64,000 nucleotides of DNA from the NCBI GenBank assembly GCA_017434045.1, contig JAFRGA010000004.1:1-64000 (forward strand), read 5' to 3'. How positions within the stretch are numbered: the stretch's first letter is position 1; each line of letters starts with the position of its first letter. This document shows, one piece after another, positions 1 through 64,000 of this stretch. The notes under the pieces are model-generated. The model ran no database searches. It was not told the DNA's origin and saw only the letters and a program-made list of their open reading frames with translations. The translations under genes and the position numbers were made by a program. This stretch comes from Eggerthellaceae bacterium (GTDB lineage Bacteria; Actinomycetota; Coriobacteriia; Coriobacteriales; Eggerthellaceae).

Positions 1-219
1 CACCATGCCCAGCAGGCCCCACGTGGTCAGAGAGCCGACCTGAGCGGCGGTCTGCAGACCGAAGGACGGTGCGAGGTAGGTGTTGGTGGAGTTGACGATC
101 ATGAAGTCATAACCGTCGAAGATGTTGGCCAGGCCCAGAAGGACGAACATGAGCCAGGTATGGCCGTTGATACCGAATGAGTCGATTACCTCAGAGACGG
201 TAAACTCTTTACCATTCAT
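1..219 (-). CDS. MFS transporter, N-terminal part (runs off window)
   Basis: Only the first 73 codons are inside the window. They begin at ATG 219 and are preceded by a strong AGGAGG Shine-Dalgarno at about 222-231. After a short cytoplasmic start (MNGKEFTVSEVIDSFG) comes a hydrophobic helix (WLMFVLLGLANIFDGYDFMI) and the start of a second. The F-DGYD-MIV pattern at the end of helix 1 is typical of major facilitator symporters for organic or aromatic acids (AAHS/SHS-like). The substrate cannot be told from this fragment. It is divergent from the response regulator gene at 556, which could control it; that link is inference from position only. Confidence 0.8.
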   Translation of the reverse strand, partial: MNGKEFTVSEVIDSFGINGHTWLMFVLLGLANIFDGYDFMIVNSTNTYLAPSFGLQTAAQVGSLTTWGLLGMV

Positions 220-555
220 CAAACCCTCCTTTTCCAGACGAATAGTTTTGAAGCCCACGTAGATCTCTAGATATGCGCTTGAGTGTCGAGCCCCCCTTTC
301 GCTCTGCTTACACTAAGCGGTGTCGGGTTAACGCCCCTATTAGACCAGTTCACACGCAAACCAGCCCGCTAGCCTGAGACCGCTTCGGCACCCCAGAGAC
401 CCCGTGATGCCATTCTTCTGAATGATAAGTAGAATTGAATAATTAATTGTGAACGGCATAACGCAAATCATTCATCACCAGTTCATATTTGGTTGCTAAA
501 TTGCACGTGATTTCAATTTAATTATTTTTTACTCGTCTTTAACCGAGGATCTTGG
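220..555. promoter_or_regulatory. Divergent intergenic region between MFS gene and response regulator
   Basis: This 336-bp gap between divergent genes must hold both promoters. The part from about 420 to 540 is clearly AT-rich compared with the flanking genes. A possible promoter for the regulator is TTGCAC followed by an AT-rich -10-like stretch just before 540, and GAGGAT sits ahead of ATG 556. No gene or strong hairpin was seen. Confidence 0.4.
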
Positions 556-1236
556 ATGTTCAACGTTCTCATCATCGAAGAAGGCGTGAGGCAAAGCACG
601 CCCTACAAAGTCTTCCTTGAAGGTCAGGGCTATGCAACGATCTGCATCCCCGCAAACGCGGGCGCTATCGAAGAGGCGCTCGAGAAACAGCACATCGACG
701 TGATCCTCTGCGACTACGAGGAGCCGGCGATCGATGTGATCACACCCGTCGAGTTCATCCGGGCAAGCGGGAACGACATACCCGTCATCGTGCTCAGCTC
801 CTCAGATGCATACCGTGCGAAGCAGCGTGCATTCGGCGCGGGCGCCGATGATTTCATGACGAAGCCCATAGACCTCAACGAGCTTGTTCTGAGGATTTCC
901 GCCCTACTCAGACGCGCGCACACGGTCTCGAAACAACGCGTAATCATGGGTAATGCCGTCCTCGACCACAGCACGCTCACGGTTACGGATGGCTCGTCAT
1001 GCGTGTTCCTCCCGCCCAAGGAATTCAAGGTTTTGTTCAAACTGTGCTCTTCGCCTGGCCGGATATTCACGCGTCAGGAAATCATGGACGACGTCTGGGG
1101 CATCCATGTCAAATCGAACGAGCGCACCGTGGACGTTCACGTCAAGCGCTTGAGGGAGCGGTTCGAGTCCAGCACGAGCTTCAAGATCGATACGGTTCGC
1201 GGCATAGGCTACAAGGCGACCCTTATGAAGCCCTAA
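556..1236 (+). CDS. OmpR/PhoB-family response regulator, orphan
   Basis: DNA-binding response regulator of 226 residues. The receiver domain (about 1-115) has an acidic pair at E8-E9, the phospho-acceptor D53 in ILCDYEEP, S81-S83 and the conserved K103 in MTKP. A winged-helix C-terminal domain (about 130-222) carries PPKEFKVL, RQEIMDDVWG and VDVHVKRLRE, typical of OmpR/PhoB members. The start is set by GAGGAT 8 bases upstream. No histidine kinase is next to it, so it is an orphan here. It is divergent from an MFS transporter and converges on the activase gene. Confidence 0.93.
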   Translation: MFNVLIIEEGVRQSTPYKVFLEGQGYATICIPANAGAIEEALEKQHIDVILCDYEEPAIDVITPVEFIRASGNDIPVIVLSSSDAYRAKQRAFGAGADDFMTKPIDLNELVLRISALLRRAHTVSKQRVIMGNAVLDHSTLTVTDGSSCVFLPPKEFKVLFKLCSSPGRIFTRQEIMDDVWGIHVKSNERTVDVHVKRLRERFESSTSFKIDTVRGIGYKATLMKP

Positions 1237-1277
1237 CGGAAAGTCATCTGATTCGAAGGTTTTCCCATCATCAACTG

Positions 1278-4200
1278 TTAGCGCGGCCGTTCAATGAATT
1301 CCCGCGCCTGTGCGCTCACGCGCGCGGCGAAAGCGCGTCCTTCCTCGATGCGGGCGGCAACTTCGTACTGCACATGCTCCAGGGCTTTGTCACCGGATTC
1401 CGAGAGGACCTCCGCCGCCTCGCCGAGCGCGTTCAGCGACGTGCGCGTGCGCGTGCGCATCTCGCGCGCGAGCTCGGAGGCGGCCAGCGCACGCGCGATC
1501 ACGACCTCCGCCGCATCGCTCGCACCCTGCTGGGCAGCTTTCCTCGCCGACACGAGGGCATCCTTGGCACGCGCGGCCAACAGGTCCTCGCGTTCGAGTA
1601 CTTCACGCATGGCCTTCGCCACGAACTCGATATGTTCGAGCGTGATCTGATCGGGCTTTTCCAGGTCGTTGGAAGAGCGCAGCACGCTTTCGGCGAGGTC
1701 ACCTGCTTGCTCGGCAACGGAATCGACGGCTTGGGAGACCTCCTCGATGTCGATGTCGCGCGCCTGCGCCTCCTTCGACTCGCGGACGTTCATGACGAGC
1801 ATCTGCAGGCGGTTCTCGACGTTCGCGAAGCTGACATCGGGATCGTAGTCCAGCGACAGGATCTGCGCAGCGGGATACAGCTCGCGCAGGCGCTTCACGA
1901 TGCCGCGCCCGACGATGTGGTTGGGCAGGCAGCCGAACGGCTGCAGTATCAGGAAAGCCTCGCAGCCGTGATTAGCATGATGGATGATCTCGCCCGGGAT
2001 GAGCACGCCCTCGCCCGCGTCGAACGTGTGGTGGATGATGGGATCGGAATCCACGACGAGGTCGGGCATCCGGCAAGCCGGTTCGTACAGCGGATGGGCG
2101 CTCGCGATACGGTCGCACACGTTGTGAGCATGCTCGAACAGCGCATTGGCCGTCGTGTACCAAACGGCTTCTGACAACGGTTTCTTCACGTCGTACTCAC
2201 GGATCTGCGCGCCCTTGTAGAAATACGTCTTGCGGATGACGTCGGTCATCTTCGCCTCGACGATCTCGAAGCCGTTCGCCTCCAAGTACGCCTCGACGTC
2301 GTGGTTGGCGCCCGGATGGAAGTTGAGCAGGTATTCGCCGACGATGAGAACGCGGGGCCTCAGCTCGCTGCGGTCGTACTTCACCTGCTTCATGATGGCG
2401 ATGGCGCGCTTGAACCCACGCTGGGCACCGGACGAGCCATGTTGCTCGAACCCGCTTATGACCTCGTCCATAGCGCGCTCGAACGCTTCGTCGGCACTGC
2501 CGGGCACCAGCTCGTACGGGCGAATCTTGCGCAGCAGCTCCTCGAGCGCGTCGATCATGGGAAGCCCCATGGCCACACGCGCGGCAGATGCGACCGACAT
2601 CTTGAAGCCGGGATGCAGGTTGTGGTAGTCCGCGTCGTCGTTCGTGACGATGGGCACGTGCGCATAGCCGGCATCATCCAACGCCTTGCGCAGGAGCGCC
2701 CCGTAATGGGTCAGGCGGCAATCTCCGATGTACTTGCCCGTGGCAACCGCCACATCCAGGCCCTCGTACTTGCCCGACTCGAGCTCGGCGAGGCATTCGC
2801 CGATCGTTATCTGGGCAGGGAAGCAGATGTCGTTGTGCACGTACTGCTTGCCGAGGCGTATCGCCTCATCGCGGCCGATGGGAATGGGGACGGCCCGAAT
2901 TCCCTGTTTCGAGAACACGGCGGCCATGAGCCGACCGAATGCATGCGAGGTGTTCGGCACGAGGACGACGCGCTCCCGACGATCCGCGCGCGTGAACTTC
3001 ACGTCGTACGGATCTTGGAGCTTGCGCAACGGAGCGCTTGTATGCTCCTCGCGCTTGATGTTGATCGTCTGGACGAACGAGCGGATGCGAATGCGCAGGG
3101 GGCCTGGCACGTCGGATTCGTCCACCTTCAAGATGAGGGGCGATTTGTTCGTTATCGAATGCGTCAGGCGCACGATCTCGTCGGACAAATAGGCATCGTG
3201 CCCGCATCCGAAGCTGACGACCTGAGCGTATTCCAGGTTCGGGTCCTCGGCGGCTATGATGGCGCACGCGAGCATGCGCGCGTGGTAGTTGTTGACGATG
3301 TCGAGACGGCTCTTCGACAGGTCCACCGACTCGATGCCGGGCACCGCGTCGGGAACGAGAACGGGAATGCCCTGCTCGATGAACATGTCGGGCAGGTCGT
3401 GGTTAACAAGCGGATCGTTGTGGTACGGGCGTGACGCCAGGATGACGGCGTACGTCCCATCGCGTCGGGCCTGCTCGATGACCTGCGTTCCCGCAGACAC
3501 GAGCTCGGATCGGAACGACTCCATCGCCGCATCCGCCGCCGCTATCGCCTGGCGGACGAGGCCGACGCCTATGTCGAACGTCTCCTTCATCCACTCCCCC
3601 AGCTGGCGTTCGCGATCGTCGTCCGAGTACCAGTGGAACAACGGGGCGTCGAACGCGACGTCGCCGCGTTGCGCGGGGTTGTCGGAATTGCGCATGACGA
3701 TTGCGTAACCCTTCACCACCGCGCACATGGACTCGCTCGTCTTCTCGGTGTTCTCCGAGGGAATCGTCGTGATGGACGGCAGGAAGATGCGGTCTACGCG
3801 CGCACGTTCCAAATCGCGCACATGCCCGTGCACGAGCTTTGCGGGGAAGCAGATGGTGTCCGACGCGACGGCGGGAAGGCCCGCCTCGTACATCGAGCGC
3901 GTCGAGGGCCTCGATATCTTCACGTTGAAGCCGAGGGCGCGCCAGAACGTCGTCCAGAACGGCATCGTGTCCCAGAACGCCAGGACGCGCGGCAAGCCTA
4001 TCGTGATGTTGCGCGGCTCGCACAGTTTCGGGGCGGCATAGTCGTTGAACAGGAGCTTTTGGCGCACATTGAACAGATTCGGAATCTCCTGCTTGCGCTT
4101 GCGCACGGCGGCGACCTTCTCGCGCACCTCCGCGTCGTGCGGATCTCCCACGATCTCGCCGCGCTCGCAGCGGTTCCCGGTGACCCAAGTCGAGCCATCG

Positions 4201-6158
4201 GAGAAGGTCACGATGGAGCGTGCGCAGTTGTTCGTGCAGAACGGGCAGGTTACGTTCGAGGACTGCTCGTAGGTGAGGTCCCGCACGCCATCGAGGCCGA
4301 TGAACGTCGAGCGCAGGCGCCCCTCGCCCGCCGTCACCTGTTGGGAGGCGTTGCGTTGTGCGAACAGGGCCGCGCCGATCGCCCCCATGAGGCCGGGGTA
4401 CGGGGCGCGCGTCACCTCGTGGCCGACGTACTCCTCGAAGGCCGCGAGCACGGCGTCGTTTGCGAACGTGCCGCCCTGGACGACGATTCGCTCGCCCAGG
4501 CTCGACAGGTTCGAGACGCGGATGACCTTCGTGAACACGTTCTTGATGATCGAGCGGCACAAACCGGCCATGATGTCGTCAGGCGACTTGCCGTTCTTCT
4601 GCTCGGTGACGACCGACGAGGTCATGAACACCGTGCAGCGGCTTCCGAGCTCGGCCGGATTCTTGGACCTGAAGGCCGCATCGGCGATTTGCCGCGTGCC
4701 GAAGCCCAGCGTACGCGCGAAGTTTTCCAGGAACGACCCGCATCCCGACGAGCAAGCCTCGTTCACGAGGATGTCTGTCACGATGCCGTCGTCGATCCAG
4801 ATGGCCTTCATGTCCTGGCCGCCGATATCGAGGATGAACGTCGCATCGTCGACGTAACGGGCGGCCGCCAGAGCGTGCGCGACGGTCTCGACCACATGGC
4901 AATCCGCATGGAAGGCCTTGGCGAACAGCAACTCGCCGTAGCCGGTGGTGGCGCATCCCAGAATGTCGAGCATCACGCCGGCATCCGCCCAACGGCGGGC
5001 AAGCTCGCAGAGCGCATGCTTGGCGACGTCGAGCGGCTCTCCCTCGTTATTGGCGTAGAACGAGTCGACGAGCGTGCCCTCTTCGTCTATCACCGCGAAC
5101 TTCGTCGTCGTGGAACCCGAGTCGATGCCCAAATACACCTGCACGATATCGCCGCGTTTGTATGCTGCCGGGCCCACCGGGTCCGCGCTTTGCGCATGGC
5201 GCGCCCGGAACTCCGCGCACTCCTCTTCGGTTTCGAAGAAGGGCTTTCCAGAACTCGGCCGCGTGCGCAGGACGTGCGCTTGGTCGTCCACCTGCTGGGC
5301 GGCCTCTGACAACGTCGTCGTCACGGCCTCTTCGGATTCGAACATCTTCTGGAGCGCCAATGCGGCACCGCGGGCCACGATGATTTCGGGCTGTTCGGGG
5401 ACGATCACGTCGTCGCCCTCGATTTGCAGGCGCTCCTTGAACACCTCGACGAGCTTCGGGTTGAACGTCAACGGGCCGCCCTCGAAAATGACCGGCGGAA
5501 TGATGTCCAAGCCCTGGGCCAGGCCGCCGAGCGTCTGCTTGGCTACAGCATGAAACGTCGACAGGGCGATGTCCTCTTTGGCGGCGCCCTGGTTGATAAG
5601 CGGTTGGATGTCGGTTTTCGCGAACACGCCGCAGCGGCCTGAAATGCTGTAGAGCGTAGTCCCCGCCGAGGCGTAATCGTCGAGTTCCTCGACCGGGAGC
5701 TTCAACAACGAGGCGATCTCATCGAGGAACGCGCCCGTGCCGCCAGCGCAGCTTCCGTTCATGCGCATGTCGGCAACTTTGAGCGTGCCCTCTTCGAAAC
5801 CGGGCTCGAAGAAGATCATTTTCGCATCTTGGCCGCCGAGCTCGATGGCCACACGCGCTTCCGGGTAATGCATCGCCACCGCGATGGAGTTGGCAATTAC
5901 CTCTTGAACGTAGGGCACGCCGAGCGCGTCGGCGAGCTCCTTGCCCCCGGAGCCGGTCACCGCAATGCGTATGGGCGCATCGCCCAAGTCGGACGCGAGG
6001 GCCTGGAGCACTCCTGCCGCCGTTTGCAGCTGATGGGCATGGTGGCGCATGTACGTGGCCGATGTGATTTCATGGGTATTCGCGTCGATGGCGCAAGCCT
6101 TGACGGTCGTGGACCCCACGTCGATGCCAACGAGGTATTTCGCTACTGTTTCGCCCAT
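1278..6158 (-). CDS. 2-hydroxyacyl-CoA dehydratase activase-like protein (BcrAD/BadFG, DUF2229)
   Basis: A 1626-residue multi-domain protein. Two ASKHA ATPase domains of the BcrA/BadF/BadG/BcrD type lie at about 7-275 (GIDVGSTTVKACAID) and 340-600 (GIDSGSTTTKFAVID). Each has the Cys pair expected to hold a bridging [4Fe-4S] cluster: C137 in NGSCAGGTGA and C176 in SGRCGVF, then CSSGCGSF and GSRCTVF. A DUF2229/CoA-activase region follows (about 700-1010, GLPRVLAFWDTMPF), then a 2-hydroxyglutaryl-CoA dehydratase D-like part with NDICFPAQ. Known relatives use ATP to drive low-potential electron transfer into radical dehydratases. The last 130 or so residues are an unusual Ala/Glu/Arg-rich predicted coiled coil. 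No dehydratase subunits are adjacent, so the substrate is unknown. Confidence 0.9.
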   Translation of the reverse strand: MGETVAKYLVGIDVGSTTVKACAIDANTHEITSATYMRHHAHQLQTAAGVLQALASDLGDAPIRIAVTGSGGKELADALGVPYVQEVIANSIAVAMHYPEARVAIELGGQDAKMIFFEPGFEEGTLKVADMRMNGSCAGGTGAFLDEIASLLKLPVEELDDYASAGTTLYSISGRCGVFAKTDIQPLINQGAAKEDIALSTFHAVAKQTLGGLAQGLDIIPPVIFEGGPLTFNPKLVEVFKERLQIEGDDVIVPEQPEIIVARGAALALQKMFESEEAVTTTLSEAAQQVDDQAHVLRTRPSSGKPFFETEEECAEFRARHAQSADPVGPAAYKRGDIVQVYLGIDSGSTTTKFAVIDEEGTLVDSFYANNEGEPLDVAKHALCELARRWADAGVMLDILGCATTGYGELLFAKAFHADCHVVETVAHALAAARYVDDATFILDIGGQDMKAIWIDDGIVTDILVNEACSSGCGSFLENFARTLGFGTRQIADAAFRSKNPAELGSRCTVFMTSSVVTEQKNGKSPDDIMAGLCRSIIKNVFTKVIRVSNLSSLGERIVVQGGTFANDAVLAAFEEYVGHEVTRAPYPGLMGAIGAALFAQRNASQQVTAGEGRLRSTFIGLDGVRDLTYEQSSNVTCPFCTNNCARSIVTFSDGSTWVTGNRCERGEIVGDPHDAEVREKVAAVRKRKQEIPNLFNVRQKLLFNDYAAPKLCEPRNITIGLPRVLAFWDTMPFWTTFWRALGFNVKISRPSTRSMYEAGLPAVASDTICFPAKLVHGHVRDLERARVDRIFLPSITTIPSENTEKTSESMCAVVKGYAIVMRNSDNPAQRGDVAFDAPLFHWYSDDDRERQLGEWMKETFDIGVGLVRQAIAAADAAMESFRSELVSAGTQVIEQARRDGTYAVILASRPYHNDPLVNHDLPDMFIEQGIPVLVPDAVPGIESVDLSKSRLDIVNNYHARMLACAIIAAEDPNLEYAQVVSFGCGHDAYLSDEIVRLTHSITNKSPLILKVDESDVPGPLRIRIRSFVQTINIKREEHTSAPLRKLQDPYDVKFTRADRRERVVLVPNTSHAFGRLMAAVFSKQGIRAVPIPIGRDEAIRLGKQYVHNDICFPAQITIGECLAELESGKYEGLDVAVATGKYIGDCRLTHYGALLRKALDDAGYAHVPIVTNDDADYHNLHPGFKMSVASAARVAMGLPMIDALEELLRKIRPYELVPGSADEAFERAMDEVISGFEQHGSSGAQRGFKRAIAIMKQVKYDRSELRPRVLIVGEYLLNFHPGANHDVEAYLEANGFEIVEAKMTDVIRKTYFYKGAQIREYDVKKPLSEAVWYTTANALFEHAHNVCDRIASAHPLYEPACRMPDLVVDSDPIIHHTFDAGEGVLIPGEIIHHANHGCEAFLILQPFGCLPNHIVGRGIVKRLRELYPAAQILSLDYDPDVSFANVENRLQMLVMNVRESKEAQARDIDIEEVSQAVDSVAEQAGDLAESVLRSSNDLEKPDQITLEHIEFVAKAMREVLEREDLLAARAKDALVSARKAAQQGASDAAEVVIARALAASELAREMRTRTRTSLNALGEAAEVLSESGDKALEHVQYEVAARIEEGRAFAARVSAQAREFIERPR

Positions 6159-6274
6159 AACGACCGTATATGATAGCGTAAGGAATCGGGCTTCTAAGCA
6201 TCGACTTGGTTACAATCAACGTCGCGCGAGACCGGTTCGCCCGCACAAGAGAACTCGCCAACAGCGTTTTAGGA

Positions 6275-6390
6275 AAGCCTGCCCGCCCGAAGGGGATTCG
6301 CCTACAGCCCTCCGGCGGTAATGATTTTACTCGCACGCCGCGTCGCTGCCCGCCTCTGGAAGCGGCTCACCCCTTCGGGCGGGCAGGCTT
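6275..6390. repeat. Palindromic repeat family A, copy 1
   Basis: A 116-bp element bounded by a perfect 21-bp inverted repeat whose ends read AAGCCTGCCCGCCCGAAGG and its complement. The interior holds CCTACAGCCCTCCGGCGGTAAT and GAAGCGGCTCACCCC, which recur in the copies near 11.6, 11.9, 12.1, 51.7 and 61.7 kb. It lies between two collinear minus-strand genes. It has no coding capacity and could be a REP/MITE-like element or act as a transcription barrier. Confidence 0.85.
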
Positions 6391-6414
6391 AACAGGACCC
6401 TATGCAATGTTCTA

Positions 6415-7437
6415 TCAGGTTATGAAGCGGTAACGCACTTCGCGGACGCCCCATTCGTCGCAGTCCGAGCACCCGAAGGCCTTGAAGACGCCGGGCTGCA
6501 GGTCGAACGACACGTACCCGTTGCCCATGTAACCGCAGTCCACAACCGGGGCGATGACCGATTGGTCTTCGTACGAGATTTCCACGTAGCGCCCATAGTA
6601 TTTCTCGGGCCCCCATTTCAGGGGCACGGCGACGCCGATAGACCAATCGTCGCACATCGTTCCCGTCGCCGTAGGCTCGTCTTTTGGCGTAACCTTATCG
6701 GAGGAGCCACCATAGGCAGTGGTCAGGCCAGTTTTCCATTCCAACTTGTCATTGCCCATCGTCCCAGTTTCGAACGTCTGGGCAACCTCGTGCGCCTCGG
6801 CAGCCGCCTGTGCGAGCTGCGCCTGCTCTTTAATCGAAAGGGCTTTCTCTTGCTTGCGTAGGCCAACTATGGCGTCATCGAGCTTCTTGGCCTTTTTTTG
6901 CAGGCTCTTTACGCAGGCCTGCTGCTCGTCCTTCTTGTCGGAAACCTCTTTGTATTTGAGGTTAAGCTCATCGCGGGCTTCCTGCACCTGCTTTATGACA
7001 TCGGAATACGCATCGAGCACCTTCTCGTTCATATCGAGATGGCGCATGAGTTGCTGAAGCGACTCGCTGCTCTCGAGCACGAGGACTGGATCGAAGTCCG
7101 CAGAATCCTTGTACAGCTCGACGGTCATATTGGCCATGCTGCTCTGCAGGCGAGCATGCTCCTCCTGCTTTGCATCGATCTCGTCAAGCGTCTTTTGAAT
7201 CTTGACGTCGAGGTCCTTCACGCTCTGCTTTGCGGCCTTAACCTCTGAATTAAGGTCATCGAGCTCCCCAACTTTGGCGTTTATCTGCTCACGGACAGCC
7301 GTAAGCTCATCAGCGTATGACACCAGGGGAAATAGCGCGCAGAAAAAACAGGCTGTAACGAGAGCCGCTAGTATTCTGCTTGAAACCTTAACACCAATAT
7401 CTACAGTACTCCATGCTACAGTACTCCATGCCCTCAT
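6415..7437 (-). CDS. Secreted coiled-coil protein with C-terminal RlpA-like/3D barrel domain
   Basis: About 340 residues. An N-terminal hydrophobic segment (ILAALVTACFFCALFPLVSYADE) looks like a signal peptide with cleavage after SYA. A long coiled coil at about 45-225 (repeated E/K/L heptads, as in PcsB/CwlO/RipA N-termini) precedes a C-terminal double-psi-barrel-like region with GTMCDDWSIGVAVPL, YGRYVEISYEDQ and VDCGYMGNG. This architecture suggests an envelope or peptidoglycan-remodelling factor; the enzymatic role is inferred. I chose ATG 7437 because the longer form would overlap hypB. The codons just after the start are an exact tandem duplication. Confidence 0.8.
   Translation of the reverse strand: MRAWSTVAWSTVDIGVKVSSRILAALVTACFFCALFPLVSYADELTAVREQINAKVGELDDLNSEVKAAKQSVKDLDVKIQKTLDEIDAKQEEHARLQSSMANMTVELYKDSADFDPVLVLESSESLQQLMRHLDMNEKVLDAYSDVIKQVQEARDELNLKYKEVSDKKDEQQACVKSLQKKAKKLDDAIVGLRKQEKALSIKEQAQLAQAAAEAHEVAQTFETGTMGNDKLEWKTGLTTAYGGSSDKVTPKDEPTATGTMCDDWSIGVAVPLKWGPEKYYGRYVEISYEDQSVIAPVVDCGYMGNGYVSFDLQPGVFKAFGCSDCDEWGVREVRYRFIT
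7401..7430. repeat. 15-bp in-frame tandem duplication
   Basis: CTACAGTACTCCATG occurs twice head to tail. On the coding (minus) strand it adds a second WSTV-containing five-residue block just before the signal peptide of the RlpA-like protein. It is an exact repeat, so it is recent or maintained by slippage. Confidence 0.9.
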
Positions 7438-7457
7438 TTGCTGCTTCCATTCTACGT

Positions 7458-8108
7458 TTAAACTGAGTGCACTCTTTCTGCGAGCCAACTGGCCCACTCC
7501 TCGACGCCATCGCCCTTCGTGGCTGCAATGGGGAATATCGGCGCCTTGGGGTTGAGGTCTCTCACCGCAGCGCAGAACGCATCCCTATCGAAGTCGAAAA
7601 CGGGCATGGTATCGATTTTGTTTAATATTACCGCATCTGACACTTGAAAAACACCCGGATATTTGAGCGGCTTGTCATCGCCCTCGGGTACCGAGAGGAT
7701 CATCACCTTGGAATTCTCTCCCAAGTCGAAATCGGTCGGGCACACGAGGTTGCCCACGTTCTCGACGATGATCAAGTCGAGGCGCTCCAGGTCGAGCACG
7801 TCGATGGCGCGCTTGAGCATTGCGCTCTCGAGATGGCAGGCCCCACCTGTGTTGATCTGCACGGCGGGAATACCCTGGGCCTTTATCTTCTCGGCATCGA
7901 CCGAGCTCGCTATGTCGCCCTCGATGACGGCTATGTTGAACTCATCGCGCAGCGCATCGATGGTCGCCAAAATGGTGGACGTCTTACCCGACCCGGGGCT
8001 CGCCAGAAGGTCGACAACGTACACATGGTCCTCGGCGAAACGCCGCCTCAGCTCGGCGGCAATGGCGTCGTTCTTCTCGAGAATCGGTTTGTGCATATCG
8101 ATGCGCAT
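7458..8108 (-). CDS. hypB: Hydrogenase nickel incorporation GTPase HypB
   Basis: HypB delivers nickel to [NiFe]-hydrogenase precursors with GTP hydrolysis. The 216-residue protein has the P-loop GSPGSGKTS (about 39-47), the EGDIASS segment, GACHLE (metal/switch region), VENVGNLVCP and the G4 motif NKID. The His-rich N-terminal nickel store of some HypB proteins is missing. It follows hypA by 54 bases on the same strand and is probably co-transcribed with it. No hydrogenase structural genes are in the window. Confidence 0.95.
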   Translation of the reverse strand: MRIDMHKPILEKNDAIAAELRRRFAEDHVYVVDLLASPGSGKTSTILATIDALRDEFNIAVIEGDIASSVDAEKIKAQGIPAVQINTGGACHLESAMLKRAIDVLDLERLDLIIVENVGNLVCPTDFDLGENSKVMILSVPEGDDKPLKYPGVFQVSDAVILNKIDTMPVFDFDRDAFCAAVRDLNPKAPIFPIAATKGDGVEEWASWLAERVHSV

Positions 8109-8162
8109 GTTGTCACTCCTCGCAAAACGTGGGAACGGGCAAACGCGGCCAGCCCCGCATGA

Positions 8163-8519
8163 TTACTCCTCGTCGGGCAGGTCAACCTCGATTGAGGCAA
8201 TCTCCAACTCGCGCCCCGACAGGAGCGTCGTCTCGTAACTGCCGCAGTTAGGGCAAATGCGGTGGAATCGATCGTGGCTGAACTCGCTTCCGCATTCGAG
8301 GCAGAAGCTCGTCGGCTCAACGATTTCCAGGACGAGCTCGGCTCCTTCCGAAATCGTGCCTTCGGAAAGCGCCTCGAACGCGAAGGTCAGGGCATCGGGA
8401 ATCGCTTCCGTCATGCGGCCGACCCTGAGGTTGACGGCCAGCACGCGCAACGCGCCCGCATCGGCTGCCGAAGCGTTCACCGCATCGAGAACGCCGGCGA
8501 TTATGCCCATCTCATGCAC
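8163..8519 (-). CDS. hypA: Hydrogenase maturation nickel chaperone HypA
   Basis: A 118-residue protein that works with HypB in nickel insertion. It starts MHEMGII, giving the His2 nickel ligand. The zinc-binding loop has two CxxC pairs (CLEC and CPNC, about residues 73-93). Length and motif spacing match the family. It starts 5 bases after the tatC stop, so hypA-hypB may be transcribed with the upstream tat genes. Confidence 0.95.
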   Translation of the reverse strand: MHEMGIIAGVLDAVNASAADAGALRVLAVNLRVGRMTEAIPDALTFAFEALSEGTISEGAELVLEIVEPTSFCLECGSEFSHDRFHRICPNCGSYETTLLSGRELEIASIEVDLPDEE

Positions 8520-8524
8520 GCTCG

Positions 8525-9373
8525 CTAGCCTTTCGCATCCTTTTTCGGAAAGCCGCCCTTCTCGAGGGCTTTATCCCCTTCATCCTCGTCGTCATCGCCG
8601 AGGTACGTCCCCTCTTCCTGCTGCTTCTTGATACGCTTGGCCAACACTATGCGCGCGATCAGCAGCGACAGCTCGTACAGGCCCAGAAGCGCCGCAAACA
8701 TGAGCAGCATGGTAATCGGGTTCGCATCGGGCGTGACCATGGCCGAGAACACCATGAGCCCGACATAGACGAACCGCCAGCTGGAGCGCAGTTTCTTGTA
8801 CGGAACAATCTGGAAGATGACCAGGTAGAAGATGACAATCGGGATCTCGAAGGCGATGCCGAAGCCGATTTCGAACTTGATGATGACGTCGATGTAGTTC
8901 GCCGCGTTGGGCAAGACCGTTCCAAGACCTGCAACTTGGCTGGTCAGCCATTGGAACGCCGGATGCAAGATGATGAGATAGCAGAAAACCGTCCCGATGA
9001 TGAACAGCGCGACCGCGGCGGCGAACGTCGGTATGAACCACTTGCGCTCGCTGGGCTTCAGGGCCGGAAGGAAGAACGCCAGGACCTGCCAGAGGATGAT
9101 CGGGGACGTCGCGACGACCGACATCCAGAACGCTATCTTGAACTTGACGGTAAAGGGATCTAGCGCATTGATGAACTGGAGGTCGACGGTGCCATTGTCG
9201 CCCTGCGGCAGAAACTCCGCGATGGGCAACAGCAGGAATTGCCCGACCGTACCCGCGGCCAGGTAGAAGATGCAGCAGCCGACGATGAGGACGACCACGA
9301 TGCGCACGAGACGCATGCGAAGCTCGCCGAGATGCTCCATCAAAGGCATTCGCGCAGGTCCGATGGCCATCAC
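8525..9373 (-). CDS. tatC: Sec-independent protein translocase TatC
   Basis: Polytopic TatC subunit of 282 residues with six predicted membrane helices. The family N-terminus MPLMEHLGELRMRL (about 9-22) is the region that recognises twin-arginine signals. A charged C-terminal tail extends past helix 6. It overlaps the upstream tatB-like gene by 4 bases (ATGA), indicating translational coupling. Tat export fits the twin-arginine molybdoenzyme at 44.8-47.3 kb. Confidence 0.95.
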   Translation of the reverse strand: MMAIGPARMPLMEHLGELRMRLVRIVVVLIVGCCIFYLAAGTVGQFLLLPIAEFLPQGDNGTVDLQFINALDPFTVKFKIAFWMSVVATSPIILWQVLAFFLPALKPSERKWFIPTFAAAVALFIIGTVFCYLIILHPAFQWLTSQVAGLGTVLPNAANYIDVIIKFEIGFGIAFEIPIVIFYLVIFQIVPYKKLRSSWRFVYVGLMVFSAMVTPDANPITMLLMFAALLGLYELSLLIARIVLAKRIKKQQEEGTYLGDDDEDEGDKALEKGGFPKKDAKG

Positions 9374-10029
9374 TCACCACCTTCCCCAGCTGGCGCCGAT
9401 GGCTCGTCCGCCGCCGGCGCTTCCTTGACGGCTGGCGCCTCCTTAGCGGGTTCGCAAGAAGGCTCTGCCGCGGAAGGCTCGGATTTCACCGATGCTTTGC
9501 CAGTGGATTCTCCGGCGGCCTTTTGCTCGACAGCCCCTTCGCCGTTTTCTGGTTTCGTGGTCTTCGCGGCAGCCTCTTCGGCAGCTTTCTCCTCTGCGGC
9601 TTTCTGCTCCGCGGCCTTGCGGGCAGCGCGTTCGCGTTCATAGCGGGCCTTGCGCTCGGTGAAGCTCTCCTGGCGAGCCGGGGCGGCGTCAGACGGTTCA
9701 TCTGCCCCATCCGCAGTGGACTTTTCGCCAGCGGTCTTCGCCGTAGAGGCGTTCTTCTGATTCGACGCGCTCTGCTGACTCCTCTTCTTCTCCTCCTGAT
9801 GTTTCGCCAACTTGTCGAGGGCTTCCATCGGATCCTTGAAGGGTTCGTCGGAATTGGGGTCGTAGATGTCCGTGGACTTGATGACTTCATTCATCTCGTT
9901 TTGAGCTTGACGGAAGTGCGCTATGCCCTTCCCCACCGTCTTCGCGATTTCCGGAAGCTTTTCGGGCCCGAAGATGAGGAAGCCGAAGATCAAGATTATG
10001 AACAGCTCGAAGCCGCCTATGCCAAACAA
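9370..10029 (-). CDS. tatB: Twin-arginine translocase subunit TatB (TatA/B family)
   Basis: The N-terminus MFGIGGFELFIILIFGFLIF followed by GPEKLPEIAKTVGKG is the TatA/B hydrophobic helix, hinge and amphipathic helix. The F-G-P-E-K-L-P hinge and proximity to tatC favour TatB, though TatA cannot be excluded because no other copy is present. The last 110 or so residues are a low-complexity Ala/Glu/Lys/Pro tail. At 219 residues it is longer than most TatB proteins because of this tail. It is coupled to tatC. Confidence 0.9.
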   Translation of the reverse strand: MFGIGGFELFIILIFGFLIFGPEKLPEIAKTVGKGIAHFRQAQNEMNEVIKSTDIYDPNSDEPFKDPMEALDKLAKHQEEKKRSQQSASNQKNASTAKTAGEKSTADGADEPSDAAPARQESFTERKARYERERAARKAAEQKAAEEKAAEEAAAKTTKPENGEGAVEQKAAGESTGKASVKSEPSAAEPSCEPAKEAPAVKEAPAADEPSAPAGEGGE

Positions 10030-10048
10030 AGTCGTGCTCCTTTACGGC

Positions 10049-10267
10049 TTACGCGCCGCCACCGCCGAGCACGGCCAGGCCGATGGTGGGAATGCCCAAA
10101 GCAAGCACCAGAATGACACAGACGACGATCGTGAAGATTCGCTTAGTGCGTTCTTTGCGCGCCTTTGCCGCAGCTTCGCGTTTCGCGCGTTCCTCAGCGA
10201 CCTTGATGCGCTCTTCCTTCTGCTTCGCCGTAAGCTTCTGCTTTGACTTCTGCTGCTTTTTAGCCAT
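10049..10267 (-). CDS. Small basic single-span membrane protein, unknown function
   Basis: About 72 residues: a Lys/Arg/Glu/Ala-rich cytoplasmic N-terminus (KKQQKSKQKLTAKQKEER) and one C-terminal membrane helix (IFTIVVCVILVLALGIPTIGLAVL). The start ATG 10267 follows GGAGAG at good distance. It stands 19 bases upstream of tatB on the same strand, so it is likely the first gene of the tat operon. No family is recognised. Confidence 0.65.
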   Translation of the reverse strand: MAKKQQKSKQKLTAKQKEERIKVAEERAKREAAAKARKERTKRIFTIVVCVILVLALGIPTIGLAVLGGGGA

Positions 10268-10450
10268 TTCGCTCTCCATGTTTCGGCTACCATCCACCCA
10301 TGCACAGAACAGGCTTCAGGCGTGTTTGCGTACGTCCGATAATCTTAGCATCAGAAAAGATGTTTGCCTGAAAGTTCATATGGTATCCAGCTGAAGATAG
10401 ACACCACCCATGCGGACAAGCTCAGGCTTTACGCTGGATCTGTCCACCCG

Positions 10451-10546
10451 GCCCGCATTCTGCCCGCAGGCCCCTCCGCCAGGCGGGCCGGGCGGACGGC
10501 CCGCATGCTGCCCGCAGGCCCCTCTGCCAGGCGAGCCGGGCGGACG
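10451..10546. repeat. 48-bp GC-rich tandem repeat, two copies
   Basis: Two head-to-tail 48-bp units (10451-10498 and 10499-10546) begin GCCCGCAT and contain CCGCCAGGCGGGCCGGGCGG. They differ at about three positions, and a partial third unit follows. Each unit can fold through GCC/GGC-rich arms. It is non-coding and forms the left flank of the phased array. Confidence 0.85.
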
Positions 10547-10631
10547 GCCCGATATGGGTTCGGGCCTTGCATCGGTTTGCAGAGTTTTGGGAGAATGCGC
10601 GAGAGCACGAGCTGGCGGCGGCCGGGCAGCC

Positions 10632-11380
10632 GTGCACTTCCCCTCGATTCCCGCACGATGCCATGCACTTCGCCCTTCTTCCTGCACGGGGACGTGCACT
10701 TCCCCCGTATTCCTGCACAGGGACGTGCACTTCCCCCGAATCCTTGCATCCTGTCGTGCATTTCCCCCGAATCCTTGCATTGCCGCGAACTCGTGCAAGG
10801 AAACAGGCGAAGTGCACGGCTGCCTGCAAGGATATAGCTGAAGTGCACGGCGAAACGGGCGTCCGGCGGGCCTTTCGACGTGCACTTCCCCGATTTCCTT
10901 GCACGAAATTGTGCCCCTGCAAGGAATCGGGCGAAGTGCACGCCTGGCTGCAGGAAAAGCAGGGAAGTGCACGGCGCGGATTAGGGGGGCTGCAAGGATT
11001 CCCGCGAAGTGCACGACAAGGATGCGGCCAGCTGCAAGGAACCGGGGGAAGCGCACGGCGCAAGTGTGGCTGGCTGCAGGAAAATAGGGGAAGTGCACGG
11101 ATCGGGTTCGGCGGCCTGCAAGAAAAGCCCAGAAGTGCACGGCGCGGCCTCGACGCGCTGCAGGAAAAATGGGGAAGTGCACGGCGGGGGGTGCGTCCTG
11201 CCGCAAGGAATCGGGCGAAGTGCACGGCTGCCTGCAGGAAAACGGCGGAAGCGCGCGCGATCGTTGGCGTCAGGCCCTTCTCGTGCATTTCCCCATCATC
11301 CCTGCACCCAAGAAATTTCATGCAAGGATATGGGGGAAATGTACGACGAACTGCAGCGAAACGGGGGAAATGAACGGAAA
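10632..11380. repeat. Phased array of a degenerate 26-bp motif at 31- or 42-bp intervals
   Basis: About twenty units share the pattern CTGCAAGGAAnnGGGGGAAG then TGCACG. Five units in reverse orientation start at 10632, 10663, 10694, 10725 and 10756, exactly 31 bp apart. Forward units start at 10793, 10824, 10917, 10948, 10990, 11032, 11074, 11116, 11158, 11201 and 11232, giving steps of 31, 42 or once 43 bp. Stray reverse units sit at 10880 and 11283, and forward units at 11320 and 11351. The 11-bp quantum is one DNA helical turn, so all motifs face the same side of the helix. Long open frames cross it in several frames, but 31-bp steps break any shared frame, so I treat it as non-coding. Confidence 0.85.
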
Positions 11381-11551
11381 ACCGCGTGCCGTGCAGGTCG
11401 AAAAACGCTCGTTTCCGGCATATCGCTGCACGAGTTTTCCTATGTGCGGCAAATGCGGGGAACTGTGCGAAAAAGGCCGTGCGGGCCGGGCGGGCGGACC
11501 CGTTGAGAGCGCGGAAGGCTTGACGGGGGCATCTACCTTGTGCGGCCATGC

Positions 11552-12136
11552 GGCCGTCCGCCGAAGGGGTGAGCCGCTTCCGAAGGCGGGCAGCGGGATG
11601 GCGTGCGAGGCGAGAGATTACCGCCGGAGGGCCGTAGGCGAACCCCTTCGTGCGGGCGACCTGACAGAGAGGCCTGTAGGCCGAGTGCGGGCCGGGCTGG
11701 CTGACCTGCCAAAAAACTACAAAGCTCCTCTGCCAAGCCGTACGCCCGGAGGGGTGAGCCGCTTCCGAAGGGTCCGGGCGCCCGGAGAGCAGCCCTGTGG
11801 GCTATTCTCAGCGAGGACGGGCAAGCTTCAGCTTGCCCCCGTGCATGCTTCCAGAACTATTTCCCGAATGCGCGGAGCGCAGTCAGGAACGCATAACCTC
11901 GTAGAATCATTGCCGCCGGAGGGCCGTAGGCGAACCCCTCGGGCGGGCGGCCTGTCAGAGAGGCCTGTAGGCCGAGTGCGGGCCGGGCGGGCTGACCTGC
12001 CAAAAAACTACAAAGCTCCTCTGCCAAGCCGTACGCCCGAAGGGGTGAGCCGCTTCCGAAGGCGGGCAGCGGGATGGCGTGCGAGGCGAGAGATTACCGC
12101 CGGAGGGCCGTAGGCGAACCCCTACGGGCGGACGAC
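11552..12136. repeat. Cluster of family A palindromes with a direct duplication
   Basis: Three family A units occur here: 11552-11661, 11737-11952 (with element B inside) and 12028-12136. Each is bounded by arms of the type GCCCGAAGGGGTGAGCCGC and its partner GTAGGCGAACCCC. A stretch of about 140-160 bp beginning near ATTACCGCCGGAGGGCCGTA (11618-11780) is repeated at 11910-12062, including the spacer CTGCCAAAAAACTACAAAGC. The cluster lies directly upstream of the menaquinone methyltransferase gene. No coding capacity is supported. Confidence 0.85.
11777..11890 (-). repeat. Structured element B, copy 1 (inside a family A palindrome)
   Basis: 114 bp in minus orientation. In order it has a stem from TTCCTGA to TTCGGGAA enclosing a TGCGC/GCGCA hairpin, a near-perfect hairpin GGGCAAGCTGAAGCTTGCCC, and a third hairpin GAGAATAGCCC/GGGCTGCTCTC. 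Copies at 36.2 and 61.7 kb keep the same pairings with different bases. It is called a repeat because its transcription is not shown; a non-coding RNA is possible. Confidence 0.75.
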
Positions 12137-12194
12137 CCGCTAGAAACGAGAACCTGACACAAGACCCGGGCACATGTCGGGTTATACTGAGCGC

Positions 12195-12953
12195 ATGACT
12201 GAAAAGAACGCAACCCATACCATCGACACCGCAACCGGCTGCGAGGCGCCGGCAGAGCTTTCCACCGAACGCGTGAAGTCCGTGTTTTCGCAGATTGCGC
12301 GCAAGTACGAGCTCTTCAACGCGGTGTCGAGCTTCGGCGCGTACCGCCGGTGGCTCGATGGGATGATGCGGCAGGCGCCCATCCAGCCCATCCATGACGT
12401 ACTCGACATTGCGGGCGGCACGGGCGATGTCTCACGCTGGGTCGCGCGCTTCCCCCGCCCCCGCCATATCCAGTGCACCGACCTCGTGCCTGAAATGCTC
12501 GAGGTGGCGCGCATGCACTGGGCGCATGGCGATTTCGGCGACGTCCCGATTGACTTCGACGTGGTCGACGCCCAGAACATCCCCTACGCCGACGAGAGCT
12601 ACGACATCATCACCATGGCTTACGGCATCCGCAACATGCCCGACCGGCCACGCGCCCTCTCGGAGATGTACCGCGTGCTGAAGCCGGGTGGCGCCCTCGT
12701 GTGCCTGGAGTTCTCGACACCTCCGAATCCCGTATGGAGGGCGCTCTATATGTTCTACTTGAAGCACCTGATCCCCTTCTGGGGCGGGCTCATCACGGGA
12801 GACAAATCGGGATTCGTGTACCTTGCCAGCTCGATCAGGGCATTTCCCGACCAACGCGGTCTTGCGAAGCTCATGGAGGAAGCTGGGTTCCACGACATCA
12901 CGTGGAAGAACTACACGGGCGGAATCGCAGCCGTCCACGTGGCGCACAAGTAA
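12195..12953 (+). CDS. menG: Demethylmenaquinone methyltransferase (UbiE/MenG family)
   Basis: Class I SAM methyltransferase of about 252 residues that makes the last step of menaquinone synthesis. Motif I DIAGGTGDVSRWVARF is at about 61-76. The UbiE signature region ITMAYGIRNMPDRPRALSEMYRVLKPGG follows, and the C-terminus has SIRAFPDQRGLAKLMEEAGF. Menaquinone is the expected electron donor for the anaerobic reductase operon at 42-47 kb. An in-frame ATG lies 21 bases upstream, and neither start has a clear Shine-Dalgarno. It converges on the t6A fusion gene. Confidence 0.93.
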   Translation: MTEKNATHTIDTATGCEAPAELSTERVKSVFSQIARKYELFNAVSSFGAYRRWLDGMMRQAPIQPIHDVLDIAGGTGDVSRWVARFPRPRHIQCTDLVPEMLEVARMHWAHGDFGDVPIDFDVVDAQNIPYADESYDIITMAYGIRNMPDRPRALSEMYRVLKPGGALVCLEFSTPPNPVWRALYMFYLKHLIPFWGGLITGDKSGFVYLASSIRAFPDQRGLAKLMEEAGFHDITWKNYTGGIAAVHVAHK

Positions 12954-13030
12954 CATCGCCCTGCGCAAACAGCCATTCGCCAGCAAGCGCTTCATCGCAT
13001 GGCAAGAACTCCGGGGATTCCCCGAAAGAA

Positions 13031-13912
13031 CTAGTAGGCAACGTCGAGGTCGGCGTGGGCGTACGCGTCTGCCGAAAGGTCGAAGAACTTGCCTTGGGCA
13101 TAACGGTCGAGCGCCACGAGGGCGATCATGCCCGCATTGTCTCCGCAACTTGAAAGCGGGGGCATGACCAGGCGAACGCCCATGCGATTGCAGAGCTCGA
13201 CGTAGGCCGCCCGCAAAACGGGGTTCGCCGCAACGCCGCCGCCGAGGCAGAAGGTGCGCACGCCCGTCTGCTTCAAGGCATCTTTCGCCTTGGCAACCTG
13301 AACATCCACGACGGCCTGCTGGAAGCTCGCGGCGATATCGGCGTAGTTGAGCTCCCGCCCCGCCTGACGTTCCTTGTTGATGTAGTTGACGACGGCGGTT
13401 TTCAAGCCTGAAAGCGAGAACCGCAGGTCATGCGAGTGCAGCAAAGCTCGTGGGAAGTCTATGGCGGCGGGATTGCCCTGGGCGGCGTAGCGCGAGATCA
13501 CCGGGCCGCCGGGATAGCCGAGGCCGAGCGCCTTGGCGACCTTGTCGAACGCCTCGCCCACCGCATCGTCGATGGTCGTGCCGAGCGTGACGTAATCCCC
13601 CCAGTCGCGCATATGGACGAGCATGGTGTTCCCGCCCGAGACGAGCGAGACCACGGCCGGCGGCTCGAAATCAGGTGCACCGATCTTGTTCGCGTACAGA
13701 TGCCCTTCCAGATGGTTTACGCCGATGAAGGGCACATCGAGCGCCCAAGCGGCACCTTTGGCAAACGCCACGCCCACGACGAGCGCCCCGACCAACCCCG
13801 GAGCGTACGTGACCGCCACAGCGTCGAGATCGCGCCAGCTAACGCGACGATCCGCGCTTCGCGTCGCCGTGGCCAGGGCCTCCTCGCAGACGCCGCAAAT
13901 CGCCTCGATATG
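13031..13912 (-). pseudogene. tsaD: TsaD continuation downstream of an in-frame TAG
   Basis: The t6A-synthesis transferase TsaD continues here in exactly the same frame as the large fusion gene, after a single TAG at 13913-13915. The codons read VPEIASR-stop-HIEAICGVC, where other TsaD proteins have a residue such as Lys or Asp between SR and H. The body is intact: MAVTYAPGLVGAL, the metal-binding HLEGH, VVSLVSGGNT, GYPGGP, FSLSGLKTAV and a C-terminal SCGDNAGMIA. An internal ATG at 13819 exists but would omit the N-terminal ATPase lobe. Options are a nonsense mutation, sequencing error or readthrough. tsaD is normally essential, which makes error or readthrough plausible. Confidence 0.75.
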
Positions 13913-16252
13913 CTACCGGCTCGCTATCTCGGGAACCCCGCCGCCGAAGCGCGCGTGAAAGTCGATTTGCGAAGCCACCACATCGGCGAGGAGCTCGCCT
14001 GCCCCATCCGCGATGGCGGCCGCCGTCTCGTCGCAGGAGGATTCTATGGCCAGAATCAGCGGTCGAGGAGTTTCCGCGATATCGAGGGCGGCATCATCGC
14101 CTGCATCGACGACACCATCTTCGTTCCCTGCGCCTGCGAAAGCATCGTCCTCGCCGAACCCGTAATCGAGATGCTTCAACTGCATACCCGCGACATCGCT
14201 CCCCTGCCCGGGGAGAGGCCCTTGCATGATGACGGCATCCTCGCGGTCGGAGTAGTAATGCGGGCGCACGCCCACGCGCTCGAAGCCCATCGCCCCGTAG
14301 AACGCCTGCGCGCCCTCGTTGGAAGCCCGAACCTCGAGCGAGCAGGTGGTAGCCCCCAGGTTGCGGGCGTCTGCTGCAACGCGCTGCAAAAGGGCGCTTG
14401 CCAGACCCCGCCGACGGAAGGCGTCGGCAACGGCAATCTTGAGAATCTGCAAATCGCCATCCACGACCATGCCGCCCGCATAACCCACGACGGCGCCATC
14501 GCTTTCCGCCACCCACCAGGTGCGGTTCTTGTGCTTGAGCTCGTCTGCCACCAAATGGGCGCTCCAGGCGTCGCTGCCCATCGATGTCGCCTCGAGCTGC
14601 GCGACGTCGTCGGCATGCGCGGCGTCGAGTGGATGGTAGGCGATGCCGTCAAGACCTGCCGGGGCGACGAGCCGCGAGAGCTCGTGCATCGTCTCGCGCC
14701 CACCGCCTTGGCCAGACGTTCCGGAGCCGTGGGTCGCCATAGTATCCTGTACGCCTGTCACCAGGTTCTTCTCGTCGGTTTTCGCCAAGCGGATGCGCTC
14801 GTTCTCCTCCGCATCCGAAAGACGCGTGTACACGGGCAACGCAAACGCGGGATTGTGCCTGCCTGCATCAAGGGGGTCGACATCCCCTGAGAGCCATGCA
14901 ACCTGGAGGGCCAGCAACAGCCCGCGGCCGGATACTCCCCATAAATCCTCAGGGGCAATGCTTCCCAAAGGAGCGTACAGCTCTCCGTACTTGACGAGCC
15001 CGTCGCCCAAGACAGTGCGCTTAGCCGCAGGGCCCGCCTCTTCGGCGAACAGCTCCGCTTTCACGACCCGGTCGGCCGTGAGCCGCACAGCGCCGGACAC
15101 TTCCAGCGAGTAATAGACGGGATACACTTCCTTGCGCATGGCGTCGGCCACGACAAGCGTATCTCCCCTCACACCGCTCGCCCAAGCGTTCCACGCAATG
15201 GCGTCGAGCGATGAAACGCCCACGAGCCCCACCCCGAGCGCCGACGCAATGCCCTTGGCAGTCGCCATGGCGATGCGCACGCCCGTGAACGAGCCGGGGC
15301 CGCGCCCGACGCAGATGCACGCCAGCTGATCCCGACGTACGCCGCTATCGTTCAAAAGGCTTTCGATTTGGGGAATAAGCTGGGTATTCGAAGCTCTATG
15401 CGCCTCGATTTCCCGCGTCGCGATCACGTCCACGCCGTGCGTGGCCGCATTGAGGGCGCCTAACCCGATAGCCACAACCTCGTTCGCCGTGTCGAAAGCC
15501 AAAACGAGAGGAGCAGATTCGAGGTCGGCATCTCGAGCCGCACCGGACGCGCGGCCGCCATCGTTGCCGGCGACGGAGAAACTGAAAGCGGTCTCGGCGT
15601 CATCGTGGCTGGCAACATCGGAATCGGAGCCGGAGCTGTCGAGACCAACATGAGCGGCGCCTGCGCCAGAAGCGTCAGGGATTTCGACAGCATCGACGCC
15701 GGCAGCGCCTGCGCCAGAAGCGTCCATGCCGCCGTCAGCCTCGACATCGGATTCGCCTTGCAGCACGGGAGAACTCGCGAGCCGGCGCATCCAAGCATCG
15801 AGAAGCTCCTCGGCCCGTGCTCCTTGGGCTTGGGCGAAGACGATACGGCCCGTTTCGCCCTGCTTCTTGATCTCCACTGACAAGAACTCGTCGAACGCCC
15901 CAGGGAACTTCTCGGCCCATTCGACGAAGCAGACGCCGCCCGACTCGAGATATTCGCGCAGGCCGATGTCCTCGAGCTGTTTTTCCTCCTCGAGGCGGTA
16001 CAGGTCGAAATGATGCAGCTCCAAACGCCCCGAAACATACGAGAGCACGATGTTGAACGTCGGGCTCGTAGGCACCTCGCGTGCCCCAAGCCCCTCGGCA
16101 ACACCTTGCACGAACTGGGTTTTCCCCGCGCCGAGGTCACCGGTGAGCAACACGACGTCACCAGGCTGCAAGCACGCCGCCAGCGCTTCGCCGACGGCAT
16201 GGGTCTGCCGTGCAGATAGAGTTGTCGCAATAGAGAGGTAGTTCGCATCCAT
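13913..16252 (-). CDS. Fusion protein TsaE - TsaB - RimI - start of TsaD
   Basis: A 779-residue reading with four activities in order. TsaE ATPase (about 1-150) has [18 protein letters not shown] and [12 protein letters not shown] low-complexity linker (about 165-240) repeats DASGAGAA. TsaB (about 250-480) has [13 protein letters not shown] and [15 protein letters not shown]. RimI acetyltransferase (about 530-680) has [19 protein letters not shown] and [13 protein letters not shown]. Then the TsaD start [14 protein letters not shown] is cut off by TAG at 13913-13915. TsaE, TsaB and TsaD make threonylcarbamoyl-adenosine at tRNA position 37; RimI acetylates ribosomal protein S18. With the downstream part the full polypeptide would be about 1073 residues. 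It starts 15 bases after the histidine kinase stop. Confidence 0.88.
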
Positions 16253-16266
16253 AACCGCTTATTGTG

Positions 16267-17250
16267 TCACATCACCGACGGAATGGCGATGATGAAACAA
16301 GCTCCCCCTTGAGGCATGTTGACGGCCTCGACGCTTCCGACGGGCGCCTCGCCGCTGGACTTCACGCGCGCAAGCCCCAGACCGGTGCCGCCCGTGTTTC
16401 GCGCACGGGAGGAATCGGCGCGGTAGAAACGCCCGAACAGCAGGTTCGGGTCGATGTCGCCAAAGCCCGGACCGTCGTCCTTGACCTGGATAACCGAATT
16501 GCCGTGAAGCCCGCAGAGCTCGATGACGATATGCCCACCCGGGTCGATGAAGCGGCTCGCGTTCTCGACCAGATTGGTGAGCGCCTCCTTCAGCCGATCG
16601 GCGTTTCCCAACACGTCGGGCGCCTCGCCGACGATCTCGACGTTCGCATCGCGCTCGACCAGGATGGGATGCAAGGCGTCGACGACGTCGGCTGCAATCG
16701 TGCGAAGGTTGACGCGCTTCATCTCGTTCGCCGGATTGGCGTCGTTCTCTATGCGTTGAAGCGTAAGCAGCCCATTGACCAGGCGCGTGAGCCGTTCGCT
16801 CTCCGAGACGATGATATTGGTAAACTTCTCCCGCATCGAGGGCGGAAGATCGGGGTCCTGGAGCATCTCGGCATTGCCCCGAATGGCCGTGAGCGGCGTC
16901 CTCAGCTCGTGGGCCACATCGCTCACGAACTCGCCTTGCCTGCGCGTCTCGCGCATGAGATCGGCGCTTTGGGACTCGAGCTTCCTCACGAGCGCGCCCA
17001 TGGCTTCCGAGAGCTCATCGGCCTCATGAAGGCGCCCATCCGGCTCGAAGTCGACCGATGCGCCTGCACGGTAGGCTTTCACCTTGTTGACGAGCAGCCG
17101 CAGCGGCTCTGCGAGGAAATGGCCGATGAGGAAGCTGAGGACGAATGTCACGAACGCGCAGGGAATCAGGAACAGCAGAGCCTTCCACGACACGTCGTAC
17201 ACGTACATGCAGGCAACGATGAGCAACACGTTCGTAAGCAACGTGAGCAA
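16267..17250 (-). CDS. Sensor histidine kinase, HAMP-containing (PhoR/BaeS type)
   Basis: Membrane kinase partner of the regulator at 17286. Two N-terminal membrane helices are joined by a very short loop. A HAMP segment and the H-box FVSDVAHELRTPLTAIRGN (His about 115) follow. The ATPase domain has NLVENASRF (N box), DDGPGFGDID (G1), LFGRFYRAD (F box) and GGTGLGLA (G2). Shortly after G2 the usual IVKxxVEAHGG region reads RVKSSGEAPVG, which is unusual. The start is uncertain: 17250 is a TTG with no Shine-Dalgarno, and no ATG or GTG lies in frame between it and the regulator stop. Confidence 0.88.
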   Translation of the reverse strand: MLTLLTNVLLIVACMYVYDVSWKALLFLIPCAFVTFVLSFLIGHFLAEPLRLLVNKVKAYRAGASVDFEPDGRLHEADELSEAMGALVRKLESQSADLMRETRRQGEFVSDVAHELRTPLTAIRGNAEMLQDPDLPPSMREKFTNIIVSESERLTRLVNGLLTLQRIENDANPANEMKRVNLRTIAADVVDALHPILVERDANVEIVGEAPDVLGNADRLKEALTNLVENASRFIDPGGHIVIELCGLHGNSVIQVKDDGPGFGDIDPNLLFGRFYRADSSRARNTGGTGLGLARVKSSGEAPVGSVEAVNMPQGGACFIIAIPSVM

Positions 17251-17285
17251 CGTGGCCAGCAGCGCGAAATATGTTTCGATACGCT

Positions 17286-17981
17286 TTATTGACGGAACCT
17301 GTAACCATACCCGCGGACCGTCTCGACAAGGCTCGGATCGTATCCGGCCTGCTCGATCTTATCGCGTAGGCGCTTGATGTGCGTGTCGACTGTCTTGGTC
17401 TCGGTCAGGTACTCCCAACCCCATGCCTCGCGCAGCAGGTCTTCGCGCGAGACGACCCTACCGGCGTTCTTCATGAGGCTCGCAAGCAGCTCGAATTCGC
17501 GGGGCGTGAGGTCGAGCGGGCCCTTGTCGCCCTTGGCGGTATGGGCGTCCTCGTCCAGCGTGATCCCGCCTGCGGTGACGCAGTTGCTCGCAACCTGGAA
17601 ATCACCCCCGGGACCGCGGCGCAGCAGCGCATGCACGCGGGCGATGAGCTCGCGCACGCCGAACGGCTTGGCCAGGTAGTCGTCGCCTCCGATTTCGAGG
17701 CCGACCACCTTGTCGAGTTCGGTATCGCGCGCCGAGAGGAACAGCACGGGAGCAGACGTTATGGAGCGCAGGCGGCGGCAGAGCTCGTAGCCATCCATGC
17801 CGGGCAGCATGATATCGAGGATGAACAGGTCGTAAGGCGTCTGACGCGCTGCGGCGAGCGCAGCCTCTCCGTTGTCGAACACGTCGACCGTGTAGCCCTC
17901 CTTCTTGAGAGCGTACCCGACGAACTCGGTAATGGAGCTCTCGTCGTCTACCAAGAGAATCCGCTTGTTGGAATCGACCAT
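17286..17981 (-). CDS. OmpR/PhoB-family response regulator
   Basis: Cognate regulator of the adjacent kinase, 231 residues. The receiver domain starts RILLVDDESSI (acidic pair), with phospho-acceptor D54 in LFILDIMLPGMDGYE and Lys in LAKPFGVREL. The winged-helix domain has LTPREFELL, REDLLREAWGWEY and VDTHIKRLRDKIE. TAGGAGG stands 6 bases ahead of ATG 17981. The end of an IS110-family element lies only about 25 bp upstream, so the native promoter has probably been displaced. Confidence 0.95.
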   Translation of the reverse strand: MVDSNKRILLVDDESSITEFVGYALKKEGYTVDVFDNGEAALAAARQTPYDLFILDIMLPGMDGYELCRRLRSITSAPVLFLSARDTELDKVVGLEIGGDDYLAKPFGVRELIARVHALLRRGPGGDFQVASNCVTAGGITLDEDAHTAKGDKGPLDLTPREFELLASLMKNAGRVVSREDLLREAWGWEYLTETKTVDTHIKRLRDKIEQAGYDPSLVETVRGYGYRFRQ

Positions 17982-18049
17982 TGAGCCTCCTACTATCTAC
18001 TTATCGCGTTTTGACTGTTCCCATCGAACCATTCAGAATGCGATGCGGT

Positions 18050-18250
18050 TACTGGCTGGGCGGGTATGTCGTCATGCGGCCTGAGGCGATTGGTTGACCT
18101 CGTTAAGGAGACGGACAGCCTGCCCCAATCGGGGCGGTTCGCGGATTAGCTGGATGGCGGAGCCACTTGTTGGCTACCCCGTGTCTCTTACAGGAGGTTG
18201 CGAGCCCGTTTGGTGAGCAGGGGCCTGCCACGTGCGAAGGAGACGGGACC
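18050..18250 (+). ncRNA. Candidate bridge RNA (seekRNA) region of the IS110 element
   Basis: In IS110-type elements the guide (bridge) RNA is encoded in the non-coding segment between the left end and the recombinase gene; this segment has the right place and length. It contains hairpins GCCCC-AATC-GGGGC (18122-18135) and AGCCA-CTTGT-TGGCT (18161-18175). Target- and donor-binding loops could not be assigned by eye, so the boundaries are the segment limits, not transcript ends. Confidence 0.45.
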
Positions 18251-19462
18251 TTGATCTACGCCGGAATAGACATAGCGAAGAACGAGCACGTCATAGGAGC
18301 TGTTGACGAGCGCGGCAAGGACGCGGCAAAGCCCATGCAGTTCGCCAACTCCACCGCCGGGTTCGACAGGTGCGCCGCCTACCTCGACGGGCTGGCCGAA
18401 TCCAAGTCCGACCTGCTGGTCGGCATGGAGGCGACAGGCCACTACTGGCTGCCGCTGTTCTGCCGCCTGCAGGACGAGGGCTACGCCGTCGTCGTGATCA
18501 ATCCGGTGCGCACCGACGCGATGCGCAGGTTCAAGGGCAGCTCGCGGGTGAAGACCGACATGATCGATTGCGTGCTCATAGCCGAGACGCTGCGCTGCGG
18601 CGACTTCGAGCCGAGCAAGCTGGGCGACGAGGCGATGATCGAGCTGCGCCAGCTCACGCGCCTGCACCAGGAGCTCAAGGAGAGCGTCGCCGACCTGAAG
18701 CGCCAGGTCATCGTCGCGCTCGACCAGGTGTTCCCGGAGTACGACTCAATCTTCTCGAACACCTTCGGCGAGAGCTCGAAGGCGTTCCTCAGGAGGTGCC
18801 CGACGCCCGAGGAGTGCCTGGCGGTGCGCGCCGACTCGCTGGCGAAGACGCTCGAGAGGGCCAGCCACGGCAAGCTCGGGCGCGAGAAGGCCGACGAGAT
18901 CAAGGGCATAGCCCGGAACTCATGCGGCGTCGACGTCGCGACGTCCGCCTTCTCCTTCCAGATCAAGCTGCTCATCGAGCAGATCGACTTCATCGAGGGA
19001 CAGGTGTCCGAGGTCAAGGCCAGGATCCGCGAGGGCGTCGAGGCGGTCGAGCCGCTCGTCCTGACCATACCCGGCATCGGCCACACGCTCGGCGCCCAGA
19101 TCGTCTCCGAGATCGGCGACGTGCGCCGGTTCCGCAACGCGTCGGCCATCGTGAAGTACGCCGGGATAAACCCGTCGATCAGCCAGTCTGGGAAGTTCAC
19201 CTCCGAGGAGAACCACATCACCAAGCAAGGGTCGCCGTACCTGCGACGAGCCCTCTACCTGGCAGCAATGTCCCAGTTGCAGCTCAAGACCCCGTTCTAC
19301 GACTACTACGCCAAGAAACGCGCGGACGGCAAGTCGCACCGCGAGGCCCTCATAGCCGTGGCCCGCAAGCTCGTCCACGTCATCTACGCCGTCCTCTCGA
19401 AGCAGGAGCCCTACGACCCGGAAATCACGCGGAACCCCGAGCTCGCATCGCGTTCTGAATGA
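18251..19462 (+). CDS. IS110-family transposase (RuvC-like DEDD recombinase)
   Basis: About 403 residues from TTG 18251, which follows GGAGA at a good distance; the open frame extends further upstream into the non-coding end. The N-terminal DEDD domain shows YAGIDIAKNEHV (first Asp), VGMEATGHYW (Glu) and TDMIDCVLIAETL (Asp). The C-terminal transposase-20 domain has LTIPGIGHTLGAQIVSEIG and YAGINPSISQSGKF, which holds the conserved Ser. The length is full and no frameshift is seen, so the element looks active. Confidence 0.93.
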   Translation: MIYAGIDIAKNEHVIGAVDERGKDAAKPMQFANSTAGFDRCAAYLDGLAESKSDLLVGMEATGHYWLPLFCRLQDEGYAVVVINPVRTDAMRRFKGSSRVKTDMIDCVLIAETLRCGDFEPSKLGDEAMIELRQLTRLHQELKESVADLKRQVIVALDQVFPEYDSIFSNTFGESSKAFLRRCPTPEECLAVRADSLAKTLERASHGKLGREKADEIKGIARNSCGVDVATSAFSFQIKLLIEQIDFIEGQVSEVKARIREGVEAVEPLVLTIPGIGHTLGAQIVSEIGDVRRFRNASAIVKYAGINPSISQSGKFTSEENHITKQGSPYLRRALYLAAMSQLQLKTPFYDYYAKKRADGKSHREALIAVARKLVHVIYAVLSKQEPYDPEITRNPELASRSE

Positions 19463-19693
19463 TTCGATATGGAACTGTCAAAGTGCGAAATCCTACTACA
19501 AAAACTTTCCCGAAAAACTTGCCCTAAGTGTCTTGACTACTCATAGCTGGTCTCCTTAGTACGAGGGAGCGGCACTGCGCGCCCTTCTTACGCCACCTTG
19601 CTTGATACTCCACCTAGCTTGATATAATACCAAACTAGCTGAAAACGACCTGAAAAATAACCATGACTCCACCTCTCCGAAAGGCAGGCGCAC
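19463..19693 (+). promoter_or_regulatory. coaX promoter region
   Basis: Downstream of the insertion sequence lies a good -10 box TATAAT at 19623-19628. The best -35 candidates are TTGATA (19602-19607, 15-bp spacing) or TTGCTT (19598-19603, 19-bp spacing), so the spacing is not ideal. CTAGCTTGAT and CAAACTAGCTGA around the -10 share an ACTAGCT/AGCT theme. This is about 65 bp before the coaX start. Confidence 0.5.
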
Positions 19694-20464
19694 ATGCTGC
19701 TCGTAATCGATGTCGGCAACACCCAAACCGTCATAGGGGTATTCGAGAAGACGCAGCTCAAACATATGTGGCGCGTTGCCACGAGCAAGGTTGACACCTC
19801 TGACGAGCTGCGCATGAAAGTGCGTCCGCTCCTGTTCATGGAAGGCGTCGACACATCCGAGGTGGACGGGGCTGCCATCGCATCCGTCGTGCCGGCGCTC
19901 ACGTCTGCCTGGTGCCAGGCGCTCGAGCGGCTCATCGGCGTGGAGCCCGTCGTGTGCAACGCAGCTGCAGCCGGCAACCTCTTCGAAACAGATTTCGACT
20001 ACCCCAACGAGATCGGCGCCGACCGCATAGCCGACGCAGTCGCGGCGAAGGTGCTGTACGGAGCGCCCGTCATCGTCGTCGACTTCGGCACGGCGACGAA
20101 CCTCGAGGTTATCAACAGGGAGGGCCGCTTCGTCGGCGGCATCATCGCCCCTGGTCTCGAGACGTCGGCAAAGGCGCTGTTCTCGCACGCCACGAAGCTG
20201 CCCGCCATCGAGCTTGCCGATCCCGGCTCGGCTATCGGAAAGAACACCGTCCATGCCATGCAGTCCGGAATCGTATATGGGGAGGCCGACCGCGTCGACG
20301 GCTTCGTCACCCGCGTGTTCGACGAGCTCGGCTACACTGCACCGGTGGTCGCTACCGGCGGCCTCGCCACGACGATGGCTCCCCTGTGCCACACCGTGAC
20401 CACGACGACCCCCGAACTCACGCTCGAGGGTTTGCGGCTCGTCTACGAGGCATCGCAGGCATAA
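19694..20464 (+). CDS. coaX: Type III pantothenate kinase CoaX
   Basis: First step of coenzyme A synthesis, ATP-dependent phosphorylation of pantothenate. The 256-residue protein has the ASKHA phosphate motif LLVIDVGNTQTVIGVF at the start, GADRIADAVAA, VDFGTATNLEVI and PGLETSAKALF, all typical of CoaX. Length is normal. ATG 19694 is preceded by GAAAGGCAGG. It lies next to biotin ligase birA, an arrangement common in bacteria. Confidence 0.96.
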   Translation: MLLVIDVGNTQTVIGVFEKTQLKHMWRVATSKVDTSDELRMKVRPLLFMEGVDTSEVDGAAIASVVPALTSAWCQALERLIGVEPVVCNAAAAGNLFETDFDYPNEIGADRIADAVAAKVLYGAPVIVVDFGTATNLEVINREGRFVGGIIAPGLETSAKALFSHATKLPAIELADPGSAIGKNTVHAMQSGIVYGEADRVDGFVTRVFDELGYTAPVVATGGLATTMAPLCHTVTTTTPELTLEGLRLVYEASQA

Positions 20465-20836
20465 CTCGCCCTCAACGTGCAAGAAAACCGCTTCGCAAGG
20501 ATTCCTCGCTGCGCTCGGAATGACAACTGGCAGAGGAAACTATTATTAGCATTAAAGGGGACTGTCCCCTCCAATTCGATTGGCAGGTATCTCGGGCGTG
20601 TCAAATCCCCCGCCCCTTTAACATGCCATATGACCCAAACCATTGACACGCGATTGGCATATCCCCGCAACCGAAGAACCGGCCCCTGGAGCGGCGAGGC
20701 ATCGGCCATGGACGCCAGTTGTCGATTTCGACTCCCGCAATCATCGTTCAAACATGTTTTCTGGCGCATTGCCGACCATATGGTGCTATCGTAATGTCTG
20801 CAGATTTTTGCCTTGTTATTAATCGTGGGGAGTTTT
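20465..20836. other. coaX-birA intergenic region with small dispersed palindromes
   Basis: 372 bp with no gene. At about 20499-20523 is ATTCCTCGCTGCGCTCGGAAT, a short inverted repeat of a type often scattered between genes. Further on, TTAAAGGGG and CCCCTTTAA (about 20550-20620) flank a hairpin GGGGACTGTCCCC. CGATTGGCA occurs twice (near 20576 and 20652). A terminator function for coaX is possible but no T-run follows. Confidence 0.5.
20769..20797 (+). promoter_or_regulatory. birA promoter with palindromic spacer
   Basis: TTGCCG (20769-20774) and TAATGT (20792-20797) are 17 bp apart. The spacer begins with the perfect palindrome ACCATATGGT (20775-20784), a possible operator. birA starts 40 bp downstream. 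Confidence 0.45.
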
Positions 20837-21634
20837 ATGAGACCTTTTAACGTCAAACACTTTTCTGAAATCGGTTCGACGAACGAACGCGTGAAGTCCG
20901 CCCTTCAAGAAGGACATACCGAAGGCTACGTTTGCCGCGCACAAGCGCAAACAGGCGGGTACGGGCGGCAAGGCAGGCTGTGGACCAGCCCCGAAGGCGG
21001 CCTGTATCAATCAATTCTCCTGACTCCCAAAGTCCCGCTAACGGTCCTCCCGACCCTCGGCTTTGTCATGGCGCTTTCGATTCGTGCAGCCCTGTTGAGG
21101 CTTGGCAACCTCCCCTCTGACGCTGTCCAGGTCAAGTGGCCCAACGACCTCATGACGGGCGACAAGAAGATTGCGGGCATCTCGATGGAAGCAACCGCCG
21201 GCGGCGTGTGCATGGGCATGGGCATCAACGTATTCCGCCCGATGGAGAAGGGCGACCTCCTCTCTGATGGAAAGTACGAACCGGCATTCTTCGCCGACAT
21301 GGCAATCGGCTTCGCCGAGCGTGGCGGCATTACGTTCGGCAACGGCTATACGTTCGAGACCAGGCAAGATGCTGTCAACGCCGTTGGCGATTCGGTGTTG
21401 TCCGCTTTCGCGCAATGCTATCCCGTCTGGCTCGAGAATGGGTTCGATCCGTTCATGAGGGAGTACCTCTCAAGCAGTTACCTTATCGGCAAGCGCGTTC
21501 GCATGCAGCTCATCAATGGCAACGTAATCGTCGAAGGCGATGTCGTCGGAATGGACATGGGCGGATGTCTCCTCGTCGACAACGGCACCCAAATCATACG
21601 CGTCAACAGCGGCGAAGCGCATGTTCTGAGATAG
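20837..21634 (+). CDS. birA: Biotin--[acetyl-CoA-carboxylase] ligase
   Basis: Attaches biotin to carboxylase/decarboxylase carrier proteins through biotinyl-AMP. The 265-residue protein shows EIGSTNERVK, the adenylate loop GGYGRQGRLWTSPEGGLYQSI (GRxGR variant GYGRQGR) and VKWPNDLMTGDKKIAGI. It lacks the N-terminal helix-turn-helix of repressor-type BirA, so it should be a pure enzyme. ATG 20837 follows GGGGAG. bioY follows on the same strand. Confidence 0.93.
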   Translation: MRPFNVKHFSEIGSTNERVKSALQEGHTEGYVCRAQAQTGGYGRQGRLWTSPEGGLYQSILLTPKVPLTVLPTLGFVMALSIRAALLRLGNLPSDAVQVKWPNDLMTGDKKIAGISMEATAGGVCMGMGINVFRPMEKGDLLSDGKYEPAFFADMAIGFAERGGITFGNGYTFETRQDAVNAVGDSVLSAFAQCYPVWLENGFDPFMREYLSSSYLIGKRVRMQLINGNVIVEGDVVGMDMGGCLLVDNGTQIIRVNSGEAHVLR

Positions 21635-21673
21635 CGCTCGCAGGCTCCAGGAAAGCCGCAGCTCGTTTGGTGC

Positions 21674-21706
21674 AGGGACGTTGAGGTAATCCCAACGTCC
21701 CTTTCT
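21674..21706 (+). terminator. Rho-independent terminator after birA
   Basis: AGGGACGTTG (21674-21683) pairs with CAACGTCCCT (21693-21702), followed by TTCT. It lies 40 bp after the birA stop and ahead of bioY. Confidence 0.8.
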
Positions 21707-21798
21707 ATTGCATGAAAGCCTTCGACGCTCGACAGAATGAAGCGTTCTGCACCTGCGTTGCGGCAGGTAGTTCTACAAGAAGAAGTTCGAGGAATTCC

Positions 21799-22380
21799 AT
21801 GACTGACGACAAACGCAAAACGGTTAAACCATCCGCCCCTGCGACATCCCGTACGCGCACAATCGCGTACGTGGCCATGACCATAGCGATCATCGCGGTG
21901 TCGGCATGGGTCACGGTGCCCATTGGCCCCGTTCCTTTCACGCTTCAAATGTTTGCCGTGACGTTCGCCCTGCTCATCCTCAAACCCAAGCAGGCCATTT
22001 CCGCAATAGCCGGCTATCTTGCGCTCGGCGCCATCGGCGTGCCGGTGTTTTCGGGCATGCGCGGCGGCATCGGCGTGCTCATGGGGCCAACTGGCGGCTT
22101 CTTGTGGGGATACTTGATTGGCGTCTCCGTTGCCGTGGGCGTGTTAAGCCTGTTCAGAAGCCGCGGAATCGAGAACTACGGCGTCTGCGTGCTCTGCGGA
22201 ATCCTGTTCACGGCTATCGCCTACGCGTGCGGCTGGTTCCAGTACATGTTTGTCGCGAGCGTCGGCCCCCTCGAGTCGTTCCTGGTCACAGTTGCACCAT
22301 TTATCGTGGTCGACCTGATCAAGATAATCGCTGCGACGGCGGTCGCGCGCATTGTGATGCGCACCATCCCCCTGCACTAG
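21799..22380 (+). CDS. bioY: Biotin transporter BioY (S component)
   Basis: Substrate-binding membrane protein for biotin uptake, 193 residues. Six predicted helices include IAYVAMTIAIIAVSAWVTVP, IGPVPFTLQMFAVTFALLIL and GPTGGFLWGYLIG. The VPFTLQ segment and the GPTGGFL-G motif are BioY signatures. The start ATG 21799 is set by GAGGAA 8 bases upstream. The energising EcfAT proteins are not in the window. With birA next door it forms a biotin use and uptake pair. Confidence 0.95.
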   Translation: MTDDKRKTVKPSAPATSRTRTIAYVAMTIAIIAVSAWVTVPIGPVPFTLQMFAVTFALLILKPKQAISAIAGYLALGAIGVPVFSGMRGGIGVLMGPTGGFLWGYLIGVSVAVGVLSLFRSRGIENYGVCVLCGILFTAIAYACGWFQYMFVASVGPLESFLVTVAPFIVVDLIKIIAATAVARIVMRTIPLH

Positions 22381-22381
22381 G

Positions 22382-23701
22382 TTATTGGAGCTTCCAAGCC
22401 TTCCCGTACTCTACGTGCTCGTCGGTGAGCACCGTGCCATCTGCGAAGACGAAGTTGGGCCGCAGCTCCATGAGGGGCTTCACGACGAAATCACGCTCGA
22501 GGACGCGCGGATGCGGCACCGTCAGGACGTCGGTGTTGACGACGTACATCTGGTAGTCCTCGATGTCGATGTCGCACGTGCGGGGCCCGTTCTCGATTTC
22601 CCTGACCCTACCCAGGCTGTTCTCGATGGCGTGAAGGTAGTTGAGCAGCTCTTTCGGCGGCACGCCGCAGCGGAGCAGGACGATTGCGTTGACGAACTCG
22701 TCCTGATCCTCGTAATACGCCGGCTCGCTCCCGTAGAAGCTCGAGATGTCGACGATCTGCGAGTCGGGAATGGAGCACATTTGGCTGATAGCCTGGTTGA
22801 GCAGGGCTATCTTTCCCTCCTGTTCCTCGCCTTCGTTCGCGACGAGCGCAACATTGCAACCCAGGCCCAAAACGACGAGCGGGCGGAGCTCCTTGAGCGC
22901 TTCGCACGTGGCCTTGACGTTGTGAACACGCAAGATGGTGGCGCCGAGCTCGCATCCCATGAGGGCCTCGGCCGCGGAGGCCTCGTCGCGATCGGCCGCC
23001 ACATCGATGTGGTAAGCCCAGCCGATGAAGCCCTTGCGGGAAACCGCGCACATGACGGGGTATCCCAAGCGGGCGTATTCATGGAAGTTGCGCACGACCT
23101 CGAGCGTCTGCGAGAAGGTCTTTCCGAAACCGGGGCCCGGGTCGATGCAGATACGGTTGTGCGCGATGCCGGCGGCTTCGAGCATCGCCGCCTGGTCACG
23201 CAGGTAGTCGCGAACCTCCCCCACCACGTCGTCGTACGTGGGATTCTCCTGCATGGTCTTGGGTTCGCCCTTCATGTGCATGACGACCAACCCCGCATCG
23301 CAGGCTTTCGCGACCTCGACCATCGTGGGATCCCTGAATCCCGACACATCGTTGATGATGGATGCCCCTGCTTCCACGCAGGCGCGCGCTACCTCGGCAT
23401 GGCGCGTGTCGATGCTGACGCAGATACCCTCCGAGGCGAGCTGGCGCACGACTTCCACCGTACGCGCGAGCTCTTCGTCGAGGTTAACCTCCGTGCTGCC
23501 AGGACGCGTGGACTCTCCGCCCACGTCGATGATATGGGCGCCTTCGTCCATCATCGTCCGCGCGTGCGAGACCGCCTGCTGCACCGAGGCATGCAGGCCG
23601 CCATCGGAAAACGAATCGGGAGTAACGTTGAGAATTCCCATGACGACGGGCATTCTCTCGTCGAATTCGAATGAACCGCACTTCCACATGCTCAGCTCCA
23701 T
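22382..23701 (-). CDS. folP: Bifunctional dihydropteroate synthase / HMDP pyrophosphokinase (FolP-FolK)
   Basis: A 439-residue fusion for two consecutive folate steps. FolP (about 15-270) begins VVMGILNVTPDSFSDGG and has IIDVGGESTRPGS, IINDVSGF, RICIDPGPGFGKT and AVSRKGFIG. FolK (about 275-430) has VVLGLGCNVALVANEG, SSFYGSEPAYYEDQDEFVNAIV and GPRTCDIDIEDY, then PHPRVLERDFVVKPL. In FolK the usual GPRxxDIDxL ends in E-D-Y. A second ATG 12 bases inside (23689), preceded by GGAG, is an alternative start. Converges on bioY. Confidence 0.93.
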   Translation of the reverse strand: MELSMWKCGSFEFDERMPVVMGILNVTPDSFSDGGLHASVQQAVSHARTMMDEGAHIIDVGGESTRPGSTEVNLDEELARTVEVVRQLASEGICVSIDTRHAEVARACVEAGASIINDVSGFRDPTMVEVAKACDAGLVVMHMKGEPKTMQENPTYDDVVGEVRDYLRDQAAMLEAAGIAHNRICIDPGPGFGKTFSQTLEVVRNFHEYARLGYPVMCAVSRKGFIGWAYHIDVAADRDEASAAEALMGCELGATILRVHNVKATCEALKELRPLVVLGLGCNVALVANEGEEQEGKIALLNQAISQMCSIPDSQIVDISSFYGSEPAYYEDQDEFVNAIVLLRCGVPPKELLNYLHAIENSLGRVREIENGPRTCDIDIEDYQMYVVNTDVLTVPHPRVLERDFVVKPLMELRPNFVFADGTVLTDEHVEYGKAWKLQ

Positions 23702-23864
23702 TCCCTCGCCCCACCAGGGGCCGATGCCGTTACAACGGATTCTAAACTATGGCAAAGCGGCCTGACAACGGCCGAAGCCGCAAGTTGCTGAGCCGCAACT
23801 CACCGCCCGAGAGCCGCGGCTGACTGGCTAAAACGTAAGGTGGGCTACAAAGCGCCGAGGCAGG

Positions 23865-24530
23865 CTATTGGCGACGGTCGATAGCGCGGGCGATCCAATC
23901 CCCGAAGCTCTGGAAGACCTGCACGAGGACGACGCACAGCACGACCGCAGCCAACATGACGTCGCCTTGGAAGCGCTGATAGCCGTAGCGAATCGCGATG
24001 TCGCCCAAGCCACCCGCTCCAACCGTGCCGGCCATGGCGGAGTATCCGAAAAGGTTCACGAACGTGATAGCCGCGCCGCGCACGAGCGAGGGCAACGACT
24101 CCTTCAACATGACCTTCACCACGATTTGGACGTTGCTTGCACCGAAGCTATGCGCCGCCTCGATGAGGCTCTTGTCGACTTCGGCCAAGCTCTGCTCGAC
24201 GATGCGCGCGACGAACGGGGCGGCGGCCACCGTCAACGGCACGACGGCGCCCGGCACGCCAAGCGACGTGCCCACGACCAGGCGTGTGAACGGAATGATG
24301 GCCACGAGCAAGATGATGAATGGTATGGAGCGGCCGATATTGATAACCCAGCCAAGAACCGTGTTCACGGCACGGTTGGGACGGAGGCCGCCTGGGGCCG
24401 TGACAGCGAACCAGATGCCAAGAGGCAAGCCGATAATGTAGGCAAACAGGCACGATGCGATCGTCATGACGAGCGTGTCGATTGTCCCTTGCGCAAGTAG
24501 CGCGCCGTAATTGTCGAAGAACTCAGCCAC
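23865..24530 (-). CDS. metI: Methionine ABC transporter permease MetI
   Basis: Membrane subunit of the D/L-methionine importer, about 221 residues with five helices. The permease coupling motif is EAAHSFGASNVQIVVKVMLKESLP. I chose GTG 24530 because AGGAGG stands 6 bases upstream and the start overlaps the metN stop by 8 bases, giving translational coupling; an upstream ATG at 24551 is in frame but has no such signal. Last gene of metQ-metN-metI. Confidence 0.93.
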   Translation of the reverse strand: MAEFFDNYGALLAQGTIDTLVMTIASCLFAYIIGLPLGIWFAVTAPGGLRPNRAVNTVLGWVINIGRSIPFIILLVAIIPFTRLVVGTSLGVPGAVVPLTVAAAPFVARIVEQSLAEVDKSLIEAAHSFGASNVQIVVKVMLKESLPSLVRGAAITFVNLFGYSAMAGTVGAGGLGDIAIRYGYQRFQGDVMLAAVVLCVVLVQVFQSFGDWIARAIDRRQ

Positions 24531-25323
24531 GGACGACCTCCTCTTCGCCATTGACTCCTTGTTTCGAGGACGGTTGATCGACCGCCTCGTCACCCCAATC
24601 CAAAAGCTCGTGCGTGATCTCGCTTTTCGGATTGGCGAAGACGTCAGCCGTAAAGCCCTCCTCCACGATATGGCCCGCATCGATGACGGCGATGCGATTG
24701 CAGATGCGCCGCGCTACGGCAAGCGAATGCGTGATGACGACCATCGTTACGCCCAACTCGGCATTGATGCGAGCCAGCAGGTCGAGCACTTGCACCGTCG
24801 TGCGCGAATCGAGCGCGCTCGTGGCCTCATCGCACAGCATGTAATGCGGCTCGTTGGCAAGCGCCCGGGCAATGGCAACACGCTGCTGCTGGCCGCCTGA
24901 AAGCTCGCTGGGATAACGCGTTGCCTTGTCGTCGAGGTTCACGAGACGCAAGAGCTCGTGGGCGCGTTCCGCACTGGCCGTCTTCGATTCGCGACGCACT
25001 TCGAGGGGGAATGTGACGTTTTGCAACACCGTGCGCTGCTGGAACAAAGCGAAATTCTGCAAGATCATGCCGATGTTTGCGCGTAGCTCGCGCAATTCAC
25101 GGCCCTGATAGTCTGTGATATCCGAACCGTCAATGATGATGCGCCCCTCGGTCGGGCGCTCAAGCAGGTTAAGCATGCGCACGAGCGTTGATTTGCCCGC
25201 GCCCGATTCGCCTATGATGCCGAAAATATCGCCATCCTCTATGCGAAGGTTCACGCCTTCAAGCGCGCGGTGGTCGCCATCGCTTGCTTGGTAGACCTTA
25301 CCCACGTCTATCAGTTCTATCAT
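24523..25323 (-). CDS. metN: Methionine ABC transporter ATP-binding protein MetN
   Basis: ATPase of 266 residues with Walker A GESGAGKST, Q-loop MILQNFALF, signature LSGGQQQRVAIARAL, Walker B YMLCDEATSAL and H-loop VVITHSL. Identification as MetN rests on the adjacent MetI and MetQ. It lacks most of the C-terminal ACT-like (C2) regulatory domain that many MetN proteins carry, being about 80 residues shorter. Confidence 0.93.
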   Translation of the reverse strand: MIELIDVGKVYQASDGDHRALEGVNLRIEDGDIFGIIGESGAGKSTLVRMLNLLERPTEGRIIIDGSDITDYQGRELRELRANIGMILQNFALFQQRTVLQNVTFPLEVRRESKTASAERAHELLRLVNLDDKATRYPSELSGGQQQRVAIARALANEPHYMLCDEATSALDSRTTVQVLDLLARINAELGVTMVVITHSLAVARRICNRIAVIDAGHIVEEGFTADVFANPKSEITHELLDWGDEAVDQPSSKQGVNGEEEVVRG

Positions 25324-25394
25324 GAAGATCTTCCATTCGTCTTGCCCTATGGATCAGCCGGGAGCTCGATTCCCAGCCCATCTATTCACATCAA

Positions 25395-25424
25395 CATGCG
25401 GGGCCGACGAATCGACCCCGCATG
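25395..25424 (-). terminator. Hairpin between metQ and metN
   Basis: CATGCGGGG (25395-25403) pairs with CCCCGCATG (25416-25424), and the loop side also pairs CGA/TCG. It has no strong T-run, so it may attenuate rather than end transcription or may stabilise the metQ mRNA. Such a hairpin fits the higher need for the binding protein. Confidence 0.6.
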
Positions 25425-25476
25425 CGTTGTCTCGTTCTGTTAGCGGCTCCCTATTGTAAGGGAAATGCGCCCCGAA

Positions 25477-26430
25477 TTACACGGCAACGACCTTGCCTTC
25501 GTATTTCTTGGCGATGTAATCCTTGACTTCCTGAGAAGTGATGGCGTCGACGAGCACCTTGGTCTTCTCGGTGTTCTCGTTGCCTTCCTTCACGACCAGC
25601 ACGTTCACGTACGGGGAATCGCTCGCCTCTGTCAGGAGGACCAGGTCGGAACCGAGATTCGCACCGATAGCGTAATTCGTGTTGATGACTGCGATGTCAA
25701 CATCCGGCAGAATGGTCGGCACGGTGGCAGCTTCGACTTCCTTGAACTGGAGGTTCTTCGGATTGCTCGTGATGTCCTTGATCGTTGCGACGGGATTCTC
25801 CGGATCGCTCAGCTCGATGAGACCGGCCTTCTGGAGCAGCAGCAGGGAGCGGGCCTCGTTGGTGGTATCGTTGGGCACTGCAACCGTAGCGCCATCGGCG
25901 AGCTCGTCGAGAGAAGCGGTCTTGCCGGCGTAGATGCTCATCGGCTCGATATGCACGGCAGCCACGTTAACCAAATGCGTGTTGTTGTCCTTGTTGAACG
26001 AATCGAGATACGGGATGTGCTGGAAGTAGTTCGCGTCGATCTCGCCATCTTCGGTAGCCGTATTCGGAAGCACGTAGTCCGTGAACTCGACGACCTCAAG
26101 CTTGTAGCCAGCCTTCTCGACCAGAGGAACAACTACGTCGTTCAGGATCTCCGCATGGGGAGTCGGGCTAGCGCCCACCTTGATGACGTTGTCGCCGGAC
26201 GCCTCCGAAGCGCTTGCCGCGCTTGCGCTCGAGGCGCTCTCGTCCGAGGCGCTTGCAGAGCTCTCCGCGCTCGACGCGCTTTCGCTCGACGCGCTTGCAG
26301 AGCTACCTGCACTCGATGCGCTCGAGCTTGCCGAGTTTCCCCCGCATGCAGCGAGGCCGAATGCCAACACGATTCCGAGTGCGGCAAGCACAATTGCCGC
26401 AAGCTTCCTGTTCTTCTTTATTGTCTGCAT
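25477..26430 (-). CDS. metQ: Methionine-binding lipoprotein MetQ (NlpA family)
   Basis: Substrate-binding lipoprotein, 317 residues. The signal peptide ends in lipobox LAAC (Cys about 29), followed by a striking Ser/Ala/Glu-only linker to about residue 78. The mature fold starts VIKVGASPTPHAEIL and has DANYFQHIPYL and IEPMSIYAGK, typical of the NlpA/MetQ family. First gene of the metQ-N-I transport operon. No methionine riboswitch was recognised upstream. Confidence 0.94.
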   Translation of the reverse strand: MQTIKKNRKLAAIVLAALGIVLAFGLAACGGNSASSSASSAGSSASASSESASSAESSASASDESASSASAASASEASGDNVIKVGASPTPHAEILNDVVVPLVEKAGYKLEVVEFTDYVLPNTATEDGEIDANYFQHIPYLDSFNKDNNTHLVNVAAVHIEPMSIYAGKTASLDELADGATVAVPNDTTNEARSLLLLQKAGLIELSDPENPVATIKDITSNPKNLQFKEVEAATVPTILPDVDIAVINTNYAIGANLGSDLVLLTEASDSPYVNVLVVKEGNENTEKTKVLVDAITSQEVKDYIAKKYEGKVVAV

Positions 26431-26634
26431 GGTGTTTCCCTTCCTCTTCGAGCCCTTCCCGACTCATGTACACATGCTAAAGGCTATTATCTCCATTTTG
26501 AGAAAACGTACGCAAGGGCTGAAGTAATATCCTTTCTCGTCAAACTGTTATCTATTTTCATGATAACTCGAATGGTTGCGCATAAACACCGTAACCTGCT
26601 CGAAAACGCCACTGGAGAAGCGTATTCAAACAAC

Positions 26635-26658
26635 GAGCGCATCCTCGCGGATGCGCTC
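26635..26658 (-). terminator. Terminator-like hairpin after ftsH
   Basis: GAGCGCATCC and GGATGCGCTC form a perfect 10-bp stem with a 4-base loop. It lies about 32 bp beyond the ftsH stop, and GTTGTTTG follows on the minus strand. Confidence 0.65.
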
Positions 26659-26689
26659 GAGCACGTTTCTCAAACAGCGTGTTCAGATA

Positions 26690-29050
26690 CTAGCGGTTCT
26701 CCGCCCCCTCATCGGAATTGGAGGGAGCCTCTCCACCCTGCTGCTTCGGCGGAACCTGGTTGACGTAACCAGGATCGAAACGTCCGACTTCGGCGTTGTC
26801 GTTTACCTGCGGGAAGACGGGAGCCGGCTGCTCGTCAACCCTGGGAACGGCCTGAACGGTGGGGAGTTGCTGGGCCATCTGCTGACCATACGGGCCGGGA
26901 GCCTGGGGAAGCTGCTGGACCGGCGCGGCCGCATCCATGCTTTCCTTCTCGCGCCAATTGGGATCGGCGAGTTTCTCGTCGCGTGCGCGCGCCGCCGCCT
27001 CTTCCGCTTCCTTGCGGGCGATGATCTCGTCCTCGTGCGCGAGGTACTCGTCCCACTTGTTGTTCAGCAGGGCGTCGCACGCCTCGCCGTCGACCGTCTC
27101 GCGCTCGAGGAGCACGTTGGCCATCAGGTGCATCTGCTCGGGACGGGAGGACAAGATCTCGTCAGCGCGGTCGTGGGCCTCGCGCATGATGCGCGCGACC
27201 TCGTCGTCGATGCGACGCGCCGTCTCTTCGGAGTAATCCTGCGTGTTGCCGTAATCGCGGCCGAGGAACACCTCGTGGTTGGGCTGGCCGAAGACCTGAT
27301 GCCCCAGTGGGCTCATGCCGTACTGGGTGACGATCGAACGGGCGATCTTCGTGGCACGCTCCAGGTCGTTGCTCGCGCCGGTCGTGATGTCGCCGCGGTA
27401 GATCTCCTCGGCCACCCGGCCGCCCATGAGCACGGCCAGCTGATCGCGCATCTCGGTGAGGGAGCTGAGCACTTTGTCCTCGTCGGGAATCGAAAGCGTG
27501 TAGCCCAGGGCGCGACCGCGCGAGATGATGCTGATCTTGTGCACGGGGTCGGCATGTTCGAGCGTATGGCCGACGAGGGCGTGACCGGATTCGTGGTACG
27601 CGATGGTCTTCTTCGTCTCCAGGTTCATGACATGGCCCTTGCGCTCGGGACCTGCGATGACGCGCTCCATCGACTCGGTCACCTCTTGCATCGTGATGAC
27701 CTTCTTGTTGCGGCGCGCGGTGAGCAGCGCACTCTCGTTCATGAGGTTCATCAGGTCGGCGCCCGTGAAGCCCGGCGTGAGGGACGCGATCCGCTTCAGG
27801 TCGACGTCGCTTCCGATGGGCTTGTCCTTCGCATGCACTTCCAGAATGCGTTCGCGGCCCTTCACATCGGGCGTGTCCACGACGATCTGGCGGTCGAATC
27901 GACCAGGGCGCAACAAGGCGGGGTCGAGGATGTCGGCGCGGTTGGTGGCAGCGATGAGGACAACCGACTCGTTCTTGTCGAAGCCGTCCATCTCCACGAG
28001 CAGCTGGTTGAGGGTTTGCTCGCGCTCATCATGACCGCCGCCCAAGCCGGCGCCGCGCTGACGGCCGACCGCGTCGATCTCGTCGATGAAGATGATGGAA
28101 GGCGCTGCATCTTTGGCCTGCTGGAACAAGTCCCTCACGCGCGATGCGCCCACGCCGACGAACATCTCGACGAAGTCGGAGCCGGAAATGCTGAAAAACG
28201 GCACCCCCGCCTCGCCGGCAACGGCCCGTGCAAGCAGCGTCTTGCCCGTACCCGGAGGACCGACCAACAGGCAGCCACGTGGGATCTTCGCACCGAGCGA
28301 CTGGTATTTCTCGGGGTTCGCGAGGAAATCCTTGATCTCCTTCATCTCCTCGACCGCCTCGTCAACGCCGGCCACGTCATCGAACTTCACGTCCGGGCGT
28401 TCTTCCTGGGCTTTCTTGGCCTTGGTCTTGCCGAAGCCCATCTGTTGGTTGTTCGCCCGCTGCATCTGCACGAAGAAGATGTAGATGAGGGCGCCGAACA
28501 GCAGGACGGGGAGAAGCGTGCCCAAGATGTCGAGCCACTGCGTGGGCAACACGACCTCGTACGTTATCTGCGGATGCTGGGAGACCAGCTGCGCGAGCGA
28601 TTCCTGCCCCACGTACGTGGACGTGTAACCGTGCCTCTCGCCCAAGGACTGAGCGGACAGGCTCTTCGTGCCGATGCCCGTTATGGAAGATTCCTGGGCG
28701 TGGTCGAGCATGGAGAACCGCGCGTTAAGGGCGCCGAACGCCTCGTTGAACGCGGCGACGCCGGTTTGCCCCGCGGTGACGGCCGGATAATAGACGCCGG
28801 TAACAGTGTAGTTGCGCGCGTCGTAGACGACCGATTCCACCCGGTCTTGCTGGATGGCCTGCAAGAACTCGGACGTGATCAGCGTGTCTGTGACCGCCGG
28901 CTTCTCCTTGCCGGCACCCGCGCCGTTGCCCTGCATCGACATGAACGACTGGCCCGCGATCATGGCTATGACCACGGCCACGATGATCCATATGATCATC
29001 GAGCGGTTGTCGGAGCCGGGACCTTTGAATTGTGGATTGTTTTTTGGCAT
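26690..29050 (-). CDS. ftsH: ATP-dependent zinc metalloprotease FtsH
   Basis: Membrane AAA+ protease, 786 residues. Two membrane helices at about 15-35 and 178-197 flank an external domain. The AAA module has Walker [20 protein letters not shown], Walker [12 protein letters not shown] and the arginine-finger region RPGRFDRQI. The zinc site is HESGH in [12 protein letters not shown]. The last 100 or so residues are a Pro/Gln-rich tail that is longer than usual. It is downstream of hpt on the same strand, the common tilS-hpt-ftsH order with maf inserted. Confidence 0.97.
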
Positions 29051-29083
29051 GTAGTTCGTCTCTCTTGTGTGATTTGGTGTCGC

Positions 29084-29644
29084 CTATTCGTAGACCTCGG
29101 GCTTCAGGATGCCGATGTACGGAAGGTTGCGATAGCGCTCGGCGTAATCGAGCCCGTAGCCGACGATGAACTCGTCGGGGCATTCGAAACCGATATGAGC
29201 GCACTCGATGTTCGCCTGAGCTTTGTTGCGCTTCCTCAACAGCGTGATGACCTCGACGGATGCTGGATTGCGTTGCTCCAGGTAATTGAGGAGGAACTGC
29301 AACGTCAGCCCCGAATCCAGGATATCCTCGACGACGATGACATGCTTGCCCTCGATGTTGGCCGTGATGTCCTTCACGATACGCACGCTACCGGAGCTCT
29401 TGGTGCCGCTTCCGTAGGAGGAAAGCGCCATATAGTCCATCTCGAGGGGAATTTCGGTCGCACGTGCGAGGTCGGCCATGAAAATGGCGGCACCGCGCAG
29501 TACCGACAGCAGCACGACCTCCTCGCCCTTGGCGGTTGCCTCGGAGTACTGGTCGGTCAACGCAGCGCCGATTTGAGCTACGCGCGCTTGGATTTCCGTA
29601 TCGGCGAACAGGATTTCCTTTATGTCTTTATGCACAACAAGCAC
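29084..29644 (-). CDS. hpt: Hypoxanthine phosphoribosyltransferase
   Basis: Purine salvage enzyme of 186 residues. The PRPP-binding motif is VIVVEDILDSGLTL (about 102-115). Other marks are LSVLRGAAIFMADL and FIVGYGLDYAERYRNLPYIG. The start is GTG 29644 after GGAAG. It stands 33 bases ahead of ftsH and is probably transcribed with it. Confidence 0.95.
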   Translation of the reverse strand: MLVVHKDIKEILFADTEIQARVAQIGAALTDQYSEATAKGEEVVLLSVLRGAAIFMADLARATEIPLEMDYMALSSYGSGTKSSGSVRIVKDITANIEGKHVIVVEDILDSGLTLQFLLNYLEQRNPASVEVITLLRKRNKAQANIECAHIGFECPDEFIVGYGLDYAERYRNLPYIGILKPEVYE

Positions 29645-29782
29645 CTTACTTCCAGATTAGTACGTAACAGGTAAGTTTAGCATTCACGCCTATTTATAAG
29701 TGGCGGCGAACCTAATGGCACGTCAACAGCCACGAAGTTTACACGGGCATGGCACGATTAGCCCACGTCCCCTGCCCTTTGT

Positions 29783-30427
29783 TTATTCGCCCAATACATT
29801 CCGAGGGGCGAAAAGGTCAGGGAATTCCCTTTGCATACGGGCGGCAGGCAGACCGATGACGGTATCCAGAGACCCTTCGATATGATCGATGAAAGGCGCG
29901 GCGCCGGACTGGATGCCGTAGGCGCCTGCTTTGTCGAATGGGTCGCCAGAGGCGATGTAGTCGGCGATCTGGGCATCGGTGAGATCTTTGAAGTAGACGT
30001 AGGTCGTATCGACGAACGTGCGGTAGAACAGGCTGATGTCCTGGCCGGCGGGGGCATGCACGACCCAGACCGACACGGCCGTGTTCACATCGTGGCCGCA
30101 ACCCGAAAGCGCGCGCAGCATGCGCTCGGCATCTTCGGCATCTTGCGGCTTGCCGAAGATCTCGCCGCGCAACACGACCATCGTGTCCGAGCCGATCACC
30201 ACGAGCGTGCCCTCGTACTCGGGCGTGAGCAGCTCTTCCACGGCGGCGCGCGCCTTGCGCTCTGCCAGTTTCTTCACCGCTTCGACGGGCTCGGCAGCCA
30301 GGTCGGGGTCGAGCGTCTCGTCCGCGTCGACCGCATGCACGCGGAAGGGCACGCCGGCCTCTTCAAGCAGCTGCCTGCGCCTCGGCGACGCGCTTGCCAA
30401 CACGATATCGAGTTCTTCCGGATTCAT
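29783..30427 (-). CDS. maf: Maf-like nucleoside triphosphate pyrophosphatase
   Basis: Maf-family house-cleaning pyrophosphatase of 214 residues. The signature DIVLASASPRRRQLLEEAGVPF is at about 7-28. The catalytic region has VIGSDTMVVLRGEIFGKPQDAEDAERML, and GAYGIQSGAAPFIDHIEGSLDTVIGLP closes the fold. The family removes non-canonical nucleotides and was earlier linked to septum formation. It lies between tilS and hpt on the same strand. Confidence 0.93.
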   Translation of the reverse strand: MNPEELDIVLASASPRRRQLLEEAGVPFRVHAVDADETLDPDLAAEPVEAVKKLAERKARAAVEELLTPEYEGTLVVIGSDTMVVLRGEIFGKPQDAEDAERMLRALSGCGHDVNTAVSVWVVHAPAGQDISLFYRTFVDTTYVYFKDLTDAQIADYIASGDPFDKAGAYGIQSGAAPFIDHIEGSLDTVIGLPAARMQREFPDLFAPRNVLGE

Positions 30428-30651
30428 AGCTCCAACCTCACTGCAAGTATCTTTTCGCTCGAAGCAGTATAACGCCCTCTTCTCTCGAGAAGATTGTCAG
30501 CTCGCCTGTTGTTTCGCGCTGTTCCAGGAGACTTGCCGATTCGCCCGCCACTCTCGCACTCAAAAAATTGCCGCACCCTTGGTCGTCTCCAGTCGCAAGC
30601 AGCCATCGTCTAATTCGATGGCGTGTACCGGAACTTGACCTCAAACTCGCC

Positions 30652-31737
30652 TTATCCGCGTTTGCGGCGGGTGCGGAACTTGGCCATGGGCTCGATGCGC
30701 ACGCCCTGCTTGTTCGAGCTCACAGCGATGTTTCCCTGGATGTTCGCAACGTACCCGCTTTTCGGCCTTCCGTCTTCGAATGCGTTGAGGATGGCGTCGA
30801 TAGATGCGGTTTCGATGCGGTCGTCGGGATCGAGCATGCTCTCGAGCACCTTGACGGCGACGCGTCGCAGCATGGGCGTGCGCTCGGCGGCGAGCATGGG
30901 GGACAGGACGTAGCCGTCCTCGACGGGCTCCAACGGCACGACGTAGCGACCGATGAGGTCGTCAGCGAAGGCGTCGAGCATGTCGTCTTCATCGCCGATG
31001 AGGTTCATCGTTCGTGTAAGCGTGCTTACGAGCTGGGGATTCCGCTCTTTCGCAAGCGGGATTATCTCGTGGCGCACGAATGCGCGGAAGCGGTCGGTAT
31101 GCTGGTTCGTGGCGTCTTCGCGCCAGAGCATCTCGTGCGCATCGCGCACGACGGGCCTGTCGCGCTCGATTCGCCCGATGATGTAATCGCGCAGCTCTTC
31201 GCGGCCGATGTCCAGCAAGGGACGGGCCACCTGGCCGTTCAGGTAGAGCATCGAGCGGAAACCACCCGGGCCCGTGCCCACGATCGAGCGCATGTAGAAG
31301 TTCTCGATGCGGTCGTCTGCAGTATGGGCCACGAAGATCCTGCCGCTTGAAACAGGCACGCCGAGCTCGCGGCACATATCCGAAAGCACTTCGTGGGCTA
31401 CGGCGTAACGCTCGCGGCGAGCGATGGCCTCTATGTTTCCGCCTTCGGCTTCGGCAATGGCCGCGACATCCACCTCGACTGTCGCCAACTCGATTTGCAA
31501 TAGGTCGGCCAAACTGGCTACGAACGCAGCGTCCTCGTCGGCGTCATCCCCGCGCAATTTATGGTTCACGTGCAAGATGGCCAACGGGCCGAGCATGCCC
31601 TCCTCGTGCAACTCGGCAGCGATGTAGGCAAGCGCCGTGGAATCCGAGCCGCCCGACACCATGAGCAGCACCGGGGCATCGAGTCCAACCATGTCGTGTG
31701 CGTTTATGGTTCTACGAGCGCTTTCCACTGCATCCAT
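30652..31737 (-). CDS. tilS: tRNA(Ile)-lysidine synthase TilS
   Basis: Converts C34 of the AUA-reading isoleucine tRNA to lysidine. The PP-loop LLMVSGGSDSTALAYIAAEL is at about 25-44. The domain continues with HVNHKLRGDDADEDAAFV, FVAHTADDRIENFYMRSIVG and the substrate-binding RPLLDI. At 361 residues it has the N-terminal ATP domain and only a short C-terminal region. It heads the tilS-maf-hpt-ftsH run. Confidence 0.93.
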   Translation of the reverse strand: MDAVESARRTINAHDMVGLDAPVLLMVSGGSDSTALAYIAAELHEEGMLGPLAILHVNHKLRGDDADEDAAFVASLADLLQIELATVEVDVAAIAEAEGGNIEAIARRERYAVAHEVLSDMCRELGVPVSSGRIFVAHTADDRIENFYMRSIVGTGPGGFRSMLYLNGQVARPLLDIGREELRDYIIGRIERDRPVVRDAHEMLWREDATNQHTDRFRAFVRHEIIPLAKERNPQLVSTLTRTMNLIGDEDDMLDAFADDLIGRYVVPLEPVEDGYVLSPMLAAERTPMLRRVAVKVLESMLDPDDRIETASIDAILNAFEDGRPKSGYVANIQGNIAVSSNKQGVRIEPMAKFRTRRKRG

Positions 31738-32171
31738 CGTCCACCGTCCTTTCTCGTTTTCCTACCTTACCTCAACCATGTACGCAAAGCAAAACACACG
31801 GTAACGGAGCGCCTGTGGCCAGCGGCCAGCGCCCTGCAAGCGGCCGGCGCCCCACAAGCGGCCGATGCTCCGTTAGCAATCGACTCCCCGCTACGCAAAG
31901 CAAAGCACATGGCAACGGAGCACCGGCTGACGACGCCCCACAAACGGCCGGTGCCCCATCAGCCGCCGATGTTCCGCCAGCGGCCGTTGCTCCGCCAGCG
32001 GCCGGCGCCATGCCAGAAGCCCTGCAACTTTGCAAGCAAATCCAGGCGATGCAAGCCCTTCGTGCTCCAAATTGAAATGTTTTCAACGAGGACAATCGAG
32101 GGCCATTTATCATGGTTTTTTAAGCCGGACGCCAAGAAAGAGCCAGCGAAACCCGGAAGCAAGGCCCGAGA
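31738..32171. repeat. Minisatellite-like region between tilS and a hydrolase gene
   Basis: 434 bp without a supported gene. TACGCAAAGCAAAnCACAnG followed by GnAACGGAGC occurs at 31781 and again at 31892, an offset of 111 bp. Between and after these copies are many imperfect units of about 18-21 bp of the type GCCGATGCTCCGCCAGCGGCC (to about 32010). Short open frames exist on both strands but consist only of low-complexity Ala/Pro/Gly repeats, so coding is doubtful. Confidence 0.7.
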
Positions 32172-32927
32172 TCACGAACGGTAGAAGTCGATGATGCGCG
32201 CTATGGCCGCATCCATTTTCTTCGGATCGTGGAAGCGATGGTCTGCACCATCGACGGCAACGAACTCTATGACGTTGTCCTCGGCGAATTGCCTCGCGAC
32301 ATCGAACGAGACTATCTCGTCGGCAGTGCCGTGCAGTATCAGGATATCGTCGGCGTAATCGAAGAACTCGCGCGAGAGCAAATCGAAAGACACGAGCTCA
32401 TCCATGAATTCGGGGCTGATGCGCACCTTGCGGTCGAAGCCGATGAGCACGGGCTTCCCCGCCTCGAGCTTGGCCACATCGTCCGTCGTCATTATGACAT
32501 CGATAAGGGCGCGGTGCATGTCGAGCGCCGGACAGCGCAGCGCCACCTTGCGGAAGGGGTTTCCGTTCTCGGCCAAGTACTTCAAGAGCAGGTACCCACC
32601 GAAGCTGACGCCATAGGCGTACAACTCGTCGGTGTTGAACCGCGATTTCGCATAGTCGACCACCAAACGCAGGTAGGATGTGCATTCGTCCAGCACCAGG
32701 TTCTTGCGTGCGTCTTCGCCATGGCAAGGCCAATCGAAGACGATAACCGCGGTCCCCTTCCACTTCGCGACCGCTCGCTGCGCGAAGGTCTGATACGACG
32801 TGCTCTCCTTCGAGCTTGCGAACCCATGGCAGCACACGGCCACGCGCTTCACCGCATCCGGATCATCGCAGTACAGCTTGCAGCGAATGCTGCATCCCTG
32901 TTCGTTTATGTCGAAATACTTGGCCAT
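32172..32927 (-). CDS. Alpha/beta-hydrolase family protein
   Basis: About 251 residues of alpha/beta-hydrolase fold. The nucleophile elbow is AYGVSFGGYLLL (Ser in GVSFGG, about 112). The acid is in ILHGTADEIVSF and the His in DGADHRFHDPKK, forming a complete triad. RVAVCCHGFASSKES near the N-terminus supplies the oxyanion strand. I chose ATG 32927 (MAKYFDINEQG) over an upstream ATG because it fits family length. The substrate is unknown; acyl-esterase or lipase-type activity is likely. Confidence 0.85.
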   Translation of the reverse strand: MAKYFDINEQGCSIRCKLYCDDPDAVKRVAVCCHGFASSKESTSYQTFAQRAVAKWKGTAVIVFDWPCHGEDARKNLVLDECTSYLRLVVDYAKSRFNTDELYAYGVSFGGYLLLKYLAENGNPFRKVALRCPALDMHRALIDVIMTTDDVAKLEAGKPVLIGFDRKVRISPEFMDELVSFDLLSREFFDYADDILILHGTADEIVSFDVARQFAEDNVIEFVAVDGADHRFHDPKKMDAAIARIIDFYRS

Positions 32928-33005
32928 GCGCCCTATGATAACCCAACCGAACGGCGCCAACAGACTGCCGCAGGCAATCGGAAGCTGGCATCGTGAACAA
33001 GCAGC

Positions 33006-33215
33006 CTATTGCCGCCCTTCCTGCCTCGAGTTCTTCCGGGCCCTCCGTTCGCGTATCATCTTGCGATAAGCGGCGCCATCGTCTACCTCGACCTCCTTGA
33101 CAGGAGCGTATTCCATGCCCGTCACTTCCTCGTAATGCCGCTTGCCGACATTGCACTGGAGCGCCTCCACCGAGCAGCTTTTCATGCACTGGTCGCATGT
33201 CGTGTATTCGTGCAT
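33006..33215 (-). CDS. Small Cys-rich protein, unknown function
   Basis: 69 residues with four cysteines near the start (CDQCMKSCSVEALQC, spacing C-x2-C-x3-C-x6-C), then a basic tail RERRARKNSRQEGRQ. The spacing resembles a metal or [Fe-S] site, but it does not match a standard ferredoxin. ATG 33215 is preceded by GGAG at a long distance. It is 79 bases upstream of the hydrolase gene on the same strand. Family not recognised. Confidence 0.6.
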   Translation of the reverse strand: MHEYTTCDQCMKSCSVEALQCNVGKRHYEEVTGMEYAPVKEVEVDDGAAYRKMIRERRARKNSRQEGRQ

Positions 33216-33578
33216 ACGGTTTTCCGTCTCCTAGAATGCTTCTCTCATCGTTCAAGCCGTAATGCTGTTAAGCCCGCCGTTCGAAATCGCGGGCTCTTCG
33301 CACCATCCCATAGCTTACCAATTTCTCCAACCAGCCAAAACCTGTCTCTAATGACTTGCGTCAAAACCTATCATCCTCATTCCTGAGAAAACTACTCTAC
33401 AATCTCAAATCCCAGAGCATCCTGATCGAATGCAATTGGTTCTTCTATATCTTGTGAAGCTTACTTTGCAATGTAGGGACGGGGAACCCTCCCCAAACTA
33501 CACACGAAGAGAAAGGACCTATTTAGATCGCAGCACGTCAACGCATTGAAGAGGTTCCGTAGGGAAAAGGAGACCAAG
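33216..33578. other. Intergenic region upstream of the first double-glycine-leader gene
   Basis: 363 bp, more AT-rich than its surroundings. It holds a GCCCGC/GCGGGC hairpin near 33275-33293 and, closer to the gene, GGGGA-ACCC-TCCCC near 33480. TTGTGA near 33453 could be a -35 for the plus-strand gene but no convincing -10 follows. No gene supported. Confidence 0.4.
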
Positions 33579-33824
33579 ATGGCGATTTTAGAGAACATAA
33601 GCGACGAAGAACTGGAAGAGCTGGCCGGCGGGACAATTGTGCAAGTTGATACATCTATGGGCGCTTATTACGTTGTCGTCGATGAGAGACATAAGGGAAG
33701 AGTAATAAGGACAGGCACGACTTTAGAGGCAGCAGAGTATTTTGCAGAAAAGAGCGGGGTCAGTAAAGAGATAATCACTAAAGAGGACTTCAAGAACAAA
33801 TACCATTACGATTTACCGGCTTAA
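33579..33824 (+). CDS. Small protein with double-glycine-type leader (putative RiPP/bacteriocin-like precursor)
   Basis: 81 residues from ATG 33579, preceded by AAGGAG. The N-terminus MAILENISDEELEELAGG has the acidic D-E-E-L-x-x-L-A-G-G pattern of leaders cut by C39-peptidase ABC exporters. The remaining 63 residues (from TIVQVDTSMGAYYVVVD) have no Cys and end DFKNKYHYDLPA; AAEYFAEKSGVSKEI resembles a small helical fold, so this may be a folded protein and not a short peptide. No exporter or modifying enzyme is nearby. A terminator follows directly. Class assignment is inference. Confidence 0.6.
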   Translation: MAILENISDEELEELAGGTIVQVDTSMGAYYVVVDERHKGRVIRTGTTLEAAEYFAEKSGVSKEIITKEDFKNKYHYDLPA

Positions 33825-33832
33825 GCACAGTA

Positions 33833-33853
33833 AGCAGCCCTGGCTGCTCTTTT
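33833..33853 (+). terminator. Terminator after the first small leader protein
   Basis: AGCAGCC (33833-33839) pairs with GGCTGCT (33842-33848) and CTTTT follows. It lies 9 bases after the stop codon. Confidence 0.8.
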
Positions 33854-33991
33854 CGATTCAATCACATCATCTTCTAAAAACGCTGTGTTTATGCGACTTG
33901 GGTATACGCGCCTGCATCGCGGCGTTTGCGGCAGTTGCTTCATCCACTTTGAAAGCATTAACCACCAAGTGGAGATAGGAGGAAACAGGAC

Positions 33992-34258
33992 ATGGACAAG
34001 AACAGAAATGTTGATGACGAGAAGATGTCCCAGTTCGCCGGCGGCGGCGTCGGCAGCTTCGAAAACCCGGAAGAATACCGATACACCGCAATGCAGACTA
34101 TCAAGACCCAAGGGTACTGCCCCTGCTGCGGAGCAGCTCTGTTCCGCGTGAACAAGACGGGCGACTACAGTCTCGAGGAAGAGTTCGCGAAGCAGCATCT
34201 CAGGATTTGCGACTCGTATCTGAGGCATTACGCAGAATTAGGCGGAACCGAATACTGA
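33992..34258 (+). CDS. Second small protein with double-glycine-type leader and CPCC motif
   Basis: 88 residues; ATG 33992 follows a strong AGGAGG. The start MDKNRNVDDEKMSQFAGGG again shows a D-D-E-x-M-x-x-F-A-G-G leader-like pattern. The rest contains GYCPCCGAALFRVNKTG and HLRICDSYLRHY, giving a CPCC plus distal Cys pattern that could bind zinc. It has no sequence likeness to its neighbour outside the leader. Function is unknown. The shared leader type suggests that both are processed by the same transporter elsewhere in the genome (inference). Confidence 0.6.
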   Translation: MDKNRNVDDEKMSQFAGGGVGSFENPEEYRYTAMQTIKTQGYCPCCGAALFRVNKTGDYSLEEEFAKQHLRICDSYLRHYAELGGTEY

Positions 34259-34344
34259 CATTGAGGGTCAAAAGACTTTTACTATCGTGCTTGCCAGGGG
34301 TGTAGGTGCTGTAGAAACCCCTTAGTTCAGGCTTTTCCAGCCTC

Positions 34345-35679
34345 CTATTGCGTATTTCTCGTCAGCAAAACCACCGTCTCGACGTGGTCGGTGTGCGGGA
34401 ACATGTCGACGGGCTGCACGACGCGAACCACATAGCCCTTCCCCGCTAGATAACACAGGTCGCGAACTTGGGTTTCGGGATTGCACGAGACGTAGACGAC
34501 CCGCGCGGGCGCCAGCTGCGCGAGCGCATCGAGGAACTCCTCGGTCGAGCCTGCACGCGGTGGGTCCATGAAGACGACATCGACGCGCTGACCCTCAGCG
34601 GCAAGGTCGCGCATGAACGAACTTGCGTCAGCAGTGGCGAAACGGGCGTTGTCAATGCCGTTGTGCCGCGCATTCTCACGTGCATCGCGTATGGCAGACT
34701 CAACGGAATCGACGCCGATGACTTGAGCTCCGCTGCGTTTGGCGGCCACAAGGCCTATCGTGCCGGTCCCACAGTAGGCGTCGATGGCAACTTGCCCAGG
34801 ACCGAGGTCGGCAAACGCGAGGGCTTGCTCATAGAGCACCGTTGTCTGCACGGCATTCACTTGGTAAAACGACCGAGAAGAGATGCGGAAGCTCAACCCG
34901 CACAACGTATCCAAGATGAAGCCGGGGCCATACAGGCGCTGCTCGCGCTCCCCCAGGATAACGTTCGTCTGACGCGTGTTCACGTTTTGGACGATCGAGG
35001 TGATAAAGGGGCAACGACGAACGAGCTCTCGGCAAAACGACTTGGACGAGGGAAATTCCCCTTCGTTCGTCACGAGCGTAACGAGCACTTCCCCGCTCTC
35101 GTGGCCGACGCGCACGACTGCATGGCGCATGAAGCCCGTGCCCTTGTCCTCGTCATACGGCGCCACGCCATGCTTTTTCATGATGCCCTTGATGGCTCGG
35201 ATGGCCTGCTGAGCTTGCTCGTTTTCCAGCAGGCAGCTCTCGGTGGGCACGATGCGATGCGAACCTGCAGCGTACATGCCGGTCAGAATCTCGCGGCCGC
35301 CGTTGGGGCCGCGCTTTCCCGGGGCGAAGGGAGAATTGACCTTGTTGCGGTAGTGGAAAGGGTCGTCCATTCCCCGTATCGGCCGGATTTCGGCTAATGC
35401 GAAATCCTCTTCGGCGAACAGCTCGGCAACATATGCGTCCTTGTCGGCAAGCTGCTGCCCATAGGCCTCGGCGATGCGCGTGCAACCGCCGCACTCCCGC
35501 GCAACCTGGCAAGTTCGCCCAGATGAAACGATGTGCGCATCCTCGTGCCCTGCTCGTACCCGGTCTTCCCGCTTGCGCCCCTTGGCCTCTGATTGGGCTT
35601 TCGAGCGCGCTTCGCCATAGCGCGACGCTTTCGCGCCGGCAACGCCCTTTCGACTAGTTTTTGACACCTTCTTGACCAT
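34345..35679 (-). CDS. 23S rRNA (uracil-C5)-methyltransferase, RlmD/TrmA family
   Basis: SAM-dependent m5U RNA methyltransferase, about 444 residues. The basic N-terminus (KKVSKTSRKGVAGAK) leads to a Cys cluster CQVARECGGC, with a fourth Cys expected further on, as in [4Fe-4S] RlmD. The SAM region has AIDAYCGTGTIGLVAAKRSG, and catalytic motifs are VVFMDPPRAGS and VVYVSCNPETQVRDL (nucleophile Cys). ATG 35679 is preceded by GAGGTG; longer upstream reading overlaps the divergent gene. The exact target (U1939, U747 or tRNA U54) is not certain. Confidence 0.9.
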   Translation of the reverse strand: MVKKVSKTSRKGVAGAKASRYGEARSKAQSEAKGRKREDRVRAGHEDAHIVSSGRTCQVARECGGCTRIAEAYGQQLADKDAYVAELFAEEDFALAEIRPIRGMDDPFHYRNKVNSPFAPGKRGPNGGREILTGMYAAGSHRIVPTESCLLENEQAQQAIRAIKGIMKKHGVAPYDEDKGTGFMRHAVVRVGHESGEVLVTLVTNEGEFPSSKSFCRELVRRCPFITSIVQNVNTRQTNVILGEREQRLYGPGFILDTLCGLSFRISSRSFYQVNAVQTTVLYEQALAFADLGPGQVAIDAYCGTGTIGLVAAKRSGAQVIGVDSVESAIRDARENARHNGIDNARFATADASSFMRDLAAEGQRVDVVFMDPPRAGSTEEFLDALAQLAPARVVYVSCNPETQVRDLCYLAGKGYVVRVVQPVDMFPHTDHVETVVLLTRNTQ

Positions 35680-35740
35680 CCAGTCACCTCGTCGCAAAAC
35701 ATGATACCGTCGTAGTGACGCAATCAACAGGGAGGCTTTC

Positions 35741-36109
35741 ATGAATTTCATCATTCGCTGGATCGTCACGGCCGTCGGCGCCGCTGCAGCCGTCTTGCTC
35801 GTACCGGGGCTTTCGACAGTTGGCTCCAACTCCACGCTCGCCTTAGCGGCGTTCGCCTTGGTGCTCTCGCTCGTGAACGTTTCCATCAAGCCCATCGTGC
35901 AGCTCCTCGGCTCCCCGATTTCGGTGCTCACGTTGGGAATCTTCTACCTGGTGGTGAATGCGCTCCTGCTCGAGCTAGCCGCATGGGCCACCAACGGCCT
36001 GTTCGGCAGCGGCATCATAGTCGATAGCTTCTTCAGCGCCTTCTTCGGGTCAATCATCATCAGCATCGTCAGCGCCCTGGTAAACGGCCTCATCAGCGAC
36101 AAACAATAA
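35741..36109 (+). CDS. Phage-holin-like small membrane protein (Phage_holin_4_2 family)
   Basis: 122 residues with four predicted membrane helices (IIRWIVTAVGAAAAVLLVPGL, ALAAFALVLSLVNVSIKPIVQLL, VLTLGIFYLVVNALLLELAAWA, FFSAFFGSIIISIVSALVNGL). The NVSIKPIVQLLGSPISVLTLGIF stretch is the family hallmark. Despite its name the family is chromosomal and its role is unclear (envelope stress in some species). It diverges from the rRNA methyltransferase across a 61-bp gap. Confidence 0.88.
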   Translation: MNFIIRWIVTAVGAAAAVLLVPGLSTVGSNSTLALAAFALVLSLVNVSIKPIVQLLGSPISVLTLGIFYLVVNALLLELAAWATNGLFGSGIIVDSFFSAFFGSIIISIVSALVNGLISDKQ

Positions 36110-36121
36110 GAATCGCGAACG

Positions 36122-36420
36122 CATGCGGCCGGGACCACCCCTCCAGGCCGCTTCGCGCTTTCTCCTCCTTCCAACCGCGCTAACAGAAAGCGGCGATTGG
36201 AGCCGACCAACTGGCCGTGCGCCTCGTAGTTCCCGACTGCGCTACGCGCATTCGGGAAATAGTTCTGGAAGTATGTACGGGGGCAAGCTGAAGCTTGCCC
36301 GGCTTCGCTGAAAACGAGCCACTGGCTCGTTTTCCAAGCGCTCAGCCCAGTGCCGCGTTCCTATGCGCGCGGTTGTCCGGAGGGCGCTCAGAAGGCCTGT
36401 CGGAGTGGTCCCGGCCGCAT
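36122..36420. repeat. Long palindromic element enclosing structured element B, copy 2
   Basis: The outer arms ATGCGGCCGGGACCAC (from 36123) and its complement GTGGTCCCGGCCGCAT (to 36420) bound a 299-bp non-coding unit. Element B occupies 36229-36343 in plus orientation: TTCCCGA/TTCGGGAA stem, TGCGC/GCGCA hairpin, GGGCAAGCTGAAGCTTGCCC, then GAAAACGAGCC/GGCTCGTTTTC. The outer arms differ from those of family A. It lies between the 3' ends of the holin-like and HAD genes. Confidence 0.85.
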
Positions 36421-36444
36421 TACTAAGCTCAGCGCTACAAACGT

Positions 36445-36611
36445 CAACTGCACTGCAAGACCCGACGCTGTTTCGCGGGCTGCGACAAGCGTAGGCGCGG
36501 CGGGAGCGAGGACTGTCTGAGCCGCCGAAGGCGGCGAGTTCCGCAGCTGCCGCGCCGGAGCATAGGAGCGGTTAGCCCGCGCTTAAGCGGAGGGGTCTTG
36601 CAGAGCAGTTG
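36445..36611. repeat. Structured element C, copy 1
   Basis: Nested inverted repeats. The outer arms are CAACTGCACTGCAAGACC and GGTCTTGCAGAGCAGTTG, an inner arm is GGCGCGGC/GCCGCGCC (36494-36501 and 36549-36556), and the apical hairpin is GCCGCC/GGCGGC. Between them is a core nearly identical to the copy at 55.2 kb, with GGGAGCGAGGACTGTCTGAG and GCGAGTTCCGCAGCT. It ends 4 bases from the HAD gene stop. Whether it acts as RNA or DNA is unknown. Confidence 0.8.
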
Positions 36612-36614
36612 CAC

Positions 36615-37271
36615 TCACCCAATCCAGATACTGCGATCGAGCTCGTCGAAGGTGTCGACCACGATGTCGCTGTAGCGGGCGAGCTCCTCATGGGTGCCGC
36701 AGCCGTCGGCGCTGTACACGCCCACCGTCTTGCAGCCCGCCTTGCGCGCAGTCGCCAACGCATACCAGCTGTCGTCAAACAGCCAGGTATTCTCCACGCT
36801 GATGCCGAACAACGAGCTCACGTACTCGTAAATAGCCGTCTCCCGCTTCGTCATCGTCAGGTCCTCGACCGAGATGATGCGCTTGATGTACGGCAAGAAT
36901 CCGCCACGCTCCAAGCCAGCCTGCAAGAACGACTGCGGGCTCGACGAGAGCACGCACATGTCCACCCCCGCCTCGGACATCGCCTTGACGAAGGAAAGCG
37001 CGCCGCGCGTGGCCTCGGAACGAGTGCGGTAGTAATCGAGCAAGTAGTTCAAAATCCCGTCAACGACGGATTGCGCGTTTTCGCGGATACCGAACCGCTC
37101 GTGGAAGAAAGCCCCTGCCTCCTCGAGCGTCAGGGCGTTCAGCTCGTCACGCTCCTTCTTCGTGAGCGCGATGCCCGCTTCGTTCATCAGCTCAGTCTCG
37201 GCCTCATGCCACGCTCCAATCGAGTCCATGAGCGTGCCGTCGCAATCGAGTATCAGCAGTTGTCTGTCCAT
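36615..37271 (-). CDS. HAD-superfamily hydrolase (beta-phosphoglucomutase-like)
   Basis: 218 residues. Motif I is LLILDCDGTLMDS (nucleophile and acid Asp at about 9 and 11), motif II VCVLSSSPQ (Ser), motif III the Lys in TMTKRETAIYEYV, and motif IV WLFDDSWYALATARKAGCKTVGVY. A helical cap (about 15-85) marks the phosphoglucomutase/phosphoglycolate-phosphatase subclass. ATG 37271 fits the family start. The physiological phosphate ester is unknown. Confidence 0.88.
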   Translation of the reverse strand: MDRQLLILDCDGTLMDSIGAWHEAETELMNEAGIALTKKERDELNALTLEEAGAFFHERFGIRENAQSVVDGILNYLLDYYRTRSEATRGALSFVKAMSEAGVDMCVLSSSPQSFLQAGLERGGFLPYIKRIISVEDLTMTKRETAIYEYVSSLFGISVENTWLFDDSWYALATARKAGCKTVGVYSADGCGTHEELARYSDIVVDTFDELDRSIWIG

Positions 37272-37455
37272 GTGAAATCGTGCTTCCTGGCGGTGCAGTG
37301 TTTTCGCCCGCCATCCCAAAGGATACTAGCGCTTGACGAACGTCCTATAAGGGAGCGGCACCCAGAACACCGCGCGGGCGCAGAGCGCCTCAGCGATTGT
37401 CCCGGGTGCCGGGTAATCGTTCATCACGAGCGAAGCCTAACGGTCGCCGGGGCCC

Positions 37456-38739
37456 CTAGTCCTCGACGCGAATGACCGTCGGGTCGGCCAGCAGCATGTC
37501 GCCCATGGCTGCAAGCTCGGCCAACGCCGCGCGGATGTTCGCTTCGCACGCCTCATGCGTGACGAAGATGAGGTTCACTGCGTCATGGTCCTTCGTGCCC
37601 TCTTGGGAGACCGAGCGCAGCGAGGCGTCGTGACGCGCAAACACGTCAGCCGCACGTGCCAGAACGCCGACGCGATCGGGCACGAGGAGGCGGATGTAGT
37701 AACGCGTCTGCAGGTTCTCGAACGGGGCAATGGGCAGCTTCTCGCTGCAGGTGCAGCCGACGATGGGCGGAATGCCGAGCGCGATGTGGCGCGAAACCTC
37801 GAGGACATCGCCCATGACGGCGCTCGCAGCCGGGCCGGCGCCTGCGCCCTCGCCGAAGAACATGGTCTCGCCCACGGCGTCGCCGGTGACGTAAATGGCA
37901 TTGTACACGCCGTTGACCTTGGCCATCTGATGCTGCTCGGGGATCATCGTGGGATGCACGCGCACGTCGATGCCCTCGGGCATGCGATGGGCGATTGCAA
38001 GAAGCTTCACGGCATAGCCCATCTCGTGACCCGTCTTGAGGTCGATGGGCTGAATGTTGCTGATACCCTCGGTGTGCACATCGTCCATGACCACACGCGA
38101 GTTGAATGCGATGGATGCCAGGATGGCGATCTTCGCCGCCGCGTCGAAACCATCGACGTCGGCGGACGGATTAGCCTCGGCAAAGCCCTTGGCCTGGGCT
38201 TCGGCGAGCACCTCGTCGTAGGGCATGCCGTCTTCGTCCATGCGGGTGAGCATGTAGTTGGTGGTGCCGTTCACGATGCCGAGCACCGAGCTGATCTCGT
38301 TGGAGATAAGGGAGTGCTTCAGCGGATCGATGATCGGGATGCCGCCGCCGACGCTCGCCTCGAAGGCGATCTCGACGTTTGCCTCCTTGGCCAGGCCGAA
38401 AATCTCCTCGCCTGCCGTGGCCATGAGCGCCTTGTTCGCCGTGACAACGTTCTTGCCAGCGCGCAAGGCGTTGGTGACGATGGCATGGGCCACGCCCGTG
38501 CCGCCAATAAGCTCGATGACGATGTCGATATCGGGATCGTTGATGATCTCGTTGAAGTCAGGCGTGAATATGTCGCCTGCGCCATGGGCTTCTGCCTCAG
38601 CTTTGTTGAGCGAGCAGACACGCACGAGCTCGATATCGATTCCCAGGCGATTCTTGAAATCTTCCTTGTGATTATGGATGATGTCGATAACCCCACCACC
38701 GACGGTGCCGGTGCCCACGAGGCCAATTTTCACTGTCAT
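37456..38739 (-). CDS. hom: Homoserine dehydrogenase
   Basis: NAD(P)-dependent reduction of aspartate semialdehyde for threonine and methionine synthesis. The 427-residue protein has the Rossmann motif IGLVGTGTVGGGVIDII (about 5-21), NVVTANKALMA, GIVNGTTNYMLTRM, and NPSADVDGFDAAAKIAILASIAF with the catalytic Lys. A C-terminal ACT domain (about 348-427, LVPDRVGVLARAADVF) should mediate feedback inhibition. Start ATG 38739 follows GGAAGGGG. Confidence 0.96.
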   Translation of the reverse strand: MTVKIGLVGTGTVGGGVIDIIHNHKEDFKNRLGIDIELVRVCSLNKAEAEAHGAGDIFTPDFNEIINDPDIDIVIELIGGTGVAHAIVTNALRAGKNVVTANKALMATAGEEIFGLAKEANVEIAFEASVGGGIPIIDPLKHSLISNEISSVLGIVNGTTNYMLTRMDEDGMPYDEVLAEAQAKGFAEANPSADVDGFDAAAKIAILASIAFNSRVVMDDVHTEGISNIQPIDLKTGHEMGYAVKLLAIAHRMPEGIDVRVHPTMIPEQHQMAKVNGVYNAIYVTGDAVGETMFFGEGAGAGPAASAVMGDVLEVSRHIALGIPPIVGCTCSEKLPIAPFENLQTRYYIRLLVPDRVGVLARAADVFARHDASLRSVSQEGTKDHDAVNLIFVTHEACEANIRAALAELAAMGDMLLADPTVIRVED

Positions 38740-38886
38740 GAAAGTCCCCTTCCAACTTTACCTTGATAGCGACTATTCTGCATGCGAACACTTTACCAGC
38801 AAAGCGGTCGCATTTCTGGAAAACGCACGTAAGCCGCGAAATCGTAACGTGGACGCGATGGCTTGCCCCGAACGATTACCGTGGCC

Positions 38887-39933
38887 TTACAGCATCATGA
38901 ACAGCTTCGCGAGCACGAAGCCGATGAGGCCGCAGCACGGGAACGTGAGCACCCAGGCGAACACCATGTTCTTCGCAATGGACCAGTTCACGTGCTTCAC
39001 GTTCTTGGAAGCTCCAACGCCCATGATCGCCGAGGTGGAGCAATGCGAGGTCGAGACCGGCATGCCGGTGATGCTCGAGACGAACAGGGTGATGACCGTG
39101 CTGATGGAGGCCGCCACGCCCTGGTGCTTCTCGAGTTTGACCATGTCCATGGCCACCGACTTGATGATGCGCTTGCCGCCGAGGAACGTGCCCAGCGAGA
39201 TGGCAAGCGAGCAGGTGATCATCAGCCAGAAGGGGAACCCTGCCTGATCGGCCGACTCCATTCCGAACGATAGCGCAATACCCAAGATGGCAATCGACAT
39301 GAACTTCTGGCCGTCCTGTGCACCATGGAGGAACGAGAGCAAGGCGGCGCACACGTCCTGCGTGGCAACGAACAGCTTGCCGGACGACCGGCGATCCGCC
39401 CTCAGGAACACACGCTCGATAACGCGAACGGCTAGCCAACCGAGCACGAAACCGGCAAACAGCGAGAACGCCATACCGTAGATGACCTTCGCCCATTCCC
39501 CGATGACAACGCCCGCCCAACCGTTCATGGCTATGGCGCCTCCGGTGATTCCCGCGATGAGCGAATGCGACTTAGATGCCGGAATGCCCGCAAACCAGCA
39601 GACGATTCCCCAGACAATTGCCCCAATCATGGCGGCCATCAACGCCAACAACGCCTGATGCGTGTCTCCCGAGAAATCCACCATGTTGAACATCGTGTGG
39701 GCAACTGCCGTTGAGATGTAGGTCATGCCTACGAGACCTATGAAATTAAAGACGGCTGCAAGCACAAGCGCTTGCGTAGGCGTGAGGCATCTCGTGGATA
39801 CCGCAGTGGCAATGGCATTCGGTGCGTCTGTGGCGCCTGAAATCACGGTCACCGCCAACACCAGAATAATGATCACGGCCAATGACGGGTAGGTAGAAAC
39901 CTGCCCAAGAATAGCCATAAGGCTCAGGTCCAT
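38887..39933 (-). CDS. pit: Inorganic phosphate transporter, PiT family
   Basis: Cation-coupled phosphate symporter, about 348 residues with ten or so membrane helices. The two PiT repeats appear as SGATDAPNAIATAVSTR and GISTSHCSTSAIMGVGAS-like segments (here GMPVSTSHCSTSAIMGVGAS). PASKSHSLIAGITGGAIA is another family mark. ATG 39933 is chosen because GGAGGAG lies 3-4 bases upstream; two further in-frame ATGs lie before it. No PhoU-like partner is adjacent. Confidence 0.92.
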   Translation of the reverse strand: MDLSLMAILGQVSTYPSLAVIIILVLAVTVISGATDAPNAIATAVSTRCLTPTQALVLAAVFNFIGLVGMTYISTAVAHTMFNMVDFSGDTHQALLALMAAMIGAIVWGIVCWFAGIPASKSHSLIAGITGGAIAMNGWAGVVIGEWAKVIYGMAFSLFAGFVLGWLAVRVIERVFLRADRRSSGKLFVATQDVCAALLSFLHGAQDGQKFMSIAILGIALSFGMESADQAGFPFWLMITCSLAISLGTFLGGKRIIKSVAMDMVKLEKHQGVAASISTVITLFVSSITGMPVSTSHCSTSAIMGVGASKNVKHVNWSIAKNMVFAWVLTFPCCGLIGFVLAKLFMML

Positions 39934-40264
39934 CGACTCCTCCATCTCGATGCGACTCTTTAAGCGCAATTTGCTTAATTGTACATGACCGAGCGGCTGG
40001 GAACGCTAGGAACATGCGACTTTACGAAACGGCATCGGTCAGAAAGTGATCCAAAAAATGATCCAGGACCGCTGAGGGGGAGAGCGGTCCTGGTCAGACG
40101 AGTGAGCCGAGAAAGGAGCTTGGGAGGGTCTTTTCCTTTGGCCTGTTTATACTTTATCTACAATAATATCTATTGTCAAGAATTATTTTTAGTTCAGATA
40201 ATATAAATATGGAACGATACCGTCTGTGGCGAAAGGAGTCGCATGCAAAACGAACTGCTGTTTC
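39934..40264. other. pit-lysA intergenic region, partly AT-rich
   Basis: 331 bp. It holds the pit promoter side (near 39970-40010), a strong hairpin (listed separately) and a markedly AT-rich tract at 40140-40215. On the plus strand TTGTCA near 40174 with GATAAT about 18 bp on could be a promoter, leading to AAAGGAG and a 13-codon frame at 40243. No conserved gene was recognised. Confidence 0.4.
40053..40093 (-). terminator. Terminator downstream of lysA
   Basis: CCAGGACCGCT (40063-40073) and AGCGGTCCTGG (40083-40093) form a perfect 11-bp stem. On the minus strand it is followed by GATCATTTTTT, so it reads as an intrinsic terminator for minus-strand transcripts arriving from lysA. Confidence 0.8.
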
Positions 40265-40284
40265 CTAAAGGTCGCGGGCCATGA
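40243..40284 (+). other. 13-codon open frame with good Shine-Dalgarno, antisense to lysA end
   Basis: ATG 40243 follows AAAGGAG at 6 bases and reads MQNELLFPKGRGP before TGA. It overlaps the last codons of lysA on the other strand. A plus-strand promoter-like sequence lies about 55 bp upstream. It may be a remnant or chance; no homology was recognised. Confidence 0.2.
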
Positions 40285-41620
40285 GGTCGTCATACGTCTC
40301 GCGACGCGTGACCACGCGAGCGTTTCCGTCGCGCACGAACACGATAGCCGGACGCGGCTGGCCGTTGTACGTCGAGGCCATGGTGTAGCAGTACGCCCCC
40401 GTCGCAAACACGCAGACGATGTCACCCAGCTCGGGATGCTGTATCGACCCGTCGAGCACCACGGCGTCACCGCTCTCGCAATGCTTGCCGCACAGCGTGA
40501 CGATCTCGGTCCGGGGCTCGTCCGCCTTGTTGGCGATCACGGCCTCGTAATCTGCATGGTACAGCGCTGTGCGGATGTTGTCGGACATGCCGCCATCGAC
40601 ACCAACGTACTTGCGGATGTTCGGAAGCGTTTTCATTACCCCGACGGTATAGAGCGTGACGCCGGCGTTCGCCACCAAGCTGCGCCCCGGCTCCACGAGC
40701 AGGCGCGGCATGGCAAGCCCCTCGCTGAGGCATGATTCCATCACGGCGTTGGCAGTGCGCTCGGCAAATGCGCGAATCGACGACGGCTCGTCTTCGGCCA
40801 AGTACGCGACGCCCAGGCCGCCGCCCATGTCCAGATCCTCGATGACCAAACCGTACCGGTCGCGCACGCGCGCGGCGAACTTCACCATCACCTGCACCGC
40901 CTCTGCGAACGAGTGCAAGGCGAAAATCTGGGAGCCGATATGGCAATGGAATCCGACGAGGTCGACGTTCGGGGCGGCCAAGACGTCCTCCACGCAGCGG
41001 AATGCGAAATCGTCGAGCATCGTGAACCCGAACTTGCTATCCTCGCAACCCGTCTTGATGTACTCGTGGGTGTCGGCCTCCACGCCCGGCGTGATGCGCA
41101 TGAGCACTTTCTGGGTCACGCCCAGTTCGCCGGCGATGCGGGATACACGGCCGAGCTCGATGCGCGTATCGAGCACGATCCGCCCGACGCCTGCGGCGAT
41201 AGCCTCGCGGAGCTCGGCTTCCGTCTTGTTGTTGCCATGTACGAAAACCCGCTCCATCGGGAAATCGACCGCACGGGCGCATGCAAGCTCACCACCACCC
41301 GAAACATCAAGGTACATGCCTTCTTCGGCCGCGATACGCAGCACTTCCTTGTTCAGGAACGCCTTCGATGCGTACAGCACTCCCGAGTTCGCATAGCATT
41401 CGGAAAACGCCTCGCGGTACTGTTCCATGCGATCGCGCAGGTCGGCCTCGTCGAACACGTAGAGCGCCGTCCCCTGCTCATGTGCCAGATCGACCATGTC
41501 GACTCCGCCGATGAACAGGTGCGACCCGCGCACCTCGGCCGTTTTGGGAAGGACGGGACCCAGTTGCATCGTGGTACGGCCGTCCGCCTGCTTGGTGAGA
41601 TCGGATTTTGGTAATGACAT
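40265..41620 (-). CDS. lysA: Diaminopimelate decarboxylase LysA
   Basis: PLP enzyme making L-lysine from meso-diaminopimelate, about 451 residues. The PLP lysine is in VLYASKAFLN. Further marks are HGNNKTEAEL, GFHCHIGSQIF, DMGGGLGVAY, EPGRSLVANAG and the intersubunit CGKHCESGD (catalytic Cys). The C-terminus has YNGQPRPAIVFV. ATG 41620 (MSLPKSD) is preceded by AAGGCGG; the frame stays open upstream. Lysine synthesis pairs with hom in the aspartate pathway. Confidence 0.96.
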   Translation of the reverse strand: MSLPKSDLTKQADGRTTMQLGPVLPKTAEVRGSHLFIGGVDMVDLAHEQGTALYVFDEADLRDRMEQYREAFSECYANSGVLYASKAFLNKEVLRIAAEEGMYLDVSGGGELACARAVDFPMERVFVHGNNKTEAELREAIAAGVGRIVLDTRIELGRVSRIAGELGVTQKVLMRITPGVEADTHEYIKTGCEDSKFGFTMLDDFAFRCVEDVLAAPNVDLVGFHCHIGSQIFALHSFAEAVQVMVKFAARVRDRYGLVIEDLDMGGGLGVAYLAEDEPSSIRAFAERTANAVMESCLSEGLAMPRLLVEPGRSLVANAGVTLYTVGVMKTLPNIRKYVGVDGGMSDNIRTALYHADYEAVIANKADEPRTEIVTLCGKHCESGDAVVLDGSIQHPELGDIVCVFATGAYCYTMASTYNGQPRPAIVFVRDGNARVVTRRETYDDLMARDL

Positions 41621-41831
41621 GCGCGTCCGCCTTTTACTGTCTTTCTCCTGTACGAATGGTTCCGACCATACTACCAAGCATTGCACGCTTTCGTGTTTCG
41701 GCGAGGAAAAAACTTCAATTGACCCGACCGCGGCAACCCGAGGGACGCATAATCCGTTTCCGACTATTCAATAACGGATATAATGTCGCTATGCCACACC
41801 GCTGGCGAAGATCATCGAGAAGGGATTGACC

Positions 41832-42224
41832 ATGAGCATACCCGAACCGTCGCTCAACGACTGGCTTGCGGAGGGAAAGGCGAGCGAGAACGCCGACAAA
41901 TGCGGCATGTTCCTCGTGCACAACGGGATCGTCCGCTCAACCGCCAAGGTACAGGTGCGGAACGGCGAAGAAAAGCCACCTGTGAAACAAGTTGATTTCA
42001 GCTACGATGCGGCTGGCGTCGAAGCCGCCATTGCCGAAGCTTTGACCTGGGAAGGCGTGTATTTCGTCAAAGTGTGGCTCAACGAGGGCGTGCTCGACGT
42101 CGGCGAGTCCATCATGTATGTGATGATTGGCGCCGACATTCGGCCTCGCTGCATAGACGCGCTCCAGAACCTTGTCGGCAAGATCAAGAACGACTTGGTG
42201 GTTGAGAAGGAAATATACGTCTAG
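41832..42224 (+). CDS. MoaE-like molybdopterin synthase catalytic subunit
   Basis: About 130 residues. The segment FLVHNGIVRSTAKVQVRNG corresponds to the MoaE sheet with its conserved Arg. VGESIMYVMIGADIRPRCIDAL matches the VGE-x(n)-R-x(n)-A pattern, and the end GKIKNDLVVEKEIY keeps lysines in the places of the MoaE catalytic pair (inferred by eye). MoaE moves dithiolene sulfur from MoaD to precursor Z in molybdenum cofactor synthesis, useful for the molybdoenzyme at 44.8 kb. MoaD is not in the window. Divergence from standard MoaE is high. Confidence 0.75.
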   Translation: MSIPEPSLNDWLAEGKASENADKCGMFLVHNGIVRSTAKVQVRNGEEKPPVKQVDFSYDAAGVEAAIAEALTWEGVYFVKVWLNEGVLDVGESIMYVMIGADIRPRCIDALQNLVGKIKNDLVVEKEIYV

Positions 42225-42256
42225 GACGATTCTCGCATTACATGCAAATCATTCAT

Positions 42257-42440
42257 TGGACATAGTCTAATAAATGTATATATCATGAATTTGATATAGA
42301 CCTTGCCTTTTGACAGACTATGTCTTATATTGAAGAAGGTCTGAAGCATGTGGGTTCGTAACTCCCCTCCTAACACGTTCCCGCAGCCTATCAATAACAC
42401 GAGCCGCTCCCGTTCAAGCGGCTCGGGTTAGTTTGTTTAG
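42257..42440 (+). ncRNA. Candidate small RNA between convergent genes
   Basis: TTGGAC (42257-42262) and TATATC (42280-42285) are spaced 17 bp and could start a transcript near 42292. It would end at the terminator hairpin at 42400-42440. No start codon with a Shine-Dalgarno is seen between them, and both neighbouring genes end here. A 10-bp inverted repeat GACATAGTCT (42259-42268) and AGACTATGTC (42315-42324) spans the promoter. Expression is unproven. Confidence 0.3.
42400..42437 (+). terminator. Terminator, plus strand
   Basis: CGAGCCGCT (42400-42408) pairs with AGCGGCTCG (42417-42425), followed by GGTTAGTTTGTTT. It could serve moaE (175 bp upstream) or the candidate small RNA. Confidence 0.75.
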
Positions 42441-42467
42441 CCTCTGAACCGGGGGGCTGGGACCAGA

Positions 42468-42493
42468 AAGGCCCCGCTTGCAAGCGGGGCCTT
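42468..42493 (-). terminator. Terminator of the Dms-like operon
   Basis: A perfect 26-bp palindrome, AAGGCCCCGCTTG followed by its complement. It stands 25 bp beyond the stop of the lipoprotein gene. On the minus strand TTTCT overlaps its end, giving an intrinsic terminator. Confidence 0.8.
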
Positions 42494-42517
42494 CACGTGT
42501 TGGATCTGCTGGTCAGC

Positions 42518-43435
42518 CTAGAGGCAGAAACCTGGGGAAACGCCGATCTCGTGATCGGGAATCCAAGCGTTCAGGGGATTGCCATCGGCATCGCAGACAG
42601 CATAGCCGGATGTCCAGGTCATGCTTAGGGAGCGTAGCCACCAAGGAGACGCCTCCCCTTCCATGACAAGGCCGTTGCCTTCCTTCCCCACGAACGCGCG
42701 CTCGAGCACGGAGTTCTCCGCCCCTGCAGTCACGCCTTTCTCGGAAAACAGCTTGTACTGCTTGCCTTCCATGTTATAGGTCTCGGCGGGAATACCCGAA
42801 CCGCCGACAAGGTCATTCGGCGAAGCGCTTCCGGCCACCTCAACGTACGAGGGCAACCAGAGCTTGTCTGATGTCGAGGAGACCGCGCCAGGCGTCGTGA
42901 ATGCAGAGTTGTTCGTCTTCTTGCTCGCCGCCTTTATGACGCCTTTGAGGTCGCTCGGCAACATGTCTGCAAAATCCGAGTTGAGCCACGAGCGCATCGC
43001 GGATTTTTCCCAACCGCCATCATTTGAAGCATCCTCGCTCATAGCGGCTATCGCAGGAGCGTCCACGAACATGAACGTAAGGCCCGCCTTGCCACCATCG
43101 GCCAAATCATCCGCACGGACGCCCACGAGCGCCACGTGCGCCACAACGCCGTTCGACAACGTGACGGAAATCGTCTTCCCATCGCATTTACCCGACGAGT
43201 CGAGCAAGTGGTTTTCAATGGCGATCTCCAAGCCCTCCTCATCAGAGGCGGCATCGTGGATCTCAGTTGCTATCTGCGACAATTCCGCCCAGCTGTACTT
43301 GTCCACCGATTCCTTCACCGGACCGCCACTGGAGCAGCCCGTGAAGGCTAGCAGGAACAGGGCGGTCAAAACGGCTACAACCGCAAACCAGCTCGTCCAG
43401 CGCGCAATTGGTATGCTTGCATTGCGATTGAACAC
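42518..43435 (-). CDS. DUF6273-type lipoprotein, last gene of molybdoenzyme operon
   Basis: About 305 residues. The signal peptide ends in lipobox LLAFTGC (lipidated Cys near 34), so it is anchored outside the membrane. The C-terminal two thirds resemble DUF6273/FGE-like folds: GGWEKSAMRSWLNSDFADMLPSDLKGVI, SDKLWLPSYVEV and SPWWLRS. GTG 43435 with AGGAG 6 bases upstream is preferred; it starts next to the torD stop. Its place in a reductase operon is unusual. A role in assembly, electron transfer or substrate binding is only a guess. Confidence 0.75.
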   Translation of the reverse strand: MFNRNASIPIARWTSWFAVVAVLTALFLLAFTGCSSGGPVKESVDKYSWAELSQIATEIHDAASDEEGLEIAIENHLLDSSGKCDGKTISVTLSNGVVAHVALVGVRADDLADGGKAGLTFMFVDAPAIAAMSEDASNDGGWEKSAMRSWLNSDFADMLPSDLKGVIKAASKKTNNSAFTTPGAVSSTSDKLWLPSYVEVAGSASPNDLVGGSGIPAETYNMEGKQYKLFSEKGVTAGAENSVLERAFVGKEGNGLVMEGEASPWWLRSLSMTWTSGYAVCDADGNPLNAWIPDHEIGVSPGFCL

Positions 43436-43436
43436 G

Positions 43437-44063
43437 CTACTCTCCTTCGGGAAGGCCCGCGGCCTCCCCATCGTCTTTGAGCACAGCGACGATCAATGTC
43501 ATGAGCGCCGGGTAATAGGGCTCCTCGGCGTTTCGCTTGACCAGATCGGCGCAATCGTCAATCCAGTTCAACACGTAATCGTCTCGGAAGTCGGTATAGG
43601 CTTCGGCGAAAGCCAGATTCCCCGTCTCTTCGAAACGCCCGGCCAACATGGCCATGAACGCCAAGAGGTAACGGAGGTGGTCTGCCGGCGCCTTCTCGTT
43701 CTTATCGAGCTCGATGCCGAACTGCCGGTAGATGTCTTCGACATCCACGGCAGCTTGCCCGTTGAGCGTATGCTCTTTCTCGAGATAGAAGGAGGCATAC
43801 GGAGGCGCCTCCATCCTCAGGGATCCGATGAACAGTCGCGTATACGCAAGTTTCTCGGCGATATCGTCGGGGAACTGCCGGGAAGTTGCCAGCGCTGCAT
43901 CTATAAGCTCTTCGAAACCCATGCGCGCATGCGCATCGAGGCCTTTCAGCGCTTCCGTCGTCGCGGCGAGTCCCGCAGACGGATACGCAAAGGCGCTCGA
44001 CAGCGCATGCAGCAGGCTCGCAGGCGGAACTGGCATCGTCGTTGTGCTGGTGCGGTTTACCAT
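43437..44063 (-). CDS. TorD/DmsD-family molybdoenzyme chaperone
   Basis: 208-residue, all-helical cytoplasmic chaperone that binds twin-arginine signals and proofreads cofactor loading. Family marks are YTRLFIGSLRMEAPPYASFYLEKE (pattern Y-x-R-L-F, P-Y-x-S-x-Y) and EKAPADHLRYLLAFMAMLA (the E-x-P-D-H-L region). It overlaps the end of the iron-sulfur subunit gene by 7 bases, so translation is coupled to the operon. Confidence 0.92.
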   Translation of the reverse strand: MVNRTSTTTMPVPPASLLHALSSAFAYPSAGLAATTEALKGLDAHARMGFEELIDAALATSRQFPDDIAEKLAYTRLFIGSLRMEAPPYASFYLEKEHTLNGQAAVDVEDIYRQFGIELDKNEKAPADHLRYLLAFMAMLAGRFEETGNLAFAEAYTDFRDDYVLNWIDDCADLVKRNAEEPYYPALMTLIVAVLKDDGEAAGLPEGE

Positions 44064-44758
44064 GTCTTATGAAACTCCCGAATGTAGTAGACGTGTGGCC
44101 CCGTGCCCTTCTCAGGCATGAGGACGCTCGCATCGTACATTTCTTTGAGCTGGTGAATCTCTCCGTAAATGTCCTCTTCGTCTCCGAAGATGCGCGCATG
44201 GGCCGGGCAAGCCTCCACACAGCGCGGCACATCGCCATGGTACACGAGATGCTTGCACATCTGGCACTTCAGTGCCGAGCCTTTCTTCAGAAGCGGAAGC
44301 TCGAATTCATCGAGTGCCGGATCGTGCATCGGGTAGTCGCTTTCAACAGCCTCCTGCACCTCCTTGCCGTTCGCTGTGCAATCGGCAATCAGCGTCGGAA
44401 CATCAGCCAGGTTGTCGGCGGCCGTTTTATCGGGCGCTGGCGTAATGGCACCGTACGGGCAGGCTTTAGCGCAGGAACCGCATGACACGCACTTGTCGGA
44501 GTCGACGACCGTCAAGCCCCATTCATCCTTGTGCAAGGCGCCAGACGGGCACACCTGTGCGCATGCCGGCTTCTCGCAATGGTTGCACATGATGGGACGG
44601 TAGCTGTAACGCAGCTTGGGGAACTCGCCGGTCGTCTCCGTCACATGGTGGCTCAAGAACACGCCCTGCGGGACCTGGTTCTCGATCTTGCAGACGATGT
44701 CGCAGGTGCCGCAACCAACGCAGTCGTGAAGGTTGAGTATCATTGCGTAACGGGTCAT
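44057..44758 (-). CDS. DmsB-like four-cluster ferredoxin subunit
   Basis: Electron-transfer subunit of 233 residues with four [4Fe-4S] Cys groups: CVGCGTCDIVC, CNHCEKPACAQVCP, CVSCGSCAKACP and CQMCKHLVYHGDVPRCVEACP. It has no membrane segment. The start ATG shares bases with the stop of the catalytic gene (TAATG), so the two are coupled. It would carry electrons to the molybdenum subunit. The membrane quinol oxidase usually encoded next (DmsC) is absent. Confidence 0.94.
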   Translation of the reverse strand: MTRYAMILNLHDCVGCGTCDIVCKIENQVPQGVFLSHHVTETTGEFPKLRYSYRPIMCNHCEKPACAQVCPSGALHKDEWGLTVVDSDKCVSCGSCAKACPYGAITPAPDKTAADNLADVPTLIADCTANGKEVQEAVESDYPMHDPALDEFELPLLKKGSALKCQMCKHLVYHGDVPRCVEACPAHARIFGDEEDIYGEIHQLKEMYDASVLMPEKGTGPHVYYIREFHKTW

Positions 44759-47334
44759 TATGCGCTCACCTTCTTAATCTTGACGCGGGCGAAGCCGCCA
44801 TGGCGTGCGGTGTTTCCGCTGATGCGGTCATAGGCAACGGGCAGGATCTCGTTGTTGTTGCCGCCGCGCGGCTTGGCTTTGGCGTAATCGGCAGCTGCAA
44901 CGTGGCCGAACGCCCAGTGGCCCTGGCCATAGCACTTGATGACCACGCCCGGACGCGTGCCTTCCCAGCCCTTGGCTTTGACCATGATCTTGCCCTGGAC
45001 CGACTCGACCTCGATCGTGTCGCCGTCCTTGAGACCGAGCTCCTTCATATCGACCGGATTGATCTTGAGCATGTCGTCCCATGCCTCATCGCCCAGGTCA
45101 AGGTCCTTGAACTCCTGGAACAGCGGAAGGTTAGCCGAACGGCCCTCGCGAGACAAACGGCTCCGATGCTCACTGAAGATGTAGGGGTATTCCTTCGGGT
45201 CGCCGAAACGCACTGGCTCTTCGTAGTGCGGTAGGTAGCACAACGCCCCGCGTGCCTGATAGCCCCAGTAGTTTTCCATGCAGTAGTCGACGTCCTTGGC
45301 ATACACCCACGCCTTGGCCTCGAGCTGCTTCTTCAGCGTCTCGCTGTAGAACTCGTAGCGGCCGGTCTTCGTGCCGAACTTGCCCCAGTCCTTCTTCGTC
45401 TTGGCAGGATTGGAGTTGAACACGCCCTTCGAGCAGAACGAACGCCAGCTGCCCAGGTCCTTACCCTGTTTCTTGTCCTGGCCGTTCCATACCGGAGCCG
45501 TGCGCACCTTGGTGACGATTTCCATGAAGCTCGCCTCGTCATGCGGCAGGTTGCCGGTCTCGGGATCGACAAACGCCTTGGAGAAGTACTTGTACACCTT
45601 GTCGAAGCCCTTGTCCTTCAAACGCTCGGCAATCGCCCAGGCGAGCTCGGTCTCGTCGGCCTTCGTGTCCCACAACGGCGTGATGACCGGCTGCTCGATG
45701 GCGACGTAGGTGACCATGTCCTGGAAGTTCTTCACATAGCCGTAGTGCTCGAACATGTGGTGCTTCGGAGGGAGCAGGATGTCTGCGAACTGCGCGGACT
45801 CGGACGGATTCATGGTGATGCACACGTAGAAGGGCACCTTGCACATGGCCTCTTCCCAACGCTGCGCACCCGTACAGGAGAATGCGTAGTTGCAGTACTT
45901 GGACATGAGGAACTTGATCTCATATGGATCGTCGTTCAGGATAACCTCGGCCAGATTGTTCGTGAGCACCTGGTTCGAATGCTTACCCGAGCCGATAGCC
46001 GGCCATTCGATGCGGTTGCGATGGTCGCACTTCGGCTCTTTCTCGAACTTCTTGGCGAGCTTGTCGCGGTAAGGACGATGGTCGGGCCACGGACCCACAT
46101 CAACGCTCGCGGAATGCTGCGAACCGCCCTTGTTCTCGAAGCTGCCGACCAAGCCGTTGAGGGCCTCGGCTGCCATGGCGCCGTAAATGCCGTTCGGCTG
46201 GTTGGAGGTTCCGGGACTCATCCACGAGCAGGCGGACGTGCCGTATTTCGAGAAGTCCTTCGCGACCTTCGTGATGTCCTTCGCGTCGATGCCGCAGATC
46301 TCGGCCGCCCATTCGGGGGTCGTGTCCTTCAGCACCACGTTCCACCACTTCACTAGGCCATAGCACTGGCCGTATTCGAAGTAGTCCTCGTTGACTTCCT
46401 CGCCAGCCACGAACAGGTTCACGCGCTTGTTGTAGAAGCCGGACAGCGGGTAGTTCTGGAGGCCTTCTTTGAAGTCGCCCACGAAGTCCTTGTTCCACTT
46501 GCCCGTGGTCAAAATCACATGAGCGATTGCGCAGGCCAAAGCTCCGTCGGTGCCGGGGATGATCGGCAGCCACTTGTCGGCCTTGGCCGCGGTGGCGCTG
46601 AAGCGCGGGTCGATGACGACGATATGCGCTGCATCCATGATCTGGCCCCAGCGTGCCATGACGGCAGGCTGCTGGCGATTGGACCCGATGGGGTCGGTCG
46701 ACCACATGAGGAAGTACTTGCAATTGGCCATATCGTAGTCGCGGTACGAGTACATGCCGTTCACTGCCCACGACGCAGCTTTCTCAGCCTCAGCGCAGAT
46801 GGTCGCATGGCCGTAATAGTTCGGCGTCCCCATGAGCGCTGGGAAGTAATGGTACAGGGCATCTCCCACTTCTGACGAGCGCCCCTTGATGAACATGAAC
46901 TTCTCGGACTCGTTGTTGTCGTGAAGCTCGAGAAGCTTATCGGCAATGGTCTCGAGGGCTTCGTCCCAAGTGATGGGGATGAAACCGGGGTCGATGCCAC
47001 GGCCTTTCTTGGGATTGGTGCGTTTCATGGGAGTCTTGATTCTATCGGGATCATAGACCTGTTGAAGCGCAAGCGATGCCTTGGGGCAGCAGGTGCCATG
47101 CGTGGCCGTGCAGTTCCAATTGCCGTTCACGCGTATGGCACGGCCTTTCTCGACGTAGACCTTGAGTGGGCAGAAGCTCGTGCAGCCCTGGCAGGCCGTC
47201 GAGGTCCACTTGCCCGTTTCGTTCTTACGATGAGATTCGTCAGCTAGCGCAGTAAAGGGCGTTACGCTCGCCACAGCCGTTGCTCCAAGTCCCAGGGCGC
47301 TCGCTTTAAGGAAAGACCGCCTGGTTATTTTCAC
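44758..47334 (-). CDS. Tat-exported molybdopterin oxidoreductase (DmsA-like catalytic subunit)
   Basis: About 858 residues of the DMSO-reductase superfamily. The twin-arginine signal is KITRRSFLKASALGLGATAVA. The N-terminal [4Fe-4S] site is CQGCTSFCPLKVYVEKG plus a later Cys (THGTCCPKA). Domain marks include GIDPGFIPITWDEALETIA, FLMWSTDPIGSNRQQP, VVIDPRFSATAAKADKWLPI and, near the end, DGDTIEVESVQGKIMVKAK. The substrate is unknown: this group includes many enzymes acting on organic and inorganic acceptors. GTG 47334 with AGAGG is preferred over GTG 47355. The next genes are its electron subunit, chaperone and a lipoprotein. Confidence 0.93.
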   Translation of the reverse strand: MKITRRSFLKASALGLGATAVASVTPFTALADESHRKNETGKWTSTACQGCTSFCPLKVYVEKGRAIRVNGNWNCTATHGTCCPKASLALQQVYDPDRIKTPMKRTNPKKGRGIDPGFIPITWDEALETIADKLLELHDNNESEKFMFIKGRSSEVGDALYHYFPALMGTPNYYGHATICAEAEKAASWAVNGMYSYRDYDMANCKYFLMWSTDPIGSNRQQPAVMARWGQIMDAAHIVVIDPRFSATAAKADKWLPIIPGTDGALACAIAHVILTTGKWNKDFVGDFKEGLQNYPLSGFYNKRVNLFVAGEEVNEDYFEYGQCYGLVKWWNVVLKDTTPEWAAEICGIDAKDITKVAKDFSKYGTSACSWMSPGTSNQPNGIYGAMAAEALNGLVGSFENKGGSQHSASVDVGPWPDHRPYRDKLAKKFEKEPKCDHRNRIEWPAIGSGKHSNQVLTNNLAEVILNDDPYEIKFLMSKYCNYAFSCTGAQRWEEAMCKVPFYVCITMNPSESAQFADILLPPKHHMFEHYGYVKNFQDMVTYVAIEQPVITPLWDTKADETELAWAIAERLKDKGFDKVYKYFSKAFVDPETGNLPHDEASFMEIVTKVRTAPVWNGQDKKQGKDLGSWRSFCSKGVFNSNPAKTKKDWGKFGTKTGRYEFYSETLKKQLEAKAWVYAKDVDYCMENYWGYQARGALCYLPHYEEPVRFGDPKEYPYIFSEHRSRLSREGRSANLPLFQEFKDLDLGDEAWDDMLKINPVDMKELGLKDGDTIEVESVQGKIMVKAKGWEGTRPGVVIKCYGQGHWAFGHVAAADYAKAKPRGGNNNEILPVAYDRISGNTARHGGFARVKIKKVSA

Positions 47335-47771
47335 TTGAATCCTCTCTTCTTGCACATTGGTACACGTGCTCCGAAATGCGGTTTCACCCGATGGATTTGC
47401 GCACGGAAAAGCATGTCAAACCCATCGGGCAAAACCCCGACAGAGCGAGCAAATCAATGGAGGTCACTGCCGATAAACGGCATGGTCGAGAGAAATCGCG
47501 AATAGCCGGATGAATCCGCTTCTCCGCATACCCCTCTCAGAGAATACATGCTGCTCATGCAGCATCCCCTTCTATCCTCATGCGTATTATAGATATACTA
47601 CATCAATTGTCAATTGCAAGCTATTATTTGACATTATCTATTATCAGTATTACACTGGCAGCGCAAATCAAAGAGGTCGAGCTGGGGTTTTCCCCTTGCC
47701 CCAGCTCATCGAGCTATGCATGGCTTTATGCATAGCTTAGTTAGTTGCAACTCTATAGGGAAAGAGGATCT
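47335..47771. promoter_or_regulatory. Bidirectional promoter region between molybdoenzyme operon and MIP channel
   Basis: 437 bp with a strongly AT-rich centre. A good plus-strand promoter is TTGACA (47628-47633) with TACACT (47651-47656) at 17-bp spacing. A perfect hairpin/operator-like palindrome ATGCTGC-TCAT-GCAGCAT lies at 47548-47565, nearer the reductase operon. AATTGTCAATTG near 47605-47616 is another short palindrome. The shared region suggests the two divergent units may be co-regulated. Confidence 0.6.
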
Positions 47772-48608
47772 GTGAACACTGCATCTAAATTCGCCGGTGA
47801 GCTTATCGGCACGTTCATCATGTGCTTCGCTGGCATCGGCGCCGTTGCAACCGCAACGCTCTACGGAGCACTCACCGGCCCTGGCCAAGTCGGTCTCGTA
47901 TGGGGCCTCGCCATCGCCATCGCCATCTTCGTGACGCGTAACCTGTCCGACGCGCACTTCAACCCCGCCGTCTCTCTCGCCATGTGCATCGGCGGCCGCA
48001 TGAAGTGGAGCGATCTGCCGATTTACCTCGTCGGCCAATGCTGTGGCGCCTTCCTAGCCGCCGGCGGCCTGTGGCTGCTCTTCGCCGAGAGTGTCATGAA
48101 GAACTTGAAGAACGCTGGCCTCTCGATGGCAAGCAACTCCATCGGCAGCGCCGCGAGCATCTGGTGCGAAATCTACCCTAACAACTCCGCTGGCGCCGTG
48201 AGCTACATGACCGGCGCATTCGCCGAGGCCATTGGCGTTTTCGTCCTCGTGCTCGTCATCTTCTCGGTCACCGCCCCCGAGAACAAGGGCCGCGCTTCCC
48301 GCAACCTCGCCCCGCTGTTCATCGGCCTGACCATCACCATCATGATCAATGTCATCGGCCCGCTGACCGACGCCGGCTTGAATCCTGCCCGCGACATGAT
48401 GCCCCGCATCTGGGCCTGCATCGTCGGCTGGGGCAACATCGCCTTCGGCAGCAACGCCTTCGAGACCTGCATCGTCTACATCGTCGGCCCGCTCGTAGGC
48501 GGTGTGCTTGCTGCACTCGTGTACAACTTCCTGCTGCGTCCGCTGCATAAGAACAACAACAACGCCGAGAACGACGCGTACCTCGCAGCTGAGGAAGCGC
48601 TGCTGTAA
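47772..48608 (+). CDS. MIP-family channel (aquaporin/aquaglyceroporin)
   Basis: About 278 residues, six helices with two half-helices. The first NPA box is in HFNPAVSLAMCIGGR and the second in GLNPARDMMPR. GELIGTFIMCFAGIGAVA marks helix 1. GTG 47772 follows GAGGAT. In other bacteria such channels can pass arsenite or methylated arsenicals. Placement directly ahead of an ArsM-like gene with a 67-bp gap makes that idea attractive here, but it is inference; water or glycerol remains possible. Confidence 0.88.
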   Translation: MNTASKFAGELIGTFIMCFAGIGAVATATLYGALTGPGQVGLVWGLAIAIAIFVTRNLSDAHFNPAVSLAMCIGGRMKWSDLPIYLVGQCCGAFLAAGGLWLLFAESVMKNLKNAGLSMASNSIGSAASIWCEIYPNNSAGAVSYMTGAFAEAIGVFVLVLVIFSVTAPENKGRASRNLAPLFIGLTITIMINVIGPLTDAGLNPARDMMPRIWACIVGWGNIAFGSNAFETCIVYIVGPLVGGVLAALVYNFLLRPLHKNNNNAENDAYLAAEEALL

Positions 48609-48675
48609 ACGTTCATCTGAAATGGGTCATGGGGACCACCCCAACGGCTCACCCCCACTCGAAAGGATGACTTTC

Positions 48676-49602
48676 ATGTCTGATATTCAGAAGGCGAACA
48701 TCGAAGAAATTCTCAAGGACATCCCTGGAGCTGCCTCGGAAGGCGCATGGGATTGGGGCAACCCCTTCCCGCTGGCCATGAGCGACTGCGAGACCATCCT
48801 CGTGCTCGCATGCGGTGCCGGCCGCGACGCATTCGTCGCTGGAAAGCTGGCTGGCCCGACCTGCCGTGTCATTGGCGTCGAGTTCAATGCCGACCTCGTC
48901 AAGAAGGCCAACGAGATCAAAGAGGAGCTGGGCGCGAACAACGTCGAGTTCAAGCAGGGCTGCTGGATGACCCTCGACGATTTGGGCATCAAGTCCGACT
49001 CCGTCGACCTTGTCATCGCCAACGGCGCAGTAAGCCGCGTCCCGAGCGTCCAGACACAGCTCAACACGATTTACCGCGTACTGAAGTTCGGCGGAGAGTT
49101 CTACATGTCCGATATCTTCGTCGACCGCCGCACGCCTGCCGAAAAGAAAACCGATGAGATGAAGGAGCTCGGCCTGGCCGGCGCCCTCTACATCGAGGAC
49201 TACCGTCGTGCCTGCTCGTTGGCTGGATGGCCGACCATCCGCTGCATCTGCACAGCAATCTACAAGAAGCCCCAGCCCGCCGAAGTGGCCGATTGGACGT
49301 ACTTCGTGCGCACGATGCGCGCCTACAAGATTCCCGGAATCCTTGAAGACCTCTGCGAGCAGTACGGCCAGTACGCCACCTATCAGGGTGGCATCGAGGG
49401 CGCACCGGACTACTACGACCTCGACGACCATCACCGCTTCGTGAAGGGTGAGCCGCTCTCCGTCTGCGGCAACTCGTGCGCCATGGTGGAGAACACCCGC
49501 GTGGGCAAGTACTTCAAGATTGATGGCGACCAGTCGGTCCACGGCGGCCCGTATCCCGGCTGCGGCAACATCCCCTACTCCGCCGAGGAGGTCTGGGAGT
49601 AA
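48676..49602 (+). CDS. ArsM-like SAM methyltransferase paralogue 1 (arsenic cysteines lost)
   Basis: 308 residues. The SAM motif VLACGAGRDAFVAGKLAG (about 43-60) and YRVLKFGGEFYMSDIFVDRRTP align with ArsM arsenite methyltransferases. The ArsM C-terminal domain is also present (YGQYATYQGG, VCGNSCAMVENTRVGKYF). However the three As(III)-binding cysteines are gone: the YGCG region reads WGNPFP, SNCVVNL reads ANGAVSR, and GECLSGAMY reads ELGLAGALY. New cysteines appear in SVCGNSC and PYPGCGN. The substrate is therefore likely not arsenite. AAAGGATGA precedes ATG. Confidence 0.8.
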   Translation: MSDIQKANIEEILKDIPGAASEGAWDWGNPFPLAMSDCETILVLACGAGRDAFVAGKLAGPTCRVIGVEFNADLVKKANEIKEELGANNVEFKQGCWMTLDDLGIKSDSVDLVIANGAVSRVPSVQTQLNTIYRVLKFGGEFYMSDIFVDRRTPAEKKTDEMKELGLAGALYIEDYRRACSLAGWPTIRCICTAIYKKPQPAEVADWTYFVRTMRAYKIPGILEDLCEQYGQYATYQGGIEGAPDYYDLDDHHRFVKGEPLSVCGNSCAMVENTRVGKYFKIDGDQSVHGGPYPGCGNIPYSAEEVWE

Positions 49603-49632
49603 AGCTTACCGGCTCGAATCTTCCGTACCCAC

Positions 49633-49659
49633 AAGGCCTCGCTTCGGCGGGGCCTTTTC
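49633..49659 (+). terminator. Terminator after ArsM-like paralogue 1
   Basis: AAGGCCTCGC (49633-49642) pairs with GCGGGGCCTT (49647-49656), with one G-T pair, followed by TTC. It ends the channel-methyltransferase transcript. Confidence 0.8.
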
Positions 49660-49705
49660 GATGAGATACGATCCCCTCTGTTGTTTAGTCGAGCCACTTG
49701 TCCCA

Positions 49706-50530
49706 TTAGATAAGGCCCGCTTCGTAAGGGCGCTGACAACGAGGAGCGGATAGCTTGCACCGACGCGCGCATAACGGACATATCTCATCGGACGGTTTTC
49801 CCGCATCCGATTCGGATGCCCCAGTACTATCGTCGTCGGTGACCTTCTCGACCTCGAACGAGTGCCCCGTCGTGATCTCCCCAGTCTCGGCGTTTCGTTC
49901 CCGGTACCCTGTCGCCAGAGTCATTTCCGAGTCTTCCTCGTCAGCTGACACCGAGTAATCCGACATCTGAAAACCCGCCCGCATCACACCGACAACACCG
50001 AGCGCAATCCCACCGATCATGACCACGCCGCTAAGCGCAGACGATATCGCTTCGCGTCGGGAAGGGTCGTATTCGATTCTCAGCGCATCAGCCACAGTAG
50101 ACCAATGCATGAACAGATGGCCAAGAACCAGCACACTTAACACGTAGGCGCTGATGGTATGGAGGGGATACCAGATATTGCCCGGATTGAAGGCAGTCAA
50201 GTCAACACCAGCATCCCAAATCGATTGACTGATGACGATTGAGCTGACGATCATGACCAGCATATCGATGGCAAGTAGGACCGTTACGGCAACGAGCCGT
50301 TTCTGCTTCTTGCCCAACGTACCTTCCGCCACCGCACGGGCCGCCCGCTTGATCCAGCGTGCTGACATCGCCACATGCACGATGATGCAGACCAGGAAGA
50401 CCGCGCCGACAATCTCGTGCAGAGTGTTACCCGTCACCTGATACAACATCTCGAAGATCAAGGCGACCGACAGCAACGCATCGAACGCTATCCGAGAGCG
50501 AATTGACGACAACGTCTTCCCCTTATGCAT
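49706..50530 (-). CDS. b-type cytochrome-like membrane protein (DUF4405) with Cys-rich tail
   Basis: About 274 residues. Four to five membrane helices carry paired histidines (TLHEIVGAVFLVCIIVHVAMSARW and YPLHTISAYVLSVLVLGHLFMHW), the usual heme pattern of DUF4405/cytochrome b561-like proteins. After an acidic extracytoplasmic linker the C-terminus ends CPLCARRCKLSAPRCQRPYE, a C-x2-C-x3-C-x6-C group that could hold metal or [Fe-S]. It could be the membrane quinol link missing from the Dms-like operon, though it is 2.3 kb away in its own unit. The ATG at 50530 lacks a clear Shine-Dalgarno. Confidence 0.75.
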   Translation of the reverse strand: MHKGKTLSSIRSRIAFDALLSVALIFEMLYQVTGNTLHEIVGAVFLVCIIVHVAMSARWIKRAARAVAEGTLGKKQKRLVAVTVLLAIDMLVMIVSSIVISQSIWDAGVDLTAFNPGNIWYPLHTISAYVLSVLVLGHLFMHWSTVADALRIEYDPSRREAISSALSGVVMIGGIALGVVGVMRAGFQMSDYSVSADEEDSEMTLATGYRERNAETGEITTGHSFEVEKVTDDDSTGASESDAGKPSDEICPLCARRCKLSAPRCQRPYEAGLI

Positions 50531-50827
50531 GACGATTATTTGACCAATGCCAACTATAGCGCAAATCAAATGATGATGGCACATAGAAGCACACGCGCTG
50601 AAGGGGCACGCAGGGGGCATGTTTTTCGTTTGCCCACTCCTTTCGCACACTCGTTGAGTATGCGTGTAATCTTTTCGCTGCTGCGCGCTATGCCATACAA
50701 TATTCGTGATTCGATTGCAACGCCCCCTGACCCACTTGCACCGCAAGAGCAACTGGTTGCGTAACACCACGCCACACCCGCAGGTTTGCAATCCAGATTG
50801 ACTGAACAAGTGGAGGAGCAGGCTCCT

Positions 50828-51607
50828 TTGAGAACCATACAGCTACAAGGCGTCGACAACGTTCGTGACTATGGCGGATGGCCCACAACAGATGGACTGG
50901 CCATCAAAGAGGGGCTACTCTTTCGTGGAAGCGCCCTCGCCAATGCGACTGCGCAAGATTGCAAGACGTTGTTCGACGAGCTCGGCATTGCCTGCGTCGT
51001 CGACTTGAGATGCGGCTGGGAACTCGAAGCGAAACCGGACATCGAGCACCCGGGAATCGAGTATTACCACATCCCATTCTACGATCAGGAGATCGTCGGC
51101 ATAGATTACACCGCCCGTGCGGAAGGCACCATTGCCATCGGACACGACGTGGCCTGCAACCCGGAGCACTTCTACCGTTCGCTTGCAAATCCGCTGACCG
51201 TCGGGCAAATGCGCAAGGGCGTCGACACCGTGTTCTCCCACGTCTTGCAAGGCCTTCCCGTATACGTGCACTGCAGCGGTGGAAAAGACCGGGCGGGCAT
51301 CCTCACGCTGCTCGTGCTCACCATCCTGGGAGCCAGCCGCGAAGACATCCTCGGGGATTACCTGTACACCAATGTCTCGCGTGACAAGAACTACCCCAAA
51401 ATGTTCGAGCGTTTCCTTAAACTCGCCGCCGGCAATGTCACTCTTGCCCACGAGCTGGTGGAATCACATCGCGCACGCGCTGAGAACATCGACGCCTTCT
51501 GGGATGCGATTGCCGATCAATACGGAAGCGCGGAATCGTTCGTACGGGAACAGCTCGGCTTCGACGACGACCGCATCGCCCTCGTCCGCAACCGCTGCAC
51601 GGCCTAA
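50828..51607 (+). CDS. Tyrosine-protein phosphatase, Y_phosphatase3/PtpB-like
   Basis: About 260 residues. The start NVRDYGGWPT is the family N-terminal motif (N-x-R-D-x-G-G), and the catalytic P-loop is VYVHCSGGKDRAGI (Cys about 150; H-C-x-x-G-K-D-R). FRGSALAN and VVDLRCGWE are also typical. These enzymes act on phosphotyrosine or phosphoinositides, sometimes after export. The start is uncertain: TTG 50828 follows GGAGGAG, but the frame is open to 50786. It is alone on its strand here. Confidence 0.88.
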   Translation: MRTIQLQGVDNVRDYGGWPTTDGLAIKEGLLFRGSALANATAQDCKTLFDELGIACVVDLRCGWELEAKPDIEHPGIEYYHIPFYDQEIVGIDYTARAEGTIAIGHDVACNPEHFYRSLANPLTVGQMRKGVDTVFSHVLQGLPVYVHCSGGKDRAGILTLLVLTILGASREDILGDYLYTNVSRDKNYPKMFERFLKLAAGNVTLAHELVESHRARAENIDAFWDAIADQYGSAESFVREQLGFDDDRIALVRNRCTA

Positions 51608-51642
51608 CAAGCGAAACTGATGCAGGACTTGGGCTCGTGTCA

Positions 51643-51785
51643 GGTCGCCCGCCCGAAGGGGTGAGCCGCTTCCGCAGACGGGCAGCGGTGTGGCGTGGGA
51701 GTTGGGAAATTGCCGTCGAGGACGCTGTAGGCGAACCCCTTCGGGCAGGCGACCCTCCCGAGGACGCTGTAGGCGAATCGCTTCG
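51643..51785. repeat. Palindromic repeat family A, copy between convergent genes
   Basis: Arms GGTCGCCCGCCCGAAGGGG (from 51643) and CCCCTTCGGGCAGGCGACC (to 51754) match at all but one position. The interior has GTGAGCCGCTTCCG and GCTGTAGGCGAA. A 31-bp segment of the right arm (51713-51743) is repeated with changes 42 bp on (51755-51785). It separates two convergent genes and could act as a terminator. Confidence 0.85.
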
Positions 51786-51839
51786 AATTGCAGATCCGCC
51801 TAATACACTGTAACCAAGCCCTTCAGATGAACTGGCGCA

Positions 51840-52934
51840 TTAGCGCTTCCTGAGCCCCAGGTAGTCGTACACAAGCATGTGCATGAACTCGTCCGAGAGG
51901 TAGACAGGTAGTTTCGCTCTCGCCTTGTCGGTCATCTGGACATGGGTTCCCGCATCGAGGCCTACGAGGGCCCGGCAGCACCACGTCGCGCTCCGCAAGA
52001 CGGTCATCGTCAAAAACGCCTTGAACCGTTCGTCGAAACCATCCCTGCTGAAGCGCCCATCTACCGCCAGCCAGTAGTCTTCCACGAACTCCTGGACCTC
52101 ATCCGCGGGGAAAAGGTGCTCGCTATCCCAGAACGTCGTGGTCGGCGAGACGAAGTAGGCGACGTCTTGCGCCACTTCCCCTATAACGGGACGCTCCCAG
52201 TCCACGAAAAAGCCCGGCTCGTCGCAAAATCTTCCCATCCCACTCGCGGATGCCGCTTGACGCGCCGACCTTTCGGGAATGAGGAAATGGGAGGGCAACG
52301 GCTCGGTGTTTATAATGTGCGCTCTCGCGGAGGCAGGGCGCGTCGTGCGCGTCACCTCCTCTGCAGCCGAGAAGATGCGATCAACCCACCTTGTTATGCG
52401 CGCGTCTTCGGACGACGACCGGCGGTACAGCTCGAAACGCTGCACGCATTCCTCGAACAGGGTCTTCAAGGGGTCTTTTGGATGAAAGAGCCGGCATTCG
52501 GACGTTGGCTGAACCGCATGAACATCTGCCATTATCTGGGCAGCACAACGCAGGTCGCCGGGACGCAACCTGTCGAAATCGAGCTGGTCCCCTTCGCAAT
52601 AGCCGATGACCATCGCTCCCTCGAAAGGAGCGCTCTCGGTGTTGTCCAGGTACATTGGCTTTGGGGTGCGATCGCTCGCTTCGAGCGCAAGCAACGCCTC
52701 GTATTCGTAGGCGACCTGGTCATCGTGAAATGGTTGGGTAACCTTGTTGACCCGCAACACGTACCGGCACCCGCTTGATGGCACCTCGAAGCTGTAATTC
52801 AGGTTGTGCTCGCCCATGCCGAGGAACTGCGGTTCCAAGACATCTTCGCGGCTTGCTTTCAGCGCGGTGCGCAGGGCATCGTTTTCATTCAGATACCTGT
52901 GCGCTGAAAAGCCACTTGTCGCCTCTTGCGCCAT
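51840..52934 (-). CDS. APH-fold phosphotransferase (aminoglycoside phosphotransferase family)
   Basis: 364 residues with the kinase-like fold of APH/choline kinases. The N-lobe has LGMGEHNLNYSFEV and YVLRVNKVT (ATP-binding Lys), then EYEALLAL. The C-lobe shows FFVDWERPVIGEVAQDVAYFVSPT, where DWE replaces the usual metal-binding D-x-E after a catalytic region that is not of the standard H-x-D-x-x-x-x-N form. It may thus have altered activity. The substrate is unknown. It lies 35 bases after the ArsM-ArsS fusion gene on the same strand, so co-transcription is likely. Confidence 0.75.
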   Translation of the reverse strand: MAQEATSGFSAHRYLNENDALRTALKASREDVLEPQFLGMGEHNLNYSFEVPSSGCRYVLRVNKVTQPFHDDQVAYEYEALLALEASDRTPKPMYLDNTESAPFEGAMVIGYCEGDQLDFDRLRPGDLRCAAQIMADVHAVQPTSECRLFHPKDPLKTLFEECVQRFELYRRSSSEDARITRWVDRIFSAAEEVTRTTRPASARAHIINTEPLPSHFLIPERSARQAASASGMGRFCDEPGFFVDWERPVIGEVAQDVAYFVSPTTTFWDSEHLFPADEVQEFVEDYWLAVDGRFSRDGFDERFKAFLTMTVLRSATWCCRALVGLDAGTHVQMTDKARAKLPVYLSDEFMHMLVYDYLGLRKR

Positions 52935-52969
52935 AGCGTCCGTCCCCCCCCTCGCATCGCCTGGCGAGT

Positions 52970-55021
52970 TTACGAAAGCTCCCGGAACGCCACCTTGTCC
53001 ATCAGCGAACCGCCGCAGCTCGAGCCGCTGCCGGCTGCGCAGCTGTAACAGACAGGATGCGTGATAATCGAGCGCGTGGGAAGCGGCTCATCGACGATGT
53101 CGTGGATACTGCGCGCCTCGGTTATAGGAAGCCCCAGTACATGGTTGCATTCGCAATCGTACAAGCGCCCGTCCCAGTCGACGTTGAGCTGCGTGCGGCA
53201 CATCATGTGCGCCACGACGGCGCCGTTGTAGTTGTCGGCGAGCAGTTTCATGTAGTAGTCGAACTTGCCCTTCTCCTCCAAGAGGTGCGCGAAGCGGCCG
53301 AGCGGGAAGTTGTTGAACGCGTAGAGCGCGTTGAACTCGACACCTTGGGATTTCTTGAGCTGGTAAGCGTAGAACTCCTCGAGCTCGCGCTGGTCAGGAG
53401 GCAGGAAGGGGCCATCGACATTGTAGACCAAATCGATGGGAAGCTCGGGATCGATGCCGTATCCACGGCTGTTGAGGTCGCGAAGCTGCTTGATGACCGA
53501 CTTGAACACGCCCTTGCCACGTTGCAAGTCGCAGTATTCCTCGTCATAGTACGGCAAGGACGTGACAATCTTCACCTTGTCGCGTACGTACACGTCCTTG
53601 AAGCGCGCGTATTCGGGCTTTCCGAGTATCACGAGGTTGCTGCGCACGATCACCTGCTCTGCAATTCGGGAAGCCTCGTCGAGCAGCCATTCAAGATGGG
53701 GGTTCATCTCGGGCGAGCCGCCTGTGATGTCGAGTATGCGGAAGTCACCGGTCTTGAACGCGGCGAGGCATGCCTCCATCGTCTCGCGCGTCATGCACTC
53801 GGTGCGTTTCGGCGAGCACTGCAGATAGCAGTGGTTGCATCCCAGATTGCAGGCGTAGCACACGTTGACCTGCATGGTCTCGAGTTTCGCACTGCGCAGC
53901 AGGTCGGAATCATGAACGCGTTCCTCGAACGGCTCTATTTCGTTGCGCTTGCAGTACTCGTTCAGCTCGCGCAGGCCGATTTCCTCCTTGCCGCGCGCGA
54001 GGTTGAGCGCATGCTGTGCGGACTCGTACTCGTACAGGCCCACGTGCTCGCCGCGGCGGGTCACCTTGAAATGGGGGGCGTAGCGGCTTTGGGTCAACAT
54101 CGTCGCCATATTGCCGCTGATGGCCACCGGACGGTCCTTGATCAGGCGAACTTCGTCGGTCAAATCGAAATAACGCGCGTTCTCCGGAAGCGTTCCCAGG
54201 TACGTGGCCGTCTGGCCGTAGTTCTCCTCGCGATCTTCCAAATCCGGGGACTTCACCGCACGGACCGTGTGGCTGTAGAACGTCGCGAAGCCGAGCTTCG
54301 TGGCAATGCGGAAATCGCCGATGTGCAGCTCTTCCACCGCCACGTCGTAGAACGCCTTCACGCCATAATCTGCCAGCATGCGGCGGAAGTCCTCGACGTA
54401 CATGGCACCTGAAAGGCACTCGCCGCGCAGGATCGGGTCGTCGTAGAAGCCCTCGGGCACGCGACGGTCGCAGAACACGTCGCTGAAATACAGCTCACCA
54501 CCTGGCTTCAACACCCGGAACACTTCTTTGAACAGCTGTTTCTTGAATGGTGAGAGGTTGACGACGCAATTAGAGATGACGACGTCGACGCTTTCGTCGG
54601 CAATCATGTTCATGTCCTCAATGAAGCCCTCGACGAACTCGACGTTGCTGCGCTCGTAACCGAAACGCTCCATCTGCTCCTCTTCGAAACGCTGTGCGAA
54701 CTGGAGCTGCGATGGCGTCATGTCGATGCCGATGACCTTGCCCTCAGGCCCCACGAGCTGGCTTGCCACGTACACGTCGCGCCCCGTGCCACATCCCAGG
54801 TCGAGCACGACCGCGCCTTCGAGTGCCGGGGGGATGGGCGATCCGCATCCATAGAAATGCTCGATGATCTCGTCGTTCACGTTCTTGAGCGCATCGATGA
54901 CGTACTTCGGCGGCGCCGCAGACGCGCAAGCGCAGGCATCAGTGCTCAAGTCGTCGCTGTTCTTGAGGATCTCCCCGTAGTACCGCCGCACTTCCTCGTG
55001 TATCATCTCGTCTTCAGTCAT
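52970..55021 (-). CDS. ArsM-ArsS fusion: arsenite methyltransferase plus arsenosugar radical SAM enzyme
   Basis: About 683 residues. The N-terminal ArsM domain (about 1-345) has a CAC pair near 30, YGCGSPIP, VLDLGCGTGRDVYVASQLVG, ISNCVVNLSP and RGECLSGAMY, so all expected As(III) cysteines are present. The C-terminal radical SAM domain (about 375-683) has CNLGCNHCY (C-x3-C-x2-C) and distal Cys groups CRTQ, DCECNH and CYSCAAGSGSSCGG, matching ArsS. Known ArsM methylates arsenite; known ArsS joins dimethylarsenite to the 5'-deoxyadenosyl group. One polypeptide could do both. ATG 55021 with GAGG 6 bases upstream is chosen over 55033. Confidence 0.9.
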   Translation of the reverse strand: MTEDEMIHEEVRRYYGEILKNSDDLSTDACACASAAPPKYVIDALKNVNDEIIEHFYGCGSPIPPALEGAVVLDLGCGTGRDVYVASQLVGPEGKVIGIDMTPSQLQFAQRFEEEQMERFGYERSNVEFVEGFIEDMNMIADESVDVVISNCVVNLSPFKKQLFKEVFRVLKPGGELYFSDVFCDRRVPEGFYDDPILRGECLSGAMYVEDFRRMLADYGVKAFYDVAVEELHIGDFRIATKLGFATFYSHTVRAVKSPDLEDREENYGQTATYLGTLPENARYFDLTDEVRLIKDRPVAISGNMATMLTQSRYAPHFKVTRRGEHVGLYEYESAQHALNLARGKEEIGLRELNEYCKRNEIEPFEERVHDSDLLRSAKLETMQVNVCYACNLGCNHCYLQCSPKRTECMTRETMEACLAAFKTGDFRILDITGGSPEMNPHLEWLLDEASRIAEQVIVRSNLVILGKPEYARFKDVYVRDKVKIVTSLPYYDEEYCDLQRGKGVFKSVIKQLRDLNSRGYGIDPELPIDLVYNVDGPFLPPDQRELEEFYAYQLKKSQGVEFNALYAFNNFPLGRFAHLLEEKGKFDYYMKLLADNYNGAVVAHMMCRTQLNVDWDGRLYDCECNHVLGLPITEARSIHDIVDEPLPTRSIITHPVCYSCAAGSGSSCGGSLMDKVAFRELS

Positions 55022-55163
55022 GCTCTCCCTCATCTAATGCAGAACTCGAAGCTTTCCGTCACAGTATATGACGCTATTCAGAAAACCTAGCCGTCACAGT
55101 CTAGCGCCCTCCCCCAATAACGACATCAATACTTTGTCTTTTCACGCTATTTCGAGACGCTGA

Positions 55164-55305
55164 GATGTGTCGAGCTGTTTAGCCGAGGAGCTTTTCTAAA
55201 AAGTAGAGCGGGAGCGAGGACTGTCTGAGCCGCCGTAGGCGGCGAGTTCCGCAGCTGCTCTGCGTTTTTAGAAAAGCGGGTCCGAGGCGTTCAGCGAGAC
55301 ACATC
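55164..55305. repeat. Structured element C, copy 2
   Basis: Outer arms GATGTGTC/GACACATC, a perfect 13-bp arm GCTTTTCTAAAAA/TTTTTAGAAAAGC (55190-55202 and 55265-55277) and AGAGC/GCTCT enclose the same core as the 36.5-kb copy. That core has GGGAGCGAGGACTGTCTGAG, the hairpin GCCGCC-GTA-GGCGGC and GCGAGTTCCGCAGCT. It sits between the G3E GTPase and the ArsM-ArsS gene. The T-rich arm may add terminator function. Confidence 0.8.
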
Positions 55306-55332
55306 CCAACGCCCCGAATCCTCAAAACGGCG

Positions 55333-56517
55333 TTATCTCCCCTCATCCCCCATGCCAAAACATTCGGTGAAGAACACCTGCACGTCAAGGTTGTACTTGT
55401 CGCACACATCGTCTATCGCATCGTCGACCAGGCGCGCAAGAGGACGCGACTCGCACACCGCGCGCGCGTTGACGATCATCGACATCTTCTTATGATCGCG
55501 AATGAACAGCTGGGTGTGCTCGATATCGTAATCGATGCCGATGAGCGAGCACTTGTTGAAGTCCCCGGCGCCCGCGGTCGCAAATGTCTTCAGATGGGGC
55601 ACGTTGCGCTTGCGCTCGATGAGCCCCATGCGGATGTTCTCGATGATGTCGTCGATGACCGCGTTGCAGTCAATCTTCGAATCATCGAGCGTCTTGAAGA
55701 ACATGCGGCGGTTGTACCAGGTGAGCTTCGTCTCGGCTTCGGCGAACTTCTCGTCGTCGCGCACGCTGAAGTTCTTGAGCGCGCTCTCGTGCGTCGTGAT
55801 GAACTCCGCGAGCTCGGCTATGCCGATTTTCTTGAGTGCCGAGATGGCCATGACCGGAACGTCCGGACACGCTTCCTTCAGGAAATCGACGTCACGCTGG
55901 ATCTCCTCGTCTGTAAGAAGGTCTATCTTGTTCAGGACGACGAGGTCGGCTTCCTCGAGCTGGAGTTTCATCAGGTACACGAGCTCTTCGGGAAGATTGA
56001 TGTCGGCTTTCTCGGGCAGCAGCATGCGCAAGCGCTCGGGATCGACCACGACCATGAACGGCGAGAGCGTGATCCAATCGGCGCATTCATCGGCGAGGCG
56101 ATGATACGTGTGGTCGAGCGCGCCTACCCCGCAACCGGGGATGTCGGACATGACGAACACGCAACCGTCGCGGTCCTTCAGGCGGCGAATCTTGTCGATC
56201 GTGTTGTCCATCTGGTAGCAGATGCAACCCGACGCGATTTCCTCCACCGTGCAACCGCTCGTCTGGGTAAGATTCGTGTCCACCAGGTTGGCGCCGAGGT
56301 CGTTTGCGATGAGGCCGATGTGACCGTAGTTCTTGTCCATGTACTCGCCCAAGGCGATCATAGCCGTCGTCTTGCCAGCGCCGAGGAAGCCGCTGACGAC
56401 CATGAAACGAATTCGGTCCGGTGCGTTCTCGGCTACGCGGCGTGTTGCCTTGGTCTGGCCGGTGTCCTCATGGGCGGCGCCGGCCCCACCGTAGGTTGAA
56501 AACGAGTCGTAGGCCAT
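55333..56517 (-). CDS. G3E-family GTPase (CobW/HypB/UreG-like metallochaperone)
   Basis: 394 residues. Walker A is VSGFLGAGKTTAMIAL (about 39-54), the switch/metal segment is GCTVEEIASGCICYQ, the G3-like motif is VMSDIPGCGVGALDH and G4 is LNKIDLL. The usual COG0523 metal motif GCxCC is GCICY here. G3E proteins load metals or cofactors into client enzymes. Its place between an ArsM-like gene and the ArsM-ArsS gene, all on the minus strand, suggests a client in this locus. GGAG precedes ATG 56517. Confidence 0.88.
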   Translation of the reverse strand: MAYDSFSTYGGAGAAHEDTGQTKATRRVAENAPDRIRFMVVSGFLGAGKTTAMIALGEYMDKNYGHIGLIANDLGANLVDTNLTQTSGCTVEEIASGCICYQMDNTIDKIRRLKDRDGCVFVMSDIPGCGVGALDHTYHRLADECADWITLSPFMVVVDPERLRMLLPEKADINLPEELVYLMKLQLEEADLVVLNKIDLLTDEEIQRDVDFLKEACPDVPVMAISALKKIGIAELAEFITTHESALKNFSVRDDEKFAEAETKLTWYNRRMFFKTLDDSKIDCNAVIDDIIENIRMGLIERKRNVPHLKTFATAGAGDFNKCSLIGIDYDIEHTQLFIRDHKKMSMIVNARAVCESRPLARLVDDAIDDVCDKYNLDVQVFFTECFGMGDEGR

Positions 56518-56621
56518 GTATTACTCCATATCGTTCAAAAATGTGCAGGAGAGCGTATCCCCTGCACATTCTCTCAGGAAATGCGCGGAAAAACGCGTCT
56601 CCCTCACATTTCACGTATTTA

Positions 56622-57716
56622 CTAACAGCAGCTTGCCTGAATAGGCTGGTCGTCCTCATCGCGCACGCCCGTGAAATCAGGGGCGTTCACCACGAGGCCA
56701 TCGAAGGCGTGATGGGTGTCGCCCACATGCGTGCTGCGATCGCCCACAACCTTGAACACCTTGGCGTAACGGCTATGCGCAGCGAGCCCCGAGACGTTGC
56801 CGCACACAACGCAGTCCTTGCCGGTCGGGAACTTGATGTTCCATTCGAACAGGAAGAAATCGGGGTAATCGGGCAGGGAGCCATCGTAGGTGACGGTCTC
56901 GCCGTAGCTCTCGCACACATCCTCGGTCCATGTTGACTTCAGCACGCGCACCGTCAGCGTCGCGAACTCAACCTCACCGTACTTGGCGCGTTCTTCATCG
57001 GTCAGCGGCGTCTTCCAATTCATCAGGTAACGGGGATCGTTGAAGCCGTTCGCCTGGACAAGGCGGCGGAAATCGCCCACGTACATGGCGCCTGCGAGGC
57101 GGTCAGCGCGATTGGCGACGCTCTTGGCAAGCTCCTCGGGAACGCGGCGGCCGGTAAACACGTCGGTGAAATACCATTCGCCATCGTCCTTCAACACGCG
57201 GAAGACCTCGCGAACATAGGCCTCCTTATCGGGCGAGAGGTTGAACGTGCAGTTCGAGATGACGACATCGATGCTGCCATCGGCAATGGAGGATAGATCT
57301 TCCGGAACGCCCACCTTGAGCTCGACGTTCGGCTCGGCATAGCCGAACTGCCTGATTTCCTGGTCGAAGTACTTCTCTGCGATGGCCAGGCGGTCGGCGT
57401 TCGGTTCGATGCCGATGACCTTCCCGTTTGGCCCAACCAGCTGAGCGGCCAGGTACGTGTCGCGACCGGTGCCGCAGCACAAATCGAGTACCGTGCAGCC
57501 CTCCATCAGCGGGGGCATAGGCGCGCCCAGCTCATGGTACAGGTTCTTGATCTCAGCTGAGATGCTGAACAGCTTGTCACGTGCCTCGCCCGGAATGGTG
57601 CCGTCGGCATCGCGCGTGCGGGCCGTGGCTTGCGGGTCTCGCGGCGACGCTTCGGCAATCTGCGCATAGTAATCAACTGGATCAACATCCACTGCATACC
57701 ATGATTTGTAGTCCAT
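56622..57716 (-). CDS. ArsM-like SAM methyltransferase paralogue 2 (partial loss of arsenic cysteines)
   Basis: About 364 residues. ArsM architecture is clear: VLDLCCGTGRDTYLAAQLVG, FRVLKDDGEWYFTDVFTGRRVPEEL and the C-terminal domain YGETVTYDGSLPDYPDFF and VCGNVSGLAAHSRYAKVF. Only the cysteine in ISNCTFNLSPDKEA remains; YGCGSP is replaced by ELGAPMP and GECLSG by ADRLAG, and the N-terminal Cys pair is missing. It ends QASCC. ATG 57716 with AAAGGA is chosen. First gene of a minus-strand run with the G3E GTPase 104 bases downstream. Confidence 0.82.
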   Translation of the reverse strand: MDYKSWYAVDVDPVDYYAQIAEASPRDPQATARTRDADGTIPGEARDKLFSISAEIKNLYHELGAPMPPLMEGCTVLDLCCGTGRDTYLAAQLVGPNGKVIGIEPNADRLAIAEKYFDQEIRQFGYAEPNVELKVGVPEDLSSIADGSIDVVISNCTFNLSPDKEAYVREVFRVLKDDGEWYFTDVFTGRRVPEELAKSVANRADRLAGAMYVGDFRRLVQANGFNDPRYLMNWKTPLTDEERAKYGEVEFATLTVRVLKSTWTEDVCESYGETVTYDGSLPDYPDFFLFEWNIKFPTGKDCVVCGNVSGLAAHSRYAKVFKVVGDRSTHVGDTHHAFDGLVVNAPDFTGVRDEDDQPIQASCC

Positions 57717-58074
57717 GGACAGTCCTTTCTTGCTTGTAACTCCTCGTTGCATTAAGAATAGTGTATATCAACTATATGAGCATGTCTATGAAATCTTTCA
57801 GCACAGAAGGAGCGTGTCATGACCCTGAAAGGAGGCCGTGGAGTTTCGAGGCGATCGTCAAAGGCAAGAGCTGAGTTCTGCAGGCTGGTTTCGCTTTATT
57901 GCGTGTTAAAGCGCTGCGCCCTTGGATGTGTTCCAGTAAAGGACTAAGATGGCATTTGCCAAAAACCGCTTGAATCGTCGGGAAACTCTGTGCCCACAGA
58001 GGTTCGCAAGCGACGACAACCTGACGAGGCAATGGACGGAGTTCGCCTCGTTTCTCAAACCATGGGGGTTGAAC
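57717..58074. promoter_or_regulatory. Divergent region between ArsM-like paralogue 2 and DUF1015 gene
   Basis: 358 bp. On the minus side an AT-rich stretch near 57755-57780 (AGTTGATATACACTATTC on the minus strand) could be the ArsM-like promoter. On the plus side AAAGGA precedes an ATG at 57949 that is in frame with the DUF1015 gene, so part of this region may be coding. Otherwise nothing recognised. Confidence 0.4.
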
Positions 58075-59367
58075 ATGACAACTATCAGGCCTTTCAAGGC
58101 AGTAATGCCCATCAAGGAGCTAGCCGGCACCATCGCCGCCCTTCCCTACGACGTGCAGAGCGTCGACGAAGCACGAAAGATCGTTGCGGCGAACCCCTTG
58201 TCGTTCCTGGCCATTGACGAACCAGTTGTGAACTTTCCCCACGGAACCGACCCGTTTGACCTGAACGTGTACCTGAAGGCCGGCGCTTTGCTCGACGCCC
58301 ACCTGACGTTCGGCACGTTCAAGGCCACCGACGAAGCGCACTTTTTCCTCTACGAGCTGACTATGGACGGGCGCGTGCAGAACGGGCTCGTGTGCTGCGT
58401 CTCAATCGACGATTACCTCAACGGCGTCGTGAAGGAGCACGAATCCACGCGCGTCGACAAGGAAGTGGACCGCATCAACCATGTGCGCGGCTGCAGCGCC
58501 CAGACCGGGCCCATTTTCCTCGCCTACCACTACGACCAGCATCTTGCCGACGTTTACGCCAAGACGAAGGAGGGCGAGCCGCTCTTCGATTTCGTCGCAG
58601 ACGACGGCGTACGTCATCGCGGCTTCGTCGTTCCTGACGTCTACATCGAGGGAGTCATCCAACACTTCGAAGACCTGGGGCGCGTGTACATCGCAGACGG
58701 CCATCATCGCATTGCCGCCGCTTCGGAAGTGGCCAAGGCCCGCCGCATCGCCCGCGAATCCCAAGAGCCGACCGAAGAGTCCGATTACTTCCTGGCAGTC
58801 CTCTTCGCTGATTCCGAACTGAAGATATGGCCTTACGAACGCGTCGTGCGCGACTTGAACGGGTATACCGCCGACCAGTTCCTCGCCGAGCTCAAGTACC
58901 GCTTCGAAGTCGAGGAGGTCATAGCCCCCCAGTTCGAATGCGAGCCGTTCTCGATTACGAATGCAAACGACCCCATCGCTGCCGAAGAGTTCCTCAAGCC
59001 CCGCGAGCGTGGCGAGTTCTGCGTCTTCCTCGATGGACGTTGGTACCATTGCCGCATCCCGGCCGATCGCATCCCCGAGGACGTGCGCGAAGGCCTTGAA
59101 GTCGAAATGCTGCAACGGCAGCTGTTCAGGCCGGTGCTGGGCATAGCCGACCCGCGCCGTTCACCGCGCATCGATTTCGTCGGCGGTATCCGCGGACTCG
59201 CCGAGCTCGAGCGTCGCTGCTCGGTTGACTGCGCTGCCGCGTTCGCGCTCTCGCCCACCAGCATCGATGAGCTGTTCGGCGTCGCCGATGCAGGCAAGCT
59301 CATGCCGCCTAAGTCAACTTGGTTCGAGCCTAAGCTCCGTAGCGGGCTGTTCATTCACAAGATCTAG
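58075..59367 (+). CDS. DUF1015 family protein (ParB/SerK-like)
   Basis: 430 residues. It begins TTIRPFKAVMP, the usual DUF1015 start (I-x-P-F-x-A). Later marks are ALPYDV, KEHESTR, the ParB-like motif VYIADGHHRIAAASEVA (about 215) and YFLAVLF. Some relatives are thought to be small-molecule kinases, but no activity is proven for this group. ATG 58075 matches the family; an alternative ATG 57949 with AAAGGA would add 42 residues. It is a lone gene with a hairpin after it. Confidence 0.85.
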   Translation: MTTIRPFKAVMPIKELAGTIAALPYDVQSVDEARKIVAANPLSFLAIDEPVVNFPHGTDPFDLNVYLKAGALLDAHLTFGTFKATDEAHFFLYELTMDGRVQNGLVCCVSIDDYLNGVVKEHESTRVDKEVDRINHVRGCSAQTGPIFLAYHYDQHLADVYAKTKEGEPLFDFVADDGVRHRGFVVPDVYIEGVIQHFEDLGRVYIADGHHRIAAASEVAKARRIARESQEPTEESDYFLAVLFADSELKIWPYERVVRDLNGYTADQFLAELKYRFEVEEVIAPQFECEPFSITNANDPIAAEEFLKPRERGEFCVFLDGRWYHCRIPADRIPEDVREGLEVEMLQRQLFRPVLGIADPRRSPRIDFVGGIRGLAELERRCSVDCAAAFALSPTSIDELFGVADAGKLMPPKSTWFEPKLRSGLFIHKI

Positions 59368-59388
59368 CAACACGAACGCGAAAAGCAT

Positions 59389-59422
59389 GGGGAGTTGACG
59401 CGCCCGGGCATGCCAACTCCCC
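59389..59422 (+). terminator. Hairpin after DUF1015 gene
   Basis: GGGGAGTTG (59389-59397) pairs with CAACTCCCC (59414-59422). There is no T-run, so termination strength is uncertain. Confidence 0.55.
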
Positions 59423-59628
59423 TCAGGCAAGTCACCGCATGCAACTAGCCACCGCAACTGAGGAGACCTTGGAGTACTTGCCGCACTAGCCGGATGACGC
59501 CCAGTTGTCCGACCTCGCATTCTTACTACCATCCTGTCGCATTTTTTCGCATTCTTCAGCTAGGCTGTCATTGGTATGATTGCCTAATGAATCATCGAGA
59601 ACCAAACGGCACAGGGGGAGTTGTTGAC

Positions 59629-59814
59629 ATGAGCTTTTTTCTAAAAGCCTTGGGATTCGCCGTTGCAGCGTTGGCTGCGATGCTGCTCGGGTCTTACTTG
59701 AACGGAATGTTTTACACTGGCGTTTTCGCGCCGAACATCTTGATTGACGCGCTCATAGCGATCATTCTCGGTTTAATCGTCGCCTTTCTCAGCGAAAGGA
59801 AGAAGCAACCTTAA
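59629..59814 (+). CDS. Small two-span membrane protein, unknown function
   Basis: 61 residues from ATG 59629, preceded by GGGGAG. Two hydrophobic helices (ALGFAVAALAAMLLGSYL and ILIDALIAIILGLIVAFL) and a basic end SERKKQP. Upstream in-frame ATG 59587 is less likely because the Shine-Dalgarno fits the later one. No family recognised. It converges on the flavin oxidoreductase gene with a 13-bp gap. Confidence 0.6.
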   Translation: MSFFLKALGFAVAALAAMLLGSYLNGMFYTGVFAPNILIDALIAIILGLIVAFLSERKKQP

Positions 59815-59827
59815 CTGGAATTGGGCC

Positions 59828-60991
59828 CTATTGCTGCGCGCAGGGGATGCCCGGTTTGCTCGCGCAATAACCGCATGACGTGCACTTGCTCGGCGCCGTG
59901 TCGCCGGCCAGCCAGCGGTTCGCCAAATCGGGCTCGCAGATGAAAGGACGGCTCATCGCTATCGCCGCAATGCCGTCTTCTGCCATATGGCGTTCGATGA
60001 GGGCGAAATCGCGCCAACCTCCGGTGACGACGATCGGCAGCGCCAGCTCCCGCGCAAGGCGCGCGCCAAATGCGGCGAAGAAGGGCTTTCCCGCCACTTC
60101 GCGCCCAGGCACCGCATGCCAATCCCCGCTGACGTCGATGGCGCTCGCGCCTGCCTCGGCAAGCCACGCGCACACCTGCGCGCTCTCGTCCTCGCCAAGG
60201 CCGCCAAGGTCCCCTTTCGGATCGCCAAGCACATCGCAGCTGTTCACCTTCACGAGAATGGGGAACTCAGAGCCCACTTGCCTTCTGGTTTCGCTCACGC
60301 ATTCGAGCACGAACCGCGCCCGATTGGCCAACGCGCCGCCATACCTGTCGTCCCGCACGTTGAACGATCCGCTGAGAAACTGCGAAAGCAGGTAGCCGTG
60401 CGCCGCGTGAATCTCGACGCCGTCGAAGCCGTAACTCTTCGCCCGCGCCGCCGCAGCCCCGAACGCTTGCGCAATGCGTGCCATGTCCCCATGCGTCGCC
60501 TCCATGGGCACAAGGTGGGTCCTCGGGTTCTCGACTGCAGAAGGACCGATGATGCGCACGTTAGAAGCTTTGCGCTGCGATAAGCCCGCCTCGAGGGCAA
60601 CATGGCCCGAATCATCGGCCAACGCATTGTCGGAAACGAGCCAGCGCGGGTCGTCATCTGCCAACTTGCTCTTCGATCCGCCGTAAACCAATTGCATGAT
60701 GATGCGCGCATCATGGGAGTGCACCCTGTTCACAAGCGCGCGATATTCCTGCGAAAACGAGTCGTCATAGATGCCGAGAGCGCCCTCGGACGGTTTGCCG
60801 TCCTGCGTCACGTATGCATACCCGGTGATGATGGTGCCCACACCGCCCGCCGCAAGCTCCTCGAGCTTCCCAACGAGCTCCTGCGTGGGCTTGCCGGCAG
60901 ACGTCGCCAGCGACTCGGCGGTCGCCGCCCTGATGATGCTGCTCTTTGCAGACGATGTGCCGAGAACCAGCGGGTCGAACATCGATTTCAT
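59828..60991 (-). CDS. NADH:flavin oxidoreductase, old yellow enzyme family
   Basis: 387 residues, an FMN TIM barrel. Family marks are GYAYVTQDGKPSEGALGIY, MQLVYGGSKS, GVEIHAAHGYLLSQFLSGSFNVRDDRYGG and VTGGWRDFALIERHM, with FICEPDLANRW near the end. The barrel ends in CTSCGYCASKPGIPC, the start of the [4Fe-4S] site of the larger 2,4-dienoyl-CoA reductase class, but the second flavin domain is absent. It probably reduces an activated C=C bond; the substrate is unknown. Confidence 0.9.
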   Translation of the reverse strand: MKSMFDPLVLGTSSAKSSIIRAATAESLATSAGKPTQELVGKLEELAAGGVGTIITGYAYVTQDGKPSEGALGIYDDSFSQEYRALVNRVHSHDARIIMQLVYGGSKSKLADDDPRWLVSDNALADDSGHVALEAGLSQRKASNVRIIGPSAVENPRTHLVPMEATHGDMARIAQAFGAAAARAKSYGFDGVEIHAAHGYLLSQFLSGSFNVRDDRYGGALANRARFVLECVSETRRQVGSEFPILVKVNSCDVLGDPKGDLGGLGEDESAQVCAWLAEAGASAIDVSGDWHAVPGREVAGKPFFAAFGARLARELALPIVVTGGWRDFALIERHMAEDGIAAIAMSRPFICEPDLANRWLAGDTAPSKCTSCGYCASKPGIPCAQQ

Positions 60992-61000
60992 GCACTCACG

Positions 61001-61552
61001 CTATTCTTCTGGCGCATCCAGCTCATCCTGCGCGTCCCGCTCAACCAGACGCGCCTGAGCCACTTCCGCTATGCGACGGTCGCACTCGCCTCGAAATGCC
61101 TGGAACCGTTCGGTCAGCCCCATTTGGGCAGCAAGCTGCTCGGCATCGGTCATCAGCTCCTCAACCCGGTATATGGCGCCCGCGCCGATGAGCTTGATGA
61201 TGGCTTCCTGCAGGAAACGCATGCGAACCTCGTCATCATGCGGACCTTGCTTCCAGGCGTTGTAGCCCTCGATCAGCGCATCATCGTTGCCGTCGGCATC
61301 GAATCGCGCGAGGATGGGCTCGTAGGTCTTGTCGTCGGCATAGCGGGCCTCGTTCTCCTCTTGCTCGATGTAGGCAGCTTTGACCTGAGGGTTTATGCGC
61401 CAGATATAGAAGATGGCAAATAACACGAGGCCACCGAAAAGGAACAGGGGCTGATGGAGGAGCGTTGCCGCCGTGGCCGTCACAGCTCCGATCATGAGCG
61501 CAGCGGAAATCGCCTCGCGAACCGGTTGCGGTGTGTTGTCGAGCCTGCCCAT
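61001..61552 (-). CDS. Membrane-anchored helical protein, unknown function
   Basis: About 183 residues. Two N-terminal hydrophobic segments (AISAALMIGAVTATAATLL and LFLFGGLVLFAIFYIW) precede a cytoplasmic, charged, mostly helical domain ending in DAQDELDAPEE. AGGGGGA stands just ahead of two adjacent ATGs (61555 and 61552). It is 9 bases from the start of the flavin oxidoreductase gene, so the two are likely co-transcribed. No family recognised. Confidence 0.7.
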   Translation of the reverse strand: MGRLDNTPQPVREAISAALMIGAVTATAATLLHQPLFLFGGLVLFAIFYIWRINPQVKAAYIEQEENEARYADDKTYEPILARFDADGNDDALIEGYNAWKQGPHDDEVRMRFLQEAIIKLIGAGAIYRVEELMTDAEQLAAQMGLTERFQAFRGECDRRIAEVAQARLVERDAQDELDAPEE

Positions 61553-61676
61553 CATTCCCCCTAACCGACATCCCTTTAACACCTAGCATATTACTACATG
61601 AAACGGGCTGAACAGGAGTTGTTTGGCGACTTGAACTCTGTTGGGTTTCATTTGAGCCAGGTTTTCGTTTACTGAG

Positions 61677-61893
61677 GGTCGCCCGCCCGCAGGGGATGCG
61701 CCTACAGCCCTCCGGCGGTAATAATGTATGTAGAAAAAGTTCCTGACTGCGCTCCGCGCATTCAGGAAACAGTTCTGGAAGTATGTACGGGGGCAAGCTG
61801 AAGCTTGCCCGTCCTCGCTGAAAACAGCCCACTGGGCTGTTTTCCGGGCGCTCGGACCCTACGGAAGCGGCTCACCCCCTTCGGGCGGGCGAC
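61677..61893. repeat. Composite repeat: family A palindrome with element B copy 3 inside
   Basis: Outer arms GTCGCCCGCCCGCAGGGG (from 61678) and CCCCTTCGGGCGGGCGAC (to 61893) match family A, and CCTACAGCCCTCCGGCGGTAAT follows the left arm. Element B fills 61739-61853: TTCCTGA/TTCAGGAA, TGCGC/GCGCA, GGGCAAGCTGAAGCTTGCCC and GAAAACAGCCC/GGGCTGTTTTC. The A-B-A order is the same as at 11737-11952, in opposite orientation. It lies between divergent genes, where a terminator would make little sense. Confidence 0.85.
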
Positions 61894-61967
61894 ATGAAAC
61901 AACGAATTGACACACCTGCCGAGGAGCCTGTGCTGCCGCAAGCTCTTGTGGCTGATAAAATGGCGGT

Positions 61968-62765
61968 ATGAAATTGCATGCTCCCATACCGCGAAGCATT
62001 AAAGTTGCCGCTGCGTCAACTGCTATCGCTTGCGCTGCGGCGATTATCTGGCGCTGGCGCATGGACGGTTCGTACCTCCGATTCAAGACCATGTTCGGGA
62101 CTGCACGCGTTTACCAAGTTGACGACGACGAGGGCGAGACGGTTCGCCTGCTTGAGGTCGGCGGCATCGTGCACTCGGGAACGTACCTCGACGAGCGTTA
62201 CACCGAGCTCGTCTTCGAGTATCTGAAACGCTACGACCTGCTCTTCGAGAAGCTTGATCAAGTGCGCAGGGTATGCGTGCTCGGCTGCGGCGGATACGAT
62301 TACCCTGAGCATCTGATCGCCGAGCACCCCAATACCGTTGTCGATGCCATCGAGATCGACCCCGCGATAACGGCAATCGCGCGTCGCTACTTTTTCCTCG
62401 ACCGCCTGATAGAGGAATACGAGACCGAACGGACCGGACAGCTGAACCTCATCTGCGCCGATGCGCTCGATTTCCTGAAGTCGACGGAGACGTGCTACGA
62501 CGCGATCGTGAACGACACCTTCGATGCGGGATCGCCTCCCGCCCACCTGACCACGCTCGAGTTCGCCCAAACGGTCCACGATCGGCTGGTGCCGGGCGGC
62601 TTGTACCTGACCAATATAGTCTCGGCACTCAAAGGCCCCGCCTCTGCGTTCCTGCATCAGCAAGTAGACCTGTTGAGGTCGGTTTTCGCCGACGTCACGA
62701 TCGAACCGTGCGCATCGGACGAGTTCGCCGAAGAGGACAACGTCATCGTGATCGCGCGCGCATGA
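61968..62765 (+). CDS. Spermidine synthase-like methyltransferase-fold protein
   Basis: 265 residues with a short N-terminal hydrophobic stretch (AAASTAIACAAAIIW) that may be a membrane anchor. The Rossmann-like domain has VCVLGCGGYDYPEHLIAEHP (motif I variant), VVDAIEIDPAITAIARRYF and YDAIVNDTFDAGSPP, as in the spermidine synthase/SpeE-like family. Polyamine activity is not certain because the amine-site residues were not checked. No good Shine-Dalgarno is seen ahead of ATG 61968. Confidence 0.8.
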   Translation: MKLHAPIPRSIKVAAASTAIACAAAIIWRWRMDGSYLRFKTMFGTARVYQVDDDEGETVRLLEVGGIVHSGTYLDERYTELVFEYLKRYDLLFEKLDQVRRVCVLGCGGYDYPEHLIAEHPNTVVDAIEIDPAITAIARRYFFLDRLIEEYETERTGQLNLICADALDFLKSTETCYDAIVNDTFDAGSPPAHLTTLEFAQTVHDRLVPGGLYLTNIVSALKGPASAFLHQQVDLLRSVFADVTIEPCASDEFAEEDNVIVIARA

Positions 62766-62877
62766 CGCGAAAGCGAGCAACCGAGGAATCGCAGACTTAA
62801 CCTGCGCTATGCAACACGGTGCACGGCGTCAAGCCACGATGCAAACTCGCTAGTTTGGAATCGACGCCCCAGACCAA

Positions 62878-62908
62878 GACGGGACGGGAAACCCGTTCCC
62901 GTCCCGTC
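62878..62908 (-). terminator. Terminator-like hairpin after purL
   Basis: GACGGGACGGGAA (62878-62890) and TTCCCGTCCCGTC (62896-62908) form a perfect 13-bp stem with a 5-base loop, 38 bp beyond the purL stop. The run of T is weak. Confidence 0.7.
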
Positions 62909-62945
62909 TGCAAAGCGCTTTCGGAGTTTTACTCCATACCCACCT

Positions 62946-64000
62946 CTAGTCGGTGAAGTACTTCACGCCGCCTTCGAATATAGGCTGGTAGTTGGCGTCG
63001 GGAATGTTCTGGTACAGACCGTAACCACTGCGCTCCGAGTGGCCCATCTTGCCGAACACGCGCCCGTCAGGGCTCGTGATGCCCTCAATGGCAAGCACCG
63101 ATCCGTTCGGGTTGACGTCCCAATCCATGCTGGGCACGCCCGCTACGTCCACGTATTGCGTGGCAATCTGGCCAGCCGCCTTCATCTGGGCAAGCACGTC
63201 GTCGTTGGCGACGAAACGCCCTTCACCGTGGCTGATGGCCACCGTGTGGATATCGCCCACCTGGCATTGCGAAAGCCATGGGGACAGATTGGACGCCACG
63301 CGTGTCCGCACGATACGGCTCTGATGGCGGCCGATGGTGTTGAACGTGAGCGTCGGGCAGTTCTCGTCCATCGGGCGGATATCGCCGAAGGGCACGAGGC
63401 CCAGCTTCACAAGCGCCTGGAATCCGTTGCAGATACCCAGCATGAGCCCGTCGCGCTTCTGCAGAAGCTCGCGGACCGCCTCGGTAACCGCAGGCGCGCG
63501 GAAGAACGCCGTGATGAACTTGGCCGACCCATCGGGTTCGTCGCCGCCCGAGAACCCGCCGGGGATGAAGACGATGTTCGCTTCATTGATGGCTTTGACC
63601 AGCGCCTCGGTGCTCTCGGAAACAGCTGCGGGCGTCAAGTTGTTGACCACGAACACTTGCGCCTCGGCACCTGCGCGCCTGAATGCGCGCGCCGAATCGA
63701 ACTCGCAGTTATTGCCCGGGAACACGGGAATGACGACCTTGGGTTTCGCCGTCAGCAATGCAGGCTTCGGGAAAGCGCCCTCGCGTTCGTACGTAACCGC
63801 CTCGACTTTATCGCCCTCGCTGCGATACGGGAAAACCGACTCGAGCTTCGCTTCCCAGGCTTCCTGGAGCTCGGCTAAATCGACGATCTCATCGCCGCAG
63901 GTCATGGTGTATGCCTCCGTCGTCATGCCGATGAGCTTGACGTGCACGTCATCATTGCCGACGGGCAGCTCGGCACCATCGGCAAGCTCGACCGCAAACG
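62946..64000 (-). CDS. purL: Phosphoribosylformylglycinamidine synthase, C-terminal part (runs off window)
   Basis: The C-terminal 351 codons are present; the frame stays open to the window edge. They cover the end of the synthetase region and the class I glutaminase domain: VVIPVFPGNNCEFDSARAF, the nucleophile Cys in MLGICNGFQALVKLGL and the catalytic His in GKMGHSERSGYG. The fused glutaminase marks the large single-chain PurL form (FGAR to FGAM in purine synthesis). Confidence 0.93.
   Translation of the reverse strand, partial: FAVELADGAELPVGNDDVHVKLIGMTTEAYTMTCGDEIVDLAELQEAWEAKLESVFPYRSEGDKVEAVTYEREGAFPKPALLTAKPKVVIPVFPGNNCEFDSARAFRRAGAEAQVFVVNNLTPAAVSESTEALVKAINEANIVFIPGGFSGGDEPDGSAKFITAFFRAPAVTEAVRELLQKRDGLMLGICNGFQALVKLGLVPFGDIRPMDENCPTLTFNTIGRHQSRIVRTRVASNLSPWLSQCQVGDIHTVAISHGEGRFVANDDVLAQMKAAGQIATQYVDVAGVPSMDWDVNPNGSVLAIEGITSPDGRVFGKMGHSERSGYGLYQNIPDANYQPIFEGGVKYFTD

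Follow-up and report, generated by a model that had tools for sequence, protein, structure and literature searches.

What holds a series of degenerate sites at fixed distances when the sites themselves drift, and is such a series a single chromosomal locus or one member of something larger? The question is raised by an array in an Eggerthellaceae genome, with a small minus-strand open reading frame upstream of tatA to its left and plus-strand ubiE/menG to its right. It falls within the window, by which we mean the whole 64,000-nucleotide stretch analyzed here (contig JAFRGA010000004.1, positions 1 to 64,000). The initial annotation had proposed that selection keeps its motifs on one DNA face for cooperative binding by a protein, at an iteron, a centromere or a nucleoid-organizing site. 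With a probability of roughly 60%, we read the array as one non-coding member of an element family that is dispersed and probably mobile, and whose sites would be bound by a Vsr/DUF559-like partner protein.

Architecture of the array

A position weight matrix (PWM) scan identified 22 copies of a 25-bp asymmetric site with the consensus TGCARGRANNNNGGGGAAGTGCACG, 8 on the minus and 14 on the plus strand, using a score cut above background (the best score in five shuffled windows was 9.9). Conservation is strongest in the TGCA at the 5' end, the GAA in the second half and the TG..CG at the 3' end, and weakest at positions 9-12. The array first described at 10632-11380 is real and larger than was stated: its end lies about 90 bp further on (Table 1). 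Five minus-strand copies begin at 10631, 10662, 10693, 10724 and 10755, in the exact 31-bp steps reported earlier. From 10918 onward the plus-strand copies follow at steps of 31, 42, 42, 42, 42, 42, 43 and 31 bp, which keeps the 31/42/43 series of the initial annotation with one 42-bp step fewer. The single change of orientation once placed near 10790 gives way to a fixed alternating order: a 188-bp module, -[39]+[31]+[54]-[39]+, is present twice (10755-10942 and 11282-11469), at an offset of 527 bp, or 17 x 31.

Table 1. Features of the array and its surroundings (window coordinates)
Feature	Position	Strand	Basis
Whole array, 22 sites	10631..11469	.	PWM scan
31-bp arm: five minus-strand sites at exact 31-bp steps; the last is the first site of core A	10631..10779	-	Site positions and tandem repeat
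Core A, -[39]+[31]+[54]-[39]+, 188 bp	10755..10942	+	Profile match, 4.9e-44
Inverted pair (- then +), 39 bp start to start, 64 bp in total; most rigid unit	10755..10818	.	43/44 in pooled arrays
42-bp arm: nine plus-strand sites	10918..11257	+	Site positions
Core B, layout as core A; diverged GAAATG-type sites, final two weak	11282..11469	+	Profile match, 4.9e-40
DNA missing from the orthologous UBA3686 spacer (array and other repeats), approximate	10392..12150	.	Ends judged by eye
Flanking repeat, also beside arrays at other loci (contigs 40, 48, 57); possibly part of the element	11470..11666	.

Other repeats occur in the window. Positions 11470-12150 belong to a separate dispersed family with 67 matches in the genome, often found directly beside arrays (contigs 40, 48 and 57) and also alone. 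A 48-bp unit is repeated twice in tandem at 10449-10551 (94% matches) and is related to the sequence at 11476-11500. The tandem repeats at 26204-26323 and 31821-32004, with units of 42 and 18 bp (multiples of 3), are probably in coding sequence.

Dispersed arrays with a common spacing grammar

The motif is not confined to this locus. With up to 3 mismatches allowed, the genome contains 152 copies (the pattern read backwards gives 0), and they are grouped in at least 16 arrays, all intergenic, the largest with about 20 sites. Sixteen arrays are flanked by unrelated housekeeping genes, which show every relative orientation, and not one of these arrays falls within a called gene. This distribution rules out plasmid iterons or a parS-type centromere, which would occupy one or a few loci next to rep or parAB genes. 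A CRISPR array is likewise inconsistent with the alternating orientation, the two step lengths and the degenerate sites.

Translation of the region, which would have told against the initial reading, finds no support. Because 31 is not a multiple of 3, the array steps would shift the reading frame, and a coding repeat is ruled out by the mixture of 31- and 42-bp steps together with the missing gene calls inside this genome's arrays. Across eight genomes, 56 of 58 arrays have no overlapping gene call, and of the two overlaps one seems to be a start-codon artefact and the other a low-scoring call. Where both flanking genes of these 58 arrays were called, 17 pairs are ++, 10 are --, 16 are convergent and 6 divergent.

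Neighboring sites obey a narrow set of distances, counted here in this genome (G000) pooled with one array of the genus mate G009. Minus-then-plus neighbors are exactly 39 bp apart in 43 of 44 cases; plus-then-minus neighbors are exactly 54 bp apart in 20 of 31, with 4 more at 49; and same-strand neighbors lie at 31 bp (56 cases) or 42-43 bp (27 cases), with few others. The five-site core of 188 bp aligns in 19 copies (18 from this genome, one from G009) with zero indels, and carries 1.18-1.30 bits per position in the sites versus 0.68-0.85 in the spacers. One further core of this genome (contig 50, 13105-13291), which has a 1-bp deletion, was left out of that alignment. The initial statement that spacing is held better than sequence is therefore upheld by 19 cores without an indel and with diverged spacers.

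Such regularity could be inherited passively, from repeats spread by slippage or recombination with no selection on phase. Arrays within the genome are in fact homologous over hundreds of bases at 70-87% identity, and since they are mutually homologous their spacing is not independent evidence within one genome. Against this reading stand the 19 cores, in which the spacers have diverged further than the sites while no indel has accumulated (the excluded core with its 1-bp deletion being the exception), and the comparison between species with other motifs, where spacing changes in steps of one helical turn. We consider passive inheritance distinctly unlikely, and it is already disfavored by these data.

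The inverted arrangement of the sites invites another explanation, namely that the stems they could form in a transcribed structured RNA or a DNA cruciform are the functional unit. Inverted 25-bp sites are able to pair, and in other genera near-perfect inverted repeats with arms of about 50 bp at most follow the gene discussed below. Stem partners, however, are no more alike than non-partners (p 0.69 for the 39-bp pairs and 0.61 for the 54-bp pairs), no arm covariation is seen over 52 cores from all species, and Rfam matches are at chance level only. An RNA hairpin is ruled out on covariation, compensatory pairing being missing, and the RNA-or-cruciform reading as a whole appears very improbable. 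The lack of covariation between partner arms favors a lattice of protein-bound sites over an RNA stem. The initial proposal of protein-bound sites thus survives as a better reading than RNA or coding sequence, and what finds no support is the single iteron, centromere or nucleoid locus, given at least 16 intergenic arrays, an empty site in a close relative and nuclease-bracketing arrays in related species.

Same layout, other motifs, in related genomes

Arrays of this kind occur in seven further genomes of the genus, detected with a sequence-only profile of the core where the arrays were diverged; their site sequences are nearly all different and their layout is the same. The motifs are nGGACgGAaatgccgGAAGTGCnnG in G002, TGcngGAAaAcggccTtnAtGTACG in G005, TGCAGcGATATgangtnCaTGTGtA in G007 (24 copies of its own motif, 0 in the control), tGngccgATAntgGGTCCATGGACG in G010 and tGGCAggATAnCgGgGAAGTGCGcc in G013. 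G009 has a motif near-identical to that of the window, and G008 has further, different motifs, found by a motif-free scan for the -a+b-a+ geometry only. In about 118 other genomes of the family, the exact motif of this genome gave isolated matches only, with 2-3 mismatches and 0-2 per genome, at about the reversed-control rate. When about 760 kb from three other genera were scanned for the lattice, all scores were low.

Several motif families can coexist: contigs 6, 20, 75 and 127 of G002 carry a second family, TGGCnGAAAACCC..AAGTGaaCG, with spacings of 39 and 86-87 bp, beside motif a in the same genome. A central GTGACCTGGG(GTTTT)-like element lies between repeat arms in several motif families and genera (loci L208, L212, L203, L201, L258, L248, L178, L191 and L285). 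In G008 (L212, C12, 4925-7190), compared with G005 (L154, C213), the segment between two gatC-adjacent arrays appears inverted, as if by recombination between arrays.

The preference for 31- and 42-bp spacing, whose absence from related genomes had been named as a reason to abandon the helical interpretation, is kept in the genus mates with other motifs. There, same-strand sites are separated by 31, 41-43, 52-53 or 62 bp, minus-then-plus pairs by 39 or 49 bp, and plus-then-minus pairs by 13, 23, 43, 54 or 85 bp. With one reference point per site and site lists from six genomes, these distances fit multiples of 10.35-10.4 bp (mean cosine 0.885), and 0 of 2,000 random sets fitted as well; since the species are related, the spacing classes are not fully independent. 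The steps are helical, as first supposed, with this best common period across the compared genomes, and the changes in spacing between species are themselves close to whole helical turns. Whole-turn spacings kept across (related) species are what a DNA-protein lattice predicts. The 5' half of the site is common to the families, and the 3' half varies between paralogs and species; a shared 5' half with a changing 3' half suggests that the motif is replaced in step with the protein and that the helical lattice persists.

A nuclease-like gene between arrays

A protein of about 317 amino acids recurs beside arrays in related species, and 13 members of its clade (A2) were aligned. At 6 of these 13 loci, from five genomes, cores of one motif lie on both sides of the gene (G007 C29, G004 C174, G014 C46, G008 C28, G008 C41 and G002 C20). 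At four others a core flanks the gene on one side at least (G002 C45, G005 C164, G006 C152 and G008 C22), and the flanks of the other 3 are without a clear array. Paralogs within one genome are paired with different motifs: in G002, the C45 gene with motif a and the C20 gene with motif b, and in G008 the C41 gene with motif c. Proteins with higher identity go with more similar 3' halves of the site (Mantel r 0.65, p 0.0002, n = 9, with motif instances read by eye), a correlation that is possible without binding, since a linked gene and array correlate by descent.

As to its family, 12 of the 13 members match Pfam DUF559/MTES_1575 (best 1.6e-6, with weak profile scores for some members). Among solved chains, the closest in sequence is 3r3p (E 0.0018), labelled 'mobile intron protein', which we take to be I-Bth0305I. 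D229, E240 and D253 are invariant and H247 is near-invariant among the 13, so that the catalytic residues of the PD-(D/E)XK/Vsr type are present. These matches weakly suggest a PD-(D/E)XK, Vsr/DUF559-like nuclease, a placement consistent across profiles. The wider protein family is spread through the order, with up to 14 copies per genome. In other genera, 62% of 37 paralog loci have an inverted pair of at least 20/25 within 450 bp, versus 9-25% of control genes; near-perfect inverted repeats lie 3' of the gene, and in several cases the arms enclose a central GTGACCTGGG-like element.

In the present genome the partner family was not found with two profiles, the second without a positive control, and a gene remnant near the arrays was not found either. 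The assembly is 76.7% complete in 103 contigs, with arrays at the ends of contigs 3, 52 and 67; completeness of 77% and contigs that break off inside arrays could, but need not, account for the missing gene. The closest array family with a linked gene is motif a of G002, and a partner for the window is proposed through it, on the grounds that it shares a central CGAAACGGG-type element with the window and adjoins the C45 gene.

Empty and occupied positions

The history of individual positions offers a further view of the arrays. In UBA3686, whose tatC is 91% identical, the orthologous spacer is about 165 bp long and lacks the array. The window spacer is about 1.75 kb longer, and the array makes up about half of that excess. 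The array is also absent from the orthologous locus of other tatA relatives. Elsewhere, three species pairs share the genes flanking an array, at least one pair on both sides, with differing motifs. As flanking genes are shared between species with different motifs, some array positions appear to be old with the motif replaced, and not every array is a recent insertion.

These observations bear on the possibility that the arrays are static chromosome sites bound by a host architectural or segregation protein, the Vsr-like genes being mere neighbors that insert near or into them. Helical phasing and a cooperative layout would suit an architectural protein, some arrays sit at orthologous positions despite the change of motif, and the partner gene is missing from the searches of this incomplete genome. 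Yet static sites do not predict an empty orthologous site, nor cores on both sides of a gene at six loci in five genomes, nor paralogs in one genome with different motifs, and several motif families per genome would be odd for one host protein. On balance we think this explanation unlikely. At least 16 copies, the empty site and the nuclease-bracketing arrays in relatives argue instead for an element that is dispersed, is probably mobile and has a DNA-binding protein of its own.

Comparison with known repeat systems

The closest parallel in organization is the REP/BIME-RAYT system, in which dispersed intergenic repeats alternate at regular spacing, motifs are species-specific with several families per genome, and the cognate gene is bracketed by its own repeats (PMC2817692). 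The arrays described here resemble these REPINs in being dispersed, intergenic, alternating and regularly spaced, with species-specific motifs and several families per genome. Bracketing of the cognate gene by its own repeats is seen in the related species (on both sides in 6 of 13 cases, on at least one side in 4 more) and was not found in this genome. In contrast, the enzyme here is PD-(D/E)XK Vsr/DUF559-like instead of an HUH Y1 protein (PF01797), the 25-bp sites are asymmetric, with neither a GTAG/GTGG head nor a palindromic stem, and the arrays follow whole-helical-turn spacings with arms that do not covary.

Could the arrays themselves be REP/BIME sequences mobilized by RAYT (Y1) transposases? 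In favor, the repeats are alternating, regularly spaced and intergenic, and RAYT-sized Y1 proteins occur in 12 of 15 genomes of the genus. Against this, Y1 proteins were not found in the array-bearing G005, G007 (96% complete) and G009, the sites are non-palindromic and lack a GTAG head, these genomes have GTAG-type repeats as elements of their own, and the array-bracketed gene is DUF559-like. This explanation is extremely unlikely, and RAYT as the partner is refuted by the three array-bearing genomes in which Y1 was not found and by a bracketed gene of another family. We read the arrays as probably working like REP/BIME-RAYT while being unrelated to it.

Separate REP-like elements exist in the genus: GTAG-containing palindromic repeats lie at L202 15904 (G008) and L084 2140, and most genomes of the genus encode RAYT-sized PF01797 proteins. 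The present genome has a strong IS200-type Y1 transposase match near a contig end (C7:44957-45313, 139 bits, 164-aa frame).

Other mobile elements share some features. In the ends of Tn7 (TnsB), Mu and En/Spm (subterminal repeats), several short sites in fixed orientation build a nucleoprotein complex. The arrays likewise consist of several short sites in fixed orientation, but no DDE transposase was seen next to them, and the proposed ends consist of pseudo-palindromic cores that recur to either side of the gene. BOX-type repeats and MITEs are modular and intergenic with a variable number of internal units, as the arrays are; the helical lattice, the replacement of motifs between species and the linked nuclease gene set the arrays apart. 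The Vsr-like EDxHD homing endonuclease I-Bth0305I, nearest solved relative of the partner family by sequence, dimerizes on a target of nearly 60 bp (PMC3943268), close to the 64 bp of the inverted pair. Unlike that mobile intron, the arrays show no intron sign, and the gene is enclosed by multi-site arrays of a kind found without it as well. An earlier description of such arrays was not found in the open-access papers searched, the subscription literature lying mostly outside the search.

A proposed element

Taken together, the data suggest that the arrays belong to an undescribed mobile element, for which they would provide both the binding sites and the ends. Each 25-bp asymmetric site would be bound by protein, and the fixed order of orientations with whole-turn spacings would place the bound subunits on one DNA face in one complex. 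The inverted pair (minus, 14 bp, plus; 64 bp) would form a rigid unit, two such pairs around a spacer making the core. The likely binder is the PD-(D/E)XK protein of about 317 residues, encoded in relatives between two cores of its own motif (array-gene-array). Probably dimeric, this Vsr-like protein would sit on inverted pairs, with further copies in register along the same face, and the nucleoprotein complex may serve maintenance or movement of the element. Dispersed arrays would then be gene-less copies, spread by the protein or by recombination at its breaks, and would relate to the nuclease gene as REPINs do to RAYTs. We infer binding of the sites and cutting by this protein, mobility of the element, and a partner of this type, present or past, for the copies in this genome.

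A broader claim is that these arrays represent a class of mobile or selfish elements in bacteria that is so far undescribed, in which the helically phased site lattice of a Vsr/DUF559-like nuclease is both binding platform and element end, and DNA specificity is replaced from species to species along with the dispersed copies, the three-dimensional layout being kept; for this we would put the odds at about even. If true, it would be a second, unrelated solution beside REP/RAYT that combines repeats with a bracketed enzyme, and it would suggest a function for the large uncharacterized DUF559/Vsr-like family. It would also supply sets of natural protein-site pairs that differ in specificity at a fixed geometry, useful for studying DNA recognition and the rules of assembly. 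The element would, if real, also help to explain the long repeat-filled intergenic regions in these genomes.
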